This document shows, in pieces, positions 1 through 64,000 of a stretch of 64,000 bases of DNA (position 1 is the stretch's first letter; every line of letters begins with the position of its first letter). Location: assembly GCA_017631275.1 (NCBI GenBank), contig JAGBTQ010000016.1, forward strand, positions 1 through 64,000. The letters are read 5' to 3'. The notes beneath the pieces are model-generated. The model worked only from the letters and a program-made list of their open reading frames with translations. It made no database searches and was not told the origin of the DNA. Origin of the DNA: Alistipes sp. GTDB taxonomy: Bacteria; Bacteroidota; Bacteroidia; Bacteroidales; Rikenellaceae. Both the position numbers and the translations under genes were made by a program.

Positions 1-108
1 CTTTTTTGTCAGGATGTGACTGTGATAAGCGTGCTTACGCTTGATCTTACCTGTGCCGGTGAAAGAAAAACGCTTCTTTGCAGCGGCATTTGTTTTCATT
101 TTTGGCAT
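1..108 (-). CDS. rpmI: 50S ribosomal protein L35 (partial, 3' end beyond window)
   Basis: The minus strand from 108 encodes 36 residues starting [14 protein letters not shown] and running off the window edge. The Lys/Arg-rich start, the [10 protein letters not shown] block and the following G-T-G-K-I-K-R-x-H are typical of L35, a small protein of the large ribosomal subunit. rplT would be expected next, outside the window. The gene has its own promoter at 144-174. It lies directly downstream of a terminated EEP-family gene, and no infC precedes it although infC normally does. Identification is firm despite truncation. Confidence 0.93.
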
Positions 109-143
109 TGTTACAAAATGTTAAATTAGTTAATAATAGCGCG

Positions 144-174
144 CAAAGTTAAAAATAATTTTTTAAACAACCAA
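144..174 (-). promoter_or_regulatory. Bacteroidetes-type promoter for rpmI
   Basis: On the minus strand a -7 box TAACTTTG (144-151) lies 20 bases from a -33 TTG (172-174), fitting the TTG-N19-21-TAnnTTTG consensus. The predicted transcription start is about 30 bases before the rpmI ATG. It lies just past the terminator of the upstream gene. Confidence 0.75.
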
Positions 175-182
175 GAATTATT

Positions 183-225
183 AAAAACAAAAAAGCCTCA
201 TACTATCCCGATGATGGTATGAGGC
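183..225 (-). terminator. Rho-independent terminator after the EEP-family gene
   Basis: Perfect 9-bp stem (195-203 with 217-225, GCCTCATAC) and a 13-base loop, followed on the minus strand by a T-rich tract (183-194). It starts about 20 bases past the stop at 247 and would end the long minus-strand gene run. Confidence 0.85.
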
Positions 226-246
226 TGATACTATGGTTGTTAGCGC

Positions 247-1395
247 CTACTGCTTTGCCACCTTGAAGCGTGCGTAAACAGGCAAATGGTCGCTAAATGT
301 AGCACTTTCGTCGGCTGCGTAGCCCAACGACTCAAGACCCTCGCTACGAAGGATATAGTCGATACGCAACATACCGCGCATTGGACGGAACGTGTAGCCA
401 TAACCATTGCCACTCTCCACAAAGGCATCGTAGAGGTTCTCGCTTAGCTGGCTATATACATACGACATAGGTGTGTCGTTGAAATCGCCACACACAATCT
501 GTCGATATGGAGTGTTGTCGATGATATAACGTAGCGTATCTACGTGTGAGGCACGAATAGAGGAGTTGTCGGCAATGCGGTTTACGATGCTGCGCATGCG
601 GTCGCCATCCTGCAAAATCTTGCCACGTGCTATATCCTCAGAGTCGTCCTTCGAGATGCTTGTGGTATATAGGTGGTTGTTGAAGATGCGGATAGTGTCG
701 TATTGTTTATATACGATGTCGCACCAATGCGATGTTCCGCGACCCTCGCCCGCAACGCTGCCTTGGCGAATGATAGGGTAGCGGCTATATGTGCGCACTG
801 CATACTCGCCGCCCTCCTCGGCCTCAGCCGTATAGACGATGTCCCATCTACCCTCAAACAGGGTGTCGATAGCCTTGATGCCCTGCGCATCGCGTGGAAA
901 CTCCTGCAAGCAAACAACATCTGGCAGTTCGTTCTTTGCCAAATATTTGACGTAGTCCAACACTCGACGGTTGCCATTGTCGTTGTAGAAGCCACGTACG
1001 TTGTGCGTAAGAATCGTAAGCTCGCGATTGTTCTCTGGCTTCTGCTCCTCGTACATAACCTCCATGTTGAAGAAGTCTTTGAAGTGGAAGAAACCAGGAA
1101 TAAGCAAGATCATGAATATCAGCGCCAAAGTCCAGCGACGCATAACAAGCCATAGCAGTGTGCACACCATGACCATCATGAAGAGCACCGGAGCGAAGAG
1201 GCCCACGATGGTAAACTGTCCAAACATTGCTGGGGGCACATGTGGCGTGAGGTATGCAATGACCAGTGCAAGACTTAGCGAGAGGGTAATTGCCAGCAGT
1301 ATAATGGTAAACAGAGTAGAGGCAAATGAACGGCGCTCACCACCCTTTGCCGAACCGAAAATTCCGTTATACTGCGAATTCTCCTTTTTTGACAT
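247..1395 (-). CDS. Membrane-anchored endonuclease/exonuclease/phosphatase family protein
   Basis: 382 residues. Three hydrophobic segments near residues 28-50, 60-85 and 88-103 anchor it in the inner membrane. An EEP-fold hydrolase domain fills about 126-380. The fold's metal and catalytic motifs are visible in order: THNVRGF, the glutamate in CLQEF, NNHLY, CGDFND, RIDYIL and the C-terminal SDHLPV. The family includes DNases, phosphodiesterases and sphingomyelinases, so the substrate cannot be named. It is the last gene of a tightly spaced minus-strand run, 16 bases after the rhomboid gene, and is followed by a strong terminator. Confidence 0.85.
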   Translation of the reverse strand: MSKKENSQYNGIFGSAKGGERRSFASTLFTIILLAITLSLSLALVIAYLTPHVPPAMFGQFTIVGLFAPVLFMMVMVCTLLWLVMRRWTLALIFMILLIPGFFHFKDFFNMEVMYEEQKPENNRELTILTHNVRGFYNDNGNRRVLDYVKYLAKNELPDVVCLQEFPRDAQGIKAIDTLFEGRWDIVYTAEAEEGGEYAVRTYSRYPIIRQGSVAGEGRGTSHWCDIVYKQYDTIRIFNNHLYTTSISKDDSEDIARGKILQDGDRMRSIVNRIADNSSIRASHVDTLRYIIDNTPYRQIVCGDFNDTPMSYVYSQLSENLYDAFVESGNGYGYTFRPMRGMLRIDYILRSEGLESLGYAADESATFSDHLPVYARFKVAKQ

Positions 1396-1411
1396 ATTAT
1401 TTAAGTTTTAG

Positions 1412-2068
1412 TTAGTATCTATATTTACGACTGTCACTATATCTCCACCAAATGAGCAGCAACCAGCCCCAGAACATACCTCCGAGGTGGGCAAAGTGTG
1501 CTACGCTATCCATCTTGCCCGACACGCCGAAGAGGAGTTCGAGCAGACCATATATTATCACAAACCACTTGGCTTTCATCGGAATAGGTGGTATGAGTAG
1601 CATAATTGTAGCGTTGGGGTGTAGCATGCCGAATGCCAACAATAAGCCAAATACCGCACCCGATGCACCAACGGTAGGGGTGCAGAGATATGATTGGTAG
1701 AGAATAGATGCCTCAGATAGTCGCATAAGGTCGATTTGTGCCACGCCAAGCTGCACAAGGCCGGCACCAATGCCACATACAAGGTAGTATGTCAAGAAAC
1801 GCTTAGTACCCAACTCCTGCTCCAAGCCTCGACCGAACATCCACAAGGCGAACATGTTGAAGAATAGGTGCGAGAAGTCGCCGTGCATAAACATATATGT
1901 CACGGGCTGCCATATCTTGAAGAATGGGCTTGGCATGGGGAATAGAGCAAATAGCTCGTAGATGCGCATCTTGTCGAGAAGCATCATCGCAAGAAATACC
2001 ACGCAGTTGGCAATAAGTAGGTTCTGCACTGCGGGTGGCGTTTTTGGTCTATATTCCATTGTTGTCAT
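1412..2068 (-). CDS. Rhomboid family intramembrane serine protease
   Basis: 218 residues with about six membrane helices. Rhomboid landmarks are present: the HLFFN motif (His and Asn of HxxxN) near residue 68, a GRGLE loop, the catalytic serine in GASGAVFG near residue 137, and the catalytic histidine in HFAHLGGM near residue 192. Length fits the minimal six-helix bacterial rhomboids, which cleave transmembrane substrates within the inner membrane. The gene starts 12 bases after mutL ends. Start at 2068 or the Met three codons later; both are compatible. Confidence 0.9.
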   Translation of the reverse strand: MTTMEYRPKTPPAVQNLLIANCVVFLAMMLLDKMRIYELFALFPMPSPFFKIWQPVTYMFMHGDFSHLFFNMFALWMFGRGLEQELGTKRFLTYYLVCGIGAGLVQLGVAQIDLMRLSEASILYQSYLCTPTVGASGAVFGLLLAFGMLHPNATIMLLIPPIPMKAKWFVIIYGLLELLFGVSGKMDSVAHFAHLGGMFWGWLLLIWWRYSDSRKYRY

Positions 2069-2080
2069 ATCCTCTATTTA

Positions 2081-3994
2081 CTATTTTGCGAGCTTTGAGC
2101 GTAGCTCGTCGTGTGTTATCTCTGCTATGATTGGTGCTCCCGAGGCGGTGAAGCTATAGTCGTCGCACTTAAGCAATGCACGCACAATCTCCTCAGCCTC
2201 AGTGGTCTTTGTCTTGCGCTCATATCCTGCGCTACCTCGGCGTGCCATAAGCTCGGCAAGGCGACGACGCTCCTCCTCAAGCGGCATCTTGCCATGCTCA
2301 ATGCCATGCAGAAGCTCGTATAGCAGCTCGTCGATAGGTGTCGTCTGGTCGAGTATTGCAGGGCGACCCGCAACCGATATTACCCCCTCGCCACGATACT
2401 CAATCTCGAAGCCCAGGGCTGCAAACTCCGTAGCGTGAGCCTCCAACAGCTGATACTCCTCCAACGATAGCGTTAGCTCCTCGGCAAAGAATAGTCGCTG
2501 TGTGGGCACTGCTCCTACCATTGTCGAGCGCAAAATCTCCTCGTATAATACTCGCTCACGAGCACGACGTAGGCATACAACCACGCAACGCGAGTTGCAC
2601 ATGGCAATGGCATAGCCGCCACCTACGTTTATCACCTCGCCAAGTGTTGGGCTCGTAAGCGTCATCGACGACTCCACATAGTCGAACGATGTCTGCTCCA
2701 CCTCTTCGTCGATATACTCGATTACGGTTGATGGCGTGAGGGACGATGTTTGTAAAGTGTACTCCTCGTCAGGCTCGTTAACCATCTTGGTGCGTGGTGT
2801 TGTTATCGGCGCGTCGGTATATGGCACGTCGAAACCAGTGAATGGTATGTCGGGCATCACTGCCGTAGGGTCGATATACTCCTCCTTGAAGGGGTTATAC
2901 TCGCTATTTGTGCCGATGCGTGGCTCGCGATATACCCTCTGCTCGCCACTCATAACGGGGATCTCCATTCTGTTCTCAAGGCTAAAGTCCATGAGTGGTA
3001 CAGCACCACTCTTTGCCAAGGTCTCGCGAATGGCTGCCTGCAAAATCTCGAGTATCACGTCGTGATCGGCAAACTTAACGGTAGTCTTCTGGGGGTGCAC
3101 ATTCACATCCACACGCTCTGGATCTACCGTAATATATATAAAGTATGAGGGTAGGCAACCCTCGGGTATTAGCTTCTCGTAGGCGCGGATAATGGTGCGC
3201 TGCATAGCCTGTGAGTAGAAATATCTGCCATTGACAAATAGATACTGCTCATTGTTACGCTTCTTTGCAGCCGATGGACGACCAACGTATCCCTCGATGC
3301 GTGCTACCGACGTATCTACCTCTACATCAATGAGGTTTTGCTTGATGTGCTTGCCTACGATGTCAACAATTCTACCTGCACGGTTTGTTGGCTTAAGCTG
3401 ATAGAGTAGTGCATCATTTTGTCTAAGCTCGAACTCGACCTGCGGGTTGCAGAGCGCCACACGCATAAACTCCTGCTTGATTTGTGACGATAGGCGCGAG
3501 TTGTCGCCGTCGATAAACTTGCGTCGTGAGGGCACGTTGTAGAAGAGGTTGCGCACCATAAACTGCGAGCCCTTCGAGCAAGACACAGGTGTCTGCGAGC
3601 GATACTCGCCACCACTCATCATCGTGAGTGTTCCCACCTCGTCCTCCTCGCGGCGTGTGCGTAGCTCAACCTCCGACACGGCAGCGATTGATGCAAGTGC
3701 CTCGCCACGGAAGCCAAACGTATGCAGCTTGTATACATCCTCTATCGACTCAATCTTGCTTGTTGCGTGACGGTCGAATGCCATGCGTGCATCTATTGCC
3801 GACATGCCTACGCCGTCGTCGATAATTTGTATAAGCTCCTTGCCACCCGCTCTGTAGTTCACCTTCACACACTTCGCCCCTGCGTCTATCGAATTCTCCA
3901 TCATCTCCTTGACGACATTCGACGGCGCATTTACCACCTCACCAGCGGCAATCTGATTGGCTACAATCTCGGGTAGAAGTTTTATGCGGTTCAT
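2081..3994 (-). CDS. mutL: DNA mismatch repair protein MutL
   Basis: 637 residues. The GHKL ATPase domain (about 1-330) shows IAAGEVV, the ENSIDAGA motif, IDDGVGM, the TSKI segment and FGFRGEAL. These bind and hydrolyse ATP and mediate coupling between MutS and downstream repair enzymes. A variable linker spans about 330-440 and a dimerisation domain follows. In that C-terminal domain I cannot find the DQHA-x2-E-x4-E metal motif of endonuclease-type MutLs; the equivalent stretch reads CLRRARERVLYE. The terminal Cys-His-Gly-Arg-Pro-like motif is also unrecognisable. It may act without intrinsic nicking. Located between a small membrane protein gene and the rhomboid gene. Confidence 0.95.
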   Translation of the reverse strand: MNRIKLLPEIVANQIAAGEVVNAPSNVVKEMMENSIDAGAKCVKVNYRAGGKELIQIIDDGVGMSAIDARMAFDRHATSKIESIEDVYKLHTFGFRGEALASIAAVSEVELRTRREEDEVGTLTMMSGGEYRSQTPVSCSKGSQFMVRNLFYNVPSRRKFIDGDNSRLSSQIKQEFMRVALCNPQVEFELRQNDALLYQLKPTNRAGRIVDIVGKHIKQNLIDVEVDTSVARIEGYVGRPSAAKKRNNEQYLFVNGRYFYSQAMQRTIIRAYEKLIPEGCLPSYFIYITVDPERVDVNVHPQKTTVKFADHDVILEILQAAIRETLAKSGAVPLMDFSLENRMEIPVMSGEQRVYREPRIGTNSEYNPFKEEYIDPTAVMPDIPFTGFDVPYTDAPITTPRTKMVNEPDEEYTLQTSSLTPSTVIEYIDEEVEQTSFDYVESSMTLTSPTLGEVINVGGGYAIAMCNSRCVVVCLRRARERVLYEEILRSTMVGAVPTQRLFFAEELTLSLEEYQLLEAHATEFAALGFEIEYRGEGVISVAGRPAILDQTTPIDELLYELLHGIEHGKMPLEEERRRLAELMARRGSAGYERKTKTTEAEEIVRALLKCDDYSFTASGAPIIAEITHDELRSKLAK

Positions 3995-4010
3995 TCCTAA
4001 TAGGGGTAAA

Positions 4011-4520
4011 CTACTCGTTTGGTACTATAATAATGCGCTTGTTGCGCCACTCCGACTTCTCAAGCTCGTCGATCATCTCATCATCGAGGCTCTCGATGCC
4101 CTCCATATTCTCGATGTCGATGCTCTCGTTAATTACAAAGTCGAGAGGTGTTATCACCTCCTCGCCACCCATCTGCTGTGCGGTGCCGTTTGTTGCCTGC
4201 TTCTCCTCGCTTGCGGCAATCACAAAGTTCATGATGTGGGGCAAAAGCCACATCACGCCAAGGGCTATGACCACCGTCACAACCACTAAGCCACGAATCT
4301 TCGACATGCCCTCGTCGCTACGCTCACCACGCGATATCTCGCGTGCCTCGCGCTGTGTGCGGACATACTTGCCAGGAATATACTCCTCGCCATCGCTCTC
4401 GGACGATGTGCCATGTAGTTGCTTACGACGCAAGTTACGCTCCTCCTTTACGGGGTCGTAGTAGCGAGGTATGTAGTTGAACTGCCTCGGCTTAGTCTTA
4501 TGTGGACGAAATATCGACAT
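4011..4520 (-). CDS. Conserved Bacteroidetes single-pass membrane protein, unknown function
   Basis: 169 residues. The N-terminal basic segment contains PRQFNYIPRYYDPVKEER, a pattern I know from a short Bacteroidetes-wide protein often mislabelled as a riboflavin synthase subunit. One membrane helix lies at about 74-94. The acidic C-terminal part (about 100-169) would sit on the other side of the membrane. No catalytic motif is seen. It is packed between dnaJ (12 bases) and mutL (16 bases), so it is cotranscribed with chaperone and repair genes, but that does not reveal a role. Confidence 0.75.
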   Translation of the reverse strand: MSIFRPHKTKPRQFNYIPRYYDPVKEERNLRRKQLHGTSSESDGEEYIPGKYVRTQREAREISRGERSDEGMSKIRGLVVVTVVIALGVMWLLPHIMNFVIAASEEKQATNGTAQQMGGEEVITPLDFVINESIDIENMEGIESLDDEMIDELEKSEWRNKRIIIVPNE

Positions 4521-4532
4521 AGTATAATTTTT

Positions 4533-5696
4533 TTAGCGGAAGAAGTTCTTCATGCGCTCGAAGATGTTCTGCGACTCGATGCCCGAAGCACGCTTAAAGT
4601 TAGGTTGCTCGGCGAGTTTCTCAACGAGATTGCGCTCCTCCTTGGTAAGCTCATCGGGAATGGTGATGTCGATGACCACCATGATGTCGCCACGGCCATA
4701 GCCATTTACGTCGGGCAGACCCTTGCCACGAAGACGCAACACCTTGCCAGCGTGTGTTCCTGGTGCAATCTTGATGCGAGCCTTGCCATCGATTGTTGGC
4801 ACCTCTACCTCGCCACCAAGAAGTGCTGTTGTCACGGTGATGTTGAGGTTGTGGATAAGGTCGTTGCCATCGCGGATAAGCTCTGGTGAGTGCTCCTCCT
4901 CGATAACAACCAACAAATCACCACTCACGCCACCATTGCGAGCAGCGTTACCCTTGCCACGCACCGTAAGCATCATGCCGTCGCTAACGCCCGCAGGAAT
5001 CTTTACCTCGATAATCTCCTGTCCACGCTCTGTGCCCTCGCCATTACATTTCGAGCACTTCTCCTTGATGATGCGACCCTGACCACCACACGTAGGACAT
5101 ACGCTCTGCGTCTGCATGCGGCCAAAGAAAGAGTTCTGCACCGTAATGACATATCCCGAGCCGTTACACTGCGTACATGTAGTGTATGACGATGAGTCCT
5201 TAGCGCCGCTACCGCCACACTTATCGCACGCCACAGTTTTATTAATCTTGAGCTTCTTGGTCACGCCCTCAGCAACCTCCTGAAGGCTGAGCTTCACAGT
5301 GATGCGAATGTCGCTACCACGGTTTACTGTGCGTGAGCGTGATGAGCGGCCGCCACCGAAGCCACCACCAAAGGCACCTCCGAAGATGTCGCCAAACTGC
5401 TCGAAAATATCCTCCATAGAGAATCCTCCGCCCGAGAATCCTGAGAAGCCACCGCCACCGGCAGCACCTCCCATGCCTGCATGACCAAATCTATCGTAGC
5501 GGGCACGCTTATCCTCGTTCGATAGCACGTCGTAGGCCTCAGCCGCCTCCTTGAACTTCTCCTCAGCCTCCTTGTCGCCAGGGTTCTTGTCGGGGTGGAA
5601 CTTGATAGCTGCCTTACGATATGCCTTCTTTATGGTCTCGGCATCGGCGTTGCGCTCAACGCCTAACACCTCATAGTAATCTCTCTTCTCTGCCAT
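4533..5696 (-). CDS. dnaJ: Chaperone protein DnaJ
   Basis: 387 residues from the ATG at 5696; the open frame reaches two codons further to a TTG, but [13 protein letters not shown] is the usual DnaJ start. The J domain carries HPD within [10 protein letters not shown] and stimulates DnaK ATPase. A Gly/Phe-rich segment follows (about 75-125). Four CxxCxGxG zinc repeats come next ([32 protein letters not shown]), then the substrate-binding and dimerisation domains. The gene lies five to twelve bases from grpE, while dnaK is about 30 kb away. Confidence 0.97.
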
Positions 5697-5707
5697 AGTC
5701 AAATAAA

Positions 5708-6256
5708 TTATTCGCCAACTACAACCTTAGCGTAGCGCAACACGTGCTCGCCAATCTTGTAGCCACGCTGCACACAGTCGATAACCAAGCCACGCTTCTC
5801 CTCGCCCGCAGCAAAACGTGCTACGGCCTCCTGCTCCTCCTCGTTAAATGGCTTGTCGATGCAGTCGATAGCGGTGATGTTTGCACCCTGCAACACGCTC
5901 TCAAACTTCTTCATCACGAGCTCCTCGCCCTGACGCAATGCCTCGATGTCGTCGCTCTTCTTCGATGCAGCTATTGCACGCTCCATGTCGTCCAAAATAG
6001 GCAATACTGACTTCCAAGCGCCCTCGCAACCACGCTCCACAAGCTCCATCTTCTCCTTGATGGTGCGCTTGCGGAAGTTGTCGAACTCAGCCTGAAGACG
6101 AAGATACTTATCTTTCCATGCTGCAATCTGCTCCTCGAGCGTTGGCTCAACTGCCACATTGTCCGATGTTGGCTGAGCCTCCTCTGCCATATTGTCGCTC
6201 TGGGGTGTGTTTACCTCCTGCTCCTCTACCTGCTCTGTGTTTTTATTTTTCTTCAT
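5708..6256 (-). CDS. grpE: Nucleotide exchange factor GrpE
   Basis: 182 residues. A charged, low-complexity N-terminus (about 1-40) leads into a long coiled coil (about 40-95, with [15 protein letters not shown], the family signature) and the C-terminal beta domain ([30 protein letters not shown]). It releases ADP from DnaK. The following dnaJ start is eleven bases downstream, a typical grpE-dnaJ pair. The 75-base gap to the methylase gene ahead of it could hold a promoter, but I see no clear TAnnTTTG box there. Confidence 0.96.
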
Positions 6257-6331
6257 ATCTAGTTCTAAATCAATTTATTATCTATTTGTTTAATATTATT
6301 ATTAGACATTCAACATACTATATTGAACAAA

Positions 6332-7045
6332 TTATATGCCTAATACAAATATTGTTGGTCGTTTTTCGATGTTTGGCACTCCACTCTTCTTCCACTCCTC
6401 GATGGTGCGTGTAAGGATTATCTCCTCCTTTGATGTAATGTCGCATGCCACGGTTAGTCGCATCTTTGCTGAAAGGGTGCTTAGCAACGTGTCGAAGAGC
6501 TTTATGTTGCGATAGGGCGCTTCGATAAATATCTGTGCCTGATGCTCTTGCTGTGCTCGACGCTCGTAGTTGCGTATTGTGCGCGAGCGATCTGGCTCCT
6601 TGATTGGTAGGTAGCCATTGAAGGCAAACGACTGACCATTCTGTCCCGATGCCATCATTACCATGAGTATCGATGATGGACCTACAAGGGGCACTATACG
6701 CACGCCATGACGGTGTGCCAAGGCAACGATGTCGGCACCTGGATCGGCAACACCTGGTACGCCCGCCTCAGAGATAACTCCCGCCGAGCGACCCGCCAAT
6801 ATTGGGCGTAGCATGCGCTCAATGTCGGCAGCCGAGGTGGTGTGCTCGTTTAGCTCCACAAACTCCAACTCGTCAATCTTGCGCTCGATACCTGCCTTTG
6901 ATAGGAAGCGACGTGCCGAACGAACATTCTCGACAATGAAGTAGTCGAGCGAGTTCATTATATCGAGGTTAGCCTTTGGTAGTACCTCCCACACCGAGTC
7001 GTGCTCGGCAATGGGACATGGTATCATATATATAGTTCCCTTCAT
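6332..7045 (-). CDS. RsmI-like SAM-dependent methyltransferase (tetrapyrrole methylase fold)
   Basis: 237 residues. The start GTIYMIPCPIAE replaces the canonical GTLYVVATPIGN of RsmI. The SAM-binding SEAGVPGVADPGA and PLVGPSSILM motifs are clear. RsmI proper 2'-O-methylates C1402 of 16S rRNA. This shorter Bacteroidetes paralogue type is usually annotated only as a SAM-dependent methyltransferase, so rRNA is the likely but unproven substrate. Its ATG overlaps the stop of murF-alr by one base (TAATG), implying translational coupling. Confidence 0.82.
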   Translation of the reverse strand: MKGTIYMIPCPIAEHDSVWEVLPKANLDIMNSLDYFIVENVRSARRFLSKAGIERKIDELEFVELNEHTTSAADIERMLRPILAGRSAGVISEAGVPGVADPGADIVALAHRHGVRIVPLVGPSSILMVMMASGQNGQSFAFNGYLPIKEPDRSRTIRNYERRAQQEHQAQIFIEAPYRNIKLFDTLLSTLSAKMRLTVACDITSKEEIILTRTIEEWKKSGVPNIEKRPTIFVLGI

Positions 7046-9405
7046 TATCTCTCTGTGTATATGCGTTTTACACGTGCCGAAATCGAGGTCATTATCTCGT
7101 ACGATATAGTATCGAGTGTCTGGGCCATCTCCTCGAGCGTAAGACCCTTTTCGGCAGAGAATATAGTAACCTTGTCGCCCACCTGAACGCCCTCGATGTC
7201 GGTAACGTCGATCATTGCGCTATCCATACATACGCGACCGATGATTGGTGCGCGCTTGCCACAAACGCTCACGCTCCATCTGCCACCACCCAAGTGGCGG
7301 TCAAGGCCGTCGGCATAACCCACAGGTATTGTGGCGGTTATTGTATCACGCTCAAGGCGCTTTGAGCGGCCGTAGCCCACCGACTCGCCACGCTGCAGCT
7401 GCTTAATCTGCACGATGCGTGTTGAGAGCGTAGCCACGGGGATTAGTTTGTCGTTATGCTCATAGCCAAAGCCATATAGACCAAGACCCAAACGTGCCAT
7501 GTCGAATGCCGCCTCCTTAAAGCGCACTATACCTGCCGAGTTGGCGATATGGCGCAGAGGTGTGTAGTCGAGCCACTCGATAAGCTGCGAGCTCATATAG
7601 TCGAAGAGCTCAATTTGTGAGCGTGTGAAGTCGTCCTCTGCTGGTACATCGGCACACGATAGGTGTGAGAATATCGAGGCTATGCGTAGCGATGTGTCGA
7701 GGTGTATTGCACGACCGAGTAGGTCTACCTCGTCCTCCATAAAGCCGAGGCGGTGCATGCCTGTGTCGAGCTTGATGTGGATAGGGTAGTGCTCCCTTCC
7801 TGCGCGGTGCACGGCACGACGAAACTCGTCGAGCGACTGGAAGCTATATATCTCAGGCTCAAGGTCGTGAGATATCATCACGTCGAAGCTGTCGTGGTCG
7901 GCATTGAGCACCACGATAGGCATTGTAATTCCCTTTGAGCGTAGTGTCACGCCCTCGTCGGCAAATGCCACAGCGAGGTATGCCACGCCCTCATGCTGGA
8001 GCATGCGTGCCACATCCACGTCGCCCGTGCCGTAGCTCCATGCCTTGACCATGGCAACAACGGGGTGCTGCTGTGGTAGGTGCTTACGGAAGTAGTCGAG
8101 GTTTTTCTTCATTGCTGATAGATCGACCTCGAGGGTTGTTGTGTGTGTGCGTCGCTCGAGTAGTCGGCTAAGACGCTCAAAACGGCTGTCACGGCTACCC
8201 TTGATAAGTATTACCGAGTCTGCCCAGCGCTCACGACCGAAGTTCTCGATAAGCTCGTCGGTGGTGTAGTAGAACGAGGCGTTATAGTCGAAGAGGTTGC
8301 TATGCTTGGCAATGTTCTCGCCCACGCCGATAAGGTGGTCAACACCAGCGCTCTTAACGGCCTCGGCAACACGGCGGTATAGCTCCTCCGAGGGAGTGCC
8401 GCTCTGCAAGATGTCCGAGATTACGGCAATCTTGCGACGACCCATCGACTGACGATGCAGAGCGTCGAGAGCCACAATCACGGAGTTGATATCCGAGTTA
8501 TACGTATCGTCAATAATCATCGAGTTGTCGATGCCCTCCTTTAGCTCAAGGCGCATGGCAACCTTTGCCGAGAATACTGCACCATCGACCGAGTAGCCAA
8601 GCTTGTGCATTAGTGCTGCCACGTGTGCTGCGTCAATCTCCAATGCCGCATTTAGCTCCAATGTATCCTCGATGCGCTCACGGCTACTGTCAATGAGCTC
8701 ACGCTCCGAGTATTGTTTTGTGATCTTCTCGGCGAGCGACTGATACTCCTTACTATATATTATTGTGCGGGCACGTGAGGCAAGCTTTAGCTTCTCGTCG
8801 ATCTTCTGCTCGATGTTTAGGAAGTTTGCTGAGTGTGCGTCGCCAATAGATGTAAATACTACTATATCGGGCTCAATCATTCGCTCCAGGCGCTCCATCT
8901 CGCCTACCTGTGATATGCCCGCCTCGATGAGCGCTATTTGCTCCTCGCCACTAAGCATGAGTAGCGAGAGGGCCACGCCCAGCTGCGAGTTGTAGCTCTT
9001 TGGCGAGGCAAACGAACGTATCGACGAGGGTAGCGAGCGTGCTGCCCACTCCTTGACTATTGTCTTGCCATTCGAGCCGGTGATGCCCACAACCATGCCC
9101 TTAAACTCTTTGCGGTGGTGCGTAGCCAGAAGCTGTAGTGCCTCGAGCGTTGAGCCTACGATGACCATGCCACAATCCTCGTTGAGTGCCACCTCGCGCT
9201 CGACGATGAAGCACTTAACGCCACGCTTAAGCATGCGCTCGATGTAGTTGTGGCCATCATGGTTCTTGCCATTGATAGCTGCAAACAATGCCCCCTCAGA
9301 TGAGGTTATGCTGCGTGAGTCGGTGACAACGTTACCCACTCTTAGGTCGTTGCCACGCAGTTCGCCACCCACAATTTGGGCTATTTCAGATAATAGATAG
9401 TTCAT
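7045..9405 (-). CDS. Bifunctional MurF ligase / alanine racemase
   Basis: 786 residues. The N-terminal half (about 1-410) is a Mur ligase with the ATP loop GITGSNGKT and the DDTYNSD motif of MurF, which adds D-Ala-D-Ala to the UDP-muramyl tripeptide. The C-terminal half (about 418-786) is a PLP alanine racemase. Its Schiff-base lysine is in AMVKAWSYGTG near residue 450, and the catalytic-tyrosine region GRVCMDSAMIDV lies near the end. The fusion is known from Bacteroidetes and makes D-Ala and uses it in one polypeptide. Eleven bases separate it from mutS2. Confidence 0.93.
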   Translation of the reverse strand: MNYLLSEIAQIVGGELRGNDLRVGNVVTDSRSITSSEGALFAAINGKNHDGHNYIERMLKRGVKCFIVEREVALNEDCGMVIVGSTLEALQLLATHHRKEFKGMVVGITGSNGKTIVKEWAARSLPSSIRSFASPKSYNSQLGVALSLLMLSGEEQIALIEAGISQVGEMERLERMIEPDIVVFTSIGDAHSANFLNIEQKIDEKLKLASRARTIIYSKEYQSLAEKITKQYSERELIDSSRERIEDTLELNAALEIDAAHVAALMHKLGYSVDGAVFSAKVAMRLELKEGIDNSMIIDDTYNSDINSVIVALDALHRQSMGRRKIAVISDILQSGTPSEELYRRVAEAVKSAGVDHLIGVGENIAKHSNLFDYNASFYYTTDELIENFGRERWADSVILIKGSRDSRFERLSRLLERRTHTTTLEVDLSAMKKNLDYFRKHLPQQHPVVAMVKAWSYGTGDVDVARMLQHEGVAYLAVAFADEGVTLRSKGITMPIVVLNADHDSFDVMISHDLEPEIYSFQSLDEFRRAVHRAGREHYPIHIKLDTGMHRLGFMEDEVDLLGRAIHLDTSLRIASIFSHLSCADVPAEDDFTRSQIELFDYMSSQLIEWLDYTPLRHIANSAGIVRFKEAAFDMARLGLGLYGFGYEHNDKLIPVATLSTRIVQIKQLQRGESVGYGRSKRLERDTITATIPVGYADGLDRHLGGGRWSVSVCGKRAPIIGRVCMDSAMIDVTDIEGVQVGDKVTIFSAEKGLTLEEMAQTLDTISYEIMTSISARVKRIYTER

Positions 9406-9416
9406 CTATATGCTTT

Positions 9417-11906
9417 TTAGTCACGTTTGAAAGTCACCACTGTAATTCCTGCGCCACCACGGTCGGCATGGTCGTCCTTAATCGAGTCGATGTCGCGCAC
9501 GGTGCGTAGATATTTGCGTATCTCCTCCTTGAGAGCTCCCGTACCCTTGCCGTGAAGAATAGTCACGCCCGAGACACCAACCATCAAGGCATCATCTATC
9601 AAATCCTCGACCATTGCTAGTGCCTCCACTGAGCGCATACCGCGTACATCGATGTTGTCGCGGAAGTTAAGCTTGCGCTCACGAATATCCACCGACACCA
9701 CGGTGCGTGGTGCGTCGGTGCGTGTGGCGCGCTTAAACTCGGCTGACGATACGCCCTTTAGTCGGCTTAGCTCAACCATCATAATCATCTGACCGAATGC
9801 CACCTGAGCCTTCTTGCCCTTGATAAGCTGCACCACGCCAGGTATCTCCTGACCATCGATGCGCACCTTTGAGCCTACCTCAATTTTGATTGGTGCTGGC
9901 TCTACGGGCTTCAGCTTCTCGGTCTGCTCCTCGCGCTCCTTTGCTCGTTGCTCACGCCTCTCGCGACGACGTGCCAGGCGCTGCATCTCTGCCTCAAGCT
10001 TATCCTCGTGCGCCTTCCAGTCGAATACCGACTCCTCGGCAAATGTGGTAAGCTCCTTACGCACGGTGCGTGTTAGCTCTTTCTCGGCTTGCGACTCGCG
10101 GATAGCCTTAATCGTATTCTCGATGGTGCGGTTAGCCTCAGCCACAAGGTCGGCAGCCTCACGACGTGCCTTCTCAAGTATCTGCTTGCGCTCCTCCTTG
10201 ATGCTTTGCAGACGGTCGCTATATGTCTGCTCGAGCTGCTCTACTTTGCGGTCGGTTAGGCGTATGCGGTCACGCTTCTCTGCCCAGTAGCGCTTGTCGC
10301 GGGCAATCTCGCGTAGCTGCTTCTCGAGGTTTATGTGGTCTTCGCCCGCCTTGTCCATGGCGTTGCGAATGATATCTTCTGGTAGTCCTGTCTTGCGGGC
10401 AATCTCGATGGCAAACGAGCTGCCAGGCTTGCCCATCTCAAGGCTGAATAGTGGTTGTATGTTCTTGACATCAAATGCCATAGCACCATTGGCAACGCCA
10501 TCGTGGCGCGAGGCAAAATATTTGATGTTGGCATAGTGTGTGGTTATCACACCGTATGCCTTGCGCTCAACCAATCGTTCGAGTATCGCCTCCGATATTG
10601 CGCCACCTATCGTAGGCTCTGTGCCCGAGCCAAACTCGTCGATAAGTATCAGTGTGCGCTCCGAGGCCTCACCGAGCATCGCCTTCATATTGACCAGGTG
10701 CGACGAGTAGGTCGACAGGTCGTTCTCGATAGACTGCTGGTCGCCAATGTCAATCATCAGCGAGTCGAAAAGTGGAAACTCGGAGTTCTCGAGGGCTGGC
10801 ACAAGGAATCCACACTGCACCATATATTGTAGTATGCCCGTGGTCTTAAGACACACCGACTTACCACCCGCATTAGGTCCCGAGATTACCAATATTCTCT
10901 GCTCCGCATTTAGCTCCATGTCGAGCGGAACTATCGAGCGATGTTGCTGCTTTAGACTCTGCTCCAAGAGAGGGTGGCGCGCCTTGCGCAGTAGTAGGCG
11001 ACCCTCTGTCGAGATGATAGGTTTAACAGCGCCATTATCTATCGCCCAGCGAGCCTTGGCTCGTAGCATGTCGATTGTCGTTAGGTAGCTCTCGATCTCT
11101 CTAAGTCCCGCAACATCGAGGCGTAGTGTTGCCGTAAGGTCGGTTAAGATGCGCACTATCTCACGCTTCTCGGCATACTCCAACTCGCGTAGCTCGTTGT
11201 TTAGCTCGACAACCTCCACTGGCTCGATATATACCGTGCGACCCGTTGCCGACTCGTCGTGGATAAATCCCGAGAGCTTGCGCTTGTTGGCTGCCTGCAC
11301 GGGGATTACTGCATGGCCATCACGAATAGATATCATCGCGTCGGCATCGACAATGCCCGCCGACTTGGCATGTTGCAACACCTGTTGTAGGCGCTTAGCT
11401 ACCTGACCCTCGTGCTCGCGTATCGAGCGACGAATGTCGGCAAGCTCGGCAGATGCCGATGAGCGCACCTCGCCCTTGTCATCTACAACACGCTCGATGG
11501 CAGATTGCAGATGTGGAAATATCTCAACACGGCGTGATAGCCTTTCCAAAGCGGGGTAGCTGCCCTCTTTGCGAGATAGGATAAAGCCTACGATTGAGGC
11601 TGCAAGGCGTAGTGAGCGACATAGCGTTGCACACTCCTCGGATGTGAGATAGCTGCCCTCAACGCCAATCTTATCGACAATCTCGCGTATATCCTCCTGC
11701 TCAGAAATATCGGCACCAGGCTCCATCATTATCACCTGACGCATCTGGTCGGCAAGCTCCAGACGCTCGGTAATGTCGCGCATAGAGCGTGAGAAGCTCT
11801 CCGATGCAATCATCTCACGTGATGACTGCATCGAACAAGCATCTATAATCTGACTGCGTATGCGGTCGAAGCCTACTCGCCCCTCGAAATTGGCAGGATA
11901 AATCAT
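9417..11906 (-). CDS. mutS2: Endonuclease MutS2
   Basis: 829 residues. MutS-like lever and clamp regions precede the ABC ATPase with Walker A SGPNAGGKS near residue 345 and Walker B LILIDEFGSGTEP. Residues about 500-680 form a long charged coiled coil. The C-terminal Smr nuclease domain carries NIDVRGMRSVEA and LHGKGTGAL. No MutS mismatch-recognition domain is present, separating it from MutS1. MutS2 proteins limit recombination and, in some bacteria, split collided ribosomes. Between mlaD (25 bases) and murF-alr (11 bases). Confidence 0.95.
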   Translation of the reverse strand: MIYPANFEGRVGFDRIRSQIIDACSMQSSREMIASESFSRSMRDITERLELADQMRQVIMMEPGADISEQEDIREIVDKIGVEGSYLTSEECATLCRSLRLAASIVGFILSRKEGSYPALERLSRRVEIFPHLQSAIERVVDDKGEVRSSASAELADIRRSIREHEGQVAKRLQQVLQHAKSAGIVDADAMISIRDGHAVIPVQAANKRKLSGFIHDESATGRTVYIEPVEVVELNNELRELEYAEKREIVRILTDLTATLRLDVAGLREIESYLTTIDMLRAKARWAIDNGAVKPIISTEGRLLLRKARHPLLEQSLKQQHRSIVPLDMELNAEQRILVISGPNAGGKSVCLKTTGILQYMVQCGFLVPALENSEFPLFDSLMIDIGDQQSIENDLSTYSSHLVNMKAMLGEASERTLILIDEFGSGTEPTIGGAISEAILERLVERKAYGVITTHYANIKYFASRHDGVANGAMAFDVKNIQPLFSLEMGKPGSSFAIEIARKTGLPEDIIRNAMDKAGEDHINLEKQLREIARDKRYWAEKRDRIRLTDRKVEQLEQTYSDRLQSIKEERKQILEKARREAADLVAEANRTIENTIKAIRESQAEKELTRTVRKELTTFAEESVFDWKAHEDKLEAEMQRLARRRERREQRAKEREEQTEKLKPVEPAPIKIEVGSKVRIDGQEIPGVVQLIKGKKAQVAFGQMIMMVELSRLKGVSSAEFKRATRTDAPRTVVSVDIRERKLNFRDNIDVRGMRSVEALAMVEDLIDDALMVGVSGVTILHGKGTGALKEEIRKYLRTVRDIDSIKDDHADRGGAGITVVTFKRD

Positions 11907-11931
11907 TGCTTGTTAGCCTTTTATGCTTTGA

Positions 11932-12915
11932 CTACTCCTCGCTATTTGCTGCCTTCTTCTCAGCTCTCTTCTGCTCTCTTGCAGCCTTCTTTGCCGCCTT
12001 CTCGGCTATCTGCTCCTCGCTCTTGCCAAACAATGAGAAGTGAACGTAGCGCATAGGGTTAGCCTTGAGGTCCTCGAGTAGCTGAGCGAGGTTGTCGCCA
12101 GCGCTGTTGAGTGACTCGTAGAGAGCCTTGTCGTTGATGAGCATGCCGGCAGTGCCATCGCCCTCCTCGATAGTCTTGACAATAGAGTCGAGTGATGTGA
12201 GTGTAGAGTCGAGCTGCTCAACGAAGTTAGCCTCAGCAAGGTCGGTTGTAACCTTGTCGAGGTTGCCAATCATGGCCTCGATACGGCCGCTATTTGCAGC
12301 AAGCGTACCGGTGAATGAGCGTAGGTTGCTTAGTGTGCCATTGATGTCGTTGCGAGCAGCGCTAAGCATCGAGTTGATAGACATTGTCATCGCCTCGAGG
12401 TTGGTAATCATGTTGTCGATAGCCTCACGATTTGTGCTAAGTAGCTCGTTGATGCCGCCAACAGTGGTGTTAAGGCCGTCGAGAAGCTCGCCCGCCTTAT
12501 CGCTCATGGTGCCTACCAAGTCTGGCTTGATGCGGCCTGTGATAACTGCCTCGGGCTTAACCATCTCGCGTGAATCGCCCTGAATGATAGAGATCTGTGT
12601 ACCACCCATGAGGCTTGCTGAGCCGAGCTCGGCAACAGAGTTAGCAGGGATAAGTGCTGCATACTCGTCCTCGATAAGCATCTCGATGCGCACCTTGTCC
12701 TCTTCGAGCTCAATATTCTGAACATTACCAACCTGTACGCCACGAAGCATTACGCGCGATGATACCATAAGACCGCTAACATCCTCGTAGTAAGCGTAGT
12801 ACGAATTGCTTGAAAGTAGTAGGTTCTGACCCTGCAACCACTTAATGCCCCACCATGATACCAAGATCACTGCTACGGCAAAAACTCCAATTTTAAACTC
12901 TTTACGAATTTTCAT
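11932..12915 (-). CDS. MCE/MlaD family lipid-transport protein
   Basis: 327 residues. A short basic N-terminus and one membrane helix (about 8-25) anchor a periplasmic MCE domain (about 38-120: YYEDVSGLMVSSRVMLRGVQVG, interrupted here as the G-L-x-V-S-S-x-V-x-L-R-G core). A long helical region with heptad-like hydrophobics follows (about 140-280), and the tail is Lys/Ala-rich. MCE proteins form rings that move phospholipid between membranes. It follows the amidase by 31 bases; the pairing of amidase with MCE protein, beside lptD, recurs in Bacteroidetes and points to envelope building. No MlaE/F partner is in the window. Confidence 0.88.
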   Translation of the reverse strand: MKIRKEFKIGVFAVAVILVSWWGIKWLQGQNLLLSSNSYYAYYEDVSGLMVSSRVMLRGVQVGNVQNIELEEDKVRIEMLIEDEYAALIPANSVAELGSASLMGGTQISIIQGDSREMVKPEAVITGRIKPDLVGTMSDKAGELLDGLNTTVGGINELLSTNREAIDNMITNLEAMTMSINSMLSAARNDINGTLSNLRSFTGTLAANSGRIEAMIGNLDKVTTDLAEANFVEQLDSTLTSLDSIVKTIEEGDGTAGMLINDKALYESLNSAGDNLAQLLEDLKANPMRYVHFSLFGKSEEQIAEKAAKKAAREQKRAEKKAANSEE

Positions 12916-12946
12916 CTTTCTTCTATTTTATTATTTCTATTTCGTT

Positions 12947-14062
12947 CTATTTTAGCTCGTTGCCCTTATACTGCACGATGTAGGCATCGCCAAATATTTG
13001 GCTTACACGCTCCAGATGGGCTTTAGCCTCGCTGAGTGTAGCATACTCACCATAGCAGTACTTATATTTGTAGCTACCCTTGCCAATAAGCTCTATGACA
13101 CCGCTGCTAAGCTCGCCAAATCTCTTTGCCTTGTCGGTTAGCTGACTGGCACTCGCCATAAGCTGTATTGTGTAGCCCTCTTTAACACTGGCCTTAACCT
13201 CTGCCTTTGTTTCGGTGGCGGTTGTCACCTCCTTCGCTACTGCCGTGCCCTCATCTCTGATTGTCATCTGCTCGAGGCGCTCGAAATACTCGATAATAGC
13301 ATCGCTGATGGCTGTTGCTATTGCCAGCTGACCACTCTCCGAAGCCATATACTCGAGTTCTGAGGGGCATGTCATAAATCCCATCTCAATAATTACGCCC
13401 GGCGCACGAAGAGGGTAGAGCACGGTCCACACCTTCTCGGGATAGACCTTGACGCCACGCCACTTACGACCAATGCTCTTGAACTTAGTGCCCACAATCT
13501 CACCAAAAGTTCGGTTGATAGGGTCGTTGTTCATCAATATCGACAACGCCTCGATATATGCCAACGATGTCTTGTCGATGTTGTCGATGTGAATATAGTC
13601 CTCATTATCCTTGCTTGCGGTAGTTCGCCTTTGTGTCTGACCTTGCGTCTTGCCGTCGAGTGACAATACAATTACCTCGGCTCCCGATGTTACGTTGTCG
13701 CCCGCAGCATTTGCGTGTATCGACACAAAGAGGTCGGCGCCCTTCTCGTTAGCCATCTTCGGACGCTGAAGGTTGTCGCTTACCTTGTTTGTGTGTAGCT
13801 CCACATCGCTCGAACGTGTCAGGTGAACCGTGAGGTTGGGCATCTTCTTGTTGAGTAGCTCCTTGACCTTGAGTGTAACCTTTAGGTTAAGCTCCTTCTC
13901 GGTCTTGCCTCCATATGCTGCACCTGGACGCGATGGACCACCATGACCTGCATCTAAAACAACAACTCTGCCCTTGGGCGACGCAACATTTTGCATAGCC
14001 AAGGCGTTATTGCTCCAGATAAGTAGGGTAGCAACGAGTATGTAGAGTAAAACTTTTCTCAT
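12947..14062 (-). CDS. N-acetylmuramoyl-L-alanine amidase with C-terminal SPOR-like domain
   Basis: 371 residues from the ATG at 14062, chosen because it gives a clean signal peptide (MRKVLLYILVATLLIW, ending near ALA). The frame extends 11 codons further, but that would put charged residues ahead of the signal. The Amidase_3 domain shows VVLDAGHGG (zinc His), a glutamate-containing KTEKELNLKV, SIHANA (zinc His) and PGVIIEMGFMT (catalytic Glu). Residues about 295-371 (YTIQLMASAS... AKAHLERV) resemble a SPOR domain that binds denuded glycan. It cleaves peptide stems from peptidoglycan during cell separation. Confidence 0.92.
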   Translation of the reverse strand: MRKVLLYILVATLLIWSNNALAMQNVASPKGRVVVLDAGHGGPSRPGAAYGGKTEKELNLKVTLKVKELLNKKMPNLTVHLTRSSDVELHTNKVSDNLQRPKMANEKGADLFVSIHANAAGDNVTSGAEVIVLSLDGKTQGQTQRRTTASKDNEDYIHIDNIDKTSLAYIEALSILMNNDPINRTFGEIVGTKFKSIGRKWRGVKVYPEKVWTVLYPLRAPGVIIEMGFMTCPSELEYMASESGQLAIATAISDAIIEYFERLEQMTIRDEGTAVAKEVTTATETKAEVKASVKEGYTIQLMASASQLTDKAKRFGELSSGVIELIGKGSYKYKYCYGEYATLSEAKAHLERVSQIFGDAYIVQYKGNELK

Positions 14063-14102
14063 ATTTTCTTCGCCTGAAGAGGGAATATTAGCCAAAAAAT
14101 AT

Positions 14103-14110
14103 TATCTTTG
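14103..14110 (+). promoter_or_regulatory. Candidate -7 box for lptD
   Basis: TATCTTTG matches TAnnTTTG and lies about 115 bases ahead of lptD in the divergent gap (14063-14223). No TTG is found at the expected -33 distance, so the call is tentative. A minus-strand TACCTTTG at 14199-14206 could serve the amidase operon in the other direction. Confidence 0.4.
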
Positions 14111-14223
14111 CGAGTTATAAGTTGTAAACTCGCCTAAAGGCGGCAAGCAGCAAAAGGCTGAAAAACAGCATTGCTTGTCTGTTTTGCCGACTTGTCGGCA
14201 AAGGTACAAAAAATTATTGAATT

Positions 14224-17013
14224 TTGAGACATTTTTTTGCAAAATATCTAACGTTGGCACTTGCGCTCATGCTTATCGTGTGCCTACTCTCGGGACTTAC
14301 GACGGTGGGTGCTAAGAGTCTGCGTTTGTTTGCGAATGTCGATACTACGACCCTACGACGTGCCGAGCAGCGCAGTGTGACAACCGCAACGGAGGCTCCT
14401 CGTAGCACCACGCCTCGCTCACAGGCTACTCCGCAGCAACGTTCAGTGGCGACTGCACAACGTCCGGTGGTTGCGCCCCAGCAGCCTAAAACGGATAGTG
14501 CCCAGCGTCCAGCACCCGCAAAGCAAGACTCCACAAAGCGTCGCTCGTCGGGTATGCAGCTAACCGATATTATCAAGGGTAAGGCCACCGACTCCGTAGT
14601 ATTCGATGCACGCGAAAAGATGATATATAGCTATCGCGGTGGTGATGTCACCTATCAGGGTATGACCCTCAAGGCCGACTTCATGCGTGTTAACATGGAG
14701 ACTAAAGATGTCTTTGCTCACGGCTTTGCTGATAGTGTCGAAGGCGAATTGCAGAAGACTCACCCCGAGTTCTCTGATGGTGGCTCGCCCTATTCTATGG
14801 ATACCATCACCTACAACCTCGACTCGCGCAAGGCGGTAATCAAGGGTATCGCAACACAGGAGGGCGACGGCTGGTTGGTTGGCTCTAAGGTGAAGATGCA
14901 GCCCGATGGCTCGATACATATTGGTCAGGGTCTTTACACTACGTGCGACCACACCGACCACCCACACTTCTACCTCGCCATGACTCAGGCTAAGGTTATC
15001 CCTGGCAAGAAGGTTATCACGGGCTATGCCTACCTTGTTCTCGAGGATGTGCCTATCTACTTCCCAGGTATTCCCGAGGGCTTCTTCCCCGTAAGCCAAG
15101 GTCCTAAGTCGGGACTTTTGATGCCAACTTATGGTGAGGATAAGAAGGGTTTCTACATTCGTGATTTGGGCTACTACTTCAAGTTTGGCGACCATATGGA
15201 CCTCGCTATTCGAGGTGGTATCTACACCCTCGGCTCATGGGAGATTTCGGCACGCTCGCAGTATGTCAAGCGCTATAAATTTAAGGGTGCTTTCGACCTT
15301 CAGTACTCATCTATACGTTCGGGCGAGAAGGGCGATCCCGACTATGTGAACCAGAACAACTACAAGATACAGTGGCAGCACTCGCAGGACTCTAAGGCAA
15401 ACCCTGGCTCGACATTCTCAGCTTCGGTGAACCTCACCTCAAGTGGCTATAGCCGCTACTCGGCAACTACCCTAAACGACATCCTTGCTACGCAGACCAA
15501 CTCCTCAATCTCTTACTCTAAGAGCTGGGAGGGTACGCCATTGTCGTTGTCGCTCAACCTCGCTGTGTCGCAGAACTCACGCGATAAGACCATTGCCGTG
15601 ACACTGCCAACAATCACCTTTAACGTGTCGAGCTTCAACCCATTTAAGCGCAAGGAGGCTGTGGGTAAGGCTCGCTGGTACGAGAAGATTAAGATGAGCT
15701 ACAACATGAAGCTCACAAATACGGTAAATACCAAGGAGAACGAGATATTTACTAAGCAGACACTGCTCAAGATGAAGAATGGTATTCAGCATACTATTCC
15801 TGTATCTACGCAGCTCACGCTTTTTAACTATATCAACGTTAGCCCATCGTTCAACTACACCGAGCGTTGGTACTTCAAGAAGGTGAGCCAGCAGTGGAAC
15901 AACGAGACCCGCACCGTGGAGACCCTCGACCCTGAGTATGGCTTCTGGCGTATATATAACTATAACGCCTCAGTATCGGCAAACACTACAATCTACGGTA
16001 CATACGTAGCTAAGAAGAAGGAGCGTAAGTTGCAGGCTGTGCGCCACACCATCACCCCTAACTTTGGCTTCTCGTATGCTCCCGACTTCAGCCGTCAGAA
16101 GTATGGATTCTACGAGGCTGTGCAGACCGATACTACGGGCCGTTTCAAGGTCTATTCACCATTTACCGATAATGCCTATGGCGTGCCAGGAAGTGGTCAG
16201 CAGTTCAACCTTACGTTCGGACTATCGCAGTCGCTCGAGGCTAAGATTCGTACAAAAGATACGGTGAAGAAGATAAAGATTATCGACCAGATATCTATCA
16301 ACGGCTCGTATAACTTCCTTGCCGACTCTATGCGCCTCTCGACGCTACCTATACAGCTGCGTACGACAATCTATCAGGGCGTGGCACTCAACCTTTCGAT
16401 GACCCTCGACCCTTACGAGGTGTCGCCACAGGGTGTGCGCTACGACAAGCTGATGTGGGGTAGAGGCCTCCCTGGCCGTATCCAGAACATAGGCTGGAGC
16501 TTCGGCTACACCTTCCGCTCGCGCGAGAATAGCGCTCAGGTGGCGGGTAACGACATCACGTCACTTCCGCCCGAGTACTTCAACTCGTGGTCCGACCCTT
16601 ATGGACAGCTTAACCCTGCGCTACGCAGACAGTGGATGGCGGGTCAGTACTACGACTTCTCTATCCCGTGGAACTTCGGTTTTAACTATAGTATCAACTA
16701 CTCGGCGCAATATGTCAACAACGGTACTACGGGCTACAATAAGAAGATATCGCAGACCATAAACTTCAATGGTAGCGTCACGCTCACGAAGAAGTGGATG
16801 ATTACCGCCAACTCAGGTTTCGACTTTGCCACTCGCAAGATGTCGATGACCTCCATATCTATCGCCCGCGATCTGCACTGTTGGCAGATGTCATTCACAT
16901 GGGTGCCATTTGGTAACCACAAGAGTTGGGCATTCAACATTGGTGTGAAGGCAGCATCGCTCGCCGACCTGAAGTTTGATAAGAGTTATACTCAGTACGA
17001 CTACATGTACTAA
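14224..17013 (+). CDS. lptD: LPS-assembly outer membrane protein LptD (Bacteroidetes type)
   Basis: 929 residues from a TTG start. That start gives an N-terminal signal peptide (RHFFAKYLTLALALM, then a small-residue end near GAKS); the next ATG is 15 codons later and would lose the basic residues. Residues about 35-110 are a Thr/Gln/Pro-rich linker. About 125-240 is an OstA/LptA-like beta-jellyroll (VVFDAREKMIYSYRGGDV, YQGMTLKAD). The remainder is a long beta-barrel with alternating aromatic strands and a terminal aromatic YDYMY. LptD inserts LPS into the outer leaflet. The gene stands alone, divergent from the amidase operon, and its stop codon abuts a structured repeat. Confidence 0.9.
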   Translation: MRHFFAKYLTLALALMLIVCLLSGLTTVGAKSLRLFANVDTTTLRRAEQRSVTTATEAPRSTTPRSQATPQQRSVATAQRPVVAPQQPKTDSAQRPAPAKQDSTKRRSSGMQLTDIIKGKATDSVVFDAREKMIYSYRGGDVTYQGMTLKADFMRVNMETKDVFAHGFADSVEGELQKTHPEFSDGGSPYSMDTITYNLDSRKAVIKGIATQEGDGWLVGSKVKMQPDGSIHIGQGLYTTCDHTDHPHFYLAMTQAKVIPGKKVITGYAYLVLEDVPIYFPGIPEGFFPVSQGPKSGLLMPTYGEDKKGFYIRDLGYYFKFGDHMDLAIRGGIYTLGSWEISARSQYVKRYKFKGAFDLQYSSIRSGEKGDPDYVNQNNYKIQWQHSQDSKANPGSTFSASVNLTSSGYSRYSATTLNDILATQTNSSISYSKSWEGTPLSLSLNLAVSQNSRDKTIAVTLPTITFNVSSFNPFKRKEAVGKARWYEKIKMSYNMKLTNTVNTKENEIFTKQTLLKMKNGIQHTIPVSTQLTLFNYINVSPSFNYTERWYFKKVSQQWNNETRTVETLDPEYGFWRIYNYNASVSANTTIYGTYVAKKKERKLQAVRHTITPNFGFSYAPDFSRQKYGFYEAVQTDTTGRFKVYSPFTDNAYGVPGSGQQFNLTFGLSQSLEAKIRTKDTVKKIKIIDQISINGSYNFLADSMRLSTLPIQLRTTIYQGVALNLSMTLDPYEVSPQGVRYDKLMWGRGLPGRIQNIGWSFGYTFRSRENSAQVAGNDITSLPPEYFNSWSDPYGQLNPALRRQWMAGQYYDFSIPWNFGFNYSINYSAQYVNNGTTGYNKKISQTINFNGSVTLTKKWMITANSGFDFATRKMSMTSISIARDLHCWQMSFTWVPFGNHKSWAFNIGVKAASLADLKFDKSYTQYDYMY

Positions 17014-17280
17014 TTTGTTGTGATAAGGGGTCATTCTCGGCCCATCGCTAAAAGTAAGACCCCTCGGGCTGTACGTCAAAGTACTATCCCGAGGGGTCTT
17101 CTTTTGCGATAGACCAAGCCTAACCCCTTCTAACAACAAATTTATCTCGCTAATTGAGGTGGAATTTATAGGGAAGTGATACCCTCGCCTAATCGTCCTA
17201 ATAATCCTAAGACCAATAAGACCATTAGGAAATTTGTCCGCAACCATCATAATCGTCCTAAGGTCCTAAGGTCCCAATCT
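17013..17280 (+). repeat. Structured intergenic repeat, copy 1 (after lptD)
   Basis: Begins at the last base of the lptD stop. Ends at 17013-17030 and 17124-17141 form an imperfect inverted repeat (ATTTGTTGTgATAAGGGG, 16 of 18 pair). Between them lies a long hairpin (about 17042-17113) with the stem AAGACCCCTCGGG and a loop flanked by GTAC and GTAC; it should terminate transcription in both directions. The following block 17178-17279 (GATACCCTCGCC ... GGTCCCAATC) is nearly identical to 41334-41444. A pyrimidine-rich tract follows to about 17340. No gene is seen in 17014-17359. Confidence 0.85.
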
Positions 17281-17359
17281 TCCCTATTCTCCCTATTATC
17301 TCTATTCTCCCTACTCTCTCTACTCTCCCTACTCTCTCTGACGTTCCATCTTATGCCGC

Positions 17360-18262
17360 CTACATGCTGCCGAGAGCAAGCAGGATCATACCTATAATAA
17401 TAAGTACAAGGTCGAGGAGCTTGGTGCGGAGGTTGCGCTCGCCAAAGAGCAGTGCGCCACAAGCAAATGTCACAACAACCGACGAGCGACGTATCATCGA
17501 CACAATGGCTATCATAGACCCTTCCATGTCGAGGGCGTGGTAGTAGCAGAAGTCGGCGCACGACACAAAAATCGAGATAAGAGGTATTGTCCACCTCCAT
17601 TCGAACCTCTCAGCCTTGCGGCGTGGGAACCACACAACCATGGCTATGACGGACATCATTACGAGCTGATATGTCGAGAACCAGCTCTGCACAAACGTAG
17701 GATCGAGCTCGTGTGTCGAGATTATATACTTGTCGTAAAGACCGCTCACAGCGCCAAGCAGCATGGCGGCAAATAGTGCCCACACATGGCGGCTCTGCTT
17801 GAAGTTGATATTCTCCTTGCGACCAGCAATGCTAAGCAGATATAGCGATACGATAGTAAGAAGCACGCCTCCCCATTGCCACAAATTTAGGCGTTCGCCG
17901 AAGATGAGCGTAGCGCCGATAAGCACCACCACAGGACGGGTGGCGTTCACTGGACCAACGATGGTTAGTGGCAGATGCTTTATGGCATAGTAGCCGCACA
18001 ACCACGACGAGAGAGTGATAAGTGCCTTGAGAGCCACAAGACCATGCTCGGCGATAGACCCTGTGCCGCTATCAAACGAGGTGTCGGCAAACCAGCCTAA
18101 GCCACACTCTGCGCTGAGGATAATAGGAAGAAACAGCAGTGTGGAGAATAGTGTATTTAGCAGCAACACCGGTATTACGGCATTGCCCCCGAGCGAGCGC
18201 TTCTTAGCTACGTCGTAGAGTCCGAGAAGTAGCGCCGAGAGGAAGGCTAAACCTACCCACAT
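17360..18262 (-). CDS. DMT superfamily (EamA-like) transporter
   Basis: 300 residues with about ten hydrophobic helices in two repeated halves, the EamA layout. Features include the conserved LFGERLNLWQ near residue 125 and the matching LLFGERNLR in the second half. Members export amino acids, nucleosides or other metabolites; no substrate can be read from the sequence. The start overlaps the end of the UbiA-type gene by ten bases, so the two are likely cotranslated. The gene ends against the lptD-side repeat hairpin, which would act as terminator. Confidence 0.85.
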   Translation of the reverse strand: MWVGLAFLSALLLGLYDVAKKRSLGGNAVIPVLLLNTLFSTLLFLPIILSAECGLGWFADTSFDSGTGSIAEHGLVALKALITLSSWLCGYYAIKHLPLTIVGPVNATRPVVVLIGATLIFGERLNLWQWGGVLLTIVSLYLLSIAGRKENINFKQSRHVWALFAAMLLGAVSGLYDKYIISTHELDPTFVQSWFSTYQLVMMSVIAMVVWFPRRKAERFEWRWTIPLISIFVSCADFCYYHALDMEGSMIAIVSMIRRSSVVVTFACGALLFGERNLRTKLLDLVLIIIGMILLALGSM

Positions 18263-19119
18263 ATCACAAGGTTAAGAATGAGGAACGTGGCGAGCGAGAG
18301 GCTTGCTAAGGCGTTAAACGTGCCAAATGCCATGCCTATGTTGCGCTGACGCTTAGGTGTTACTATGTAGTGCTCCGAGGCGAGAATTAGCGCAAAGAGT
18401 GAGCAACCAACCCACAATAGCCATGACTGAGGCTGCGACTGCGCAAACACGACAAGAAGAGTGATGCTTGCAACGTGCAGCAGTGCGCTGATTGTTAGTG
18501 CTGTGCGTACCGAGAAGCGCGAAGGGATAGAGTGTAGGCCGCGCTCACGGTCGAACTCGGCATCTTGCAGAGCATAGATAATGTCGAAGCCCGAGCACCA
18601 TGTCATGACGATAAGTGCGAGCACCCAGCACTCCCATACAGATGTTCCCGTAACAGCCATATATGCACCCACGGGGGCTATGCCGAGCGATATGCCGAGC
18701 ACGATGTGGGCCAACGACGTGAAGCGCTTGCAGTAGCTGTAAAACATGATGATAAATAGTGCCACGGGCGAGAGCCAGCCACACAATGGGTTGATAAGCG
18801 AGGCGAGGGTGATAAACAACACAGCATTTATCACGATAAACCACATGGCACCACGTGCCGATATCACGCCCGCAGGAATCTCTCGATTTGCTGTGCGTGG
18901 GTTCTCGGCATCTATCTCACGGTCTGCCCAGCGATTAAAGCCCATAGCCACATTGCGGGCAAAGACCATGCAGCCCACCACCTGCAAAAGTAGCAGCCAT
19001 AGTGGCTTCTCGGGCTCGGTTGTCATCCATGCATATGTGAACGACAATAGCGCAAAGGGCATTGCAAATATTGTGTGCGAAAACTTTACAAGTTTTAGGT
19101 AGTCGGAAATCTTTGCCAT
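18253..19119 (-). CDS. UbiA-family prenyltransferase, probably MqnP of the futalosine menaquinone pathway
   Basis: 288 residues and about eight membrane helices. Two Asp-rich prenyl-diphosphate motifs are present: NRWADREIDAENPRTANREI near residue 63, and DIIYALQDAEFDRERG near residue 180. The second, with GLHSIPSRF, is the form typical of 4-hydroxybenzoate-polyprenyltransferase-like MqnP rather than MenA. The enzyme would prenylate a naphthoate precursor in the membrane. No other mqn gene is nearby, so the pathway assignment is inference. Promoter-like TATCTTTG at 19140-19147 (minus). Confidence 0.8.
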   Translation of the reverse strand: MAKISDYLKLVKFSHTIFAMPFALLSFTYAWMTTEPEKPLWLLLLQVVGCMVFARNVAMGFNRWADREIDAENPRTANREIPAGVISARGAMWFIVINAVLFITLASLINPLCGWLSPVALFIIMFYSYCKRFTSLAHIVLGISLGIAPVGAYMAVTGTSVWECWVLALIVMTWCSGFDIIYALQDAEFDRERGLHSIPSRFSVRTALTISALLHVASITLLVVFAQSQPQSWLLWVGCSLFALILASEHYIVTPKRQRNIGMAFGTFNALASLSLATFLILNLVICG

Positions 19120-19139
19120 GAGAGTTTTGTTTTATCCCA

Positions 19140-19147
19140 CAAAGATA
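19140..19147 (-). promoter_or_regulatory. Candidate -7 box for the UbiA-type gene
   Basis: TATCTTTG on the minus strand, about 20 bases ahead of the ATG at 19119. It sits between the hut-operon terminator and the prenyltransferase gene. No -33 TTG at the right distance. Confidence 0.5.
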
Positions 19148-19160
19148 TGTATAAAACATA

Positions 19161-19186
19161 AAAAAAACTACCCCGCGAGGTAGTTT
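19161..19186 (-). terminator. Terminator of the hut operon
   Basis: Stem AAACTACC (19165-19172) pairs with GGTAGTTT (19179-19186) around a six-base loop, followed by T-rich sequence on the minus strand. Lies 28 bases after the nitroreductase stop. Confidence 0.8.
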
Positions 19187-19213
19187 TTATTTAAGTTGTG
19201 ACTTTGAGAAGGG

Positions 19214-19846
19214 TTACTCAACGTAGTAAGCCTTGGTTGCATCACGCTCTGGTGCAGTAGGAATATCACCCTCGGGATAGCCAAAGGCGATGGCCATAAG
19301 CAATTTGTAGTCCTCAGGGAGTTGCAAACGCTCGTAGTAGGGCTTAGCCTCCTCCGACATCATCACAGGAATAACACTACCCAAGCAGCATGAGCCGATA
19401 CCCATGCTCCATGCCGAGAGCATCATGTTCTGAGATAGTAGGCCGCAGTCGAACTCGCCGCTATAGCTCTCCTTAGGGCATGCGATGAATGCCACGGTAG
19501 GAGCGTTGCGGAAGAAGTTCTTGAAGTTGGGCTGCTCCTTAAGCTTAGGATTTTGCTTTACGGCAATCTCCGTAACACCATTGATAAATTCGGGAGCGTC
19601 GACAACACGCACCGCCCATGTCTGCTTATTCATGGCATTAGGGGCGTAGATGCCACACTCGATAACACGTGCCATCTGCTCGCGATTAACAGCCTCAGGC
19701 TTGTAGTCACGAATAGAGCGACGAGTCATTATGTTCTCCATAACCATCTTATCCTTTGACTTTTCCACAGTTACGTTTGTTGTTTCGTCAATGTTTACAC
19801 AGCCGACAACCAAAGCGGCAAGCGTACAAAATAATACTCTTTTCAT
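19214..19846 (-). CDS. Nitroreductase family lipoprotein
   Basis: 210 residues. The N-terminus is a lipoprotein signal with lipobox ALVVGC and Cys16. The nitroreductase domain starts near residue 38 with MTRRSIRDYKPEAV, the FMN-binding pattern, and continues with YAPNAMNKQTWAVRVV and GSCCLGSVIP. These proteins bind FMN and reduce nitro or quinone-type substrates with NAD(P)H, normally in the cytoplasm; here the signal implies export and membrane attachment, where the electron donor is unclear. It starts three bases after hutI ends, so it is transcribed with histidine degradation. Its link to that pathway is unknown. Confidence 0.85.
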   Translation of the reverse strand: MKRVLFCTLAALVVGCVNIDETTNVTVEKSKDKMVMENIMTRRSIRDYKPEAVNREQMARVIECGIYAPNAMNKQTWAVRVVDAPEFINGVTEIAVKQNPKLKEQPNFKNFFRNAPTVAFIACPKESYSGEFDCGLLSQNMMLSAWSMGIGSCCLGSVIPVMMSEEAKPYYERLQLPEDYKLLMAIAFGYPEGDIPTAPERDATKAYYVE

Positions 19847-19849
19847 AGC

Positions 19850-21088
19850 TTACTTAATTACTGCTCCCTTGAGCACAACCTTGCGAATTACTGGGGTCTG
19901 ATGAGCATATGGGAGGTATGCCAAAGAGGGTAGTGGCTTAGTGAGGTAGAAGTTAGCCACCTTGCCACGTGTGATAGAGCCATAATCCTTGCTTTCACCC
20001 ATCGCTGCTGCCGAGTTGAGTGTAGCGGCATTGAGGGCCTCCGCAGGGGTCATCTTCATCTTGATAGAGCCGAGCGACACTACAAAGCGCATGTTGCCCG
20101 AAGGCGCTGTGCCAGGGTTGAAGTCCGAGGCGAGAGCCACTGCCAAGCCTGCATCAATCATCTTGCGTGCTGGAGGGTAGCTAATACCAAGGAAGAAGGC
20201 GCAGCCAGGTAGCATCGTAGGCATTGTGTCTGTGCCACGAAGTGCCTCAATCTGCTCATCGCCCATGCTCTCGAGGTGATCAACGCTGAGGGCATTGTGC
20301 TCAACGCCAACCTCTACGCCACCCGAAATGGCGAGCTCGTTGGCATGAATCTTAGCACGCAAGCCATACTTAGCACCCACCTCCATGATTTTTGCGGTCT
20401 CCTCCACGGTGAAGAAGCCACGGTCGCAGAACACATCGACAAAGTCGGCGAGGTTCTCCTTAGCCACAGCAGGAATCATGTCACGGCACACGTGCTCGAC
20501 GTACTCTGCCTGGCGACCCTTGTAGGCACGACCAACGGCGTGTGCACCGAGGAACGTAGCACGTACCTCGATGGGGGCACTCTCGCGAATACGCTTGATG
20601 ACGCGCAATATCTTGAGCTCGTCCTCGAGCGTTAGTCCATAGCCCGACTTAATCTCAACAAGACCGGTACCCATAGCCACAATCTCGTCGATGCGCTCCA
20701 TAGCCTGACGGTATAGCTCATCTTCTGAGGTGTCGTGAAGCCTATCTGCCGAGTTGAGGATGCCACCACCACGCTTTGCTATCTCCTCATACGACAAGCC
20801 ATTGATCTTGTCGAGGAACTCCTGCTCACGGCTGCCAGCATATACAATGTGGGTGTGTGAGTCGCAGAACGAGGGGAAGAGCCAGCCACCCTCAGCATCG
20901 AGAACCTCGCAGTTCTCGATGTGGGGTAGAGTATCCATTGTGCCGTAGTCCTTGATACGCTCGCCGTCGGTAAGTAGCCATGCATTCTCAAGCATGCCAA
21001 TCTCAGCCATAGCCTTGCCCTCGACCTTTAGGCGACCGCTCTCGTCAATGCCTACGAGCGTTCCGATATTTTTAACGAGTAAGCTCAT
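19850..21088 (-). CDS. hutI: Imidazolonepropionase
   Basis: 412 residues of the amidohydrolase fold. The metal-binding HTH is in FCDSHTHIVYAG near residue 75. Substrate motifs KSGYGL, FLGAHAVG and KIHANEL (third metal His) follow, then ASDFNPGTAPS with the metal Asp. It hydrolyses 4-imidazolone-5-propionate to N-formimino-L-glutamate, the third step of histidine breakdown in the cytoplasm. The start overlaps the end of hutH by 17 bases. Confidence 0.96.
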   Translation of the reverse strand: MSLLVKNIGTLVGIDESGRLKVEGKAMAEIGMLENAWLLTDGERIKDYGTMDTLPHIENCEVLDAEGGWLFPSFCDSHTHIVYAGSREQEFLDKINGLSYEEIAKRGGGILNSADRLHDTSEDELYRQAMERIDEIVAMGTGLVEIKSGYGLTLEDELKILRVIKRIRESAPIEVRATFLGAHAVGRAYKGRQAEYVEHVCRDMIPAVAKENLADFVDVFCDRGFFTVEETAKIMEVGAKYGLRAKIHANELAISGGVEVGVEHNALSVDHLESMGDEQIEALRGTDTMPTMLPGCAFFLGISYPPARKMIDAGLAVALASDFNPGTAPSGNMRFVVSLGSIKMKMTPAEALNAATLNSAAAMGESKDYGSITRGKVANFYLTKPLPSLAYLPYAHQTPVIRKVVLKGAVIK

Positions 21089-22571
21089 AGTCGTTAAGGA
21101 ATGTTACAGATGTTGCAATGTGAGGATACATCACCGTGTCGTTGTCCACAAATGGAACAACCTTGCGGTATGCCTCGAACATAGCCTCTACGCTTGCTGA
21201 TGAACTAAGTGATGTCATCTTGTGGCGGAACTCAAGCGCCTGTGCCGAGTTCATAAGCTCGATAGCCAACACACGCTCAGTGTTCTTAACCACCTTCCAG
21301 AGCTTTGTTGCAGCGTTAGAACCCATGCTCACGTGGTCCTCCTGACCCTGCGACGATGGGATAGAGTCGCATGATGCTGGCCAGCACAAGCCCTTAGACT
21401 GGCTAACGATAGATGCCGCAGTATACTGTGGAATCATGAAGCCTGAGTTAAGGCCTGGGTTGGCAACGAGGAAGTTAGGAAGGTTGCGAGTACCAGAGAT
21501 AAGCTTGTAGGTACGACGCTCCGAGATGTTGCCAAGCTCAGCTACGGCAATAGCCAAGAAGTCCATAGCTACGGCGATAGGCTGACCGTGGAAGTTACCT
21601 GCTGAGATTACCTCGTCGGTGTCAGGGAATACTGTTGGGTTGTCGGTAGCCGAGTTGATCTCAGTCTCGAGCACCGATGCTACATAGGCGATAGTATCCT
21701 TCGATGCGCCGTGTACCTGAGGTATGCAGCGGAATGAGTATGGATCCTGAACATGCTGCTTAGGCTGCTTGCCAATCTCCGAGCCCGCCAAAATCTCGCG
21801 GAATGCACGAGCAGTCTCAATCTGACCGTTGTGAGGACGAATGGCGTGTACGTTGTGCTCGAAAGGCTCCATGCGACCATCGAATGCGTCCAACGACATT
21901 GCTCCGATGTGGTCAGCCCAACGGCTGAGGCGCTGAGCGTTGATAAGCGAGTAGACGCCATATGCCGACATAAACTGAGTACCGTTCAAGAGCGCAAGAC
22001 CCTCCTTTGAGCAGAGTGTGATAGGCTCCCAGCCCATCTTTGCCATCATCTCGCTGCCCTCGACAACCTCGCCGTCGATCTCCACATGGCCCAAGCCGAG
22101 GAGTGGTAGGCACATATGCGCCAAAGGCGAGAGGTCGCCTGAAGCACCCAACGAGCCCTGCTCATATACCACAGGAATGATGTTGTTGTTGAACATATCC
22201 ACGAGGCGCTCAACAGTGATTAACTGCACGCCCGAGTGTCCGTATGACAACGACTGCACCTTGAGAAGGAGCATGAGGCGAGCAATCTCCGATGGAACAC
22301 GCTCTCCTGTGCCACATGCGTGCGACATCATAAGGTTCTTCTGGAGCTGTGATAGACCCTCCTCCTCTACCGAGATGTTGCACAACGAGCCGAAGCCTGT
22401 TGTTACACCATAGATAGGACGACCTACGGTCTTGGTCTTCTGGTCGAGATACTCACGGCACTTGTTGATGCGTGCCTTAGCATCGTCGCTAAGAGCAAGT
22501 TTGTAGCCCTTAGTCAAAATCTCCTCTACACGAGCGATAGTTAGACGCTCTGCGCTAATATAATGAATCAT
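21072..22571 (-). CDS. hutH: Histidine ammonia-lyase
   Basis: 499 residues. The Ala-Ser-Gly triad that cyclises to the MIO electrophile is in GSLGASGDLSPLAHM near residue 140. The family also shows YGVTTGFG near residue 53, NFHGQPIAVAMDF and the QYTAASIVSQSK block. It converts histidine to urocanate plus ammonia, the first step of the pathway. Length is typical. Eleven bases downstream of hutU and overlapping hutI. Confidence 0.97.
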   Translation of the reverse strand: MIHYISAERLTIARVEEILTKGYKLALSDDAKARINKCREYLDQKTKTVGRPIYGVTTGFGSLCNISVEEEGLSQLQKNLMMSHACGTGERVPSEIARLMLLLKVQSLSYGHSGVQLITVERLVDMFNNNIIPVVYEQGSLGASGDLSPLAHMCLPLLGLGHVEIDGEVVEGSEMMAKMGWEPITLCSKEGLALLNGTQFMSAYGVYSLINAQRLSRWADHIGAMSLDAFDGRMEPFEHNVHAIRPHNGQIETARAFREILAGSEIGKQPKQHVQDPYSFRCIPQVHGASKDTIAYVASVLETEINSATDNPTVFPDTDEVISAGNFHGQPIAVAMDFLAIAVAELGNISERRTYKLISGTRNLPNFLVANPGLNSGFMIPQYTAASIVSQSKGLCWPASCDSIPSSQGQEDHVSMGSNAATKLWKVVKNTERVLAIELMNSAQALEFRHKMTSLSSSASVEAMFEAYRKVVPFVDNDTVMYPHIATSVTFLNDYELTR

Positions 22572-22581
22572 AATGCGTTAC

Positions 22582-24597
22582 TTATTTATTCTCGTTATAC
22601 ACCTTGTTGATAAGCTCCATGTCGGCAAGGTTTGGAAGTGTAACCTTGAGCAGTGGAGTGCGCTCCATCTGGCGCTTGATGGCGAACATAGCGCCCTCGT
22701 TGCGTGCCCAGCTACGACGTGCGATACCGTTGTTTACGTCCCAGAGCAACATCTCCTCGATGTGGCGTGCCGAGTCCTCCGAGCCGTCGATAACCATACC
22801 GAAGCCACCGTTCATAACCTCGCCCCAGCCTACGCCACCACCGTTGTGGATAGATACCCACGTAGCGCCACGGAACGAGTCGCCGATGACATTGTGAACA
22901 GCCATGTCGGCGCAGAACTGCGAGCCGTCGTAGATGTTCGAAGTCTCACGGTATGGTGAGTCGGTACCCGATACGTCGTGGTGGTCACGACCAAGAACAA
23001 CGGGTGCAGAGAGCTCGCCACGCTTGATAGCCTCGTTAAATGCCAAGGCGATGCGTGTACGACCCTCAGAGTCTGCGTAGAGGATACGAGCCTGTGAGCC
23101 TACAACAAGCTTATTCTGCTTAGCCTCACGAATCCAGTGGAGGTTGTCCTCCATCTGGCCCTGAATCTCTTGTGGCGACTCCTTGAGCATCTCCTCCAAC
23201 ACCTCAGCTGCAATGCGGTCGGTGATTTCGAGATCCTCCTCCTTGCCTGATGTACATACCCAGCGGAAAGGACCGAAGCCGTAGTCGAAGAACATAGGAC
23301 CCATGATGTCCTGAACGTATGATGGGTAGCGGAACTTGCCGTCCTCGTTTAGGATATCGGCACCAGCACGTGATGACTCCAAAAGGAAGGCGTTGCCATA
23401 GTCGAAGAAGTACATACCGCGTGCTGTGAGCTTGTTTACGGCTGCCACATGGCGACGCAACGACTCGCGTACGCACTCGTGGAAGCGCTCAGGCTCCTCA
23501 GCCATCATGCGGTTAGACTCCTCGTAAGAGTAACCAACAGGGTAGTAGCCACCAGCCCATGGGTTGTGCAGCGATGTCTGGTCTGAGCCAAGGTCAACGT
23601 TGATATCCTCCTCAGCCAAACGCTCCCAGAGGTCAACAACGTTACCTACGTATGCAAACGAGATAACCTCCTTGTTCTCTACTGCCTGCTTCACGCGTGG
23701 CATAAGCTCGTCGAGTGATGAGTACAACTCATCAACCCAGCCCTGCTTGTGACGCTTCTCGGCAGCAGCGATGTTCACCTCGGCAGTGATGCTTACAACA
23801 CCCGAGATGTTACCAGCCTTAGGCTGTGCGCCCGACATGCCACCAAGACCTGCTGTCACGAACAACATACCACGCAAATCCTTCTGACCTGGCTTTAGGC
23901 GCTTGCGGGCAGCATTCATCACGGTGATAGTTGTGCCATGCACGATACCCTGAGGGCCAATGTACATGTACGAACCTGCTGTCATCTGACCATACTGCGA
24001 CACGCCCATAGCGTTGAAGCGCTCCCAGTCGTCCTGCGACGAGTGGTTAGGGATAACCATACCGTTAGTAACAATCACACGTGGCGCATCCTTGTGCGAT
24101 GGGAACAAACCGAGTGGGTGACCAGAGTACATTACAAGGGTCTGCTCGTCGGTCATCTCAGCCAAATACTTCATAGCCAAGCGATACTGAGCCCAGTTCT
24201 GGAACACGGCGCCATTACCACCATAGGTGATAAGCTCGTGTGGGTGCTGCGCTACGGCCTTGTCGAGGTTGTTCTGAATCATGAGCATGATGGCTGCTGC
24301 CTGACGTGAGCGTGCAGGGTAGTCATCAATCGAGCGAGCATACATCTCGTAGTCGGGACGTAGGCGGTACATATAAATACGGCCATAGGTCTTGAGCTCC
24401 TCCAAAAACTCGGGAGCAAGCTCGGCGTGGTGCTTCTCGGGGAAGTAACGCAAGGCATTTGCCAAGGCTAACTTCTTCTCCTCGTCGGTGAGAATATCCT
24501 TTCGCTTTGGGGCGTGGTTGGCGTTGGGGTCGTAAGCCTTAGGTGCAGGCAACACATCAGGAATACCTGCGAGTATATCTTTCTGAAAATCTGTCAT
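22582..24597 (-). CDS. hutU: Urocanate hydratase
   Basis: 671 residues, longer than the roughly 555-residue enzymes of Pseudomonas and Bacillus but usual for Bacteroidetes. Recognisable urocanase blocks are YGGNGAVFQNWAQY, MYSGHPLGLFPS, VSQYGQMTAGSYMYIGPQGI, LFVTAGLGGMSGAQPKA (NAD-binding region), DQTSLHNPWAGGYYP and SIHNGGGVGWGEVMNGGFG. It hydrates urocanate to imidazolonepropionate using tightly bound NAD. A 130-base spacer with inverted repeats separates it from ftcD. Confidence 0.97.
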   Translation of the reverse strand: MTDFQKDILAGIPDVLPAPKAYDPNANHAPKRKDILTDEEKKLALANALRYFPEKHHAELAPEFLEELKTYGRIYMYRLRPDYEMYARSIDDYPARSRQAAAIMLMIQNNLDKAVAQHPHELITYGGNGAVFQNWAQYRLAMKYLAEMTDEQTLVMYSGHPLGLFPSHKDAPRVIVTNGMVIPNHSSQDDWERFNAMGVSQYGQMTAGSYMYIGPQGIVHGTTITVMNAARKRLKPGQKDLRGMLFVTAGLGGMSGAQPKAGNISGVVSITAEVNIAAAEKRHKQGWVDELYSSLDELMPRVKQAVENKEVISFAYVGNVVDLWERLAEEDINVDLGSDQTSLHNPWAGGYYPVGYSYEESNRMMAEEPERFHECVRESLRRHVAAVNKLTARGMYFFDYGNAFLLESSRAGADILNEDGKFRYPSYVQDIMGPMFFDYGFGPFRWVCTSGKEEDLEITDRIAAEVLEEMLKESPQEIQGQMEDNLHWIREAKQNKLVVGSQARILYADSEGRTRIALAFNEAIKRGELSAPVVLGRDHHDVSGTDSPYRETSNIYDGSQFCADMAVHNVIGDSFRGATWVSIHNGGGVGWGEVMNGGFGMVIDGSEDSARHIEEMLLWDVNNGIARRSWARNEGAMFAIKRQMERTPLLKVTLPNLADMELINKVYNENK

Positions 24598-24727
24598 AAT
24601 AATCTTAGGTTTAAGGTGAAAGGTGAGAAGTGAAAGGTGAAAAGTATGGTGTGCTTCGCACAGGATTTATAAACATGCGCCGCAGGCACATAACTTTTCA
24701 CTTTCCCCCTTTCAGTTTTCACTTAGT
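24598..24727. repeat. ftcD-hutU spacer with nested inverted repeats
   Basis: GTGAAAAGT (24637-24645) pairs with ACTTTTCAC (24693-24701). Within it is the small hairpin TGTGC-TTC-GCACA near 24650-24662. The left flank is built from imperfect copies of AAGGTGAA / AAGTGAA. The spacer is noncoding and lies inside the hut operon, so a role in mRNA processing or partial termination is possible. Confidence 0.6.
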
Positions 24728-26434
24728 TTACTGAATCTTTGACTCGACAACTGCCAAGATCTCAGCCTCAGCCCTCTGTGCTGCTGCCTGAATCTCCTCA
24801 GCCTCCTTAACCAAAGCATCAGCCATGGCACGATCCTTAAGGCCTGCTGCGTTGATCTTAACGTTGAGGCAAGCACCCATAACTGCTGAGCGAGCTGCCA
24901 AAGCACCTACACCAGCATCAGATACTGAGTTAGGGTTACCCTCCTCGGCCATAGCACGAACAACATCAAATGCCTTGTAGGCAGCCTTCATTGTGCGCAA
25001 AGGTACCTGAGTAGCATAGAGTGTAGCTACCTCCATAGCCTCAGCACGTGCTGCCTTCTCCTCGTCTGTAGACTTAGGCATGCCAAATACGTCCATAATC
25101 TTGTTGAATGCTGCAGTATCCTCATCAACGAGGTAGAGCAACTCGTTCATCACTGCCATGCCGTTGTCTGCCCAGTTAGAGAAGTACTCCCACTTGTCGT
25201 CCCAACCAGCCTTGTGTGATGATAGGTTAGCCACCATTGTGCCGAGGGCTGCTGCCAAAGCACCCATGTAAGCCGAGATTGAACCGCCACCAGGTGCTGG
25301 TGACTCGCTTGCAGTCTCCTCAGCAAAGCCTGTACATGTCATATCTACGAGCTTCTTGACGCCCTTCTGCTCCTCAGCCTCGAGGATATACTCAACAACC
25401 TTCTCCTCTGGGTTGAATGGCTTAAGGTTGCCAAGACCCATTGACTCGATAGCGATGCGCACGAGCTCACGCTCAGGCAAACCAGTCGAGCGGTTCTGCT
25501 TGCGGAGGAAGTGACGACCAGCATCAACCAATGCGCTCTTAGGAACAAGACCTACGATCTCAGCACCAGTAACACGCACGCCACGAGCATCAGCAGCACG
25601 GCATACCTCGTCGAAAGCTACGTGCAAAGGAGTAACAGAGAGATTTGTCATGTTCATAGAGACCTGAGCGATGCCATACTCCTCGATAAACCAGCCGATA
25701 GCCTTACAAGCCTTCAATGTGCCTGGCTTCATGATGGTATTGCCATTCTCGTCCTTCATGATCTTACCTACGATAGGGTTGCCCTCACGCATAGGACGGC
25801 CCTTCTCGCGAACGTCGAAGGCAATGGCGTTAGCACGACGAGTAGATGTGGTGTTGAGGTTGTAGTTTACAGCCACGAGGAAGTCACGAGCACCAACAGC
25901 TGTAGCACCAGTCTTTGCTACACCCTCGTCGTAAGGACGTGCGCCGAAGTCTGGCTTACGCTCCTCGTCCATCATCTTCTCAGGCAATGCCTCGTACTCG
26001 CCAGCACGGCATACTGCCAAGTTCTTTCGCTCAGGCTTGAATGCTGCAGCCTCGTAGCAGTATGTAGGCACGTTAGTCTCCTCCGCGATGCGCTTTGCAA
26101 GCTCGCGTGCAAGCTCAGCACACTCCTCCAATGTGATGCCCGATACGGGGATAAGTGGGCATACGTCGCAAGCACCCATACGTGGGTGAGCGCCCTTGTG
26201 CTGACGCATGTCGATAAGCTCGGTAGCACGCTTGATGGCTGCAACAGCTGCGTCGCACACCGCCTTAGGCTCACCTACGAAGGTTACTACAGTACGGTTT
26301 GTTGCCTCGCCTGGATCAACGTCCAAGAGCTTTACGCCCTTCGAAGCCTCGATAACATCGGTAATCTGCTTAATTGTCTCCATGTTGCGACCTTCAGAGA
26401 AGTTAGGTACGCACTCAATAATTCTTTTCTGCAT
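24728..26434 (-). CDS. ftcD: Bifunctional glutamate formiminotransferase / formiminotetrahydrofolate cyclodeaminase
   Basis: 568 residues. The N-terminal transferase (about 1-330) starts RIIECVPNFSEGRN and contains MGACDVCPLIP and the folate-site region GAHPRMGA. The C-terminal cyclodeaminase (about 350-568) shows SPAPGGGSISAYMGALAAAL and GNPNSVSDAGVGA. It moves the formimino group to tetrahydrofolate and releases ammonia to give methenyl-THF plus glutamate. The two-domain form is the one known from animals and many Bacteroidetes. It replaces hutG here, so histidine feeds the one-carbon pool. Confidence 0.96.
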   Translation of the reverse strand: MQKRIIECVPNFSEGRNMETIKQITDVIEASKGVKLLDVDPGEATNRTVVTFVGEPKAVCDAAVAAIKRATELIDMRQHKGAHPRMGACDVCPLIPVSGITLEECAELARELAKRIAEETNVPTYCYEAAAFKPERKNLAVCRAGEYEALPEKMMDEERKPDFGARPYDEGVAKTGATAVGARDFLVAVNYNLNTTSTRRANAIAFDVREKGRPMREGNPIVGKIMKDENGNTIMKPGTLKACKAIGWFIEEYGIAQVSMNMTNLSVTPLHVAFDEVCRAADARGVRVTGAEIVGLVPKSALVDAGRHFLRKQNRSTGLPERELVRIAIESMGLGNLKPFNPEEKVVEYILEAEEQKGVKKLVDMTCTGFAEETASESPAPGGGSISAYMGALAAALGTMVANLSSHKAGWDDKWEYFSNWADNGMAVMNELLYLVDEDTAAFNKIMDVFGMPKSTDEEKAARAEAMEVATLYATQVPLRTMKAAYKAFDVVRAMAEEGNPNSVSDAGVGALAARSAVMGACLNVKINAAGLKDRAMADALVKEAEEIQAAAQRAEAEILAVVESKIQ

Positions 26435-26471
26435 GGTTTTTATGTTTTAGATTAATTTTGATTTTCTGAAA

Positions 26472-26771
26472 TTATAGTTCGTAATCGACATCAACACGCT
26501 CTAAGCGGCGGCTCTTGCAGTAGTCGCTAATTACTACGTGCAATGGGTTTACCTTGTAGGCCTCCATAGCCTCCCACGATGGAAAGTCGGCAGTGAGCAC
26601 CGCATCGAACGACGATGCTGTCTCCTTGAGGTTGATGCCCACCTCGGCACGCAACAAGCCATCAATCTTGCCATTGAGAGCCTCAAGACGGCTCTTCATC
26701 TCCTGAGCAATCTGCTGTGGTGTTTCCTCCAAGTCGCGACGAAACTTCCACATAACGATGTGTCGAATCAT
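26472..26771 (-). CDS. Dabb (stress-responsive alpha/beta barrel) domain protein
   Basis: 99 residues covering one complete Dabb domain: start MIRHIVMWKF, a central helix-rich part, then DFPSWEAMEAYKVNPLHVVI near residue 65. These small proteins form dimeric ferredoxin-like barrels, and their roles are mostly unknown. It is 37 bases ahead of ftcD and probably the first gene of the histidine operon. A TATATTTG box lies on the minus strand at 26813-26820. Confidence 0.8.
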   Translation of the reverse strand: MIRHIVMWKFRRDLEETPQQIAQEMKSRLEALNGKIDGLLRAEVGINLKETASSFDAVLTADFPSWEAMEAYKVNPLHVVISDYCKSRRLERVDVDYEL

Positions 26772-26812
26772 AGTAGTTCTATTTTAGGTTTTAGTTTTTG
26801 CGCATTATCATA

Positions 26813-26820
26813 CAAATATA
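26813..26820 (-). promoter_or_regulatory. Candidate -7 box of the Dabb-hut operon
   Basis: Minus-strand TATATTTG, about 42 bases ahead of the Dabb ATG. A matching -33 TTG is not seen. It lies just downstream of the terminator at 26895-26924, fitting the start of a new transcript. Confidence 0.5.
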
Positions 26821-26889
26821 GCGATTATTTTTTAAACGTAATCACCGTAGGTGATATTTTTATCAGCACCACGCCAAAAACTTTAATAA

Positions 26890-26924
26890 CAAAAGCCTCG
26901 AACAGGCGATAGCTTGTCCGAGGC
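26890..26924 (-). terminator. Terminator after the FKBP gene
   Basis: GCCTCG (26895-26900) pairs with CGAGGC (26919-26924), extended inward by ACA/TGT and GC pairs. A TTTTGTT tract follows on the minus strand. It closes the five-gene run that begins at 33370. Confidence 0.8.
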
Positions 26925-26966
26925 TTTGCTCTAAAGTGGGGCAGTGCTACCCCTATTTCTATGCTA

Positions 26967-27980
26967 TTACTTCTTGCTCTTCTTTGGGTTGAGGTCCAAA
27001 AGCTCTACCTTGAACTCGAGAGCTGAGCCAGGTACGATTAGCTCGCTACGCTGCTGGTCGCCATAAGCAAGCTCGGCAGGAATCCAAAGGGTGATCTGAC
27101 CACCAACCTTTACAAGCTGCAAGCCCTCAGTCCAACCCTTGATAACACCGTTGAGAGCGAACTCGATAGGCTCGCCACGCTGGTAGCTTGAGTCGAATAC
27201 CTCGCCTGAGCGTACCTTACCCTCGTAGTTTACAACAACAACGTCAGTATCCTTCGATGGCTTCTTGCCCTTACCCTCGCGGTCGATGCGGTAGAGAAGG
27301 CCAGACTCTGTTTTTTTCACGCCCTCCATCTGCTCAACCTCTGCGAGCCACTTCTGGCTAGCCTCGGTAGTCTCCTTAAGCTGTGCCTCGTACTCAGCAC
27401 GTGCCTTAGCCTCCATCTTCTCGCCAAATGAGTTAGACACCTGCTCCATCTCCTCCATTGTTAGGCGAAGACCCTCGTCGAGCTTCTCCTCAGACTCAAC
27501 CTTCAAGCCGTCCGCCATACCCTCGTTGAAGAAAGGCATGTTGAGCTCGATGCCAGCACCCTTGATGCCTGCTGCCATGTCGCAACCAACCAAACGAGCG
27601 ATATCCTCGCGCTTGTACTGCTCGTCGTAGAGCTGTGGAAGCTGAGGAAGAGTGTCTGTGCGGTCAGACTTAGAGTGCATAGCAGATACCTGCATATAAG
27701 GCATATACTTAGTGTACATAAACATCTGCAACTGCTGCATATCCTTCATAAACTCCTCGCTCTTAACGTCGCCATTCTTGAGGAACTCCTTGAGGTTCTC
27801 AACAACCATATCATTGTCGAGGTTAAGGTCCTTAACGCTAAAGTTGATGTTAAGACCCATGTTGGCACCAATAGTGTATGAGAGTGAGTCCATCTCGCTC
27901 TTGAACTTGCCAGCACCGCCACAAGCCATTGTTGCTACCATGCTCACAACAACAGCCAATACTACGAATGTTTTCTTCAT
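26967..27980 (-). CDS. FKBP-type peptidyl-prolyl isomerase lipoprotein
   Basis: 337 residues. A signal peptide ends in TMAC with Cys20 as probable lipidation site. Residues about 30-205 form an FKBP N-terminal dimerisation domain (SYTIGANMGLNI, MAAGIKGAGIELN, MEEMEQVSNSFGEKM). The FKBP domain fills about 225-330 (VVNYEGKVRSGEVFDSSYQRG, VIKGWTEGLQLVKVGG, IPAELAYG). It would assist folding of exported proteins at a membrane. It is 29 bases downstream of the AsmA-like gene, hence last in that transcript. Confidence 0.92.
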   Translation of the reverse strand: MKKTFVVLAVVVSMVATMACGGAGKFKSEMDSLSYTIGANMGLNINFSVKDLNLDNDMVVENLKEFLKNGDVKSEEFMKDMQQLQMFMYTKYMPYMQVSAMHSKSDRTDTLPQLPQLYDEQYKREDIARLVGCDMAAGIKGAGIELNMPFFNEGMADGLKVESEEKLDEGLRLTMEEMEQVSNSFGEKMEAKARAEYEAQLKETTEASQKWLAEVEQMEGVKKTESGLLYRIDREGKGKKPSKDTDVVVVNYEGKVRSGEVFDSSYQRGEPIEFALNGVIKGWTEGLQLVKVGGQITLWIPAELAYGDQQRSELIVPGSALEFKVELLDLNPKKSKK

Positions 27981-28009
27981 AAATGTTTAATTGTTAATGA
28001 TTTAATTAT

Positions 28010-30484
28010 TTATTGTTTTTCCTCTGTTTTGTCGTTGTCATCCTCTGCTAACGCATCGGCGTTTGCTTTATTATCCTCCTTCGCATCTTTCTTCTCCTCC
28101 TCGTCCTTCTCTTCCTCCTCCGACTCAATGTTTACCTCCTCGTCGTCGATGATGAGTGTCACGTTAAATCGAGGCTTGTTGTGATACTCCTTCATCTGGT
28201 CGAGGGTCATATTCTCGACAATGAAGCTCTCGGCGCTAAGCTCCTTATGCTGGAACGAGATATAGTCGCGTATAATCTTGCAACGTGCCTCGCTCATCAT
28301 CACTATCTGGCGGTCGATAAGCTCGCCATAGAGGGCCTTTGCCTTGGCGTGTGTGGTCATGTGCGCGGGGTCGATGCCACGAGCAATGAGCTGAGAGTCA
28401 GCAAACTCCGCTACATCTTTATTTGATAGACGCATCTCGTTGATGCGCACAAAATCTACCATGTCAAGACGCTTGTCAGCTTCAACCTGTGTCGAGTTGT
28501 AGTACGCCATCTTCAGGTTGAGGTCGGCAATCTCCTGCTCGGCACGCTCGTAGTTGATGCTCTGCTTTAGGCGCACCTTGAGCGAGCTATCCTCTTTGAG
28601 TGCTGCTGCCATATTGTCGAGGCGAGCATACTGCTCCGAGGTTAGCGATGGGTCGAGTAGGTCGAAGTTTATGTGCTTGAATGTATCCTGCTTATCCGAC
28701 GACATCCAGCTAAATGGCGACGCTGCAACCTTTAGTAGGAGGTTGCCAATAGCCTTAAATATCACCTTGCGTAGCGAGAACTCTGGCTCATTGATATTTC
28801 CCGATATTGGCAAGTCGATGTCGATATGCTTGTCCTTGTCGGTGAGCACATATACACCCAGCTTTAGCGGTAGTTTATACTCAGGATCGAGGCTCTTATC
28901 CTTCTTGCCCACGCCAAAGTCGTATGTTCCGAGGCGGTTGATACCGCTAATCTCGCCATTTGTGATGATGTTCTGGCTGCGGAACGTGAGGTTACCCGAG
29001 GTAATAGGGAATGCCGTATAGTGCTCGGTGTATGGCGTGAAGTCCTTCATGTTCACGTTCGAGAGTGAGGCGAGAATGCTCTGATTGTAGAAGTCGTTGA
29101 GCGAACCCTCCCAGTGCACAAGTGCCGAACCCTGGTTGTTGGTCGTAGCACGCACAGTGAGCTTGTTGCGCTTTGCTATGTCAAAATTCTTGCTCTCGAT
29201 GTTGATATTTTGAAGCTTGTACTTAAACTCCTTCTCCATGGTCTTGTCGGCAAAGAGAAGGTTGCCACCCGCAAGGTTTAGGTGTGCGATGTATAGTGTC
29301 ATGCCACTAAACGGAGCTACACTCTCGCTGGTTGAGATTGTCACACGCTCACGCTGGTCATAGATATTTGCACCTACCTCCTCCGACGTGGTTTCGATAG
29401 ACACCTCGGGCTCATCGTAGAAGAGCTGGTCGAAGTTTGTGGTGCCGTCCTTGCGCATGATAAACTGCGTAGAGTAGCCCGAGGCTGTTAGCGAGTCGAA
29501 GATGTAGCGTTCGCGCTCGAGGTTTAGCTCCTTAATCTGAGTCGATATGTTGTTGGCCGAGAGCACATTGCCACCATCGTGGGCGGTGATGTGTAGTTCG
29601 TCGACAGAGAGCTTTCCGCGGATGTTGGTTGCCATAACGTTGTTCGCATTACCCACCATCGTGAGGCTTGTTGAGAGCGAACCGTAGAGCTCGCGTAGGT
29701 TTACCACGGGCACTACATATTTATATATATCGCTCAGCTGGAACTCGTTTAGCGCTCCGTCAAACGCAAAGTCGAGTGTCTCGAGGTTGATGCCCACCTT
29801 ACCCGTAAGCTCTGCCTGGCGGTTGATGTGCATCGAGGCGTTGAGGTGGGTCATAGCATCCTTTAAGAGTAGGCTATCGCAGCCAAGGTTTAGCTCGCTG
29901 ATGAGCCACTGCTGGTCGAGCTCGGTGTCTACGTAGTTGACTAATCCGCGTTCGAGCCTTATGTTCTCGATGCTTATCTTCCATGGCTCACCCTCTTCGA
30001 CCTCCTCCTCTTCGGTGCTTGTGTACTTTGTCGAGATATACTCCAGCATATCGTCGAAGTTAAACGACGTGGGGCGCTGAATAATATCGGCTGAAGGCTC
30101 GCTAAGGGTGATGTGGCTTAGGCGAATGTGGTTATCGAAGATGTCGCGTAGCTCGAGCTTGGTGTCGAAGCGGTTTAGGGTGACGAAGGTGGTCGAGTCG
30201 TTAGCCTCGTAGAGTCGTAGGCTGTCAACCGACAATTCGCCCTTGAAGAGCTTGATGCGCAGATTGCTCATCTGTAGTCGACGACCGACAATCTCCTTGT
30301 CGTAGCGCTCCACCACACGCTCGGTGATTGGTCCGAGCCATATTATCGTTGCCGCGAGAGTAAGCAATGCCACACAGAGGAGTATGCCTACTGTGATGAG
30401 TATGCCTCGTAGCCACTTTCTCTGTGGCTTCTTGCTCTCTACGGTGCTATTCTCAGCAACCTCGTTTATGCTCTTTTCTTCCAT
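28010..30484 (-). CDS. AsmA-like/DUF748 envelope protein
   Basis: 824 residues. A cytoplasmic tail of about 25 residues precedes one membrane helix (about 28-52). A very long beta-rich periplasmic part follows, with repeated LxVDxLxL and LRDIxDN-type blocks. Near residue 530-570 the segment IDIDLPISGNINEPEFSLRKV is the signature of DUF748 and AsmA C-termini (here split by my quoting limit: IDIDLPISGNINEPEFS). The last 40 residues are Glu/Asp/Lys-rich. AsmA-like proteins are thought to move phospholipid to the outer membrane. Eight bases after the SDR gene. Confidence 0.8.
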   Translation of the reverse strand: MEEKSINEVAENSTVESKKPQRKWLRGILITVGILLCVALLTLAATIIWLGPITERVVERYDKEIVGRRLQMSNLRIKLFKGELSVDSLRLYEANDSTTFVTLNRFDTKLELRDIFDNHIRLSHITLSEPSADIIQRPTSFNFDDMLEYISTKYTSTEEEEVEEGEPWKISIENIRLERGLVNYVDTELDQQWLISELNLGCDSLLLKDAMTHLNASMHINRQAELTGKVGINLETLDFAFDGALNEFQLSDIYKYVVPVVNLRELYGSLSTSLTMVGNANNVMATNIRGKLSVDELHITAHDGGNVLSANNISTQIKELNLERERYIFDSLTASGYSTQFIMRKDGTTNFDQLFYDEPEVSIETTSEEVGANIYDQRERVTISTSESVAPFSGMTLYIAHLNLAGGNLLFADKTMEKEFKYKLQNINIESKNFDIAKRNKLTVRATTNNQGSALVHWEGSLNDFYNQSILASLSNVNMKDFTPYTEHYTAFPITSGNLTFRSQNIITNGEISGINRLGTYDFGVGKKDKSLDPEYKLPLKLGVYVLTDKDKHIDIDLPISGNINEPEFSLRKVIFKAIGNLLLKVAASPFSWMSSDKQDTFKHINFDLLDPSLTSEQYARLDNMAAALKEDSSLKVRLKQSINYERAEQEIADLNLKMAYYNSTQVEADKRLDMVDFVRINEMRLSNKDVAEFADSQLIARGIDPAHMTTHAKAKALYGELIDRQIVMMSEARCKIIRDYISFQHKELSAESFIVENMTLDQMKEYHNKPRFNVTLIIDDEEVNIESEEEEKDEEEKKDAKEDNKANADALAEDDNDKTEEKQ

Positions 30485-30492
30485 GGGTTATA

Positions 30493-31308
30493 CTATTTCT
30501 GCCACTTCATCGTGAAGTTGCGCAATGGTCTAATCAAAAATCCTGGTAGGTACTTGCAAAATGGTATTAGTAGCTTGTACCACCAGTCGGGAACTACCAC
30601 ACTACGACGCTTGAACATAGCTCTCAAACCTCGCTTAGCACAGCTACGTGGCGACATCAAGATGCCCGACTTAACGCCAAATTTTTGTAGGCTCTTGGAT
30701 AGTCCGTAGAGATCGGTGGCGATGCCAGCAGGGCAGATGGCAGTAATGCTAACTCCCGTTTTGTGGAGCTCCTTCGAAAATGCCTCGGTGAAGCTCTTTA
30801 CGTATGCCTTCGAGGCGCTATATAGAGCCAAGCCAGGGAATGGCATCCATATCGAGTATGACGACATGTTGAGCATATATCCCTTGCCACGCTTACGCAT
30901 ATCCTCGCCATAGAGCCTACACATCATCGTTAGTGTAAGGTCGTGAAGAAGTATAATGCGCTCGATGCGCTCGGTGGGTGTTGTGAGTATGTCGCAGTGC
31001 GAGAAGATGCCCGCATTGTTAATCACAACATCGAACGCGTAGCCCTCAGCCACGGTCTCTGAGTGTAGGCGCTTAGCGGCATCCACCTCGGCAAGGTTCA
31101 TGCACTTGGCTATGCACTTAACATGGTGAGTCTGCTCTATCTGCTCCGCCACACCGCTTATTGTGTCGAGAATATCCACGAGGTAGAGGTTGTAGCCCTT
31201 CAGGGCAAGCTGCTCGGCATATTCGCGTCCGATGCCGAGTGCTGCGCCCGTCACGAGTGCCCACGCCGTTCCACGCTCAACAACTCCTCTTTTTCGGTTA
31301 AAACACAT
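30493..31308 (-). CDS. Short-chain dehydrogenase, candidate 3-beta-hydroxysteroid dehydrogenase
   Basis: 271 residues of the classical SDR fold. The dinucleotide motif is TGAALGIG near residue 21, the structural NNAG near 95, and the catalytic Tyr-Lys in YSASKAYVKSF near 160, with Ser shortly before (LNMSSYS). Generic SDRs cannot be given a substrate. Here the two genes directly upstream encode OYE-type and steroid 5-alpha-reductase-type enzymes, a trio matching the 3-beta-HSDH, 5BR and 5AR set reported in gut Odoribacteraceae and Parabacteroides. 3-oxo to 3-beta-hydroxy reduction of steroids is therefore the inferred role. Confidence 0.8.
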   Translation of the reverse strand: MCFNRKRGVVERGTAWALVTGAALGIGREYAEQLALKGYNLYLVDILDTISGVAEQIEQTHHVKCIAKCMNLAEVDAAKRLHSETVAEGYAFDVVINNAGIFSHCDILTTPTERIERIILLHDLTLTMMCRLYGEDMRKRGKGYMLNMSSYSIWMPFPGLALYSASKAYVKSFTEAFSKELHKTGVSITAICPAGIATDLYGLSKSLQKFGVKSGILMSPRSCAKRGLRAMFKRRSVVVPDWWYKLLIPFCKYLPGFLIRPLRNFTMKWQK

Positions 31309-31337
31309 CTATTTATGGGGTTAAAGGGTGTTGCTCG

Positions 31338-32585
31338 TTACTTAATCTTGTTAATCTCGCGCCATAGACGCTCGGGGATATGCTCCTTGCAGTTGTGGCA
31401 GCACTGCATATCTACTGAGTACATGCGTGCCATGCAGTAGTCGCGGTGGTCGCAGCCACTACGTGTTGTGAGGTCGCCCTCCTTTAGCTTATTGACAAAG
31501 GCTGGGTCGTTGACCAGGGCACGTGCCATCTGCACAAGCTCGAAGCCCTCATCTAAGACCTTCTCGATGCCCTCGCGCGATACCAAGCCACCAACATATA
31601 CCAATGGACCCTTGAGCGCCGCGCGGAACTTCTTAGCATTCTCCAAGAAGTAGCACTCCTCGAAGTCGTACTGCTTGATAAGCCACTGACCAAACAACGA
31701 CACCACAATCTTCTGCAACCACTCGTTCCAGCCCATGTAGTAGCCCATGGTCTTTGTTGGGATGCGGCCACGCATAACGGCCATAGGTGCTTTCGACACG
31801 AAGCCCGATGAGAGGACGATGCCGTCAACGCCGAATGTCTCTATCTGCTTAGCAATCTCAATAGACTCAGGTAGCTGAATGCCGCTCTTGAAGCCGTCCT
31901 CCATGTTGTGCTTAACCAACACGCCCATGCCATGCTTGCGTGCGTGCTCCACAACCTCCTCAAGACACATGTTCATAAAGCGCATGCGGTTCTCGAGCGA
32001 GCCACCAAACTCGTCACGACGGTGGTTGGTGTATGGCGACAAGAACTGTGAGATAAGGTAGCCATGTCCTGCGTGCACCTCCACAGAGTCGAAGCCCGCC
32101 TCGTAGGCAGTATCTACAGCCTTGCCGAAGTCCTTGGCAAACTCCTTTATCTCCGACTTGCGCATGCGACGGTGGAACGTAGGCGAGTATAGGTTAAAGC
32201 CGTTAGATGCTGATACTGGGAAGCTGCCGGCTGTTGACCAGTGGGTCATGTTGCCGCAGTGGCCAAGCTGAATGCCTACGGCAGCACCCTCGGCGTGTAC
32301 AGCGTCGGTGAGGTCACGCAATGCTGGAACAATCTCGTCACGAAGCCATAGCTGCTTGTTAAACGAGATGCCGCTGCGGTTGATTGATGCGTAGGCTACG
32401 GTAGTCATACCCACGCCACCCTTAGCTACGCTCACGTGGTACTCCTTGAGAGCCTCAGTAGGGGCAAAGTCCTTGCCCATAGACTCGAATGCAGCAGAGC
32501 GGATAACTCTATTGCGGAGTGTCACGCTACCTAATTTGTAAGGAGTAAACAATTTTGACTCCTCCAATCTCTTTTTAGTTTCCAT
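31338..32585 (-). CDS. NADH:flavin oxidoreductase (OYE family), candidate delta4-3-ketosteroid 5-beta-reductase
   Basis: 415 residues with an FMN TIM barrel. It starts LFTPYKLGSVTLRNRVIRSA and carries the OYE substrate motif EVHAGHGYLISQFLSPYTN near residue 170, then RRDEFGGSLENR. The C-terminus holds a cysteine cluster C-x5-C-x10-CC-x2-C, reminiscent of the iron-sulfur relatives of OYE such as BaiCD. I see no extra C-terminal NAD(P) domain. Fourteen bases separate it from the steroid-reductase-like gene, and 29 bases from the SDR. Context suggests reduction of a steroid or bile-acid double bond. Confidence 0.85.
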   Translation of the reverse strand: METKKRLEESKLFTPYKLGSVTLRNRVIRSAAFESMGKDFAPTEALKEYHVSVAKGGVGMTTVAYASINRSGISFNKQLWLRDEIVPALRDLTDAVHAEGAAVGIQLGHCGNMTHWSTAGSFPVSASNGFNLYSPTFHRRMRKSEIKEFAKDFGKAVDTAYEAGFDSVEVHAGHGYLISQFLSPYTNHRRDEFGGSLENRMRFMNMCLEEVVEHARKHGMGVLVKHNMEDGFKSGIQLPESIEIAKQIETFGVDGIVLSSGFVSKAPMAVMRGRIPTKTMGYYMGWNEWLQKIVVSLFGQWLIKQYDFEECYFLENAKKFRAALKGPLVYVGGLVSREGIEKVLDEGFELVQMARALVNDPAFVNKLKEGDLTTRSGCDHRDYCMARMYSVDMQCCHNCKEHIPERLWREINKIK

Positions 32586-32599
32586 GTCTGGATATCTTT

Positions 32600-33370
32600 T
32601 TAGTAGATAAACGGAATTATGCGCTTGCGCTTAAGCTTGGTAAACTCCTCGCCAAACTCCTTCTCGTAGCGCTTGTAGAGCGATGCTGAGCGAGGACCGA
32701 GGTTGGCAAAGGTCCATAGGGCAAAGACAACACCTGCCCACGACCACGATGCTATAGCGAAGCCTACCCACTCCATAAACTCGCCAAAGTAGTTTGCCGA
32801 CGACACGTACTTGAACATGCCTCCCATAGGGATATAGTGCTTTGTGTCGCCTGGCTTGCGAAGGTGACGAATGGTGTAGTCGGAGTGTAGGTTGGTGATA
32901 AAGCCAAAGAGCCATACCGCAGCGCCGATGTAGATGTAGGGTTTCGACATCCAACCCTCGTAGTTGCCGTAGTAGAATATCCAGCCACCCTGCATTATGG
33001 CGTTGAGGGTGTTGAACACCGCACCCATGAGCATGATGCCCACAGGCATCTTCGAGTTGCCACGAATAAGTAGCGGGAAGATGAACGAACGCTGGAAGTA
33101 GTGGGTCTGGAAGATTAAAAATAGCACGAGGGGTGCCGCCTCAAACCTCACGGGCGAGAGCCACCATAGCCATGCCATGACAAAGAATACGGGGCACTCC
33201 ATCAACACCCAAGCAACCTTGTTGGGAATGGGAAAGCCAAATTTTGGGTTAAATAGATAGCCGTAGCCCGCCTCGACAAAGTAGAGGGCAACGAACACCA
33301 CCACGGCAATGGCTGCCATTATTCCAAGAAAGAGATTATAGCTCTCAAGGCTAATTAGTTCGGTAAACAT
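32600..33370 (-). CDS. Steroid 5-alpha-reductase family membrane protein
   Basis: 256 residues from the ATG at 33370. The frame is open to 33478, but a promoter box at 33434-33441 lies inside that extension, so the shorter start is right. Six or seven membrane helices; the first begins near residue 13. The C-terminal half carries the family pattern LHSDYTIRHLRKPGDTKHY, YIPMGGMFKYVSSANYFGEF, and the ending YKRYEKEFGEEFTKLKRKRIIPFIY (seen as Y-x2-YEKEFG and RKRIIPF). Such enzymes reduce the delta-4 bond of 3-ketosteroids with NADPH to the 5-alpha product. Confidence 0.87.
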   Translation of the reverse strand: MFTELISLESYNLFLGIMAAIAVVVFVALYFVEAGYGYLFNPKFGFPIPNKVAWVLMECPVFFVMAWLWWLSPVRFEAAPLVLFLIFQTHYFQRSFIFPLLIRGNSKMPVGIMLMGAVFNTLNAIMQGGWIFYYGNYEGWMSKPYIYIGAAVWLFGFITNLHSDYTIRHLRKPGDTKHYIPMGGMFKYVSSANYFGEFMEWVGFAIASWSWAGVVFALWTFANLGPRSASLYKRYEKEFGEEFTKLKRKRIIPFIY

Positions 33371-33433
33371 ATCTTGTGTCCTTTTTTCTGTTGTTTGTGC
33401 ATGCGCCGCGTACACGTACGCACATAAATCGGA

Positions 33434-33441
33434 CAAAGATA
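33434..33441 (-). promoter_or_regulatory. -7 box of the steroid-reductase operon
   Basis: Minus-strand TATCTTTG, 63 bases ahead of the ATG at 33370. It precedes a run of five genes with gaps of 14, 29, 8 and 29 bases that ends at the terminator near 26895. The -33 region lacks a clear TTG. Confidence 0.55.
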
Positions 33442-33569
33442 CGAAAAAAAAAGTGAAATGCGAAAATATGTCTGCCAAAAGTGTTGATTAGTGGCAGAAA
33501 AGACCAGAAAAGGCGCAGTGCTGTGGTTGGTGTAGATAGTTGTTGTTCGAGAATTATGTGCATAAATAA

Positions 33570-33597
33570 CCCCAGAAGCTCGTGCAAACTTCTGGGG
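33570..33597 (-). terminator. Terminator after the leucine-rich repeat gene
   Basis: Perfect 9-bp stem CCCCAGAAG (33570-33578) with CTTCTGGGG (33589-33597), 10-base loop, and modest T-rich flanks on both strands. Lies 31 bases past the LRR gene stop. Confidence 0.75.
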
Positions 33598-33627
33598 TTT
33601 ATTCGCCTTTTTAAGTTAGCTCAATAA

Positions 33628-34614
33628 TTACTCTATTGGCTTAATTTGTTTCTTGTATTCTTGCCAATTAGCATCTTCTATATATTGCTTTAATGACTGC
33701 TTGGGTACGTGTATTATTGTTGTTTCCTCTATTACAAAGTTGCCGATTGCGGGAGGCGTTGTGGCTAAAATAGTGACACTCTGTAAGTTGTCGCAACCCG
33801 CAAATGCCTCTGCTCCAATCTCAGTTACGCTATTGGGAATAGTAATGCTTGTTAGACTATTGCAATCGACAAACGCAAACCAACCGATCTTTTTTACACT
33901 ATTAGGAATAGTGATACTTTCAAGGCTGGTACATTCTTGAAAAACACCACTTCCCACTGACCCCCAATATGGAGGATTATTATCATATCCAAGATTAGTT
34001 ACTCCATAAGGGATAGTAATGTTTGTTAGGCCACTACAACCAGCAAATGCTCCCATTCCTATCTCGGTTACACCCTCGGGGATAGTAATGCTTTGTAAGT
34101 TGTTATAATTAGCAAATGAACCACCACTAATCTTTGTTACGCCATCAGGAATGGTATATTCATTTATGTTGGAGCCAGCAAAATATTCGAGCACTCCTTT
34201 GATGATTAGACATCTGCCGTCGCTTGATGCAAGATCGCCCTTGAATCGTATATCTTCTGTTATATGGAAAGATAAAAATAGAACTTGCTCTAAGCATGTA
34301 GGGAATGAGATAGTGCTTAGATTATCACCTGTTATGTAGAAGCCATAAGAACTCTCGCCGTCTTCGCAATAATCTGCACATCCATAGCTTGTTATGGCTC
34401 TGCTAACGCGTATTATGCCCTTGTTGTTAGAGTAGGTGTGCAAAATAATCTTTGCATCATGATCGTCTTCGAAAATGTCATCACCTGTGACGAGCTTAGC
34501 CTTTTTTCCATCGGTCGTAGTGTACCAAATCTCGTTGTCGGGGGGAGTCTGCGCCGAGGCAGTAGTAATCGCTGCCATAAGACAGACGACAAATACGAAA
34601 AGTTTGCGTAGCAT
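33628..34614 (-). CDS. Secreted BspA-like leucine-rich repeat protein
   Basis: 328 residues. A signal peptide ends at ASA-Q near residue 22. Residues about 135-300 hold LRR_5/BspA repeats of about 23 residues with the pattern LxSITIPxSVTxIGxxAFxxC; at least five are visible. No sorting domain is obvious after the repeats, which end in TIIHVPKQSLKQY. BspA-like proteins of oral and gut Bacteroidetes bind host proteins or other bacteria. Base composition is poorer in GC than its neighbours. The gene is a single transcription unit, with a TAACTTTG box at 34645-34652 and its own terminator. Confidence 0.88.
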   Translation of the reverse strand: MLRKLFVFVVCLMAAITTASAQTPPDNEIWYTTTDGKKAKLVTGDDIFEDDHDAKIILHTYSNNKGIIRVSRAITSYGCADYCEDGESSYGFYITGDNLSTISFPTCLEQVLFLSFHITEDIRFKGDLASSDGRCLIIKGVLEYFAGSNINEYTIPDGVTKISGGSFANYNNLQSITIPEGVTEIGMGAFAGCSGLTNITIPYGVTNLGYDNNPPYWGSVGSGVFQECTSLESITIPNSVKKIGWFAFVDCNSLTSITIPNSVTEIGAEAFAGCDNLQSVTILATTPPAIGNFVIEETTIIHVPKQSLKQYIEDANWQEYKKQIKPIE

Positions 34615-34644
34615 ATTTTTTTGTTAGTTTCTGAAAGATTTTTA

Positions 34645-34652
34645 CAAAGTTA
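34645..34652 (-). promoter_or_regulatory. -7 box for the leucine-rich repeat gene
   Basis: Minus-strand TAACTTTG about 31 bases ahead of the ATG at 34614. No good -33 TTG. Confidence 0.5.
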
Positions 34653-34704
34653 ACAAAAAAAGTGAAAAGCGAAAAGGAAATTAGTAATGCGTAATAGTTT
34701 TTTT

Positions 34705-34744
34705 GGGACGATGGGACGATGGGACGATGGGACGATGGGACGAG
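34705..34744. repeat. Tandem GGGACGAT octamer array
   Basis: Four perfect copies of GGGACGAT (34705-34736) and a fifth ending in G instead of T. The array continues into GGGATAAAT-type repeats to about 34770. It lies in the noncoding gap 34653-35009 between dnaK and the LRR gene. Confidence 0.9.
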
Positions 34745-34860
34745 TGGGAGAGATGGGATAAATGGGATAAATGGTAACCTTCCCTAATACCCATCAAGCT
34801 TTAGCGCTCCCATCAATCCCATCAAGCGTAGCGCCCCCATCTGCCCCCCCCCAGTAACCA

Positions 34861-34908
34861 GTAACAAGTAACACGGTAACAGGGGTGTTACGTTGTGTTA
34901 CTTGTTAC
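34861..34908. repeat. Nested perfect palindrome in the dnaK 3' intergenic gap
   Basis: Outer 14-bp arms GTAACAAGTAACAC (34861-34874) and its exact reverse complement (34895-34908). An inner GTAACA-GGGG-TGTTAC hairpin sits between them. Flanks contain further GTAAC/TTACT words. It would form a cruciform or a strong RNA hairpin on either strand. The rest of the gap 34745-34945 shows CCCATCAA-type near-repeats and no gene. Confidence 0.9.
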
Positions 34909-34946
34909 TAATTACTCATTACTAATTCCCCACTCCTTACCCCTCA

Positions 34947-34977
34947 CAAAAAAAAATAGCCCGCAACCACGTGGGCT
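34947..34977 (-). terminator. Terminator of dnaK
   Basis: AGCCC (34958-34962) pairs with GGGCT (34973-34977). On the minus strand a run of about nine T follows (34948-34956). It is 33 bases past the dnaK stop. Confidence 0.65.
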
Positions 34978-35009
34978 GCGGACTACATCTAAAATATGTT
35001 TTGTGAGAA

Positions 35010-36908
35010 CTACTTAACCTCCTCGAAGTCAACATCCTCTGGCTGTTGCTTTGGCTGCTCGCCATCTGCCTGAGCACCACCATTAGGCTGTGCCTGAGCC
35101 TCAGCCTGCTGCTGAGCGTAGATGTCCTGCGATGCAGACTGCCATGCTGCGTTCAACGCCTCGATAGATGAGTCGATAGCGGCAAGGTCCTGAGCCTTGT
35201 GTGCCTCCTTAAGCTTGCCAAGAGCATCCTCGATAGCTGCCTTCTTATCAGCAGGAATCTTATCGCCATACTCCTTAAGCTGCTTCTCTGTGGCGAAGAT
35301 GTTTGAGTCGGCAGCGTTAACCTTGTCCACGCGCTCCTTCTCAGCCTTATCCTTCTCCTCGTTAGCCTTAGCCTCGTCGCGCATGCGCTGGATCTCAGCA
35401 TCTGTCAAGCCGCTTGAAGCCTCGATACGAATCTTCTGCTCCTTGCCTGTGCCCTTATCCTTAGCCGACACGTTGAGGATACCGTTAGCGTCGATGTCGA
35501 ACGTAACCTCGATCTGTGGCACGCCACGTGGTGCTGCTGGGATGCCATCGAGGTGGAAGCGACCGATTGACTTGTTGTCGCGAGCCATAGGACGCTCACC
35601 CTGACATACGTTGATCTCTACTGATGGCTGGTTGTCGGCAGCAGTTGAGAACACCTCGCTCTTGCGTGTAGGGATTGTTGTGTTAGCCTCGATAAGCTTT
35701 GTGAAGACACCACCCAAAGTCTCGATACCGAGTGAAAGTGGTGTAACGTCGAGCAACAACACGTCCTTAACCTCGCCTGTGAGCACACCACCCTGGATAG
35801 CTGCACCTACGGCAACAACCTCGTCAGGGTTTACAGAGCGGTTAGGAGTCTTGCCGAAGAAATCCTCAACAACCTTCTGGATAGCTGGGATACGTGTAGA
35901 GCCACCTACCAAGATAACCTCGTCGATCTGGCTTGCCTGAAGGCCTGCATCGCGCAATGCTGTGCGGCAAGGCTCGATAGTCTTCTGCACAAGGTGGTCG
36001 CACAACTGCTCGAACTTAGCACGTGTGAGCGACATTACAAGGTGCTGAGGAATGCCGTTTACAGGCATGATGTATGGGAGGTTGATATCGGTTGTTGTTG
36101 CTGATGAAAGCTCAATCTTCGCCTTCTCGGCAGCCTCCTTTAGGCGCTGCAATGCCATAGGATCCTGACGAAGGTCGATCTGGTGCTCAGCCTTGAATGC
36201 CTCTGCCATGTAGTCGATAAGCACGTGGTCGAAGTCGTCACCACCAAGGTGAGTATCACCATTTGTTGACTTAACCTCGAATACGCCGTCGCCAAGCCCA
36301 AGGATTGAGATATCGAAGGTACCACCACCAAGGTCATATACCGCAATCTTCATCTCGTCCTGCTTCTTGTCAAGACCATAGGCGAGGGCTGCTGCTGTAG
36401 GCTCGTTGATAATACGGCGAACCTTCAAGCCAGCAATCTCACCAGCCTCCTTTGTTGCCTGACGCTGCGAGTCAGAGAAGTATGCAGGCACGGTGATCAC
36501 TGCCTCAGTAACCTCCTGACCGAGGTAGTCCTCAGCAGTCTTCTTCATCTTCTGAAGGGTGATTGCCGAGATCTCCTGTGGAGTGTACTGGCGGCCGTCG
36601 ATGTCAACACGTGGGGTGTTGTTGTCGCCCTTAACGATTGAGTATGGTGCACGTGCGATGTCGGCAGTAACCTTGTCGTAGCGCTCACCCATGAAGCGCT
36701 TGATTGAGAATACTGTGCGCTTTGGGTTGGTGATAGCCTGACGCTTTGCAGGGTCGCCCACCTTGCGCTCGCCACCCTCGGTGAATGCCACCACTGAAGG
36801 TGTTGTACGGTGACCCTCAGCGTTAGGAATTACCACGGGCTCGTTACCCTCCATTACTGCTACGCACGAGTTTGTTGTGCCTAAGTCGATACCAATAATC
36901 TTGCTCAT
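35010..36908 (-). CDS. dnaK: Chaperone protein DnaK (Hsp70)
   Basis: 632 residues. The nucleotide-binding domain (about 1-380) begins [14 protein letters not shown] and shows [12 protein letters not shown] and the VGGSTRIP signature. The linker [19 protein letters not shown] leads into the substrate domain. The helical lid ends in a Gln/Ala/Gly-rich tail with EDVDFEEVK, matching the conserved EEVD-like terminus of bacterial DnaK. It folds client proteins with DnaJ and GrpE, whose genes are about 30 kb away. The gene stands alone with its own terminator. Confidence 0.98.
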
Positions 36909-37206
36909 AGTCTAAATTTTTTATTTTGTTAATCTAATTTTTACACATTTTCGGTCGAACATCTCCTCGCTCGACGATTTAGCTACGAACAAATGGCATA
37001 CCAAACAAAAAAATGCGCCAAAACTGACGCATATTTCTATAATATATGACAAATGTGGCGTGCTAAACATTTTGGTTACTGACAAAATGGCAGACTATGA
37101 CCCGTGGTGGACTATTTGTGACACGTGCCAGAAATAGCGATTGAGGGTATTTATATGTTGTGTTTCGGTCAAAAATAGCTATATTTGTCGCCCCAAACCT
37201 TACGAA
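36909..37206. promoter_or_regulatory. dnaK upstream region with CTGACA-N3-TGGCAG dyad
   Basis: The 298-base noncoding gap contains CTGACAAAATGGCAG at 37079-37093, an interrupted dyad. Related words are TGACAAATGTGGC (37048-37060), ACAAATGGCAT (near 36990-37000) and TGACACGTGCCAG (near 37119-37131). Repetition of TGACA...TGGCA-type sites ahead of dnaK suggests heat-shock control. No TAnnTTTG box faces dnaK within 200 bases; the nearest (37170-37177) is about 260 bases away. The site type is from memory and unproven. Confidence 0.4.
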
Positions 37207-37305
37207 ATGTTAGAATACCTGATTGTCTGTCCGCTTGTCTTCTTGGGTGGTTTTGTCGATACAGGAGGCTGTGGCTACTACAAAGATCATTGTTTGACCG
37301 CCTAA
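37207..37305 (+). pseudogene. Possible remnant of a TauE/SafE-like permease N-terminus
   Basis: A 32-codon frame reading MLEYLIVCPLVFLGGFVD then diverging. The first 18 residues closely resemble the start of TauE/SafE sulfite-exporter-type permeases (VCPLVFLAGFVD). In the intact family a glycine-rich loop and some 230 more residues follow; here the frame ends after 14 unrelated residues. A plus-strand TATATTTG box sits at 37180-37187. Most likely a deletion remnant between dnaK and yggS; a genuine tiny membrane peptide is less likely. Confidence 0.45.
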
Positions 37306-37313
37306 ATCATCTA

Positions 37314-37973
37314 TTAATACTCTCTTGCACCAAATATCGCTGTGCCTATGCGCACCATGTTGGAACCATACTCAAGGGCAATAGGGTAGTCGTCCGACAT
37401 GCCTATCGATAGGGTGTCGAACCTCGCGCCAAACTGCGGCTTTAGCTCCTCGAAAATAGCTCTAATGCGCTCAAAATCACTGCGTATGATAGCCTCGTCG
37501 TCGGTGTTCGATGCTATGGTCATCACGCCACGCACCCTCACGTGCTCCATTGTCTGAAGCTTGCCCGAGGCGAGATATGCATCAAGCTCCTCCTTCGCCC
37601 AGCCCGACTTACTCTCCTCTTGTGCCACGTGCACCTCCAATAAGATGTCGATTGTTCGGTTGTGCTTCGCCGCCTGCTTCTCAATCTCCTCGATGAGTCG
37701 CTCGGAGTCTACCGACGATATCATCGACACAAAGGGGGCGATATACTTCACCTTGTTTGTCTGGAGATGGCCAATCATGTGCCAGCAAATATCTTTTGGT
37801 AGCACCTCATATTTTGCTGTCATCTCCTGAGGTCGGCTCTCGCCAAATATCCTCTGACCAGCGTCGTATGCCTCTTGTAGTCGCTCGGCAGGGTGAAACT
37901 TCGACACTGCCACAAGCTTAACGCCCTCGGGGAGTGTTGCCTTAATTCTATCTAAACGCTCTTTGATATTCAT
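37314..37973 (-). CDS. YggS/PROSC family PLP homeostasis protein
   Basis: 219 residues from the ATG at 37973. The frame extends to 38072, but the promoter at 37994-38024 lies inside that extension and homologues start at MNIKERL. The alanine-racemase-like barrel carries the PLP lysine in LVAVSKFHP (Lys25). Family motifs FGESRPQEM, WHMIGHLQTNKVK and SIGMSDDYPIALEYGSNMVRIG are present. These proteins bind PLP without known catalysis and balance vitamin B6 and amino acid pools. Confidence 0.95.
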   Translation of the reverse strand: MNIKERLDRIKATLPEGVKLVAVSKFHPAERLQEAYDAGQRIFGESRPQEMTAKYEVLPKDICWHMIGHLQTNKVKYIAPFVSMISSVDSERLIEEIEKQAAKHNRTIDILLEVHVAQEESKSGWAKEELDAYLASGKLQTMEHVRVRGVMTIASNTDDEAIIRSDFERIRAIFEELKPQFGARFDTLSIGMSDDYPIALEYGSNMVRIGTAIFGAREY

Positions 37974-37993
37974 TGTCGTGGTTTTATTTTTCA

Positions 37994-38024
37994 CAAAGTT
38001 ATAAATTATTGGTGACGATGACAA
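37994..38024 (-). promoter_or_regulatory. Promoter for yggS-like gene
   Basis: Minus-strand TAACTTTG (37994-38001) with TTG at 38022-38024, spacing exactly 20 bases. The predicted transcript starts just ahead of the ATG at 37973. Confidence 0.8.
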
Positions 38025-38043
38025 CTTATTCGAAATAAATTTG

Positions 38044-38051
38044 TATCTTTG
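38044..38051 (+). promoter_or_regulatory. -7 box for the C69 dipeptidase-lpdA transcript
   Basis: TATCTTTG on the plus strand, 51 bases ahead of the ATG at 38102. It is divergent from the yggS promoter. The -33 region lacks a TTG. Confidence 0.55.
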
Positions 38052-38101
38052 AAGGATTTTATGAATTAACATAAGTATTAATAATAACCTAAAACCTAAG
38101 T

Positions 38102-39730
38102 ATGAAACGTTTTTTTAAGCTTGTTGCCCTTGTGGGCGCATTCGTTGGCTCTGTTCAGATGGCTGACGCTTGTACAAACTTTATCGTTACGCGTGGCGCT
38201 TCTGCCGATGGCTCTAACATGGTGACCTACGCTGCCGACTCACACGGCTTGTATGGCTCGTTGTATAGCTACGTTCCTGGTGCTTTCACCGCTATGATGG
38301 ACGTAACTGAGTGGGATACTGGTCGCTACATCGGTCAGATTGCTCAGGCTCAGATCACTTACCGCACTTTGGGTAACTCTAACGAGCACTCATTGTTCAT
38401 CACCGAGACCACATTCGGTGGTCGCCCCGAGTTGGAGAATCCTAACGGTGGCATCGACTACGGCTCACTCATCTACATCACCTTGCAGCGCGCTAAGACT
38501 GCTCGTGAGGCTATCAACATCATCGTAGAGTTGGCTAACACCTATGGCTACTGCTCATCTGGTGAGTCGTTCTCTATCATTGACCAGAACGAGGCTTGGA
38601 TCATGGAGCTTATTGGCAAGGGTCCCGACCAGAAGGGTATCGTGTGGGTTGCTTTGCGTATTCCTGATGGCTATGTATCGGCTCACGCTAACCAGGCACG
38701 TATCACCACATTCCCATGGAAGGATAAGGAGAACTGCCTCTATGCTAAGGATGTAGCTAAGTTCGCACGCGAGAAGGGTTGGTTTACTGGCAAGGATGCT
38801 GACTTCAGCTTTGCTGATGCCTATGCTCCACTCGATTTCGGTGCTATGCGTGGTTGCGAGGCTCGTGTATGGGCATTCTTCCGCACTGTGGCTGCCGACA
38901 TGGACCAGTATGAGGACTATGCTATGGGCCACAACCCAAACAACCGTATGCCTTTGTGGGTTAAGCCTACTGAGAAGATTACCGTTAAGACTTTGATGGA
39001 CTGCATGCGCGACCACTACGAGGGTACAAAGATGGATATGACTACCGACATCGGTGCTGGTGGCGAGGAGTGTCCTTACCGTTGGCGTCCTATGTACTTC
39101 ACCGTTGACGGCGTGGAGTACTGCAACGAGCGTGCTACAGCTACTCAGCAGACAGGCTTCTGGTTGGTAGGTCAGGCACGTCCTGAGAAGGTGGGTATCT
39201 TGTGGTTCGGTACCGACGATGCTGCAACATCGCCACTTACTCCTATCTACGTTAACTCTACCGAGGTTCCTGAGTGCTTGCGCGAGGGTAATGGCTCAAT
39301 GCTCGAGTACTCTGACACAGCTATGTTCTGGGTGACTAACCGCATCGCTCAGTTTGCTTACTTGCGCTATAATATTATAGGTAAGCACGTGCGCTCAGAG
39401 GTTGACAAGTGGGAGAACGAGATGATTGCTCGCGTTGCTGATGTCGATGCTCAGATTGCTGCTGCAGAGTGTGGCTGCGAGAAGGCGAAGATTGCTACCG
39501 AGTTCTCTGTAGCTCAGGCTCAGACATTGTTCGAGAAGTGGGATAACCTCGATAAGTACCTCATGGTTAAGTATATCGACGGTAATGTCAAGGGCGAGGA
39601 CGCTAATGGTTTCATCGACAATGGCAACGGCAAGGATATCCCTGGTAAGATTGAGCAGCCAGGCTACACTGAGCGCTGGAAGCGTGCTGTAGCAGCTGAT
39701 AAGGGCGATATTTTGAAGGTTGTTAAGTAA
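38102..39730 (+). CDS. Peptidase C69 family secreted dipeptidase
   Basis: 542 residues. A signal peptide (MKRFFKLVALVGAFVG) ends at ADA, leaving Cys24 as the new N-terminus of CTNFIVTRGASADGS. In N-terminal nucleophile hydrolases of the C69 family this cysteine is the catalytic residue, so signal cleavage may also activate the enzyme. Further family blocks are YCSSGESFSIIDQNEAWIME and the Arg/His/Asn-containing region HANQARITTFPW. It probably releases amino acids from dipeptides in the periplasm. lpdA follows after 25 bases. Confidence 0.92.
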   Translation: MKRFFKLVALVGAFVGSVQMADACTNFIVTRGASADGSNMVTYAADSHGLYGSLYSYVPGAFTAMMDVTEWDTGRYIGQIAQAQITYRTLGNSNEHSLFITETTFGGRPELENPNGGIDYGSLIYITLQRAKTAREAINIIVELANTYGYCSSGESFSIIDQNEAWIMELIGKGPDQKGIVWVALRIPDGYVSAHANQARITTFPWKDKENCLYAKDVAKFAREKGWFTGKDADFSFADAYAPLDFGAMRGCEARVWAFFRTVAADMDQYEDYAMGHNPNNRMPLWVKPTEKITVKTLMDCMRDHYEGTKMDMTTDIGAGGEECPYRWRPMYFTVDGVEYCNERATATQQTGFWLVGQARPEKVGILWFGTDDAATSPLTPIYVNSTEVPECLREGNGSMLEYSDTAMFWVTNRIAQFAYLRYNIIGKHVRSEVDKWENEMIARVADVDAQIAAAECGCEKAKIATEFSVAQAQTLFEKWDNLDKYLMVKYIDGNVKGEDANGFIDNGNGKDIPGKIEQPGYTERWKRAVAADKGDILKVVK

Positions 39731-39755
39731 TCTCCACAAACCTAAGACTATCACT

Positions 39756-41135
39756 ATGGAAAGATACGATATTATCGTTATTGGCTCGGGCCCTGGTGGC
39801 TATGTAGCAGCTATTCGTGCTGCGCAGTGTGGCAAGCGTGTAGCTATCGTTGAGAAGGCTGATGCGGGTGGCGTATGCCTCAACTGGGGTTGTATCCCTA
39901 CCAAGGCTCTTGTGCGCTCGGCACAGGTATTCGCCGACTGCAAGGCTGCTGCATCATTTGGTGTAGATATCGAGGGCGAGGTTAAGCCTAACTGGACAAA
40001 GATGGTGGAGCGCGAGCGCATGGTGGCAACAACCATGAACAAGGGCGTTCAGTTCCTCCTTAAGAAAAATAACATCGATGTTATTGCTGGCTTCGGTCGC
40101 CTCAAGGCTGCCGATGTTGTTGAGGTTGAGGGTGTCGACTACGAGGCTGATAACATCATCTTGGCAACAGGTGCACGCCCTCGCGTGATGCCTTTCATGC
40201 CTATCGACGGCAAGCATATCATCTCCTCTAAGGAGGCTTTGGTGTTGCCTGAGTTGCCTGAGAGTATGGTTGTTGTTGGCTCGGGCGCTATTGGCTCGGA
40301 GTTTGCCTACATCTACGCTACTATGGGCGTTAAGGTGACTATTGTCGAGTATATGCCACAGATTATGCCTCTCGAGGACGAGGATACTGCCAAGGCTATG
40401 GAGCGTGCCTTTAGAAAGCTACGTGCTACGGTCATGACCTCTACTACCGTGAAGCAGGTTACCGTGCGTGAGGACGGCAAGTGTGACGTGGAGATCGAGG
40501 GTAAGAAGGGTGCTCAGACGCTCGAGGCTGACATCGTTTTGTCGGCTGTGGGTATCAAGTCTAACATCGAGGATATGGGCCTTGAGGAGCTTGGTATAGC
40601 TATCGAGCGCGACAAGATCAAGGTAGATGAGCACTTCAAAACATCTGTAGATGGCGTATATGCTATCGGCGATATCGTGGCTACACCAGCCCTTGCACAC
40701 GTGGCATCTGCCGAGGCTATCCACTGCGTTGAGCATATCTGCGGCTTGAACCCCGAGCCTATCGACTACTCGACAATCCCATCATGCATCTTCACATCGC
40801 CTGAGGTTGCATCGGTAGGTATGACCGAGGCGCAGGTCAAGGCACAGGGCATCGAGTATAAGGTGGGTAAGTTCCCATACACCGCATCGGGCAAGGCTAC
40901 AGCTGCGGGCGAGCGTGATGGCTTCGTGAAGCTCATCTTCGACGCTGATGAGAAGTTGCTTGGCGCTCACTTTGTAGGTCACAACGTCACCGAGATGATT
41001 GGTGAGCCTACACTCGCTAAGGTGTTGGGTGTCAATGCTCACCGCATAGCACGCACCATTCACGCACACCCATCTATGCATGAGGCAGTTATGGAGGCGG
41101 CGGAGGATGCTCTTGGTTGTGCTATCCACATGTAA
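39756..41135 (+). CDS. lpdA: Dihydrolipoyl dehydrogenase
   Basis: 459 residues from the ATG at 39756; the frame is open 12 codons further, but homologues start at MERYDIIVIGSGPGG. The FAD motif GSGPGGYVAA, the redox disulfide in GGVCLNWGCIPTKAL (Cys about 41 and 46), the NAD-binding GSGAIGSEFAY and the C-terminal HAHPSMHE His-Glu pair are all present. It reoxidises lipoamide of 2-oxoacid dehydrogenase or glycine-cleavage complexes; no E1, E2 or gcv gene is in the window. Its stop codon abuts structured-repeat copy 2. Confidence 0.96.
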   Translation: MERYDIIVIGSGPGGYVAAIRAAQCGKRVAIVEKADAGGVCLNWGCIPTKALVRSAQVFADCKAAASFGVDIEGEVKPNWTKMVERERMVATTMNKGVQFLLKKNNIDVIAGFGRLKAADVVEVEGVDYEADNIILATGARPRVMPFMPIDGKHIISSKEALVLPELPESMVVVGSGAIGSEFAYIYATMGVKVTIVEYMPQIMPLEDEDTAKAMERAFRKLRATVMTSTTVKQVTVREDGKCDVEIEGKKGAQTLEADIVLSAVGIKSNIEDMGLEELGIAIERDKIKVDEHFKTSVDGVYAIGDIVATPALAHVASAEAIHCVEHICGLNPEPIDYSTIPSCIFTSPEVASVGMTEAQVKAQGIEYKVGKFPYTASGKATAAGERDGFVKLIFDADEKLLGAHFVGHNVTEMIGEPTLAKVLGVNAHRIARTIHAHPSMHEAVMEAAEDALGCAIHM

Positions 41136-41460
41136 TTTGTTGTGATAAGGGGTCGATTGCGGCCCCTAGAAAAAATGCCACCAATGGGACGTACATCTAG
41201 TACTACCCATCGGTGGCATTTTTGCCGAGTGTAGCACTCGGCGCCCTTCTGACAACAAATTTAGTGGTGCTAATCGAGGTGGAATTTATGGGGAGAATAG
41301 GAAGAATAGGGAGTATAGATAGGATAGGACTATGATACCCTCGCCTAATCGTCCTAATAATCCTAAGACCGATAGGACCAATAAGACCATTAGGAAATTT
41401 GTCCGCAACCATCTTAATCGTCCTAAGGTCCTAAGGTCCCAATCGTCCTAATCGTCCTAA
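41135..41460 (+). repeat. Structured intergenic repeat, copy 2 (after lpdA)
   Basis: Begins at the last base of the lpdA stop with ATTTGTTGTGATAAGGGG (41135-41152), identical to copy 1. The other end is at 41243-41260. The inner hairpin stem AAAAATGCCACC ... GGTGGCATTTTT differs wholly in sequence from copy 1, but keeps the position and the GTAC...GTAC loop. A second hairpin GCCGAGTG-TAG-CACTCGGC follows. Block 41334-41444 matches 17178-17279. Afterwards ATCGTCCTA is repeated in tandem, then pyrimidine-rich sequence to about 41560. No gene in 41136-41632. Confidence 0.87.
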
Positions 41461-41605
41461 TCGTCCTAATCTCCTTAAATTCCTTAAACTCTCTAAATTC
41501 ACTATCTCCGCGCTCCTCATTTATCTCATTCGTCCCATTCCCCCTATCTTCCCACCTCTCCCACAAAATAAACCCCGAGTGAACCACACTTTGCCCTTTT
41601 TTTCT

Positions 41606-41613
41606 TATCTTTG
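41606..41613 (+). promoter_or_regulatory. -7 box for truA
   Basis: TATCTTTG, 20 bases ahead of the ATG at 41633. This fixes the start, because the longer open frame (from 41579) begins upstream of the box. No -33 TTG. Confidence 0.6.
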
Positions 41614-41632
41614 TGCAGAAAATAGGATTTCT

Positions 41633-42361
41633 ATGCGCTACTTTATCGAACTACAATACGACGGTGCTGCCTACTTTGGTTGGCAGCGACAGCCCAATGC
41701 TGTGACTGTGCAGGGCATGATCGAGGATAAGCTCTCGATGCTTCGTCGCACACCTACCGAGATTGTGGGTGCTGGACGCACCGACACGGGCGTGAATGCC
41801 TCGTTCTATGTGGCGCATTTCGATAGCGACACAGAGGTAGACTGCCACCAGCTATGCTACAAGCTAAACAAGGTGTTGCCCGATGACATAGCCATTAAGC
41901 GCATCTACGAGGTCGAGCCTCAGAAGCATGCTCGCTTCGATGCCAAGATGCGTGAATACACCTACTTTATTGTGATGTGTAAATCGCCATTTCGTCGCTT
42001 CTCGGCATGGCATTTTGCTGTCGATTTAGATGTTGAGAAGATGAATGCGGCAGCTGCCAAACTCCTTGACTATGAGGATTTCACATCGTTTGCCAAGCTT
42101 AACTCAAACAACAAGACAAACATCTGTCATGTGACGCATGCCGAGTGGGTCGTTGAGAGCGATGGAACGCTCCGTTTCACTATCCGTGCAGATAGGTTTT
42201 TGCGCAATATGATACGTGCCATTGTGGGTACTTTGGTCGATGTCGGTCGTGGCAGATATAGTGTCGATGAGTTCGAGGATATTATCCGCTCCAAGGACCT
42301 CAGCCGCTCAAGCGCTGGAGCTCCCGCCTGCGGACTCTTCCTCTCCGATGTGCAATACTAA
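41633..42361 (+). CDS. truA: tRNA pseudouridine(38-40) synthase
   Basis: 242 residues from MRYFIELQYDGAAYFGWQ, the usual TruA start. The catalytic aspartate is in GAGRTDTGVNA near residue 51. Other family blocks are FDAKMREYTYFI, the FTSFAKLNSN region and RADRFLRNMIRAIVGTLVDVG near the C-terminus. It isomerises U38, U39 and U40 in the anticodon arm of several tRNAs. Single gene, bounded by the structured repeat and a strong terminator. Confidence 0.96.
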   Translation: MRYFIELQYDGAAYFGWQRQPNAVTVQGMIEDKLSMLRRTPTEIVGAGRTDTGVNASFYVAHFDSDTEVDCHQLCYKLNKVLPDDIAIKRIYEVEPQKHARFDAKMREYTYFIVMCKSPFRRFSAWHFAVDLDVEKMNAAAAKLLDYEDFTSFAKLNSNNKTNICHVTHAEWVVESDGTLRFTIRADRFLRNMIRAIVGTLVDVGRGRYSVDEFEDIIRSKDLSRSSAGAPACGLFLSDVQY

Positions 42362-42384
42362 TCAGGTGCAAAAAAAAGCAAAAC

Positions 42385-42419
42385 GCCCTATCGACTTTGA
42401 GTTTCGATAGGGCATTTTT
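42385..42419 (+). terminator. Terminator of truA
   Basis: Ten-bp stem GCCCTATCGA (42385-42394) with TCGATAGGGC (42404-42413), then ATTTTT. It lies 24 bases past the truA stop; A-rich sequence on the left also makes it usable from the minus strand. Confidence 0.9.
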
Positions 42420-42506
42420 GTGTGTCTAAGCCTTGCCATTGAGCTAATATTATGGTTAATCTCCATTTATTTTATTTCAGGTGTTAAATAATCTAAAATT
42501 ATTTAG

Positions 42507-42514
42507 TATCTTTG
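42507..42514 (+). promoter_or_regulatory. -7 box of the dapB operon
   Basis: TATCTTTG, 33 bases ahead of dapB. TTA (42484-42486) stands where the -33 TTG is expected, one base off consensus. Confidence 0.6.
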
Positions 42515-42546
42515 CACACTTAGCAAATTAAACAAAAATAACATAT

Positions 42547-43257
42547 ATGAATTGTGCGATTATTGGTCACGGTAAGATGGGCCGTGAGATTGAGCGTATT
42601 TTGGCAGAGCGTGGTCATAAGGTGGTGCTCGTTATCGACGAGAATAACGCCACAGAGCTTACTGCCGAGAACCTTGAGGGCGTAGATGTAGCCTTCGAGT
42701 TTACAACTCCTGATACAGCAGCAAACAATGTGCGCACCGTGCTTGAGGCGGGTCGCAGGGTGGTGTGTGGCACCACAGGCTGGCTTAAGGAGCTTAAAAA
42801 CATGGAGGCTCTTGCCGAGGAGCGTGGTGGTGCGTTGTTCTACGCCTCAAACTTCTCTATTGGCGTGAACATTATGTTTCAGATTAACCGCCGCTTGGCA
42901 GAGCTGATGAACCCACACGCCGAGTACAATGTGCGTATCGAGGAGACCCACCACATGTGGAAGAAGGACTCGCCAAGTGGTACAGCAATTACGCTTGCTG
43001 AGGGTATCATCGAGGGCTTGGAGCGTAAGTCGTCGTGGGTGAACAACCGCAAGGGTAAGGCCGAGGAGGTAGAGATTGAGTCGCACCGCGAGGGCATGGT
43101 GCCAGGTATCCATACCATTACCTACACCGCAGCCGACGACGTGTTGACACTCAAGCACAACATCGTTAACCGTCGCGCCTTGGCTCTTGGTGCAGTTGTT
43201 GCGGGCGAGTATCTCCAGGATAAGCAGGGTGTACACACCATGGACAACCTCCTTTAA
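42547..43257 (+). CDS. dapB: 4-hydroxy-tetrahydrodipicolinate reductase
   Basis: 236 residues, shorter than the roughly 270 of E. coli but usual for Bacteroidetes. The NAD(P) motif is GHGKMGRE at residue 7. FEFTTPDT and VVCGTTGW follow, then the catalytic HH...K with DSPSGTA (EETHHMWKKDSPSGTA) near residue 135. It reduces hydroxy-tetrahydrodipicolinate in the lysine/diaminopimelate pathway that also feeds peptidoglycan. First gene of a six-gene plus-strand run; lepB follows after nine bases. Confidence 0.95.
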   Translation: MNCAIIGHGKMGREIERILAERGHKVVLVIDENNATELTAENLEGVDVAFEFTTPDTAANNVRTVLEAGRRVVCGTTGWLKELKNMEALAEERGGALFYASNFSIGVNIMFQINRRLAELMNPHAEYNVRIEETHHMWKKDSPSGTAITLAEGIIEGLERKSSWVNNRKGKAEEVEIESHREGMVPGIHTITYTAADDVLTLKHNIVNRRALALGAVVAGEYLQDKQGVHTMDNLL

Positions 43258-43266
43258 CTCTTCGCT

Positions 43267-44721
43267 ATGAAAAAAATGTTTACCTCACTGAAGGGCTTTT
43301 TTACGAGCAGGTGGCTCTTGGCCTCTATCGTAGCACTTATCGTCGCCGCTTTTGCCATCTGGTATGGCGCGGCGTGGTGCATCATCATAGCTCTGCCCAT
43401 TATCTACGACTACTACATCGGTGGCAACGTGGCACGCTGGCACAAGGCGCTCATGGCTAAGTACAAGTGGTGGCGAGTGACGTATGCCGTGTGGTGTGCT
43501 TTGGTCTTTGCCCTTGTTGTGGGCGTGATACTCCACATGCTCATCTTTAGGTGGAATGGCATATTCCTACTCACCATTGCCGTGGTCTTTGGCTACGCCT
43601 TGTGGGAGGAGCTTAAGCGTCAGAGCAGCCTCTACGAGTGGCTCTACGACTGGGTGCACTCGATAATCTTTGCTACGGTTGTTGCTACACTCATTCAGCT
43701 ATACTGGTTTCAGGCATTTGTTATCCCCACGGGCTCTATGGAGAGCACCCTTATGGCGGGCGACTATATCATTGTGAACAAGACGTCGTATGGCCCACGT
43801 GTGCCTATGACACCGCTATCATTCCCGTTTGTTCACAACACGATGCCACTAAACCCTGAGAAGCAGTCCTTCTCTACGGCATGGCAGCGCGACTATCGTC
43901 GCTTAGCGTCGAATGGTGGTGTTGAGCGTGGCGATGTTGTTGTGTTTAACTTCCCCGAGGGCGACACCGTTGTCATGGAGCGTGCTGCCGAGAGCTACTA
44001 CCAGATGTTGCTCTCTAACGAGTTTGGTCGCACGGAGGCTGAGCGCAGACGCAACATTGCAGAGAACTACACCATCGTGATACGCCCACTCGACAAGAAG
44101 GAGAACTACATCAAGCGCTGCGTGGCTGTTGCTGGCGATACGTTGCAGATTAAGGACGGTAGGGTATATACCAATGGCGAGCTCGAGCCTGAGATTCCTA
44201 ACAAGCAGTACTACTACGACATCTACAATAAGGCAACGGGCCGCGTGCAGGCAAATGTGCTACTGCGTGATACTGAGCTTCAAAACTATGCCGACACCAC
44301 TCGTTATCATCTAAGTAAGTCGTTGGGCTACGCTGGCGAGATGCTTATACCTCACCGTATAAAGACAAATTGGACCCTCGATGATTTCGGCCCTGTGTGG
44401 GTGCCTAAGGCTGGCGAGAGTATCGAGCTTAACGACTACAATGTGGCTATGTATGGTCGCTGCATTGCAGTGTATGAGGGCCATAATCTTGAGCAGCGCG
44501 ATGGCAAATACTTCATTGATGGTGTTGAGGCTACGGAGTACCGCTTCGAGCAGGACTACTACTTCATGATGGGCGATAATCGCCATGGCTCGCTCGACTC
44601 ACGCTTCTGGGGCTTTGTGCCTGAGGATCACATCGTGGGCAAGGCCTCGTTTGTCTGGTTCTCGGTCGATCCTAATGTTGGCGGTGTTCGCTTCGAGCGA
44701 ATGTTTAAGGCTATTAAGTAA
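43267..44721 (+). CDS. lepB: Signal peptidase I
   Basis: 484 residues, the enlarged Bacteroidetes form. Hydrophobic helices lie at about 16-45, 70-92, 97-112 and 130-150. The catalytic serine is in IPTGSMESTLMAGD near residue 157, the general-base lysine in ENYIKRCVAVAGDTL near 278, and the C-terminal box is MMGDNRHGSLDSRFWGFVP. A large inserted region separates the boxes. It cleaves signal peptides on the outer face of the inner membrane. Placed between dapB (9 bases) and a YigZ-family gene (11 bases). Confidence 0.94.
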   Translation: MKKMFTSLKGFFTSRWLLASIVALIVAAFAIWYGAAWCIIIALPIIYDYYIGGNVARWHKALMAKYKWWRVTYAVWCALVFALVVGVILHMLIFRWNGIFLLTIAVVFGYALWEELKRQSSLYEWLYDWVHSIIFATVVATLIQLYWFQAFVIPTGSMESTLMAGDYIIVNKTSYGPRVPMTPLSFPFVHNTMPLNPEKQSFSTAWQRDYRRLASNGGVERGDVVVFNFPEGDTVVMERAAESYYQMLLSNEFGRTEAERRRNIAENYTIVIRPLDKKENYIKRCVAVAGDTLQIKDGRVYTNGELEPEIPNKQYYYDIYNKATGRVQANVLLRDTELQNYADTTRYHLSKSLGYAGEMLIPHRIKTNWTLDDFGPVWVPKAGESIELNDYNVAMYGRCIAVYEGHNLEQRDGKYFIDGVEATEYRFEQDYYFMMGDNRHGSLDSRFWGFVPEDHIVGKASFVWFSVDPNVGGVRFERMFKAIK

Positions 44722-44732
44722 TAATTTAAGAC

Positions 44733-45335
44733 GTGGCAGCAGATAGCTTCAAAACCATTGCACGTGCCGCTGAGACAACCTATCGTCAGCTAAGCAGCAA
44801 GTTTCTTACCTATGCCTACCCCGTAGAGACGGAGGCAGAGATTAAGGAGCACCTCGATGCGTTGCGCAAGCGTTGGTACGACGCTACGCACCACTGCTAT
44901 GCTTGGCGCTTGGGCCCTCATGGCGAGCAGTTTAGGGCTAACGACGATGGCGAGCCCTCATCTACTGCGGGCAAGCCTATCCTTGGTCAGCTCCTCTCGC
45001 AGGAGATAACCAATTGCCTTGTGGTTGTCGTGCGCTATTTTGGTGGTACGAAGCTCGGCGTGCCAGGTCTTATTGCCGCATATAAGGAGTCTACAGCGCA
45101 GGTCTTGGCCGAGTGCGAGATTATTGAAAAGACTGTCGACGTAAACATACGTGTCGAGTTCTCGTACGTTGCCATGAACGACATCATGCGCATAGTCAAG
45201 GATATGCAGCCACGCATCGTCGATCAACTCTTCGACAACCTCTGTACCATGACCCTCTCTATCCGCGAGTCGGAGTCGGAGCAACTGCTCGGTCGCCTCG
45301 AGAAGGTTGAGGGCGCAACGGTGGAGGTCATATAG
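44733..45335 (+). CDS. YigZ/IMPACT family protein
   Basis: 200 residues from a GTG start; no ATG is available near the family's usual beginning. The N-terminal IMPACT domain shows KFLTYAYPVETEAEI, THHCYAWRLG, NDDGEPSSTAGKPIL and VVVVRYFGGTKLGVPGL, which is the clearest signature. A ferredoxin-like C-terminal domain (DUF1949-type) follows from about 135. The bacterial proteins may act on ribosomes or nucleic acids, but their reaction is not established. Between lepB and uvrA. Confidence 0.9.
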   Translation: MAADSFKTIARAAETTYRQLSSKFLTYAYPVETEAEIKEHLDALRKRWYDATHHCYAWRLGPHGEQFRANDDGEPSSTAGKPILGQLLSQEITNCLVVVVRYFGGTKLGVPGLIAAYKESTAQVLAECEIIEKTVDVNIRVEFSYVAMNDIMRIVKDMQPRIVDQLFDNLCTMTLSIRESESEQLLGRLEKVEGATVEVI

Positions 45336-45367
45336 CCAACAATTCACGTTACATCTATCTCATAGCT

Positions 45368-48154
45368 TTGGATAACAAGATTACGATAAAGGGTGCGAGG
45401 GTTCACAACCTCAAAAATGTAGACCTCGAGATTCCGCACAACAAGCTTGTGGTTGTCACTGGCTTGTCGGGCTCGGGAAAATCTACGTTGGCTTTCGACA
45501 CGATATTTGCTGAGGGTCAGCGTCGCTATGTCGAGAGCCTCTCGGCATATGCTCGTCAGTTTCTGGGACGTGTCGAGAAGCCCGATGTCGACATTATCGA
45601 GGGTATTGCTCCCGCCATTGCTATCGAGCAGAAGGTGATATCTCGCAACCCACGCTCTACGGTGGGTACAACAACCGAGATTTACGACTATCTTAAGCTC
45701 TTGTTTGCCCGTATCGGCAGAACCTATTCGCCAACAACGGGTCGTGAGATTCGTTGCTACGAGGTTGATGATGTCGTAGATTATATCCTCACGCTCGATG
45801 ACGATACACGTATTGTTGTTGCTGCCCCCATGCTCCTAAAGCAGTCGGAGGGTATTGTCGAGCGTATGCTCACCCTCATCGAGGACGGCGTAAACCGTGT
45901 GATGTATCGTGGCGAGATGATGCTTGTTGAGGAGTTTATGCCTCAGATAAGCACCGATATGTCTATCCACGACCTAATGATTGTTGTCGACCGCCTTAGG
46001 GTTAGCCACGAGCAAGATACAGTATCACGTATGGCAGACTCTGTGGCACGTGCCATGGGCTATGGCTCGGGTGTTATGTATGTTCAGGTGGGCGACACCC
46101 TTGAGCAGTTCTCCACACACTACGACGAGGGAGATATGAAGTTTGAGCGCCCTACAGAGCACCTCTTCTCGTTTAATAATCCTATTGGCGCATGCCCCGT
46201 GTGTGAGGGCTATGGTAAGGTTATGGGCATCGACGAGAGCCTTGTTGTACCCGATAAGTCGAAGAGTGTCTATGATGGTGCTGTTGCCTGCTGGAATGGT
46301 GCTTCGATGAGCCGCTGGAAGCAGGAGCTTGTTCTTAACTCGTCGAAGTGCGGTTTTCCAATTCACACGCCATATCACGCTCTGAGCGATGCCGAGCGCG
46401 AGATGTTGTGGCGTGGAACGGACTATTTCTATGGTATTGACGACTTCTTTGCATATGTAGATACTCAGCGCCATAAGGTGCAGTATCGTGCTCTGAAGTC
46501 ACGCTATATGGGCAAGACCACGTGTCCCGAGTGTCACGGTAGCCGCCTACGCAAGGAGGCTTTGTACGTGAAGGTTGGTGGCAAGAGTATCGCTGAGGTT
46601 GTGCAGATGACCATTGGCGAGGTGGTTGCCTTCTTCGATAACCTAAATCTCGATGAGCATGATGCGGCTACGGCTGAGCGTGTCTTAAAGGAGATTCGTA
46701 GCCGCTTAGGCTACCTTGTTGAGGTTGGCTTGCATTACCTTACGCTCGACCGTCTGTCGGCAACGCTGTCGGGTGGCGAGTCGCAGCGCATAAACCTATC
46801 TACGTCGCTGGGTAGCAACCTTGTGGGCTCGATGTATATCCTCGATGAGCCGAGTATCGGTCTTCACCCTCGCGACACCAACCGCCTTATTGGCGTGCTC
46901 AAGCAGCTGCGCGACTTGGATAATACGGTTATCGTAGTGGAGCACGAGGAGGAGGTTATGCGTGCCGCCGACTGGATAGTAGATATGGGCCCCGAGGCGG
47001 GTGTATGTGGTGGCGAGGTTGTGTATAACGGACCAGCCGCAGATATTGCCAATGCCGAAGGCTCGCTTACTGCCGACTACCTAACACGCCGCAAGGAGAT
47101 TGAGATACCTAAGCGCCGTCGTGCCTCGGCAGGATCGGTTAAGATATATGGCGCTCGCCATAATAACCTCAAGAATGTCGACGTGGAGATACCTCTCGGC
47201 GTGCTCACGTGCATCACGGGAGTGTCGGGCTCTGGTAAGTCGTCGTTGGCCGACGATATATTATATCCTGCGCTCAAGCGTCGCCTATCCGAGACTACGC
47301 TCATGCCTGGTGACCACGACCGCATAGAGGTGGATAGTCGCCTTGTGCAGGGTGTCGAGATGGTGTCGCAGTCGCCTATTGGTAAGTCAACACGCTCAAA
47401 TCCCGTGACATATATCAAGGCCTACGACGAGATACGTAAGCTCTTCTCGGAGCAGCCATACTGCAAGCATACGGGCATCACACCAGCAGCATTCTCGTTT
47501 AATATGCCGGGTGGCCGTTGCGAGGAGTGCGAGGGCGAGGGTGTCATCAAGATCAGCATGCAGTTTATGGCTGATGTCGAGCTTCAGTGCGAGGCGTGCC
47601 AGGGTCGTAGGTTTAAGCCCGAGATACTTGAGGTTAAGTATCGTGGCAAGACCATCTACGATGTGCTGGAGATGTCCGTAGACGAGGCTATGACATTCTT
47701 TGCTGAGGATAAAGATAGTGCCACCGTGCGCCGTATCGTCGAGCGCCTACGACCTTTGCAGCAGGTAGGCTTGGGCTATGTTAAGCTTGGCCAGTCCTCT
47801 TCGACACTGTCGGGTGGTGAGTCGCAGCGCGTGAAGCTCGCCTCGTTCCTCACTAAGGACAAGTCTTCGGAGCGCCTAATATTTATCTTTGACGAGCCTA
47901 CTACGGGCCTTCATTTCCATGATATTCGCCGTCTGCTTGGTGCCTTCGATGCACTCATAGAGCGTGGTCACAGTGTTGTTGTCGTTGAGCACAATATGGA
48001 GGTTATCAAGTGTGCCGATTGGGTCATTGATCTTGGTCCCGATGCTGGTGTCGATGGTGGTAGGGTTGTTGTGGCTGGCACGCCCGAGCAGGTTGAGTCG
48101 TGTAAGGAGAGCTACACGGGACAATACTTAAAGATTCACAATGAGAGAGTTTGA
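45368..48154 (+). CDS. uvrA: Excinuclease ABC subunit A
   Basis: 928 residues from a TTG start ([20 protein letters not shown] is the normal UvrA opening; no ATG lies upstream in frame). Two ABC ATPases are present, with Walker [10 protein letters not shown] near residue 33 and GVSGSGKSS near 618, and signature sequences LSGGESQRI and LSGGESQRV. Zinc-binding cysteine pairs are seen in [15 protein letters not shown], and CEECEGEG ... CEACQG. It recognises helix-distorting DNA damage and loads UvrB. The end overlaps the M16 peptidase start by 14 bases. Confidence 0.97.
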
Positions 48155-49361
48155 AACATATATACTACCTAATGGTATACGAGGTATTCATCGCCAGGTG
48201 CGTAGCTCGGTGGCGCATTGTGCCCTTGTGGTAAATGCTGGTAGCCGCGACGAGCTTAAGGGTGAGCATGGCATTGCTCACCTTGTGGAGCATGCTCTGT
48301 TTAAGGGCACTGAGCGCCGTAAGGCATATCAGGTGAACTGCCGTCTGGAGAATCTTGGTGGCGAGCTCAATGCCTACACCACAAAGGAGGATACCACGCT
48401 TCATGCTACGGTCATGCGCCACGACTTTAGCCGTGCCGTGGAGCTTATTGGCGATGTTATCTTCCGCTCAACGTTCCCTGAGCGCGAGCTACGAAAGGAG
48501 CGTGAGGTTATTGCCGACGAGATTAACTCATATAAGGATTCGCCCTCGGAGCGCATATACGACGACTTCGAGGACCTTATCTTCAAGGGCTCGGAGCTCG
48601 GACACAATATCCTCGGCTCGAAGGCCACTATTGCGCGCCTATCTACCGATGAGCTTCGTAGCTTTGTTAAGCGCACCTATACCACCGACCAGATGGTATT
48701 CTCATCTATTGGCAACTTCTCGGTACGCACCGCCCAGAGTGTTGCTGAGCGCTACCTCGGGGGCTTTGCGCCAACAAGCCGCGAGTACCAGCGCACATCC
48801 CCCCTTGCCTACGAGCCATTCACCCTCTCGCAGCAGCGACATACGCATCAGGCACATGGTATCATCGGAACGCGTGGCTATGGCATATCGGACGAGCGCC
48901 GCTTGCCACTTGCTCTGCTTGTAAATATCCTTGGTGGCCCATCGGCTAACTCGCTGCTAAACATCGAGCTACGTGAGCGCCGAGGACTATCCTACAACGT
49001 CGAGGCAACATATACGCCATACTCCGATTGCGGTATTGTGGGTATCTACTTCTCGTCGGACCATTGCAATGCAGAGGAGTGCGTGTCGCTTATCGAGCGT
49101 GAGGTTGAGGCTCTGCGCCATACGCCAATTACGCCTCGTCGCCTAAGTGTTGCCAAGCGCCAGTTTGTTGCGCAGATGGCTATTTCCATGGAGTCGAACG
49201 AGGGCTATATGCTCGGTGCGGGTAAGAGCTACTTGCTATATAAAGATATCGACACGCTCGAGGAGGCCTACAAGAAGGTTATGGCTATTACATCGGAGCA
49301 GATAATGGAGGTTGCCAACGACTCGCTCGGCTCGCTCTCACGACTAATCTATACGCGCTAA
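48141..49361 (+). CDS. M16 family zinc metallopeptidase
   Basis: 406 residues. The inverted zinc motif HLVEH lies in GEHGIAHLVEHALFKGTE near residue 47. The downstream glutamate is in the DEINSYKDSPSERIYDD region. An inactive-type C-terminal M16 half follows with GGPSANSLLNIELRERRGLSYNV, the R/Y substrate-binding block. The length fits single-chain proteins that work as homodimers. Substrate unknown; some relatives process peptides. Overlaps uvrA and precedes an O-methyltransferase gene by 13 bases. Confidence 0.92.
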   Translation: MREFETYILPNGIRGIHRQVRSSVAHCALVVNAGSRDELKGEHGIAHLVEHALFKGTERRKAYQVNCRLENLGGELNAYTTKEDTTLHATVMRHDFSRAVELIGDVIFRSTFPERELRKEREVIADEINSYKDSPSERIYDDFEDLIFKGSELGHNILGSKATIARLSTDELRSFVKRTYTTDQMVFSSIGNFSVRTAQSVAERYLGGFAPTSREYQRTSPLAYEPFTLSQQRHTHQAHGIIGTRGYGISDERRLPLALLVNILGGPSANSLLNIELRERRGLSYNVEATYTPYSDCGIVGIYFSSDHCNAEECVSLIEREVEALRHTPITPRRLSVAKRQFVAQMAISMESNEGYMLGAGKSYLLYKDIDTLEEAYKKVMAITSEQIMEVANDSLGSLSRLIYTR

Positions 49362-49374
49362 ATATTAAAAAATA

Positions 49375-50010
49375 ATGGATAAACTCGAAGCCTATATCTT
49401 AGATAATACCAAGCCCGAGGAGGAACTTATGCACCGCCTTGAGCGCGAGACCTACTTGCGTGTTATCAACCCACGCATGATCTCGGGACACCTTCAGGGC
49501 AAGCTCCTCGAGATGCTTGTTCGCATGATGCGCCCGAAGCGAGTGCTTGAGATTGGAACATTCACAGGATACTCGGGACTCTCTATCGCCCGTGGTCTTG
49601 ATGACGATGCTCTGCTCGATACTATCGAGGTTGATGACGAGCTCGAGGAGATTGCAGCAAAATACTTCGAGGCATCGGAGTATGGCCACCGCATACGCCA
49701 GCACGTGGGCTCGGCATTGGAGGTAGTGCCACAGCTCGGCGAGGTCTACGACATGGTATTTATCGATGGCGATAAGCGCGAGTACCCTGCATACTACAAT
49801 ATGCTTATGGAGGGAGGCTATGTGCGCAGTGGCTCGTTTATGCTTGCCGACAACATCTTGTGGTATGGCAAGGTGGCAGAGCCTATCGCCCACAACGACA
49901 AGCACACCGAGGCTATTGTTGAGTTTAATCGCATGGTCTGTGCTGATGAGCGTGTAGATAATGTCATAGTTCCGATACGTGACGGAATTAACCTCATCAG
50001 AGTAAAATAA
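49375..50010 (+). CDS. O-methyltransferase (class I SAM-dependent, caffeoyl-CoA type)
   Basis: 211 residues. The SAM motif VLEIGTFTGYSGLSIARGL lies near residue 56, followed by TIEVDDELEEIA, HVGSALEVVPQL and VFIDGDKREYPAYY, which supplies the metal-binding aspartate. The family methylates hydroxyl groups of catechol-like small molecules or, in some bacteria, tRNA wobble hydroxyuridine (TrmR). A tRNA or small-molecule substrate cannot be decided here. Last gene of the dapB run; a bidirectional terminator follows. Confidence 0.88.
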   Translation: MDKLEAYILDNTKPEEELMHRLERETYLRVINPRMISGHLQGKLLEMLVRMMRPKRVLEIGTFTGYSGLSIARGLDDDALLDTIEVDDELEEIAAKYFEASEYGHRIRQHVGSALEVVPQLGEVYDMVFIDGDKREYPAYYNMLMEGGYVRSGSFMLADNILWYGKVAEPIAHNDKHTEAIVEFNRMVCADERVDNVIVPIRDGINLIRVK

Positions 50011-50012
50011 TA

Positions 50013-50040
50013 AATGGCACTTGGTTTTCCAAGTGCCATT
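50013..50040. terminator. Bidirectional terminator between O-methyltransferase and ZIP genes
   Basis: Twelve-bp stem AATGGCACTTGG (50013-50024) with CCAAGTGCCATT (50029-50040) and TTTT loop. The genes on both sides converge on it. Confidence 0.88.
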
Positions 50041-50048
50041 ATTGTTTG

Positions 50049-50825
50049 CTAACCGAGCGCTACATCGAGTATCATCATTATGACAAAGCCCAGGGCAAAG
50101 GCTATAGTGCCCATGTTGGAGTGCTTGCCCTGCTGGGTCTCGGGTATTAGCTCCTCGACAACTACATATATCATCGCTCCTGCCGAGAAGGCGAGGAGGT
50201 AGGGTAGTGTTGGCGATATGTACTCATATAACAGCACCATTGCCAGCGCGGCTACTGGCTCGACAATACCCGAAAGAGTGCCATTGCCAAAGGCGCGACC
50301 TCGGCTCATGCCCTCCGAGCGCAAGGGAAGTGCTATGATAGCACCCTCAGGAATATTCTGTATTGCCATACCCAAAGCCAGGGCTGCTGCCGAGGCAAGC
50401 GTGATGCCCGCATCGCCCGCTAGTGCGCCCGCAACAACTGCACCTACAGCCATGCCCTCAGGAATGTTGTGCAGCGTGACGGCAAGCATTAGCTTCTGCC
50501 TACGCCCGAGCTTCGACTTTGGACCCTCTGCCGTATCCGACGATAGGTGTTGGTGCGGTACAAAGGTGTCGAGCATAAGCAAGAACAATATGCCCAAGAT
50601 AAAACCTACGGCTGCGGGTAGCCAGCTAAGCCTGTCTAAGTGTGCCGAGAGGTCGATAGCGGGGATTATGAGCGACCACACCGAGGCTGCCACCATCACA
50701 CCTGCAGCAAAGCCCAGGAGTGAGGTGTGCAGACGCTGTGAGGGGCTACGGCGTGCAAATAGCACCGTCGAAGCACCTACAATAGTGCCCACGAGGGGTA
50801 TCAGAAGTATTGTCGTAAAGTTCAT
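50049..50825 (-). CDS. ZIP family divalent metal transporter
   Basis: 258 residues and about eight membrane helices. The metal-site helices carry HNIPEGMAVGAVVAG near residue 120 and QNIPEGAIIALPL near 155, the HNxPEG/QNxPEG pair of ZIP proteins. A short hydrophilic loop (about 83-105, with PHQHLSSD) lies before them. It probably imports zinc, or iron or manganese. A glutamate in VVEELIPE near the end is also conserved. A terminator of the upstream rubrerythrin gene precedes it, so expression may come from readthrough or an unseen promoter. Confidence 0.92.
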   Translation of the reverse strand: MNFTTILLIPLVGTIVGASTVLFARRSPSQRLHTSLLGFAAGVMVAASVWSLIIPAIDLSAHLDRLSWLPAAVGFILGILFLLMLDTFVPHQHLSSDTAEGPKSKLGRRQKLMLAVTLHNIPEGMAVGAVVAGALAGDAGITLASAAALALGMAIQNIPEGAIIALPLRSEGMSRGRAFGNGTLSGIVEPVAALAMVLLYEYISPTLPYLLAFSAGAMIYVVVEELIPETQQGKHSNMGTIAFALGFVIMMILDVALG

Positions 50826-50840
50826 AGAGTTGCTATATGC

Positions 50841-50867
50841 AAAAACAGACCCATGTTTCAGGGTCTG
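50841..50867 (-). terminator. Terminator of the rubrerythrin gene
   Basis: CAGACCC (50846-50852) pairs with GGGTCTG (50861-50867), followed on the minus strand by TTTTTG. It lies 25 bases past the stop. Confidence 0.8.
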
Positions 50868-50891
50868 TTCGTTGTATTGTAGATTTATCTA

Positions 50892-51428
50892 CTAATAGTT
50901 CTCAGCCTTAATCTGGAAGTAAGCCTGTGGGTGTACGCATACTGGGCAAACCTCAGGAGCCTTCTTGCCTACCTGAATGTGACCGCAGTTTGAGCACTGC
51001 CAGATCATGTCGCCATCGCGAGAGAATACCAAGCCACCCTCAACGTTAGCCAAGAGCTTGCGGTAGCGCTCCTCGTGCTCCTTCTCAATCTTACCAACCT
51101 GCTCGAAGAGGAATGCGATGTGGTCGAAGCCCTCCTCGCGAGCGTCCTTAGCCATCTGGTCGTACATGTCAGTCCACTCGTAGTTCTCGCCGTCAGCCGC
51201 AGCCTTTAGGTTCTCAGCTGTTGAGCCAATGCCGTTGAGAAGCTTGAACCAAATCTCAGCGTGCTCCTTCTCGTTTGCTGCTGTCTCCTCGAAAATCTTA
51301 GCAATCTGCACGTAGCCATCCTTCTTAGCCTTAGATGCAAAATATGTGTACTTGTTACGAGCCTGGCTCTCACCTGCAAAAGCCTCCCACAAGTTCTTCT
51401 CAGTCTTAGTTCCCTTCAAATCTTTCAT
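50892..51428 (-). CDS. rbr: Rubrerythrin
   Basis: 178 residues. A four-helix diiron domain shows [13 protein letters not shown] and [14 protein letters not shown] in the first half and [12 protein letters not shown] in the second, providing the carboxylates and histidine. The C-terminal rubredoxin-like centre has CSNCGH and CPVCVHP. Rubrerythrin reduces hydrogen peroxide in the cytoplasm of anaerobes, which agrees with an anaerobic host. Single gene with a consensus promoter and terminator. Confidence 0.96.
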
Positions 51429-51483
51429 AGTTTTAATAGTTTTATTGGTTTGTAATATTTTCTGTTTTTATCTTTTCCTGACG

Positions 51484-51513
51484 CAAAGATAAGAGTTTTT
51501 TTGTTATCTGCAA
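51484..51513 (-). promoter_or_regulatory. Promoter of the rubrerythrin gene
   Basis: Minus-strand TATCTTTG (51484-51491) and TTG (51511-51513) with a 19-base spacer. Transcription would start about 50 bases ahead of the ATG. Confidence 0.75.
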
Positions 51514-51591
51514 TAGAATTTTGATTGTATTATTTTATGACTCTATAAGCATATGTTATACTATATAAAAATATATATAAGGTATAATGAT

Positions 51592-51628
51592 GCAAAAAAA
51601 AGAGTCCAACCAAAAGCTGAACTCTTTT
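51592..51628 (-). terminator. Terminator of panCD
   Basis: AAAGAGT (about 51598-51604) pairs with ACTCTTT (51621-51627). The minus strand continues in a run of eight T. It lies 48 bases past the panD stop. Confidence 0.75.
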
Positions 51629-51675
51629 CTATTTTATAATTCTATGTGGTAGAGCCTTGTTTGCCCGCCCAAAAA

Positions 51676-52026
51676 TTATAGTAGTCTGTTTGTGCGCTCG
51701 TCGGGGAACACAACCTTAGGCTGGAAGGTCTTAGCCTCCTCGAAGTCCATAAAGCCGTAGCCCATGATGATAACGATGTCGCCCACAGCGGTCTTGCGTG
51801 CTGCTGCGCCATTGAGGCAGATGCAGCCGCTACCACGCTCGCCCTTGATTACATAGGTCTCGATGCGCTCGCCATTGTTGTTGTTCACGATCTGCACCTT
51901 CTCGCCCTCGATAAGGCCTGCTGCGTCCATCAAATCCTCGTCGATGGTGATGCTTCCCACGTAGTTCAAATTCGCCTCAGTAACACGTACTCGGTGAATC
52001 TTCGATTTCATTCTTTCTATATACAT
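51676..52026 (-). CDS. panD: Aspartate 1-decarboxylase
   Basis: 116 residues, the full length of this small proenzyme. The self-cleavage site Gly24-Ser25 is in YVGSITID; serine becomes the pyruvoyl group that decarboxylates aspartate to beta-alanine. The [10 protein letters not shown] opening, CLNGAAAR and IIMGYGFMD are family blocks. The start at 52026 keeps the usual spacing to KSKIHR. Beta-alanine is the partner substrate of PanC, whose gene lies 18 bases upstream. Confidence 0.96.
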
Positions 52027-52044
52027 AGCTTGGGTAGTGATATC

Positions 52045-52881
52045 TTACTTAATTTTAATGTTGTCGATAAGGCGAATGTTGCCCGCCTGAATTGCGCAGC
52101 AACCCTGAATGCGCTCAGCATCGCTCCAATTTGCCACCTTCTGCATTGTTGCAGCATCTACAGCCTCGAAATAGATGGTCTTAAGAAGTGGGTTAGAGTC
52201 GATAGTCTTAACCACCCACTCGGTAAGCTCAGCTGGGGTCATCTCTGCCATCTTCTCTGCGCACTGCTTGATTGTTGCGTAGATGTGTGGTGCTGCCTCG
52301 CGGTGCTCAGGTGTGAGTAGCTCGTTGCGTGATGATAGCGCCAAGCCATCCTCGCCACGAACAATGGCACACTCAACAATCTCGATGTCGATTGCAAGCT
52401 GCTTTACCATAGCCTTAATCACGGCAATCTGCTGGAAGTCCTTCTCGCCGAAGTATGCACGCTTAGGGTTCACCAAGGCAAAGAGGCGGCTTACCACCTG
52501 TGCCACACCATTGAAGTGGCCTGGGCGTGTTGCGCCCTCCATAACCTTGTCGATAAGTCCGAAGTCGAACTGGCGTGTATCAGGCTCTGGGTATATATCC
52601 TCGACCGATGGCATAAATACTATGTCGGCACCTGCAGCCTCCAAGATGGCGCAGTCAGCCTCTGGTGTGCGAGGGTAATTCTTAAGGTCGTTCTTGTCGT
52701 TGAACTGTGTTGGGTTTACGAATACGCTCACAACAACAGTCTCGTTCTCCTTGCGTGCACGCTCCACCAATGAGCGGTGGCCAGCGTGTAGAGCACCCAT
52801 TGTGGGCACGAAGCCTACACCCTCCTTAGGGCAGTTGGCTAATGCTGCGTTTAGATCAGCTACTCTGTTTACTACAATCAT
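52045..52881 (-). CDS. panC: Pantothenate synthetase
   Basis: 278 residues. The HIGH-like motif is in VPTMGALHAGHRSLV near residue 26, followed by VVVSVFVNPTQF, PRTPEADC, the YFGEKDFQQ motif and the KMSKS-like SSRNELL. It joins pantoate and beta-alanine with ATP to form pantothenate for coenzyme A. First gene of a panC-panD pair with its own promoter and terminator. Confidence 0.97.
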   Translation of the reverse strand: MIVVNRVADLNAALANCPKEGVGFVPTMGALHAGHRSLVERARKENETVVVSVFVNPTQFNDKNDLKNYPRTPEADCAILEAAGADIVFMPSVEDIYPEPDTRQFDFGLIDKVMEGATRPGHFNGVAQVVSRLFALVNPKRAYFGEKDFQQIAVIKAMVKQLAIDIEIVECAIVRGEDGLALSSRNELLTPEHREAAPHIYATIKQCAEKMAEMTPAELTEWVVKTIDSNPLLKTIYFEAVDAATMQKVANWSDAERIQGCCAIQAGNIRLIDNIKIK

Positions 52882-52903
52882 AATTCTATGATAAATGATG
52901 CGA

Positions 52904-52933
52904 CAAAGTTACAAACTTCTATGAAGATAGCAA
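52904..52933 (-). promoter_or_regulatory. Promoter of panCD
   Basis: Minus-strand TAACTTTG (52904-52911) and TTG (52931-52933), spacer 19 bases. Lies 23 bases ahead of panC. Confidence 0.78.
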
Positions 52934-52974
52934 GTAATAAAGGCGAAAATATGATGTTTTTGCCCTCTGACTAG

Positions 52975-53424
52975 CTATTTTGCCTGTGGAAAGGCGTTTA
53001 TTGGGTTATATTTCTCGCCGTCGTGCTCGTAGCAATATGTCGTAATGCCGTTTGTCATGGCTATGTATCGGCATCGTAGCACGTTGTTGTAGCGTGTCAC
53101 CTGGCGTAGCACCTCCTCGCTAATCTTCACGTTCGGCTCTTTGCACTCGACGACCATTAGGGGCCTTAGGTCTGCACCCATCACCACTATGTCGGCGCGC
53201 TGTGCCATGCCGTTAATCTCGACGGGATACTCCTCGACAATTAGCTGTGGGGCAAAGCCACACTCCGTGCGTAGATACTCCACCACATGACGGCGCACCC
53301 ACTCCTCGGGTGTGAGCACCAGCCAACGACCACGCACCGCATCGAATATCTCGGTGCAGCCCCTATCGTTGCGTCGTGCACGTAGGCGTATGGGTGGAAA
53401 GTTGAGCGTAGGGTAGTCCGCCAT
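52975..53424 (-). CDS. Stand-alone HsdR-N-like (type I restriction R N-terminal domain) protein
   Basis: 149 residues from the ATG at 53424; a promoter at 53450-53479 excludes the longer frame. It resembles the N-terminal nuclease-like domain of type I restriction R subunits: YPVEINGMAQRADIVVMGAD followed by PLMVVECKEPNVKI, giving the D...ExK pattern of PD-(D/E)xK nucleases (Asp about 99, Glu-Cys-Lys about 112-114). The helicase part and hsdM/hsdS are absent nearby. Such short proteins are common in Bacteroidetes as single genes of unknown role. Confidence 0.8.
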   Translation of the reverse strand: MADYPTLNFPPIRLRARRNDRGCTEIFDAVRGRWLVLTPEEWVRRHVVEYLRTECGFAPQLIVEEYPVEINGMAQRADIVVMGADLRPLMVVECKEPNVKISEEVLRQVTRYNNVLRCRYIAMTNGITTYCYEHDGEKYNPINAFPQAK

Positions 53425-53438
53425 TGCAAATAAAGTAT

Positions 53439-53446
53439 TATATTTG
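53439..53446 (+). promoter_or_regulatory. -7 box for the C_GCAxxG_C_C gene
   Basis: TATATTTG on the plus strand, 22 bases ahead of the ATG at 53468. It lies within the divergent promoter patch, four bases from the minus-strand box. Confidence 0.6.
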
Positions 53447-53449
53447 TGG

Positions 53450-53479
53450 CAAAGATACTTAAATAATATGGAAAAGCAA
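53450..53479 (-). promoter_or_regulatory. Promoter for the HsdR-N-like gene
   Basis: Minus-strand TATCTTTG (53450-53457) with TTG at 53477-53479, spacer 19 bases. It reaches into the first codons of the divergent gene, so the two promoters should interfere. Confidence 0.7.
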
Positions 53480-53947
53480 CTAATCATAAATGTAGATGAG
53501 CGTGTAGAGCGTGCTCAGAGTCTTTTTAAGGCGGGATATAACTGTGCTCAGGCTGTTGTCATGGCATTCGACGACGTTATGGGACTTACTACCGAGGAGC
53601 TTGCACGCCTTGCTGCACCCTTTGGTGGTGGCATGGGCCGCATGCGTGAGGTGTGTGGCACTGTTAGTGGCATGGCATTCTTGGCGGGTGCTATCAAGCC
53701 CTCGGCTGACCCCAGCAACCTCGAGGAGCGCAAGGAGAACTACGCCCTTGTGCAGTTGTTTGCCGATAAGTTTCGCATGGAGAATGGCGACATCGTCTGC
53801 CGCCGATTGCTGGGCTTAGAGCCTATTGCCGAGCGCAATGAAACACCTATGCCCTCGGCTCGCACTGCGGAGTACTACCGCAAGCGCCCCTGCTCCGAAT
53901 ATGTCGGCTGTGCCGCCCGCATCGTCGCCGAGTACCTTGCAAAGTAG
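53468..53947 (+). CDS. C_GCAxxG_C_C family redox-type protein
   Basis: 159 residues from the ATG at 53468. The defining blocks are GYNCAQAVV near residue 27, FGGGMGRMREVCGTVSGM near 55, a cysteine in DIVCRRLLG near 105, and PCSEYVGCAARIV at the end. The conserved cysteines suggest metal or redox chemistry. The family is named only for its motif and no reaction is established. Single gene followed by a strong hairpin. Confidence 0.88.
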   Translation: MEKQLIINVDERVERAQSLFKAGYNCAQAVVMAFDDVMGLTTEELARLAAPFGGGMGRMREVCGTVSGMAFLAGAIKPSADPSNLEERKENYALVQLFADKFRMENGDIVCRRLLGLEPIAERNETPMPSARTAEYYRKRPCSEYVGCAARIVAEYLAK

Positions 53948-53963
53948 GGTAGTAGCCACATAA

Positions 53964-54003
53964 TAAAAAAATCAGCAGACCCCGTCGGCCTGCTGATTTT
54001 GTT
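53964..54003. terminator. Bidirectional terminator between GCAxxG gene and tatC
   Basis: AATCAGCAG (53970-53978) pairs with CTGCTGATT (53990-53998). A run of A lies on the left and T-rich sequence on the right, so it can end both the plus-strand gene and the minus-strand CXXX-Tat operon. Confidence 0.88.
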
Positions 54004-54043
54004 TTTATTAAGGAAATGCATTTCTCCAAAAGTTGCAAATAAG

Positions 54044-54838
54044 TTAATTTTTAATTTTATCAACTTTTTTTGCAACCCATATACTACATTCATATAGAAA
54101 GTATAGTGGAAAAGTTACTAGAAGGCAACTTAAAATATCAGGAGGTGTAATTATTGCAGATATTACCGTAATGGTAAAGAAGGCGTATTTTCTATATTTA
54201 GCTAATATACTAAAGTTTACAATACCCATTTTAGCAAGGATAAATATAATTACTGGCAGCTGAAAAACTACCCCCATAACTACCGTTAGTGATGTAAAGG
54301 TGGAAATATATGACTTCAGTGTAATCATACTGCTAATTGTCTCAGATACACTATATGTTCCTAAGAACCTGAATGATATAGGAAATATCATAAAATAGCA
54401 CATCAATACTCCTATTATAAATAACGAGTATATAATAATGGTTGCCAACACCGAATATTTACGCTCATTGTCATAAAGCGCAGGTAAAATAAATCGAAAT
54501 AATTCCAATAGAATGTAAGGAGATGCTAATAGTAATCCCAAATAAATCGATGTTGTTACGTGTGTCATAAACTGACTCGACAACTCTGTTGCTATTAAAT
54601 CAACATTGTACTCATCAAACTGGAAGTCAAGGCCCAGACCTTGCAGTGTCTGCTCAATTATACGATATGTAATAAAGTTGCTTTTGCTTGGGGCTAATAA
54701 TAATTCCCATGCAATATCTTTAATAACAAATACGCCAATGGCAAGGGCCAATGTGACGCCAAGTATGCGAAATAACATTCGGCGAAGCACCTCTAAGTGT
54801 CCGCCGAATGTTAACTGATTATCATTGCTCTCCTGCAT
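54044..54838 (-). CDS. tatC: Sec-independent protein translocase TatC
   Basis: 264 residues from the ATG at 54838 (the frame is open 13 codons further, with little sense). Six membrane helices can be followed. The cytoplasmic N-terminus FGGHLEVLRRMLFRI matches the conserved TatC HLxELRxR motif that reads the twin-arginine signal. FRFILPALYDNERKYS corresponds to the first cytoplasmic loop region. Base composition is about one-third GC, far lower than nearby core genes. It is the last gene of the CXXX-peptide operon, and its start overlaps tatA by 17 bases. Confidence 0.92.
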   Translation of the reverse strand: MQESNDNQLTFGGHLEVLRRMLFRILGVTLALAIGVFVIKDIAWELLLAPSKSNFITYRIIEQTLQGLGLDFQFDEYNVDLIATELSSQFMTHVTTSIYLGLLLASPYILLELFRFILPALYDNERKYSVLATIIIYSLFIIGVLMCYFMIFPISFRFLGTYSVSETISSMITLKSYISTFTSLTVVMGVVFQLPVIIFILAKMGIVNFSILAKYRKYAFFTITVISAIITPPDILSCLLVTFPLYFLYECSIWVAKKVDKIKN

Positions 54839-55058
54839 TATCAAGTGGTTTGTTTTGATTTGGCGTATGTGATTCACTTGACTGATGTTGTTCCTCTCTA
54901 TTTTGAGTATGTTCTTTGTCTGAATCAGCCTCCTTCATCCCTTTTTTGAATTCTTTGACGCCTTGTCCAAGTCCGCGCATCATTTCGGGAACTTTCTTTC
55001 CTCCGAAAACTAGTAATGCTAAACCACCTAACAGTAATAGTTCAGTTGTTCCTAACAT
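54822..55058 (-). CDS. tatA: Sec-independent protein translocase TatA
   Basis: 78 residues. The short N-terminal membrane helix (about 4-18, TELLLLGGLALLVFG) is followed by the FGGKKVPEMMRGLGQG hinge and amphipathic helix, then a charged Gln/Glu-rich tail. This is the standard TatA form that builds the Tat pore around folded cargo. It lies six bases after the small accessory gene and overlaps tatC. Because both precursor peptides of the operon bear Tat signals, this TatA-TatC pair may be dedicated to them. Confidence 0.93.
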   Translation of the reverse strand: MLGTTELLLLGGLALLVFGGKKVPEMMRGLGQGVKEFKKGMKEADSDKEHTQNREEQHQSSESHTPNQNKPLDNAGEQ

Positions 55059-55064
55059 ATTACA

Positions 55065-55337
55065 CTAATTGTTGTCAATTAAGAAAATTTCACAAGTCTC
55101 AAAATTTATCTCCCAGTGACCATTTTCAGAGCCTTCCCACTGGTATTTCGTAGCCATAGAATCCCACCATTTCTGAAACTTTGTACCTGTTTCGCCCATA
55201 TCCTTCACGAGTTTCTGATATAGCGCCTCATTATCAGGTGTTAATATCTTTGCTAATTCGTTGAGACCATTACGACGCTCAAATAGTGTCTGAATCTCAT
55301 TCTTCTCTTCTAATGTTACTAATCCAACCGTTTTCAT
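55065..55337 (-). CDS. CXXX-repeat peptide modification system small protein
   Basis: 90 residues from the ATG at 55337, four bases after the maturase stop; a longer frame from 55364 would overlap that gene. The sequence MKTVGLVTLEEKNEIQTLFE, a central helical part and KFQKWWDSMATKYQWEG then WEINFETCEIFLI has no recognised catalytic motif. I recall a small protein of similar length and ending named as a CXXX-repeat peptide modification system component, always beside the radical SAM gene. A role in binding or presenting the precursor is inferred, not shown. Confidence 0.7.
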   Translation of the reverse strand: MKTVGLVTLEEKNEIQTLFERRNGLNELAKILTPDNEALYQKLVKDMGETGTKFQKWWDSMATKYQWEGSENGHWEINFETCEIFLIDNN

Positions 55338-55341
55338 AAAT

Positions 55342-56289
55342 TTACCACTTTTTATGCTCTTCAAATGGGTCTAAATAACTTATTTGAGGAATGTTCACCT
55401 CTGTGTTATATTCGAAATCATCTTTAATATATTGCAAAATACGACCACTCTCGTTGCGCTCGAGATGTGCTACGACACATTGCTCGTGCGAAGGAGTATT
55501 AACTTCTAATGTTGTTTTGCGATTAAGCCATGCACAACGGCGACAGTGATACGAATCACAATGACGACATATCGGAGCATAGTCCAATTTAAAGAGCTGT
55601 CGATTCTTAATCTGTAATCCTCGCGTTAAGTCCCCGAAGTCCTCTTCTGCATTGTCGTAGTAGAATCCCGCACAAGGATAAAACTTTCCGTTAGGCATAA
55701 GAGTAACAGTCTCATCGCCAGCATTGCAATTATTCATTGCTTTAAGTACTAAACGGTCTGTAAGCAAGTTGAGCTGAGTGTTATCTCCCGCTAGAATGTT
55801 TGCTTTTACCGTATTTCCCAACTGAGTCAATGTCGCTTTGTATGAGTCAAACTCACTATCAGTAAATTTGTCTATGTCCGTAATAACAACGTTCACACGA
55901 GCACACTTGCCATTGAGAGCATTAAAAATACGTGGCAACTCATCGATTTCATTGCGACCTATTCGTAAGATTGCAATTTGCTCTTTGCTTAATTTGTAAT
56001 TTTCTATTTCTGTCACTCCATTGAACACGACAATATGAGAATCATAAACCACAGATGCGTCGCAAGGCAAAATCTTTGTATGGTCAATAGTCTCAATAAT
56101 CTCTGCATAGCCAACGGGTAAAGCACGTTTTGGATACACAAATTGAATATTGAGATTTTCTACCATACCAAAGCGTATAGCAGCCTTTAAATTTTCAGTT
56201 GAGATAAACTGCCCACCCTTTGTGACGTTCTCATAGTGGCAGTATGATACGGCATCATCTGCCAATTGAATAACTAAATATTTCAACAT
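55342..56289 (-). CDS. CXXX-repeat peptide maturase (SPASM-like, no radical SAM core)
   Basis: 315 residues. The N-terminal part has no CxxxCxxC and no GGEP-like SAM motif. The C-terminal part has a SPASM-like cysteine set: FYPCAGFYYDN near 220, ICRHCDSYHCRRCAW near 260, and a Cys in SHEQCVVAHLERN. It fits the group named CXXX repeat peptide maturase in TIGRFAM-type annotation (from memory). It may bind auxiliary iron-sulfur clusters and pair with the radical SAM enzyme four bases upstream, perhaps as substrate-recognition partner. Region is AT-rich like the rest of the island. Confidence 0.82.
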   Translation of the reverse strand: MLKYLVIQLADDAVSYCHYENVTKGGQFISTENLKAAIRFGMVENLNIQFVYPKRALPVGYAEIIETIDHTKILPCDASVVYDSHIVVFNGVTEIENYKLSKEQIAILRIGRNEIDELPRIFNALNGKCARVNVVITDIDKFTDSEFDSYKATLTQLGNTVKANILAGDNTQLNLLTDRLVLKAMNNCNAGDETVTLMPNGKFYPCAGFYYDNAEEDFGDLTRGLQIKNRQLFKLDYAPICRHCDSYHCRRCAWLNRKTTLEVNTPSHEQCVVAHLERNESGRILQYIKDDFEYNTEVNIPQISYLDPFEEHKKW

Positions 56290-56293
56290 AGCA

Positions 56294-57502
56294 TTAGCAG
56301 TTTAGGTTAAACGTCTTTTCGGCAGGTTTTTCTTCGCCCTCCAACTCCAATTTGCGGTAGAGTTTATTCCAGTAGTAGTTATTGGCTCTGACTCGTGCCT
56401 TGTGCATCTTACAGATGGCTGTTGCTCGCTGATAAATTGTTGGAGTATCCGCAGCATCATAGTTCTCTCCCTGACACCATGCACAGCCACTCGCTACCTC
56501 ACAGTCGATACACTCTTGTGTTGATTGTGTACAGCGGTCAAGAGTTAGGAATGGACGCAACTTGTTTTTGTCAATGCCACTATGGATATTACCAATAATC
56601 CACGCCTTCTTATCGCGCAATGAATACTGCGCAAAACGGGTACAAGGGTAGAAATTACCTGCAGCATCTATTGCCAACATTTGACCAGCACCACACCAGT
56701 TATTGTTTTCAAGTTTACAATCCATAGGTTTACCCATGTGTTCAGTGTAGAACGAACAAGCGTAATCCTTGTAAAGGTCATTGTCGATGATAGCATCAGC
56801 CAACTCCATTAACTGCTCCTCAAACTTTTTATCGTCGCCTTCTTCCCACACATCCTCAAATACACAATTGATATTCACCTCGTGAATACCCAAAGAGTAT
56901 AGATGAAGTACAGATTCTTTAATATAAGGTATATCAGCACTTGATATAGTCACTTTTGTTGCACCGCCAGGGAATTGGCTTAGCCATAACGGAATATTTC
57001 GTACTACATCGTCATACGAACCTCGCTCAGGACCATCGCCCTTCCAAATACGGTTAAGGTCGTGCTTCTGCTGTGTTCCATCAATAGTAATGCCTATGCT
57101 AAGGTGTGTGATATTCTTCTCTATGAATCGCTGAACCTTCTCTTCGTGATAGTTGATACCATTCGTAGAGAAACTAAAACGATATGAGTTGAACCAGTGG
57201 TGGTTGCGACGATATAGTTCTGATTTGATGTAGTCACAAATCTGATCAATAAGTTCTATCTCCAAGAATGGCTCACCACCAATGAAATCAAAGATCACCG
57301 AATCGTGATTAAAATTCTCATCATACTCGTTGTCAAGGATGTAGTCAATCGCTTGTTTGGCTACATCCCATGACATACGCTCCTTGGTATTCTTGCCTAC
57401 AAGATAACAATACTTGCAGGCAAGTTGGCAATCCTTGGTCACGATAAATGTAATGGTCTTGGCGATATTGGATTGCCAAGAACTGTCATTATTTTTTATC
57501 AT
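56294..57502 (-). CDS. Radical SAM/SPASM peptide maturase, CXXX-repeat target family
   Basis: 402 residues from the ATG at 57502; two codons further lies only a TTG. The radical SAM cluster motif is CQLACKYCY near residue 25, and the SAM-binding FIGGEPFLE lies near 70. A barrel-strand SIGITIDGT follows near 145. The SPASM region has WCGAGQMLAIDAAGNFYPC, then CTQSTQECIDCEVASGCAWC and a late Cys in AICKMH, enough for two auxiliary 4Fe-4S clusters. Such enzymes install thioether, C-C or epimerised linkages on ribosomal peptides. Its substrates should be the two cysteine-rich precursors directly upstream. Confidence 0.9.
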   Translation of the reverse strand: MIKNNDSSWQSNIAKTITFIVTKDCQLACKYCYLVGKNTKERMSWDVAKQAIDYILDNEYDENFNHDSVIFDFIGGEPFLEIELIDQICDYIKSELYRRNHHWFNSYRFSFSTNGINYHEEKVQRFIEKNITHLSIGITIDGTQQKHDLNRIWKGDGPERGSYDDVVRNIPLWLSQFPGGATKVTISSADIPYIKESVLHLYSLGIHEVNINCVFEDVWEEGDDKKFEEQLMELADAIIDNDLYKDYACSFYTEHMGKPMDCKLENNNWCGAGQMLAIDAAGNFYPCTRFAQYSLRDKKAWIIGNIHSGIDKNKLRPFLTLDRCTQSTQECIDCEVASGCAWCQGENYDAADTPTIYQRATAICKMHKARVRANNYYWNKLYRKLELEGEEKPAEKTFNLNC

Positions 57503-57523
57503 AAGCAAAATATTTACATGACT

Positions 57524-57955
57524 TTATGATGCACTATATTTGCAATAACCATAACATGAGGTTCTGCAACCTCCTCTACAACCAGTACATTGATCAGTGC
57601 ATTGTCCATAACAGTTGCCTGAACATCCTCCAGAACACGCACTTCCACAGCTACCACCGCAACTGCCTGTACATGAACTGGCACAAGTGCCAGAACAACG
57701 ACCTGTGCAGCCAGTACAGCTACCCGTGCATGAACCTGTACAAGTTCCCTTACAACTACCAGAACAGCGACCTGAACATGCAATACTGCAAGCACCACCA
57801 CATTGTCTGTTACAAGATAATTGCGTTTCAGAAGCTTTCGCAATAATAGGGATATTGCTCAAATATACTGCTCCTAAAATAGGTAATGCCGCTTTTGCTG
57901 CCCTCTTGAAGAATTCACGTCTAGACTGAACCTCTTCATCTTTTGATTTTCCCAT
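57524..57955 (-). CDS. CXXX-repeat precursor peptide B with Tat signal (24 cysteines)
   Basis: 143 residues. The leader carries a twin-arginine signal SRREFFKRAAK (residues 11-21), a hydrophobic stretch and an AKA cleavage site near residue 41. From Cys48 on, 24 cysteines recur mostly every fourth residue (CSGR, CSGS, CKGT, CTGS ...) with Gly, Ser and Thr between. Two units are only three long (CTG), shifting the register. The core is the expected substrate of the radical SAM enzyme 21 bases downstream. Its leader is almost identical, also in DNA, to that of the other precursor. Ends in CKYSAS. Confidence 0.9.
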   Translation of the reverse strand: MGKSKDEEVQSRREFFKRAAKAALPILGAVYLSNIPIIAKASETQLSCNRQCGGACSIACSGRCSGSCKGTCTGSCTGSCTGCTGRCSGTCASSCTGSCGGSCGSACSGGCSGNCYGQCTDQCTGCRGGCRTSCYGYCKYSAS

Positions 57956-58025
57956 GGTATAGGTTTTTAGTTGTTAATATTTTCCCCGACAAAAACTGTT
58001 AGTCGACTTTAGAAATCATGCCCAA

Positions 58026-58316
58026 TTAATACGCAGAAGCTGTACAACGACCAGCACAAGTGTATTTACATGTAGTTTTACAACTAGATTTGCATCCATC
58101 AATGCATGAACCTGTACATGTACTTGAGCAAGTGCCTCTACAAGTTGCTGTACATCCATTACTGCAACCCATACACCCCATTGGTGTTTCTGCGGCCTTT
58201 GCTACAATAGGATTTGACGCTAATAGAACTGCGCCCAAAATAGGTAATGCCGTTTTTGCTGCCCTCTTGAAGAATTCACGTCTAGACTGAACCTCTTCAT
58301 TCTTCTTCTTATCCAT
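58026..58316 (-). CDS. CXXX-repeat precursor peptide A with Tat signal (12 cysteines)
   Basis: 96 residues from the ATG at 58316; the open frame continues upstream, but that part lies in the leader RNA and has no coding character. The leader MDKKKNEEVQSRREFFKRA gives the Tat signal, then TALPILGAVLLASNPIVAKA and an AKA-A cleavage site. The core has 12 cysteines: one CMG unit and then CXXX units (CSNG, CTAT, CRGT, CSST ... CTASAY). First gene of the operon, 70 bases ahead of precursor B. It looks like a tandem duplicate with a kept leader and a diverged, shorter core. Confidence 0.9.
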   Translation of the reverse strand: MDKKKNEEVQSRREFFKRAAKTALPILGAVLLASNPIVAKAAETPMGCMGCSNGCTATCRGTCSSTCTGSCIDGCKSSCKTTCKYTCAGRCTASAY

Positions 58317-58432
58317 ATAGTGCTGTTTGTGTGCCGTTTCGACTCCTTTGCGGCATGTTTGTATAAAAAAGAAAGTGTGGAGTCGTTCGTTTATCTGATG
58401 ATAGGCATTTGGCGTGGCCCTGGCACAAATAA

Positions 58433-58650
58433 ACAATACCCCACACTTGCAAAGTATGGAGTGGGCACAGAACATGCCAACAAACATACATATACAAGCA
58501 ATGAGTGTTATTGCCCCTTGTGCCTGAAAAATCGCCAAATTTTATCATCAAGGATAGCGAAACACTTTCACTAAAATATGTCATCGGTTACCCGATGTGA
58601 CAAAGTTAAGAAATATTTCGCAAATAAGCAACACTCAAGTGGGGTATTGT
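58433..58650. repeat. Inverted repeats flanking the CXXX-operon promoter
   Basis: ACAATACCCCAC (58433-58444) and its exact reverse complement GTGGGGTATTGT (58639-58650) are 194 bases apart. Allowing a two-base gap, the match extends by TTG. The operon promoter (58601-58631) lies between the arms, and the right arm is upstream of the transcription start, so the pair cannot form a hairpin in the mRNA. Confidence 0.6.
58601..58631 (-). promoter_or_regulatory. Promoter of the CXXX-peptide/Tat operon
   Basis: Minus-strand TAACTTTG (58601-58608) and TTG (58629-58631), spacer 20 bases, a full consensus match. Transcription would start near 58594, giving an untranslated leader of about 280 bases before precursor A. 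That leader contains complementary AAGTGTGG/CCACACTT segments and an ATCGG-GTAA-CCGAT hairpin at its very start (58583-58596). Confidence 0.8.
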
Positions 58651-59001
58651 AATAAATTATTTACAAAGTTCTAAACAATTACTTATTTGTGCAATAGTTA
58701 TATGTATTGAAATTTAATAAAGATATTTGTATATTGTCATCTACTTTGCTAACATTTTTTTTGGTGCAGGTAATAATGAAAACTTTAAAGAGCATATCTT
58801 TTAGTTTTGACTGCGGCCAGTGCCATTTGTCATACATTTATTGTCGTTTTATCATATCTTTGCTCCAAAAAACAATGTGATTGATGCAAGGGAACAAAAA
58901 GATTTCGTATATTTGTATTTGCAAAATCGCATTAGCGGTAGCCATCGTGAGGCTTTGGCTACACACGAATGGCAAAATAAATGTATAGAGCCTCTATTTG
59001 T
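58651..59001. other. AT-rich intergenic gap with plus-strand -7 boxes
   Basis: No gene is seen. Plus-strand TATCTTTG (58855-58862) and TATATTTG (58908-58915) could drive the VanW-fusion gene; possible TTG elements are 24-25 bases away, longer than usual. The sequence is strongly AT-rich like the adjoining island. Confidence 0.5.
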
Positions 59002-61056
59002 ATGAATGTGAGTATGAAAAATGCACCCGAGTTAATAGTGATGCTAACTTACAACGATTTCACGGTGATGAATGCCGCTGAAATATTTGAGGCGTGCAAG
59101 AATTCGAAGGCTAAATATTGGGGCTTGAAGGAGCACCCACTAACTCGCGACGAGCTTAAACGTCTGTTTGCCCGCATGAAGGAGTGCGGCAAGACAACCT
59201 TCCTCGAGGTGGTATCTTACACCGAGGCGGAGGGACTCGAAGGGGCGAAGATTGCCGTTGAGTGTGGCTGCGACATATTGATGGGAACAACCTATTTCGA
59301 CAGCATTCACTCCCTCTGCAAGCAACACAACTTGAGATATATGCCCTTTGTGGGCAGGGTTGAGGGTCGCCCCTCGGTGCTCGGCGGCGAGATTGACGAC
59401 ATGGTGGCTGAGGCTAAGCGTTACCTCGACAAGGGTGTCTACGGCATCGACTTGTTGGGCTACCGCTACACGGGCGACTACAACAAGCTGCACCAAGCAT
59501 TCAAGGCGAACATCGATGCGCCCGTATGCATGGCGGGAAGCATCGACTCCTACGAGCGCCTAGGCGAGATTAGGGAGATTGCCCCCTGGGCATTTACCAT
59601 AGGTAGTGCCTTCTTCGACCACAAGTTTGGCGACTCCATAGCCGAGCAGATAGATGCTGTGTGCGATTTTATAAACCCTCCCGCAGCAGTGAAATGTGCT
59701 GGGCTCAAAAGGTATTTCCCTTATGAATATGTAGATGATGTCTTCTCCATTCCTTATTGGGCTCTCTATAAGAGGGGTGTCCGAGGTTTGATATTCGATA
59801 TTGACAACACCCTCGTGCCTCATGGCGAGGAGTGCACCGAGGAGGTGGTTGCGCTATTTGATAAACTCCATAAAATAGGATTTACGACACTCCTCCTATC
59901 AAATAATAGCGCTCAACGACTTGAAAAATTTAACCTCAATATAGGTGCTCACTGCATAGCCGATAGCAGCAAGCCCCACGCCGAGGGTTTTCAAAGAGCG
60001 TTGCAGATGCTGCGTATGGACAAGAGCGAGGTTGTTGTGATTGGCGACCAGCTATTTACCGACATATGTGGTGCTAACGACAGCGGCATCGCAAGCATAC
60101 TAGTGAAGTATATAGGTCATGAAAAGTGGGAGTGGAAGGGCTTTAGACGATATTTAGAGAACATTCTTCTTCTCATTTACCGATGTAACAAGAGGTATAG
60201 ATACCGCCTGTTCGGTGAAAGCGTGATGAGGAAAAAGACTCTGTTTTGCGAGATAAACGCCACAACATATGCCATATCTCTGCACAAGGAGATCCTAAAG
60301 CGTCACATAAAAAACCTGTTTAGTAGGGAGAAGTACGCCCACGAGTACTCCGCGGAGCCTCTGCCCATTGTTGTGGCGAGCCAAGGTGGCGACATGATTA
60401 AACGTGGACCAGGCATTGATATGCAGCTGCAGATAAACAAGGCGAATAATATCCGCTTGGCGTGCAGTATGATGAATGGCCTTGTTATTCGCCCTAGCGA
60501 GAGCTTCTCTTTTTGGCACTATGTGGGTAAGACATCTGCGAAAAATGGCTTCGCCGACGGTCGTGTAATAGTTAATGGAAGGCTCGTTTCGGGCGTGGGC
60601 GGTGGACTATGCAACTTGGCCAATACGCTGAATATGCTCATCATGAATAGCCCCATGACCGTAACCGAGATACACCACCACTCCGATGCTCTGGCTCCCG
60701 ACCCCGATGGCGTGCGTGTGCCCTATAGCGCGGGAACGTCGGTTAACTACAACTTTATAGATTATCGCTTTAGAAACGACACCGACCAGCCTGTGCAGTT
60801 GTGCGTTTGGTGCAATGGCGATTTCTTGCATGCCGAGCTTAGAACCACAAAGGAGTTTAAGCTCAACTACCGCATTGTCGAGGAGGACCACCACTTCCAC
60901 CTCGAGAATAATGGCAAGTTCTATCGTAAGTCGAAGATATACAGAGAGGTTGTTGATAAGGCAACGGGCGAGGTCGTACAGCGCGAATTAAGATGGGATA
61001 ACCGCTCGGAGGTTATGTACGACTACTCGCTTATCCCCCAAGATCAAATCGGATAG
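59002..61056 (+). CDS. TIM barrel - YqeG-like HAD phosphatase - VanW three-domain fusion
   Basis: 684 residues from the ATG at 59002 (59014 is also possible; the open frame begins at 58981). Residues about 5-225 form a TIM-barrel-like domain with VPF/VxG strands, such as GIDLLGYRYTGD and PVCMAGSIDSYE. Residues about 245-390 are a HAD hydrolase of the YqeG type: FDIDNTLVPHG (nucleophile Asp), LLLSNN and VVIGDQLFTDICGAN. Residues about 415-680 are VanW: RPSESFSFWHYVGK, GVGGGLCNLANTLNMLI, HHHSDALAPDPDGVRVPY and NYNFIDYRF. VanW accompanies VanB-type glycopeptide resistance clusters but its reaction is unknown. No membrane helix or signal is seen. Confidence 0.88.
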   Translation: MNVSMKNAPELIVMLTYNDFTVMNAAEIFEACKNSKAKYWGLKEHPLTRDELKRLFARMKECGKTTFLEVVSYTEAEGLEGAKIAVECGCDILMGTTYFDSIHSLCKQHNLRYMPFVGRVEGRPSVLGGEIDDMVAEAKRYLDKGVYGIDLLGYRYTGDYNKLHQAFKANIDAPVCMAGSIDSYERLGEIREIAPWAFTIGSAFFDHKFGDSIAEQIDAVCDFINPPAAVKCAGLKRYFPYEYVDDVFSIPYWALYKRGVRGLIFDIDNTLVPHGEECTEEVVALFDKLHKIGFTTLLLSNNSAQRLEKFNLNIGAHCIADSSKPHAEGFQRALQMLRMDKSEVVVIGDQLFTDICGANDSGIASILVKYIGHEKWEWKGFRRYLENILLLIYRCNKRYRYRLFGESVMRKKTLFCEINATTYAISLHKEILKRHIKNLFSREKYAHEYSAEPLPIVVASQGGDMIKRGPGIDMQLQINKANNIRLACSMMNGLVIRPSESFSFWHYVGKTSAKNGFADGRVIVNGRLVSGVGGGLCNLANTLNMLIMNSPMTVTEIHHHSDALAPDPDGVRVPYSAGTSVNYNFIDYRFRNDTDQPVQLCVWCNGDFLHAELRTTKEFKLNYRIVEEDHHFHLENNGKFYRKSKIYREVVDKATGEVVQRELRWDNRSEVMYDYSLIPQDQIG

Positions 61057-61188
61057 GACAGCGAAAATATACTCCTCTAAATGTATTTGCCGGGGCTTCA
61101 AGATATATTCGTTACCCGCAAACTGTTAAATAGTTGTGTCGTTTTGATGCATGACACTCTTGCAATACTTACGGCAATTTTAGCTTTA

Positions 61189-62487
61189 TTATTCCCACTT
61201 AACGAGTTCGCGATCGAGCGGTATGCTCTTGGCTTCGCCTCGTTCGCCGTTGACGATGTAGTTGGTGGCAAGGCGCTCGTCGAAGCGTGTGACAAAGGCC
61301 TCGCGTATACGAGCTACCTTCTCGTTAATAGAGTTTTTGTGTGGGTTTGTGGCATCCTTGATGCTCTGTAACATCTTCTCAGTTGCGGGCTCGCCCTTTA
61401 TGCACTCGTATAAATGTTGCAACTCGTCGCGGTAGTCTCCGAGGTGCTTAAATACAATGCCCTCGGGATGACGCAAAAAGAGAAAATAGACAGCCTTGAC
61501 GATGGGTGTCATAGCAATCTCCATGTTGTTGTAGTCGGAGAGCATAATGCGGTAATCACGAGTGATAACGACGTGGCTAATAGTCTTAGGCTGAGATATC
61601 AATTGCATTAACAAGTGCTCACTAAAGCCCTTTTGAGATAATCGTTCAACAACTCTATTGAGGTCATTTAGTAGTGTATTAATCTCATCAAGCTCATTAT
61701 CCCACTCATCCTCACTTATGAAACTTTCAGTAGCTCTTCCGTAACAATTTCTTATCTTGCTTCCAAAAAAACTTTTGGCTTCTGATGAATCAATAGGGTC
61801 GTAAGAACACATCTTCTCACTAACCTTTGGCTTAGCGATAGATTCTTCTTTGTGAGGATGTTTAGGCTCTGATGAAGGTATAGGTGGCTCAAAAGCATCA
61901 GACGCGCACAGAGAGTAGCGTGGCCACGAGTTGCTTATGTCCCTCTCGATAAACTTTATAAGCTCACTAAAATCGTTGCTTAGTTGTGATAGGTCGATGT
62001 TGACATATTTGAAGCATGGCTTTTTGGATGTGTCATCAACCATGAAGTGAGCGCTATAGTAGAGCAACGACGGTGCAATTCTCTCTCTGTGCTCTGTGCT
62101 CAATTCACTAAGTAGGTAACTGCTATCGATATCAACTTTAGCTAATGTAGTTGCATATGGTGCATAGTATTCAAATATCTCTTTTTTAGATAGTTTATCC
62201 AGCATGTGGGGTACGTAGCAGAACTCATACCCGCTACTATTGAAGTGTGCGGATATGGCTACTATGTTCTCTTTGATAAAGTTGTTTATCTCACTGTTAT
62301 ATGTACCTTCAATGTATATTATTTGTTTGTCTGAGGGGGTAAACGGAATATCGCCTAGTTTAAGGTATTTTGCATTGGCTATATAAGGTCGTGATTGTGG
62401 TTTAGGTGTCGCAACTTGCTGTGGTTGTTGCTTGGGTTGCTCACCTGCCTTAGGAAATAATTTACGAAAAAGAGATATGAGTGTCAT
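61189..62487 (-). CDS. Conserved hypothetical protein
   Basis: 432 residues, not recognised. The N-terminus is short, basic and then Gln/Pro-rich (about 12-33). The middle, about 205-225, is Pro/Lys-rich, suggesting a linker between an N-terminal part (about 35-195) and a C-terminal part (about 235-432). The C-terminal part contains ITRDYRIMLSDYNNMEI, TPIVKAVYFLFLRHPEGIVF and HLGDYRDELQHLY, a block I associate with Bacteroidetes proteins of unknown role. No signal or membrane helix. It has its own promoter at 62504-62533 and is divergent from a zinc-ribbon gene. Confidence 0.7.
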   Translation of the reverse strand: MTLISLFRKLFPKAGEQPKQQPQQVATPKPQSRPYIANAKYLKLGDIPFTPSDKQIIYIEGTYNSEINNFIKENIVAISAHFNSSGYEFCYVPHMLDKLSKKEIFEYYAPYATTLAKVDIDSSYLLSELSTEHRERIAPSLLYYSAHFMVDDTSKKPCFKYVNIDLSQLSNDFSELIKFIERDISNSWPRYSLCASDAFEPPIPSSEPKHPHKEESIAKPKVSEKMCSYDPIDSSEAKSFFGSKIRNCYGRATESFISEDEWDNELDEINTLLNDLNRVVERLSQKGFSEHLLMQLISQPKTISHVVITRDYRIMLSDYNNMEIAMTPIVKAVYFLFLRHPEGIVFKHLGDYRDELQHLYECIKGEPATEKMLQSIKDATNPHKNSINEKVARIREAFVTRFDERLATNYIVNGERGEAKSIPLDRELVKWE

Positions 62488-62503
62488 GGCAAAAATGTTT
62501 TAG

Positions 62504-62533
62504 CAAATTTAGGAAAAATTAGCTTAAAATCAA
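62504..62533 (-). promoter_or_regulatory. Promoter for the 432-residue hypothetical protein
   Basis: Minus-strand TAAATTTG (62504-62511) with TTG at 62531-62533, spacer 19 bases; 17 bases ahead of the ATG. Confidence 0.7.
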
Positions 62534-62569
62534 AATCAAATTTCTGCAAGCCTTGCAGAGCAAAATTGC

Positions 62570-62600
62570 TTGGCGTAGGCAAACAAACTCTCTACATTTG
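62570..62600 (+). promoter_or_regulatory. Promoter for the zinc-ribbon hypothetical protein
   Basis: TTG (62570-62572), spacer of 20 bases, TACATTTG (62593-62600); 30 bases ahead of the ATG at 62630. Confidence 0.75.
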
Positions 62601-62629
62601 CATCAAGAAAATTCTAAAACTTGATTGTT

Positions 62630-63394
62630 ATGTTACCGGCAAACCCTAATATTTTGAAGTGTCCCTATTGTGGAGGACTACGACGCATAAGTGCGCTTAT
62701 GTCTGGAAATACGTTTGGCGCAAGTCAGTGGTCAGATGCCAAGAGAGAGTTTCCGATGTTGCCTAAAACATCACTTGTTATGCGATGTCCGCACTGCAAG
62801 CGATACCATTTTTATGACTCAAAACAGATTGTTGGAACGTGTGAGACATATGGCCAAAGCTCGTTTGGCAACCTGTCGTATGCCTCGCTCAAGGAGGCGC
62901 TCGAGCAGCTTCACCCCACTGGTGATAATGAGCTCGACTTGCGCATATTACTTGTGCATGCCTACAATGACCTTTATGGCGGTTGCCCAGGAACTCGCAA
63001 TCCTAAGGAGGCACCAGCTGCTGAGCGTCAATTCTTTGTGCGCAACGCTCAAAGGATTATTGAAATACACTCTGATAATCAGCTGTTTTGCGCCGAGCTA
63101 TATCGTGAGATTGGCGAGTTTGATCAGGCTCTAGCCATATTGCGTAGCATTAGTGGCAATGACAACACTATGTATATTGCTAAACTTATGGCTGAACGTG
63201 CTTTGCGGTGCGACCCTTGTGTGTTTGTGCTAACCCAAAATAAGAGTGATGCGTTGCGCCATGCACAATCCGACGACCCAGTATATGTTTACACTCCCGA
63301 GAAGGATATCGTCGTTGAGGATAGACCTAAGAGCCTATGGACTCGCATCAAAGAAAAAATACTACATTCAGGCGAAGAGTTAGAATTTGATTAA
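62630..63394 (+). CDS. Hypothetical protein with two N-terminal zinc-ribbon motifs
   Basis: 254 residues from the ATG at 62630; three codons earlier is only a TTG. The pairs CPYCGG (near residue 9) and CPHCKRYHF (near 53) look like one zinc ribbon. The rest is mostly helical with TPR-like features (ELDLRILLVHAYNDLYGG, ELYREIGEFDQALAILRSI). No catalytic motif is recognised. The same organisation of a Cys-rich head and helical tail occurs in bacterial proteins of unknown role. It is divergent from the 432-residue hypothetical gene and may be functionally paired with it. Confidence 0.72.
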   Translation: MLPANPNILKCPYCGGLRRISALMSGNTFGASQWSDAKREFPMLPKTSLVMRCPHCKRYHFYDSKQIVGTCETYGQSSFGNLSYASLKEALEQLHPTGDNELDLRILLVHAYNDLYGGCPGTRNPKEAPAAERQFFVRNAQRIIEIHSDNQLFCAELYREIGEFDQALAILRSISGNDNTMYIAKLMAERALRCDPCVFVLTQNKSDALRHAQSDDPVYVYTPEKDIVVEDRPKSLWTRIKEKILHSGEELEFD

Positions 63395-63583
63395 TTGAGA
63401 GAAATTGTCAATTGTATTGAGGCGCTTATCAAAGATTAGAAATCGACGCCTTGTCTTGTGCTTACATGTATAACCACAGGGGATTTATCCGTTGGGGCAT
63501 TGGGAAAGAGATGTGGGTAAAAACAAGTCCCCCTTTGCCAAAGGGGGATTTAGAGGGAATGTGAATACTGATTCACGAAAAAA
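63395..63583. other. Noncoding stretch with a TCCCCCTTTG / CAAAGGGGGA palindrome
   Basis: Between the zinc-ribbon gene and the tRNA region I see no gene. TCCCCCTTTG-C-CAAAGGGGGA near 63529-63549 is a near-perfect palindrome followed by TTTAGAGGG. It resembles short dispersed palindromic repeats found in many genomes. Confidence 0.5.
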
Positions 63584-63610
63584 GGATAGTCATGCGACTA
63601 TCCTTTTTTT
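63580..63610. terminator. Bidirectional hairpin terminator
   Basis: GGATAGTC (63584-63591) pairs with GACTATCC (63596-63603) around ATGC. A-tract on the left and T7 (63604-63610) on the right make it usable from either side. It may serve the zinc-ribbon gene. Confidence 0.8.
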
Positions 63611-63612
63611 CA

Positions 63613-63631
63613 GTGAATCCGCCGGGGCTCG
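63613..63631 (-). repeat. Displaced copy of the 3' end of tRNA-Lys
   Basis: Nineteen bases (GTGAATCCGCCGGGGCTCG on the plus strand) identical to 63854-63872, the 3' acceptor and T-arm end of the tRNA-Lys gene, 241 bases away. The rest of the tRNA is missing. Such partial copies are left when elements integrate into tRNA genes. Confidence 0.7.
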
Positions 63632-63736
63632 GACGGCTTTAGCCGTGGCGGGGATACCGCATGGCGCAGACGCAGTCGAGCAATAAATCACCCTCTATCC
63701 CCGCAACCCGCTTTATGTGAGTAGGCACGGAGGATG

Positions 63737-63843
63737 ATGTTGAGCGTATGCAGGGCATACTCTGTTTTTAATAATCCGACGAGCTTGCTCGTATGGGATT
63801 ATAAAAAACAGAGCAGCAGAGTAATAACTCTGCCGCTCAACAT
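63737..63843. repeat. Large nested inverted repeat with tRNA-Lys terminator
   Basis: Outer arms ATGTTGAGCG (63737-63746) and CGCTCAACAT (63834-63843). Inner pairs are CTCTGTTTTT with AAAAACAGAG and ATAATCC with GGATTAT around GAGC-TT-GCTC. In addition GCAGAG (63816-63821) with CTCTGC (63828-63833), followed by six T on the minus strand, would terminate the tRNA transcript. The long open frame seen through this region on the plus strand looks spurious. Confidence 0.7.
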
Positions 63844-63851
63844 AAAAAAAC

Positions 63852-63927
63852 TGGTGAATCCGCCGGGGCTCGAACCCGGGACCCCAACATTAAAAGTGTT
63901 GTGCTCTACCTGCTGAGCTACGGATTC
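63852..63927 (-). tRNA. tRNA-Lys (anticodon TTT)
   Basis: 76 bases on the minus strand folding as a cloverleaf: acceptor GAATCCG/CGGATTC, D arm GCTC...GAGC, anticodon arm CAACA-CTTTTAA-TGTTG with anticodon TTT, T arm CCGGG-TTCGAGC-CCCGG, discriminator A and an encoded CCA (63852-63854). A consensus promoter precedes it. Confidence 0.97.
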
Positions 63928-63957
63928 TCCGAATACCAAATCTTCGGTTTGGTGGTG

Positions 63958-63987
63958 CAAAGATAAACAATATTTTTGTTTTACCAA
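63958..63987 (-). promoter_or_regulatory. Promoter of tRNA-Lys
   Basis: Minus-strand TATCTTTG (63958-63965) and TTG (63985-63987) with a 19-base spacer; about 30 bases ahead of the mature tRNA. A small ACCAAA/TTTGGT hairpin lies between them. Confidence 0.75.
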
Positions 63988-64000
63988 AATTGAACGATAA

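Follow-up and report, generated by a model that had tools for sequence, protein, structure and literature searches.

Modified peptides are exported mostly via ABC transporters, and cofactor-bearing proteins are a common cargo of the Tat pathway. NCBIfam provides annotation models for a CXXX-repeat peptide cassette (TIGR04114 to TIGR04119); no study describing this cassette was found in the open-licence literature, and work in subscription journals may exist. The maturase PapB (freyrasin) links Cys to Asp in CX3D, likewise a step of four residues (PMC9413430). The quinohemoprotein amine dehydrogenase gamma subunit is matured by QhpD, QhpE and QhpF; a radical SAM enzyme introduces thioether cross-links in the cytoplasm, and export follows (PMC7876137). 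In Bacillus, the genes of the Tat pair TatAdCd lie next to that of their substrate PhoD, in genomes with a second TatC (PMC3827258). The accessible part of PMC8939145 makes no mention of Tat.

The window analysed here, a stretch of 64,000 nucleotides from Alistipes sp., carries a seven-gene operon on its minus strand (54044–58631). In gene order, it consists of precursor A (58026–58316; 96 aa, Tat-type leader and a CXXX core of 12 Cys), precursor B (57524–57955; 143 aa, Tat-type leader and a CXXX core of 24 Cys), a radical SAM/SPASM peptide maturase (56294–57502; 402 aa), a SPASM-containing CXXX repeat peptide maturase partner (55342–56289; 315 aa), a CXXX repeat modification system protein (55065–55337; 90 aa), tatA (54822–55058) and tatC (54044–54838). 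The gaps between genes are 70, 21, 4, 4 and 6 bases, and tatA and tatC overlap by 17, exactly the compact layout that an earlier note on this DNA had listed. Profile searches bore out the radical SAM CXXX peptide system proposed there, the maturase (TIGR04115, 644.1 bits, cut-off 350), its partner (TIGR04119, 235.4 bits, cut-off 150) and the 90-aa protein (TIGR04116, 98.7 bits, cut-off 50) all exceeding the curated cut-offs. Precursor B scored 50.5 bits with TIGR04117 (cut-off 50) and 29.2 with TIGR04114 (cut-off 20), and precursor A 37.7 and 20.5 bits, respectively. TatA matched TIGR01411 (60.9 bits, cut-off 53.9) and PF02416 (53.3 bits, cut-off 21), and TatC matched TIGR00945 (151.2 bits, cut-off 132.7) and PF00902 (199 bits).

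The consensus promoter and the terminator that had been placed at the two ends of the operon both call for correction. The promoter match in a sigma-70 scan (9/12, at 58603–58575) is ordinary and does not rise above the other sites in the scan, in which 26 such sites were found against 16.3 ± 4.8 expected, and the claim of a sigma-70 promoter was dropped. A probable promoter read from the sequence, TTG-N20-TAACTTTG (58631–58601, minus strand), is absent from the notable sites of that scan and fits the Bacteroides −33/−7 promoter pattern. The terminator-like hairpin (54000–53968, minus strand) does exist and is usable by the operon, but a counterpart of it stands in a relative's empty site; it is therefore part of the flanking chromosome, with which the operon shares it.

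The operon occupies a 4.9-kb segment (54008–58895) that is missing from this relative (G521), where about 53 bp stand in its place. In blastn against L219, window positions 52023–54007 matched positions 1–1989 (92%) and 58896–59672 matched 2043–2819 (96%). The GC content of the segment is 0.387, compared to 0.496 for the window, confirming the AT-rich composition from which the note had suggested transfer. Empty site and composition together support the view that the operon was horizontally acquired as an inserted segment; a search for direct repeats at the segment borders gave nothing beyond 8-base matches.

Both precursors contain EVQSRREFFKRAAK and the twin-arginine motif SRREFFK, and the cysteine at every fourth residue that had been described for their cores is borne out. 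Spacing is exactly four in 10/11 Cys intervals of precursor A and 21/23 of precursor B, while shuffling each core 100,000 times never yielded more than 8 and 14 such pairs, respectively. Among related precursors, in which the number of Cys reaches 74, 86.6% of 2313 intervals place the next Cys at a distance of four residues. Only about 6–8% of the residues at each of positions X1 to X3 are Asp or Glu (1914 CXXX intervals), and a PapB-type CX3D product was discarded as a candidate because the cores lack regular Asp/Glu acceptors. The match of TIGR04117 to precursor B spans residues 5–76, showing that this model covers the leader. Conservation among 100 RR leaders (L099 left out) is strong at Phe+5 (96%) and Lys+6 (90%) and continues past the Tat motif at Leu+13 (84%), Pro+14 (90%) and Gly+17 (75%), the pattern itself having required RR and a hydrophobic residue at +4. 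A simple pattern finds a lipobox at the end of 35/100 leaders, an upper estimate that allows for up to a third. Searches of the window genome with the leader model retrieve the two operon precursors only. The general Tat-signal model TIGR01409 matched neither these nor any other protein of the genome up to an E value of 1, although 12/14 control genomes were matched.

The CX3CX2C motif of the radical SAM enzyme lies at residues 25–32, and its cysteines are invariant in the family alignment (A1). The closest solved structure is 5wgg (CteB), and the alignment to it starts at 5wgg residue 93, so that the enzyme is too short at its N-terminus to accommodate a leader-binding domain there. Among other profiles the enzyme scored highest with PapB (NF047865, 198.8 bits, short of the cut-off of 340), followed by SCIFF (116.9) and the quinohemoprotein amine dehydrogenase maturase (106.4); judged by such scores, its nearest families are thioether formers. 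The partner has seven invariant SPASM-like cysteines and no CX3CX2C (alignment A2, 62 sequences), and its SPASM region matches 5wgg residues 338–391. An AlphaFold2 model of the 90-aa protein (mean pLDDT 95.0) has the order beta-alpha-alpha-beta-beta; this predicted order is unlike that of an RRE, and the protein may thus not be a leader-binding RRE. The three proteins also occur as fusions, radical SAM enzyme with full-length partner in 9/9 fused ORFs, and partner with 90-aa protein in L223 (508-aa ORF) and L224 (367-aa ORF).

The comparison set comprised 87 loci, of which the 80 named loci are best matches only, so that close relatives are over-represented. Judging by record titles, rumen and gut samples are the source of many of its Bacteroidales loci. 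Split-type loci carry a twin-arginine signal in 100/104 precursors, compared to 0/8 in fused-type loci. One of the four exceptions has RR in another frame, and three have none within about 100 codons upstream. Thus, sequence comparison supports reading the leaders of the window precursors as Tat-type, and such leaders as a rule of the split-type cassette. Where at least 5 kb of downstream sequence is available, 38 of 57 split-type loci have tatC within the operon and 41 have tatA, while both are missing from all 8 fused-type loci. Among cultured carriers, Xylanibacter rarus strain 109 has tatAC linked at its locus (L041), and Bacteroides sp. GM023 has no such pair at its own (L042). An ABC exporter was found in all six fused-type loci checked, and a subtilase-like protein in both of those checked for it (L037, L100). 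When neighbouring frames were clustered, the largest group besides the genes of the operon itself was an ABC family. It occurred in 14 loci, of which 9 belong to the group of 12 fused-type and distant loci; other clusters reached at most 9 loci.

The TatC matches in the window genome assembly are limited to the operon copy, but the assembly is 87.5% complete and a second TatC may be missing from it. Of the 46 linked TatCs (two of which, L079 and L092, come from the same genome), 37, including that of the window, form one clade (bootstrap 100, SH-aLRT 99, stem 0.51) and nine fall outside it. A single origin of all 46 is rejected (p-AU 0.0086), indicating that tat joined the cassette more than once. 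The TatC trees omitted the distant L166 and L167 and linked TatCs with scores up to 270 (L076, partial), and those for the AU test and bootstrap also omitted four long rows (L148, L153, L154, L170). At least two TatC matches were present in 35 of the 46 genomes with linked tatC, compared to 14 of the 288 genomes in the order sample that lack an over-cut-off match to TIGR04115. TatC is present in 138/200 sampled family members and lacking from two same-family genomes in the order sample (G113, G213); the idea that Tat is absent from relatives of the window and arrived with the operon is therefore wrong. The operon-specific clade and the linkage in 38/57 loci support the tatAC pair as belonging to the cassette. 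The dedicated Tat pair of the earlier note is upheld to this extent, but it is not obligatory: 19/57 split loci are without linked tatC. The related fused type shows no Tat signal. The opposite case that the note had raised, homologous operons in which tatAC and Tat motifs never accompany CXXX peptides, is clearly not what the 100/104 RR leaders and 38/57 linked tatC genes represent.

In our judgement, the operon is probably a RiPP-like CXXX-repeat cassette that was acquired horizontally and has a Tat exporter dedicated to it, and its radical SAM-modified product is probably exported in a folded or stiffened state. The radical SAM enzyme, the SPASM partner and the 90-aa protein would act as one complex on the Cys repeats of the precursors in the cytoplasm, and the most likely modification, by analogy with the nearest characterised relatives, would be thioether cross-links that join the sulfur of Cys to carbons nearby. 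The N-terminal Tat signal would double as leader, and the stiffened or folded product would reach the periplasm via the operon's own TatA-TatC. Signal peptidase I would then release the product of the window precursors, and signal peptidase II would lipidate that of the lipobox precursors of relatives. A more far-reaching version, which we put forward tentatively, is a RiPP-like class in which one element serves as both leader and Tat signal, and in which a Cys rod, stapled by the radical SAM enzyme and already folded, leaves through a private Tat translocase. Since PapB links residues at a distance of four, the sulfur of each Cys may likewise be joined to the next Cys (i to i+4), which would give an unbroken sulfur ladder; lipobox variants, in which acidic stretches follow the Cys, may display this ladder at the cell surface.

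If any Tat could serve the precursors, the Tat pair might be a passenger, kept because small mobile cassettes hold useful genes together. The 19/57 split loci without linked tatC retain their RR leaders, and in 17 of the 19 genomes concerned there is one TatC, whose position is either elsewhere or unchecked. It was shown to lie away from a 90-aa gene in 10 of the 17 (those with the locus fetched), so the general Tat probably accepts these leaders; no TatC match at all was found in three split-type genomes (L072, L086, L088). On the tree of the radical SAM enzyme (short proteins, L116 and L117 omitted), linked tat switches between present and absent 13 times, which also speaks for a passenger. 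The long-stemmed operon TatC clade, the additional TatC matches in most linked genomes and the repeated recruitment speak instead for a shared function, and make the passenger explanation rather unlikely.

Somewhat less likely again is a metallothionein-like core that binds metal or clusters, with the radical SAM system altering few residues or installing a cofactor, and Tat being needed for metal loading in the cytoplasm. The many cysteines of the cores, and the general role of Tat in carrying cofactor proteins, would suit such a binder, but the regular four-residue spacing accompanies a peptide-maturase family, two SPASM proteins are retained, and an ABC exporter replaces Tat in fused-type relatives. 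That the leaders represent ordinary signals of the Sec or lipoprotein kind, Tat-like through chance or descent, is highly improbable. The cleavage region does come in two flavours, one with a lipobox, TIGR01409 found no match, and Tat character was judged by motif and pattern; set against these are the contrast in RR between split-type and fused-type precursors, the strongly conserved Phe+5 and Lys+6, and the linkage of tat genes, seen in 38 to 41 of the 57 loci. A cassette with its own Tat exporter remains the preferred reading. The ABC exporter of relatives and the own-lineage Tat pair of the window would provide a natural test of Tat's purpose, namely whether cross-linking makes the peptide a folded cargo. 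The cassette also points to uncharacterised radical SAM chemistry on large numbers of Cys that would be of use in enzyme and materials research, and it may hint at an envelope or surface material of a new kind in Bacteroidales.

With its three enzyme families above the NCBIfam cut-offs, the cassette is of an already annotated kind. Precursor B also reaches the curated cut-offs, and precursor A passes that of TIGR04114 but falls below that of TIGR04117. The enzymes thus belong to named, apparently unstudied families, and the export half, the coupling to Tat, appears to be the new part. By sequence, the radical SAM enzyme is most closely related to PapB and the SCIFF/CteB ranthipeptide maturases, but it lies below the PapB cut-off, lacks a counterpart to the first 92 residues of 5wgg, is accompanied by a SPASM partner and a 90-aa protein, and acts, presumably, on cores without a regular Asp/Glu acceptor. 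The fused-type loci L037 and L100, with a subtilase-like protein and an ABC exporter, match the logic of QhpE and QhpF as given in PMC7876137, whereas the window type has Tat genes in place of the ABC exporter and CXXX repeats in place of a dehydrogenase subunit. The arrangement of a Tat pair beside its substrate recalls PhoD and TatAdCd, but PhoD is an enzyme and not, as predicted for the CXXX peptides, the product of a peptide maturase.

The seven genes of the operon (54044–58631) all lie on the minus strand at the positions that the earlier note gave. The radical SAM enzyme, its partner and the 90-residue protein exceed the curated NCBIfam cut-offs of TIGR04115 (CXXX-repeat family radical SAM peptide maturase, 644 bits), TIGR04119 (CXXX repeat peptide maturase, 235 bits) and TIGR04116 (CXXX repeat modification system protein, 98.7 bits), and TatA and TatC exceed those of their own families. 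Precursor B barely reaches the TIGR04117 cut-off of 50 (50.5 bits), precursor A falls below it (37.7 bits), and neither matches a Pfam family at E 0.1. The regular spacing of cysteines, one every fourth residue, was borne out in 10 of 11 intervals of A and 21 of 23 of B, exceeding all of 100,000 shuffles.

Related loci were collected by a single scan of named genomes, with seven aligned radical SAM proteins as query. The best 80 of at least 559 stretches encoding a relative, plus six order-sample regions and the window, gave 87 loci: 72 with separate radical SAM and partner genes (split type, as in the window), nine with both in one ORF (fused type), and six, truncated or distant, with no partner gene in view. 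Split loci are mostly labelled Bacteroidales or families of that order. Two carry the labels of Clostridia (L043) and Pseudobutyrivibrio (L086) bins, but their best segments show 82% and 75% identity, and mis-binning is probable; a Rhodospirillales bin is the source of L099. One locus (L051:8326-14770) carries five precursors with a twin-arginine (RR) motif, part of its cassette being duplicated (a further partner fragment, 90-residue protein and tatA), and another (L055:8923) has a 346-residue precursor frame with 74 cysteines, 68 of them followed by a cysteine four residues on.

The radical SAM enzyme has a CX3CX2C motif at residues 25–32 and seven further invariant SPASM-type cysteines (alignment of seven sequences). 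Across 62 partner sequences, seven SPASM-like cysteines are invariant and Cys17 is kept, but CX3CX2C is absent; the partner matches solved structure 5wgg in the SPASM part only. A profile built solely from separate partner proteins aligns nearly full-length to all nine fused ORFs, behind their radical SAM portion. Eight of them (L108 and L111 included, L037 not) show a second, weak alignment to the C-terminal half of that portion, to which the partner may therefore be related. The 90-residue protein has a confidently predicted beta-alpha-alpha-beta-beta fold (AlphaFold2, pLDDT 95.0, pTM 0.82), and a sequence search found no clear solved relative (best E 0.046). Because radical SAM–partner fusions (the fused ORFs) and partner–90-residue fusions (L223, L224) both occur, we infer that the three proteins form one complex. 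The latter two loci, from another Bacteroidota family, encode partner and 90-residue protein in one reading frame (L223:7726-9252, L224:7436-8539) adjoining a precursor with RR and lipobox; tatA and tatC profiles match nothing within the 16 kb examined.

With precursors located by a cysteine-periodicity rule (same strand, within 6 kb), RRx[FLMV] was found in 100 of 104 precursors of split loci but in none of eight from fused loci. In one of the four exceptions RR lies in another frame; for the other three, a stretch of about 100 codons upstream contains none. Where 5 kb or more of downstream sequence is available, tatA occurs in 41 and tatC in 38 of 57 split loci, while both are absent from all eight fused loci. 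CXXX peptides, Tat motifs and tatAC thus co-occur in homologous operons, as the first reading of this DNA had anticipated. Counting TatC anywhere in the genome, 67 of 70 split-type genomes have one (those of L072, L086 and L088 do not), as do two of nine fused-type genomes (G037, G357). Since G037, from the same order, has TatC yet no RR precursor in its fused-type cassette, the presence of an RR leader goes with cassette type, not taxonomy alone. Pfam was run on ten proteins encoded beside six of the nine fused-type cassettes (L037, L100, L101, L102, L104, L107). All six loci have a protein combining ABC transmembrane and ATPase domains, L037 and L100 a subtilase-family protein, and L102 and L107 a solute-binding protein. 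The small subtilase-like protein and ABC exporter are paired at L037:6603-9085 and L100:7669-9946.

A dedicated Tat pair, the export route proposed earlier, is probable for part of the split loci. In a tree of 46 operon-linked and 57 unlinked TatCs the label changes 5 times, whereas shuffled labels give 34.0 changes on average. A more careful tree, leaving out four long rows, placed 37 linked TatCs, the window's included, on one branch (bootstrap 100, SH-aLRT 99, length 0.51); in the first tree, the other nine are spread over three separate positions. A single group of all 46 was rejected (p-AU 0.0086). Of the 46 genomes with linked tatC, 35 show two or more TatC matches, versus 14 of the 288 order-sample genomes without an above-cut-off radical SAM match; some of the extra matches are fragments or come from a second cassette. 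The operon TatC is the sole match in the window genome, where a leader model (32 leaders) matches only precursors A and B at E up to 10; a second TatC has possibly been lost from this assembly, which is 87.5% complete. Against a dedicated pair throughout, 19 of 57 split loci are without linked tatC. As 17 of these 19 genomes carry one TatC and linked tat presence changes 13 times along the radical SAM tree, the general Tat system probably suffices in some hosts. In the 10 of these 17 genomes whose TatC locus was examined, no 90-residue gene lies beside it.

The consensus of 100 distinct RR leaders (L099 excluded, a few from truncated loci included) is ELQSRREFFKKAAKxxLPILGA. Conservation of RR and the hydrophobic +4 residue was preset by the search; outside that pattern, Phe+5 (96%), Lys+6 (90%), Leu+13 (84%), Pro+14 (90%) and Gly+17 (75%) stand out, and a proline near the same place is found in the L099 and L223/L224 leaders. 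The last three positions fall in the hydrophobic part, where Tat signals usually show no conservation of individual letters, and this segment would therefore appear to be read by the maturation complex as well. A lipobox, whose cysteine is the protein's first, ends at most 35 of the 100 leaders by pattern, an upper estimate, as cases such as L054, L070, L071 and L096 look like the first cysteine of the core; precursors A and B have none. In 24 of the 35, the six residues after this cysteine include two or more acidic ones. K-(D/E)2 and SDDDD after the cysteine are described as surface-export signals in Bacteroidetes (PMC5080379); examples among these leaders are CSKDD, CDKDDD and CGDDDD.

The operon-bearing segment (54008–58895) is flanked by reading frames of 167 (53444–53947) and 691 (58981–61056) residues. 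In G521, a genome of the same genus, the two flanks are conserved (92% and 96% identity) and lie about 53 bp apart. Because of this, and of the difference in GC (0.387 for the segment, 0.496 for the window), the segment was either gained here or lost in G521, and composition favours gain, in line with the transfer suggested earlier from AT-richness. TIGR04119 is above cut-off in four of 200 family members (the window genome being one), TIGR04115 in seven of 295 order-sample genomes, and TIGR04116 is found in three of 395 phylum-sample genomes. To judge by its sequence, a 170-residue frame at 52975–53487 may encode a nuclease-like or type I restriction N-terminal domain. The operon has an untranslated leader of some 285 bases, in which a hairpin close behind the probable promoter (CATCGGGTAACCGATG, 58582–58597) may have a regulatory role.

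Within the open-licence literature, we found no paper naming TIGR04114–TIGR04117, TIGR04119 or CXXX repeat peptide, none containing both 'CXXX repeat' and 'radical SAM', and, for Tat in combination with radical SAM or RiPP terms, no description of this system among the papers listed. The main text of a survey of Bacteroidales RiPP clusters (PMC10352776) mentions neither twin-arginine nor CXXX. The fused-type pairing of an ABC exporter with a subtilase-like protein (L037, L100) recalls QhpE/QhpF. The nearest families of the radical SAM enzyme are thioether formers, namely PapB, SCIFF and quinohemoprotein amine dehydrogenase. In CXXX cores, 86.6% of 2313 intervals bring a cysteine four residues on, and Ser, Gly or Thr directly precedes the next cysteine in 70% of 1914. 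PapB is described as linking Cys to an Asp four residues on (PMC9413430), whereas CXXX cores mostly have Cys at that +4 position; speculatively, a Cys-to-Cys ladder would keep the PapB geometry.
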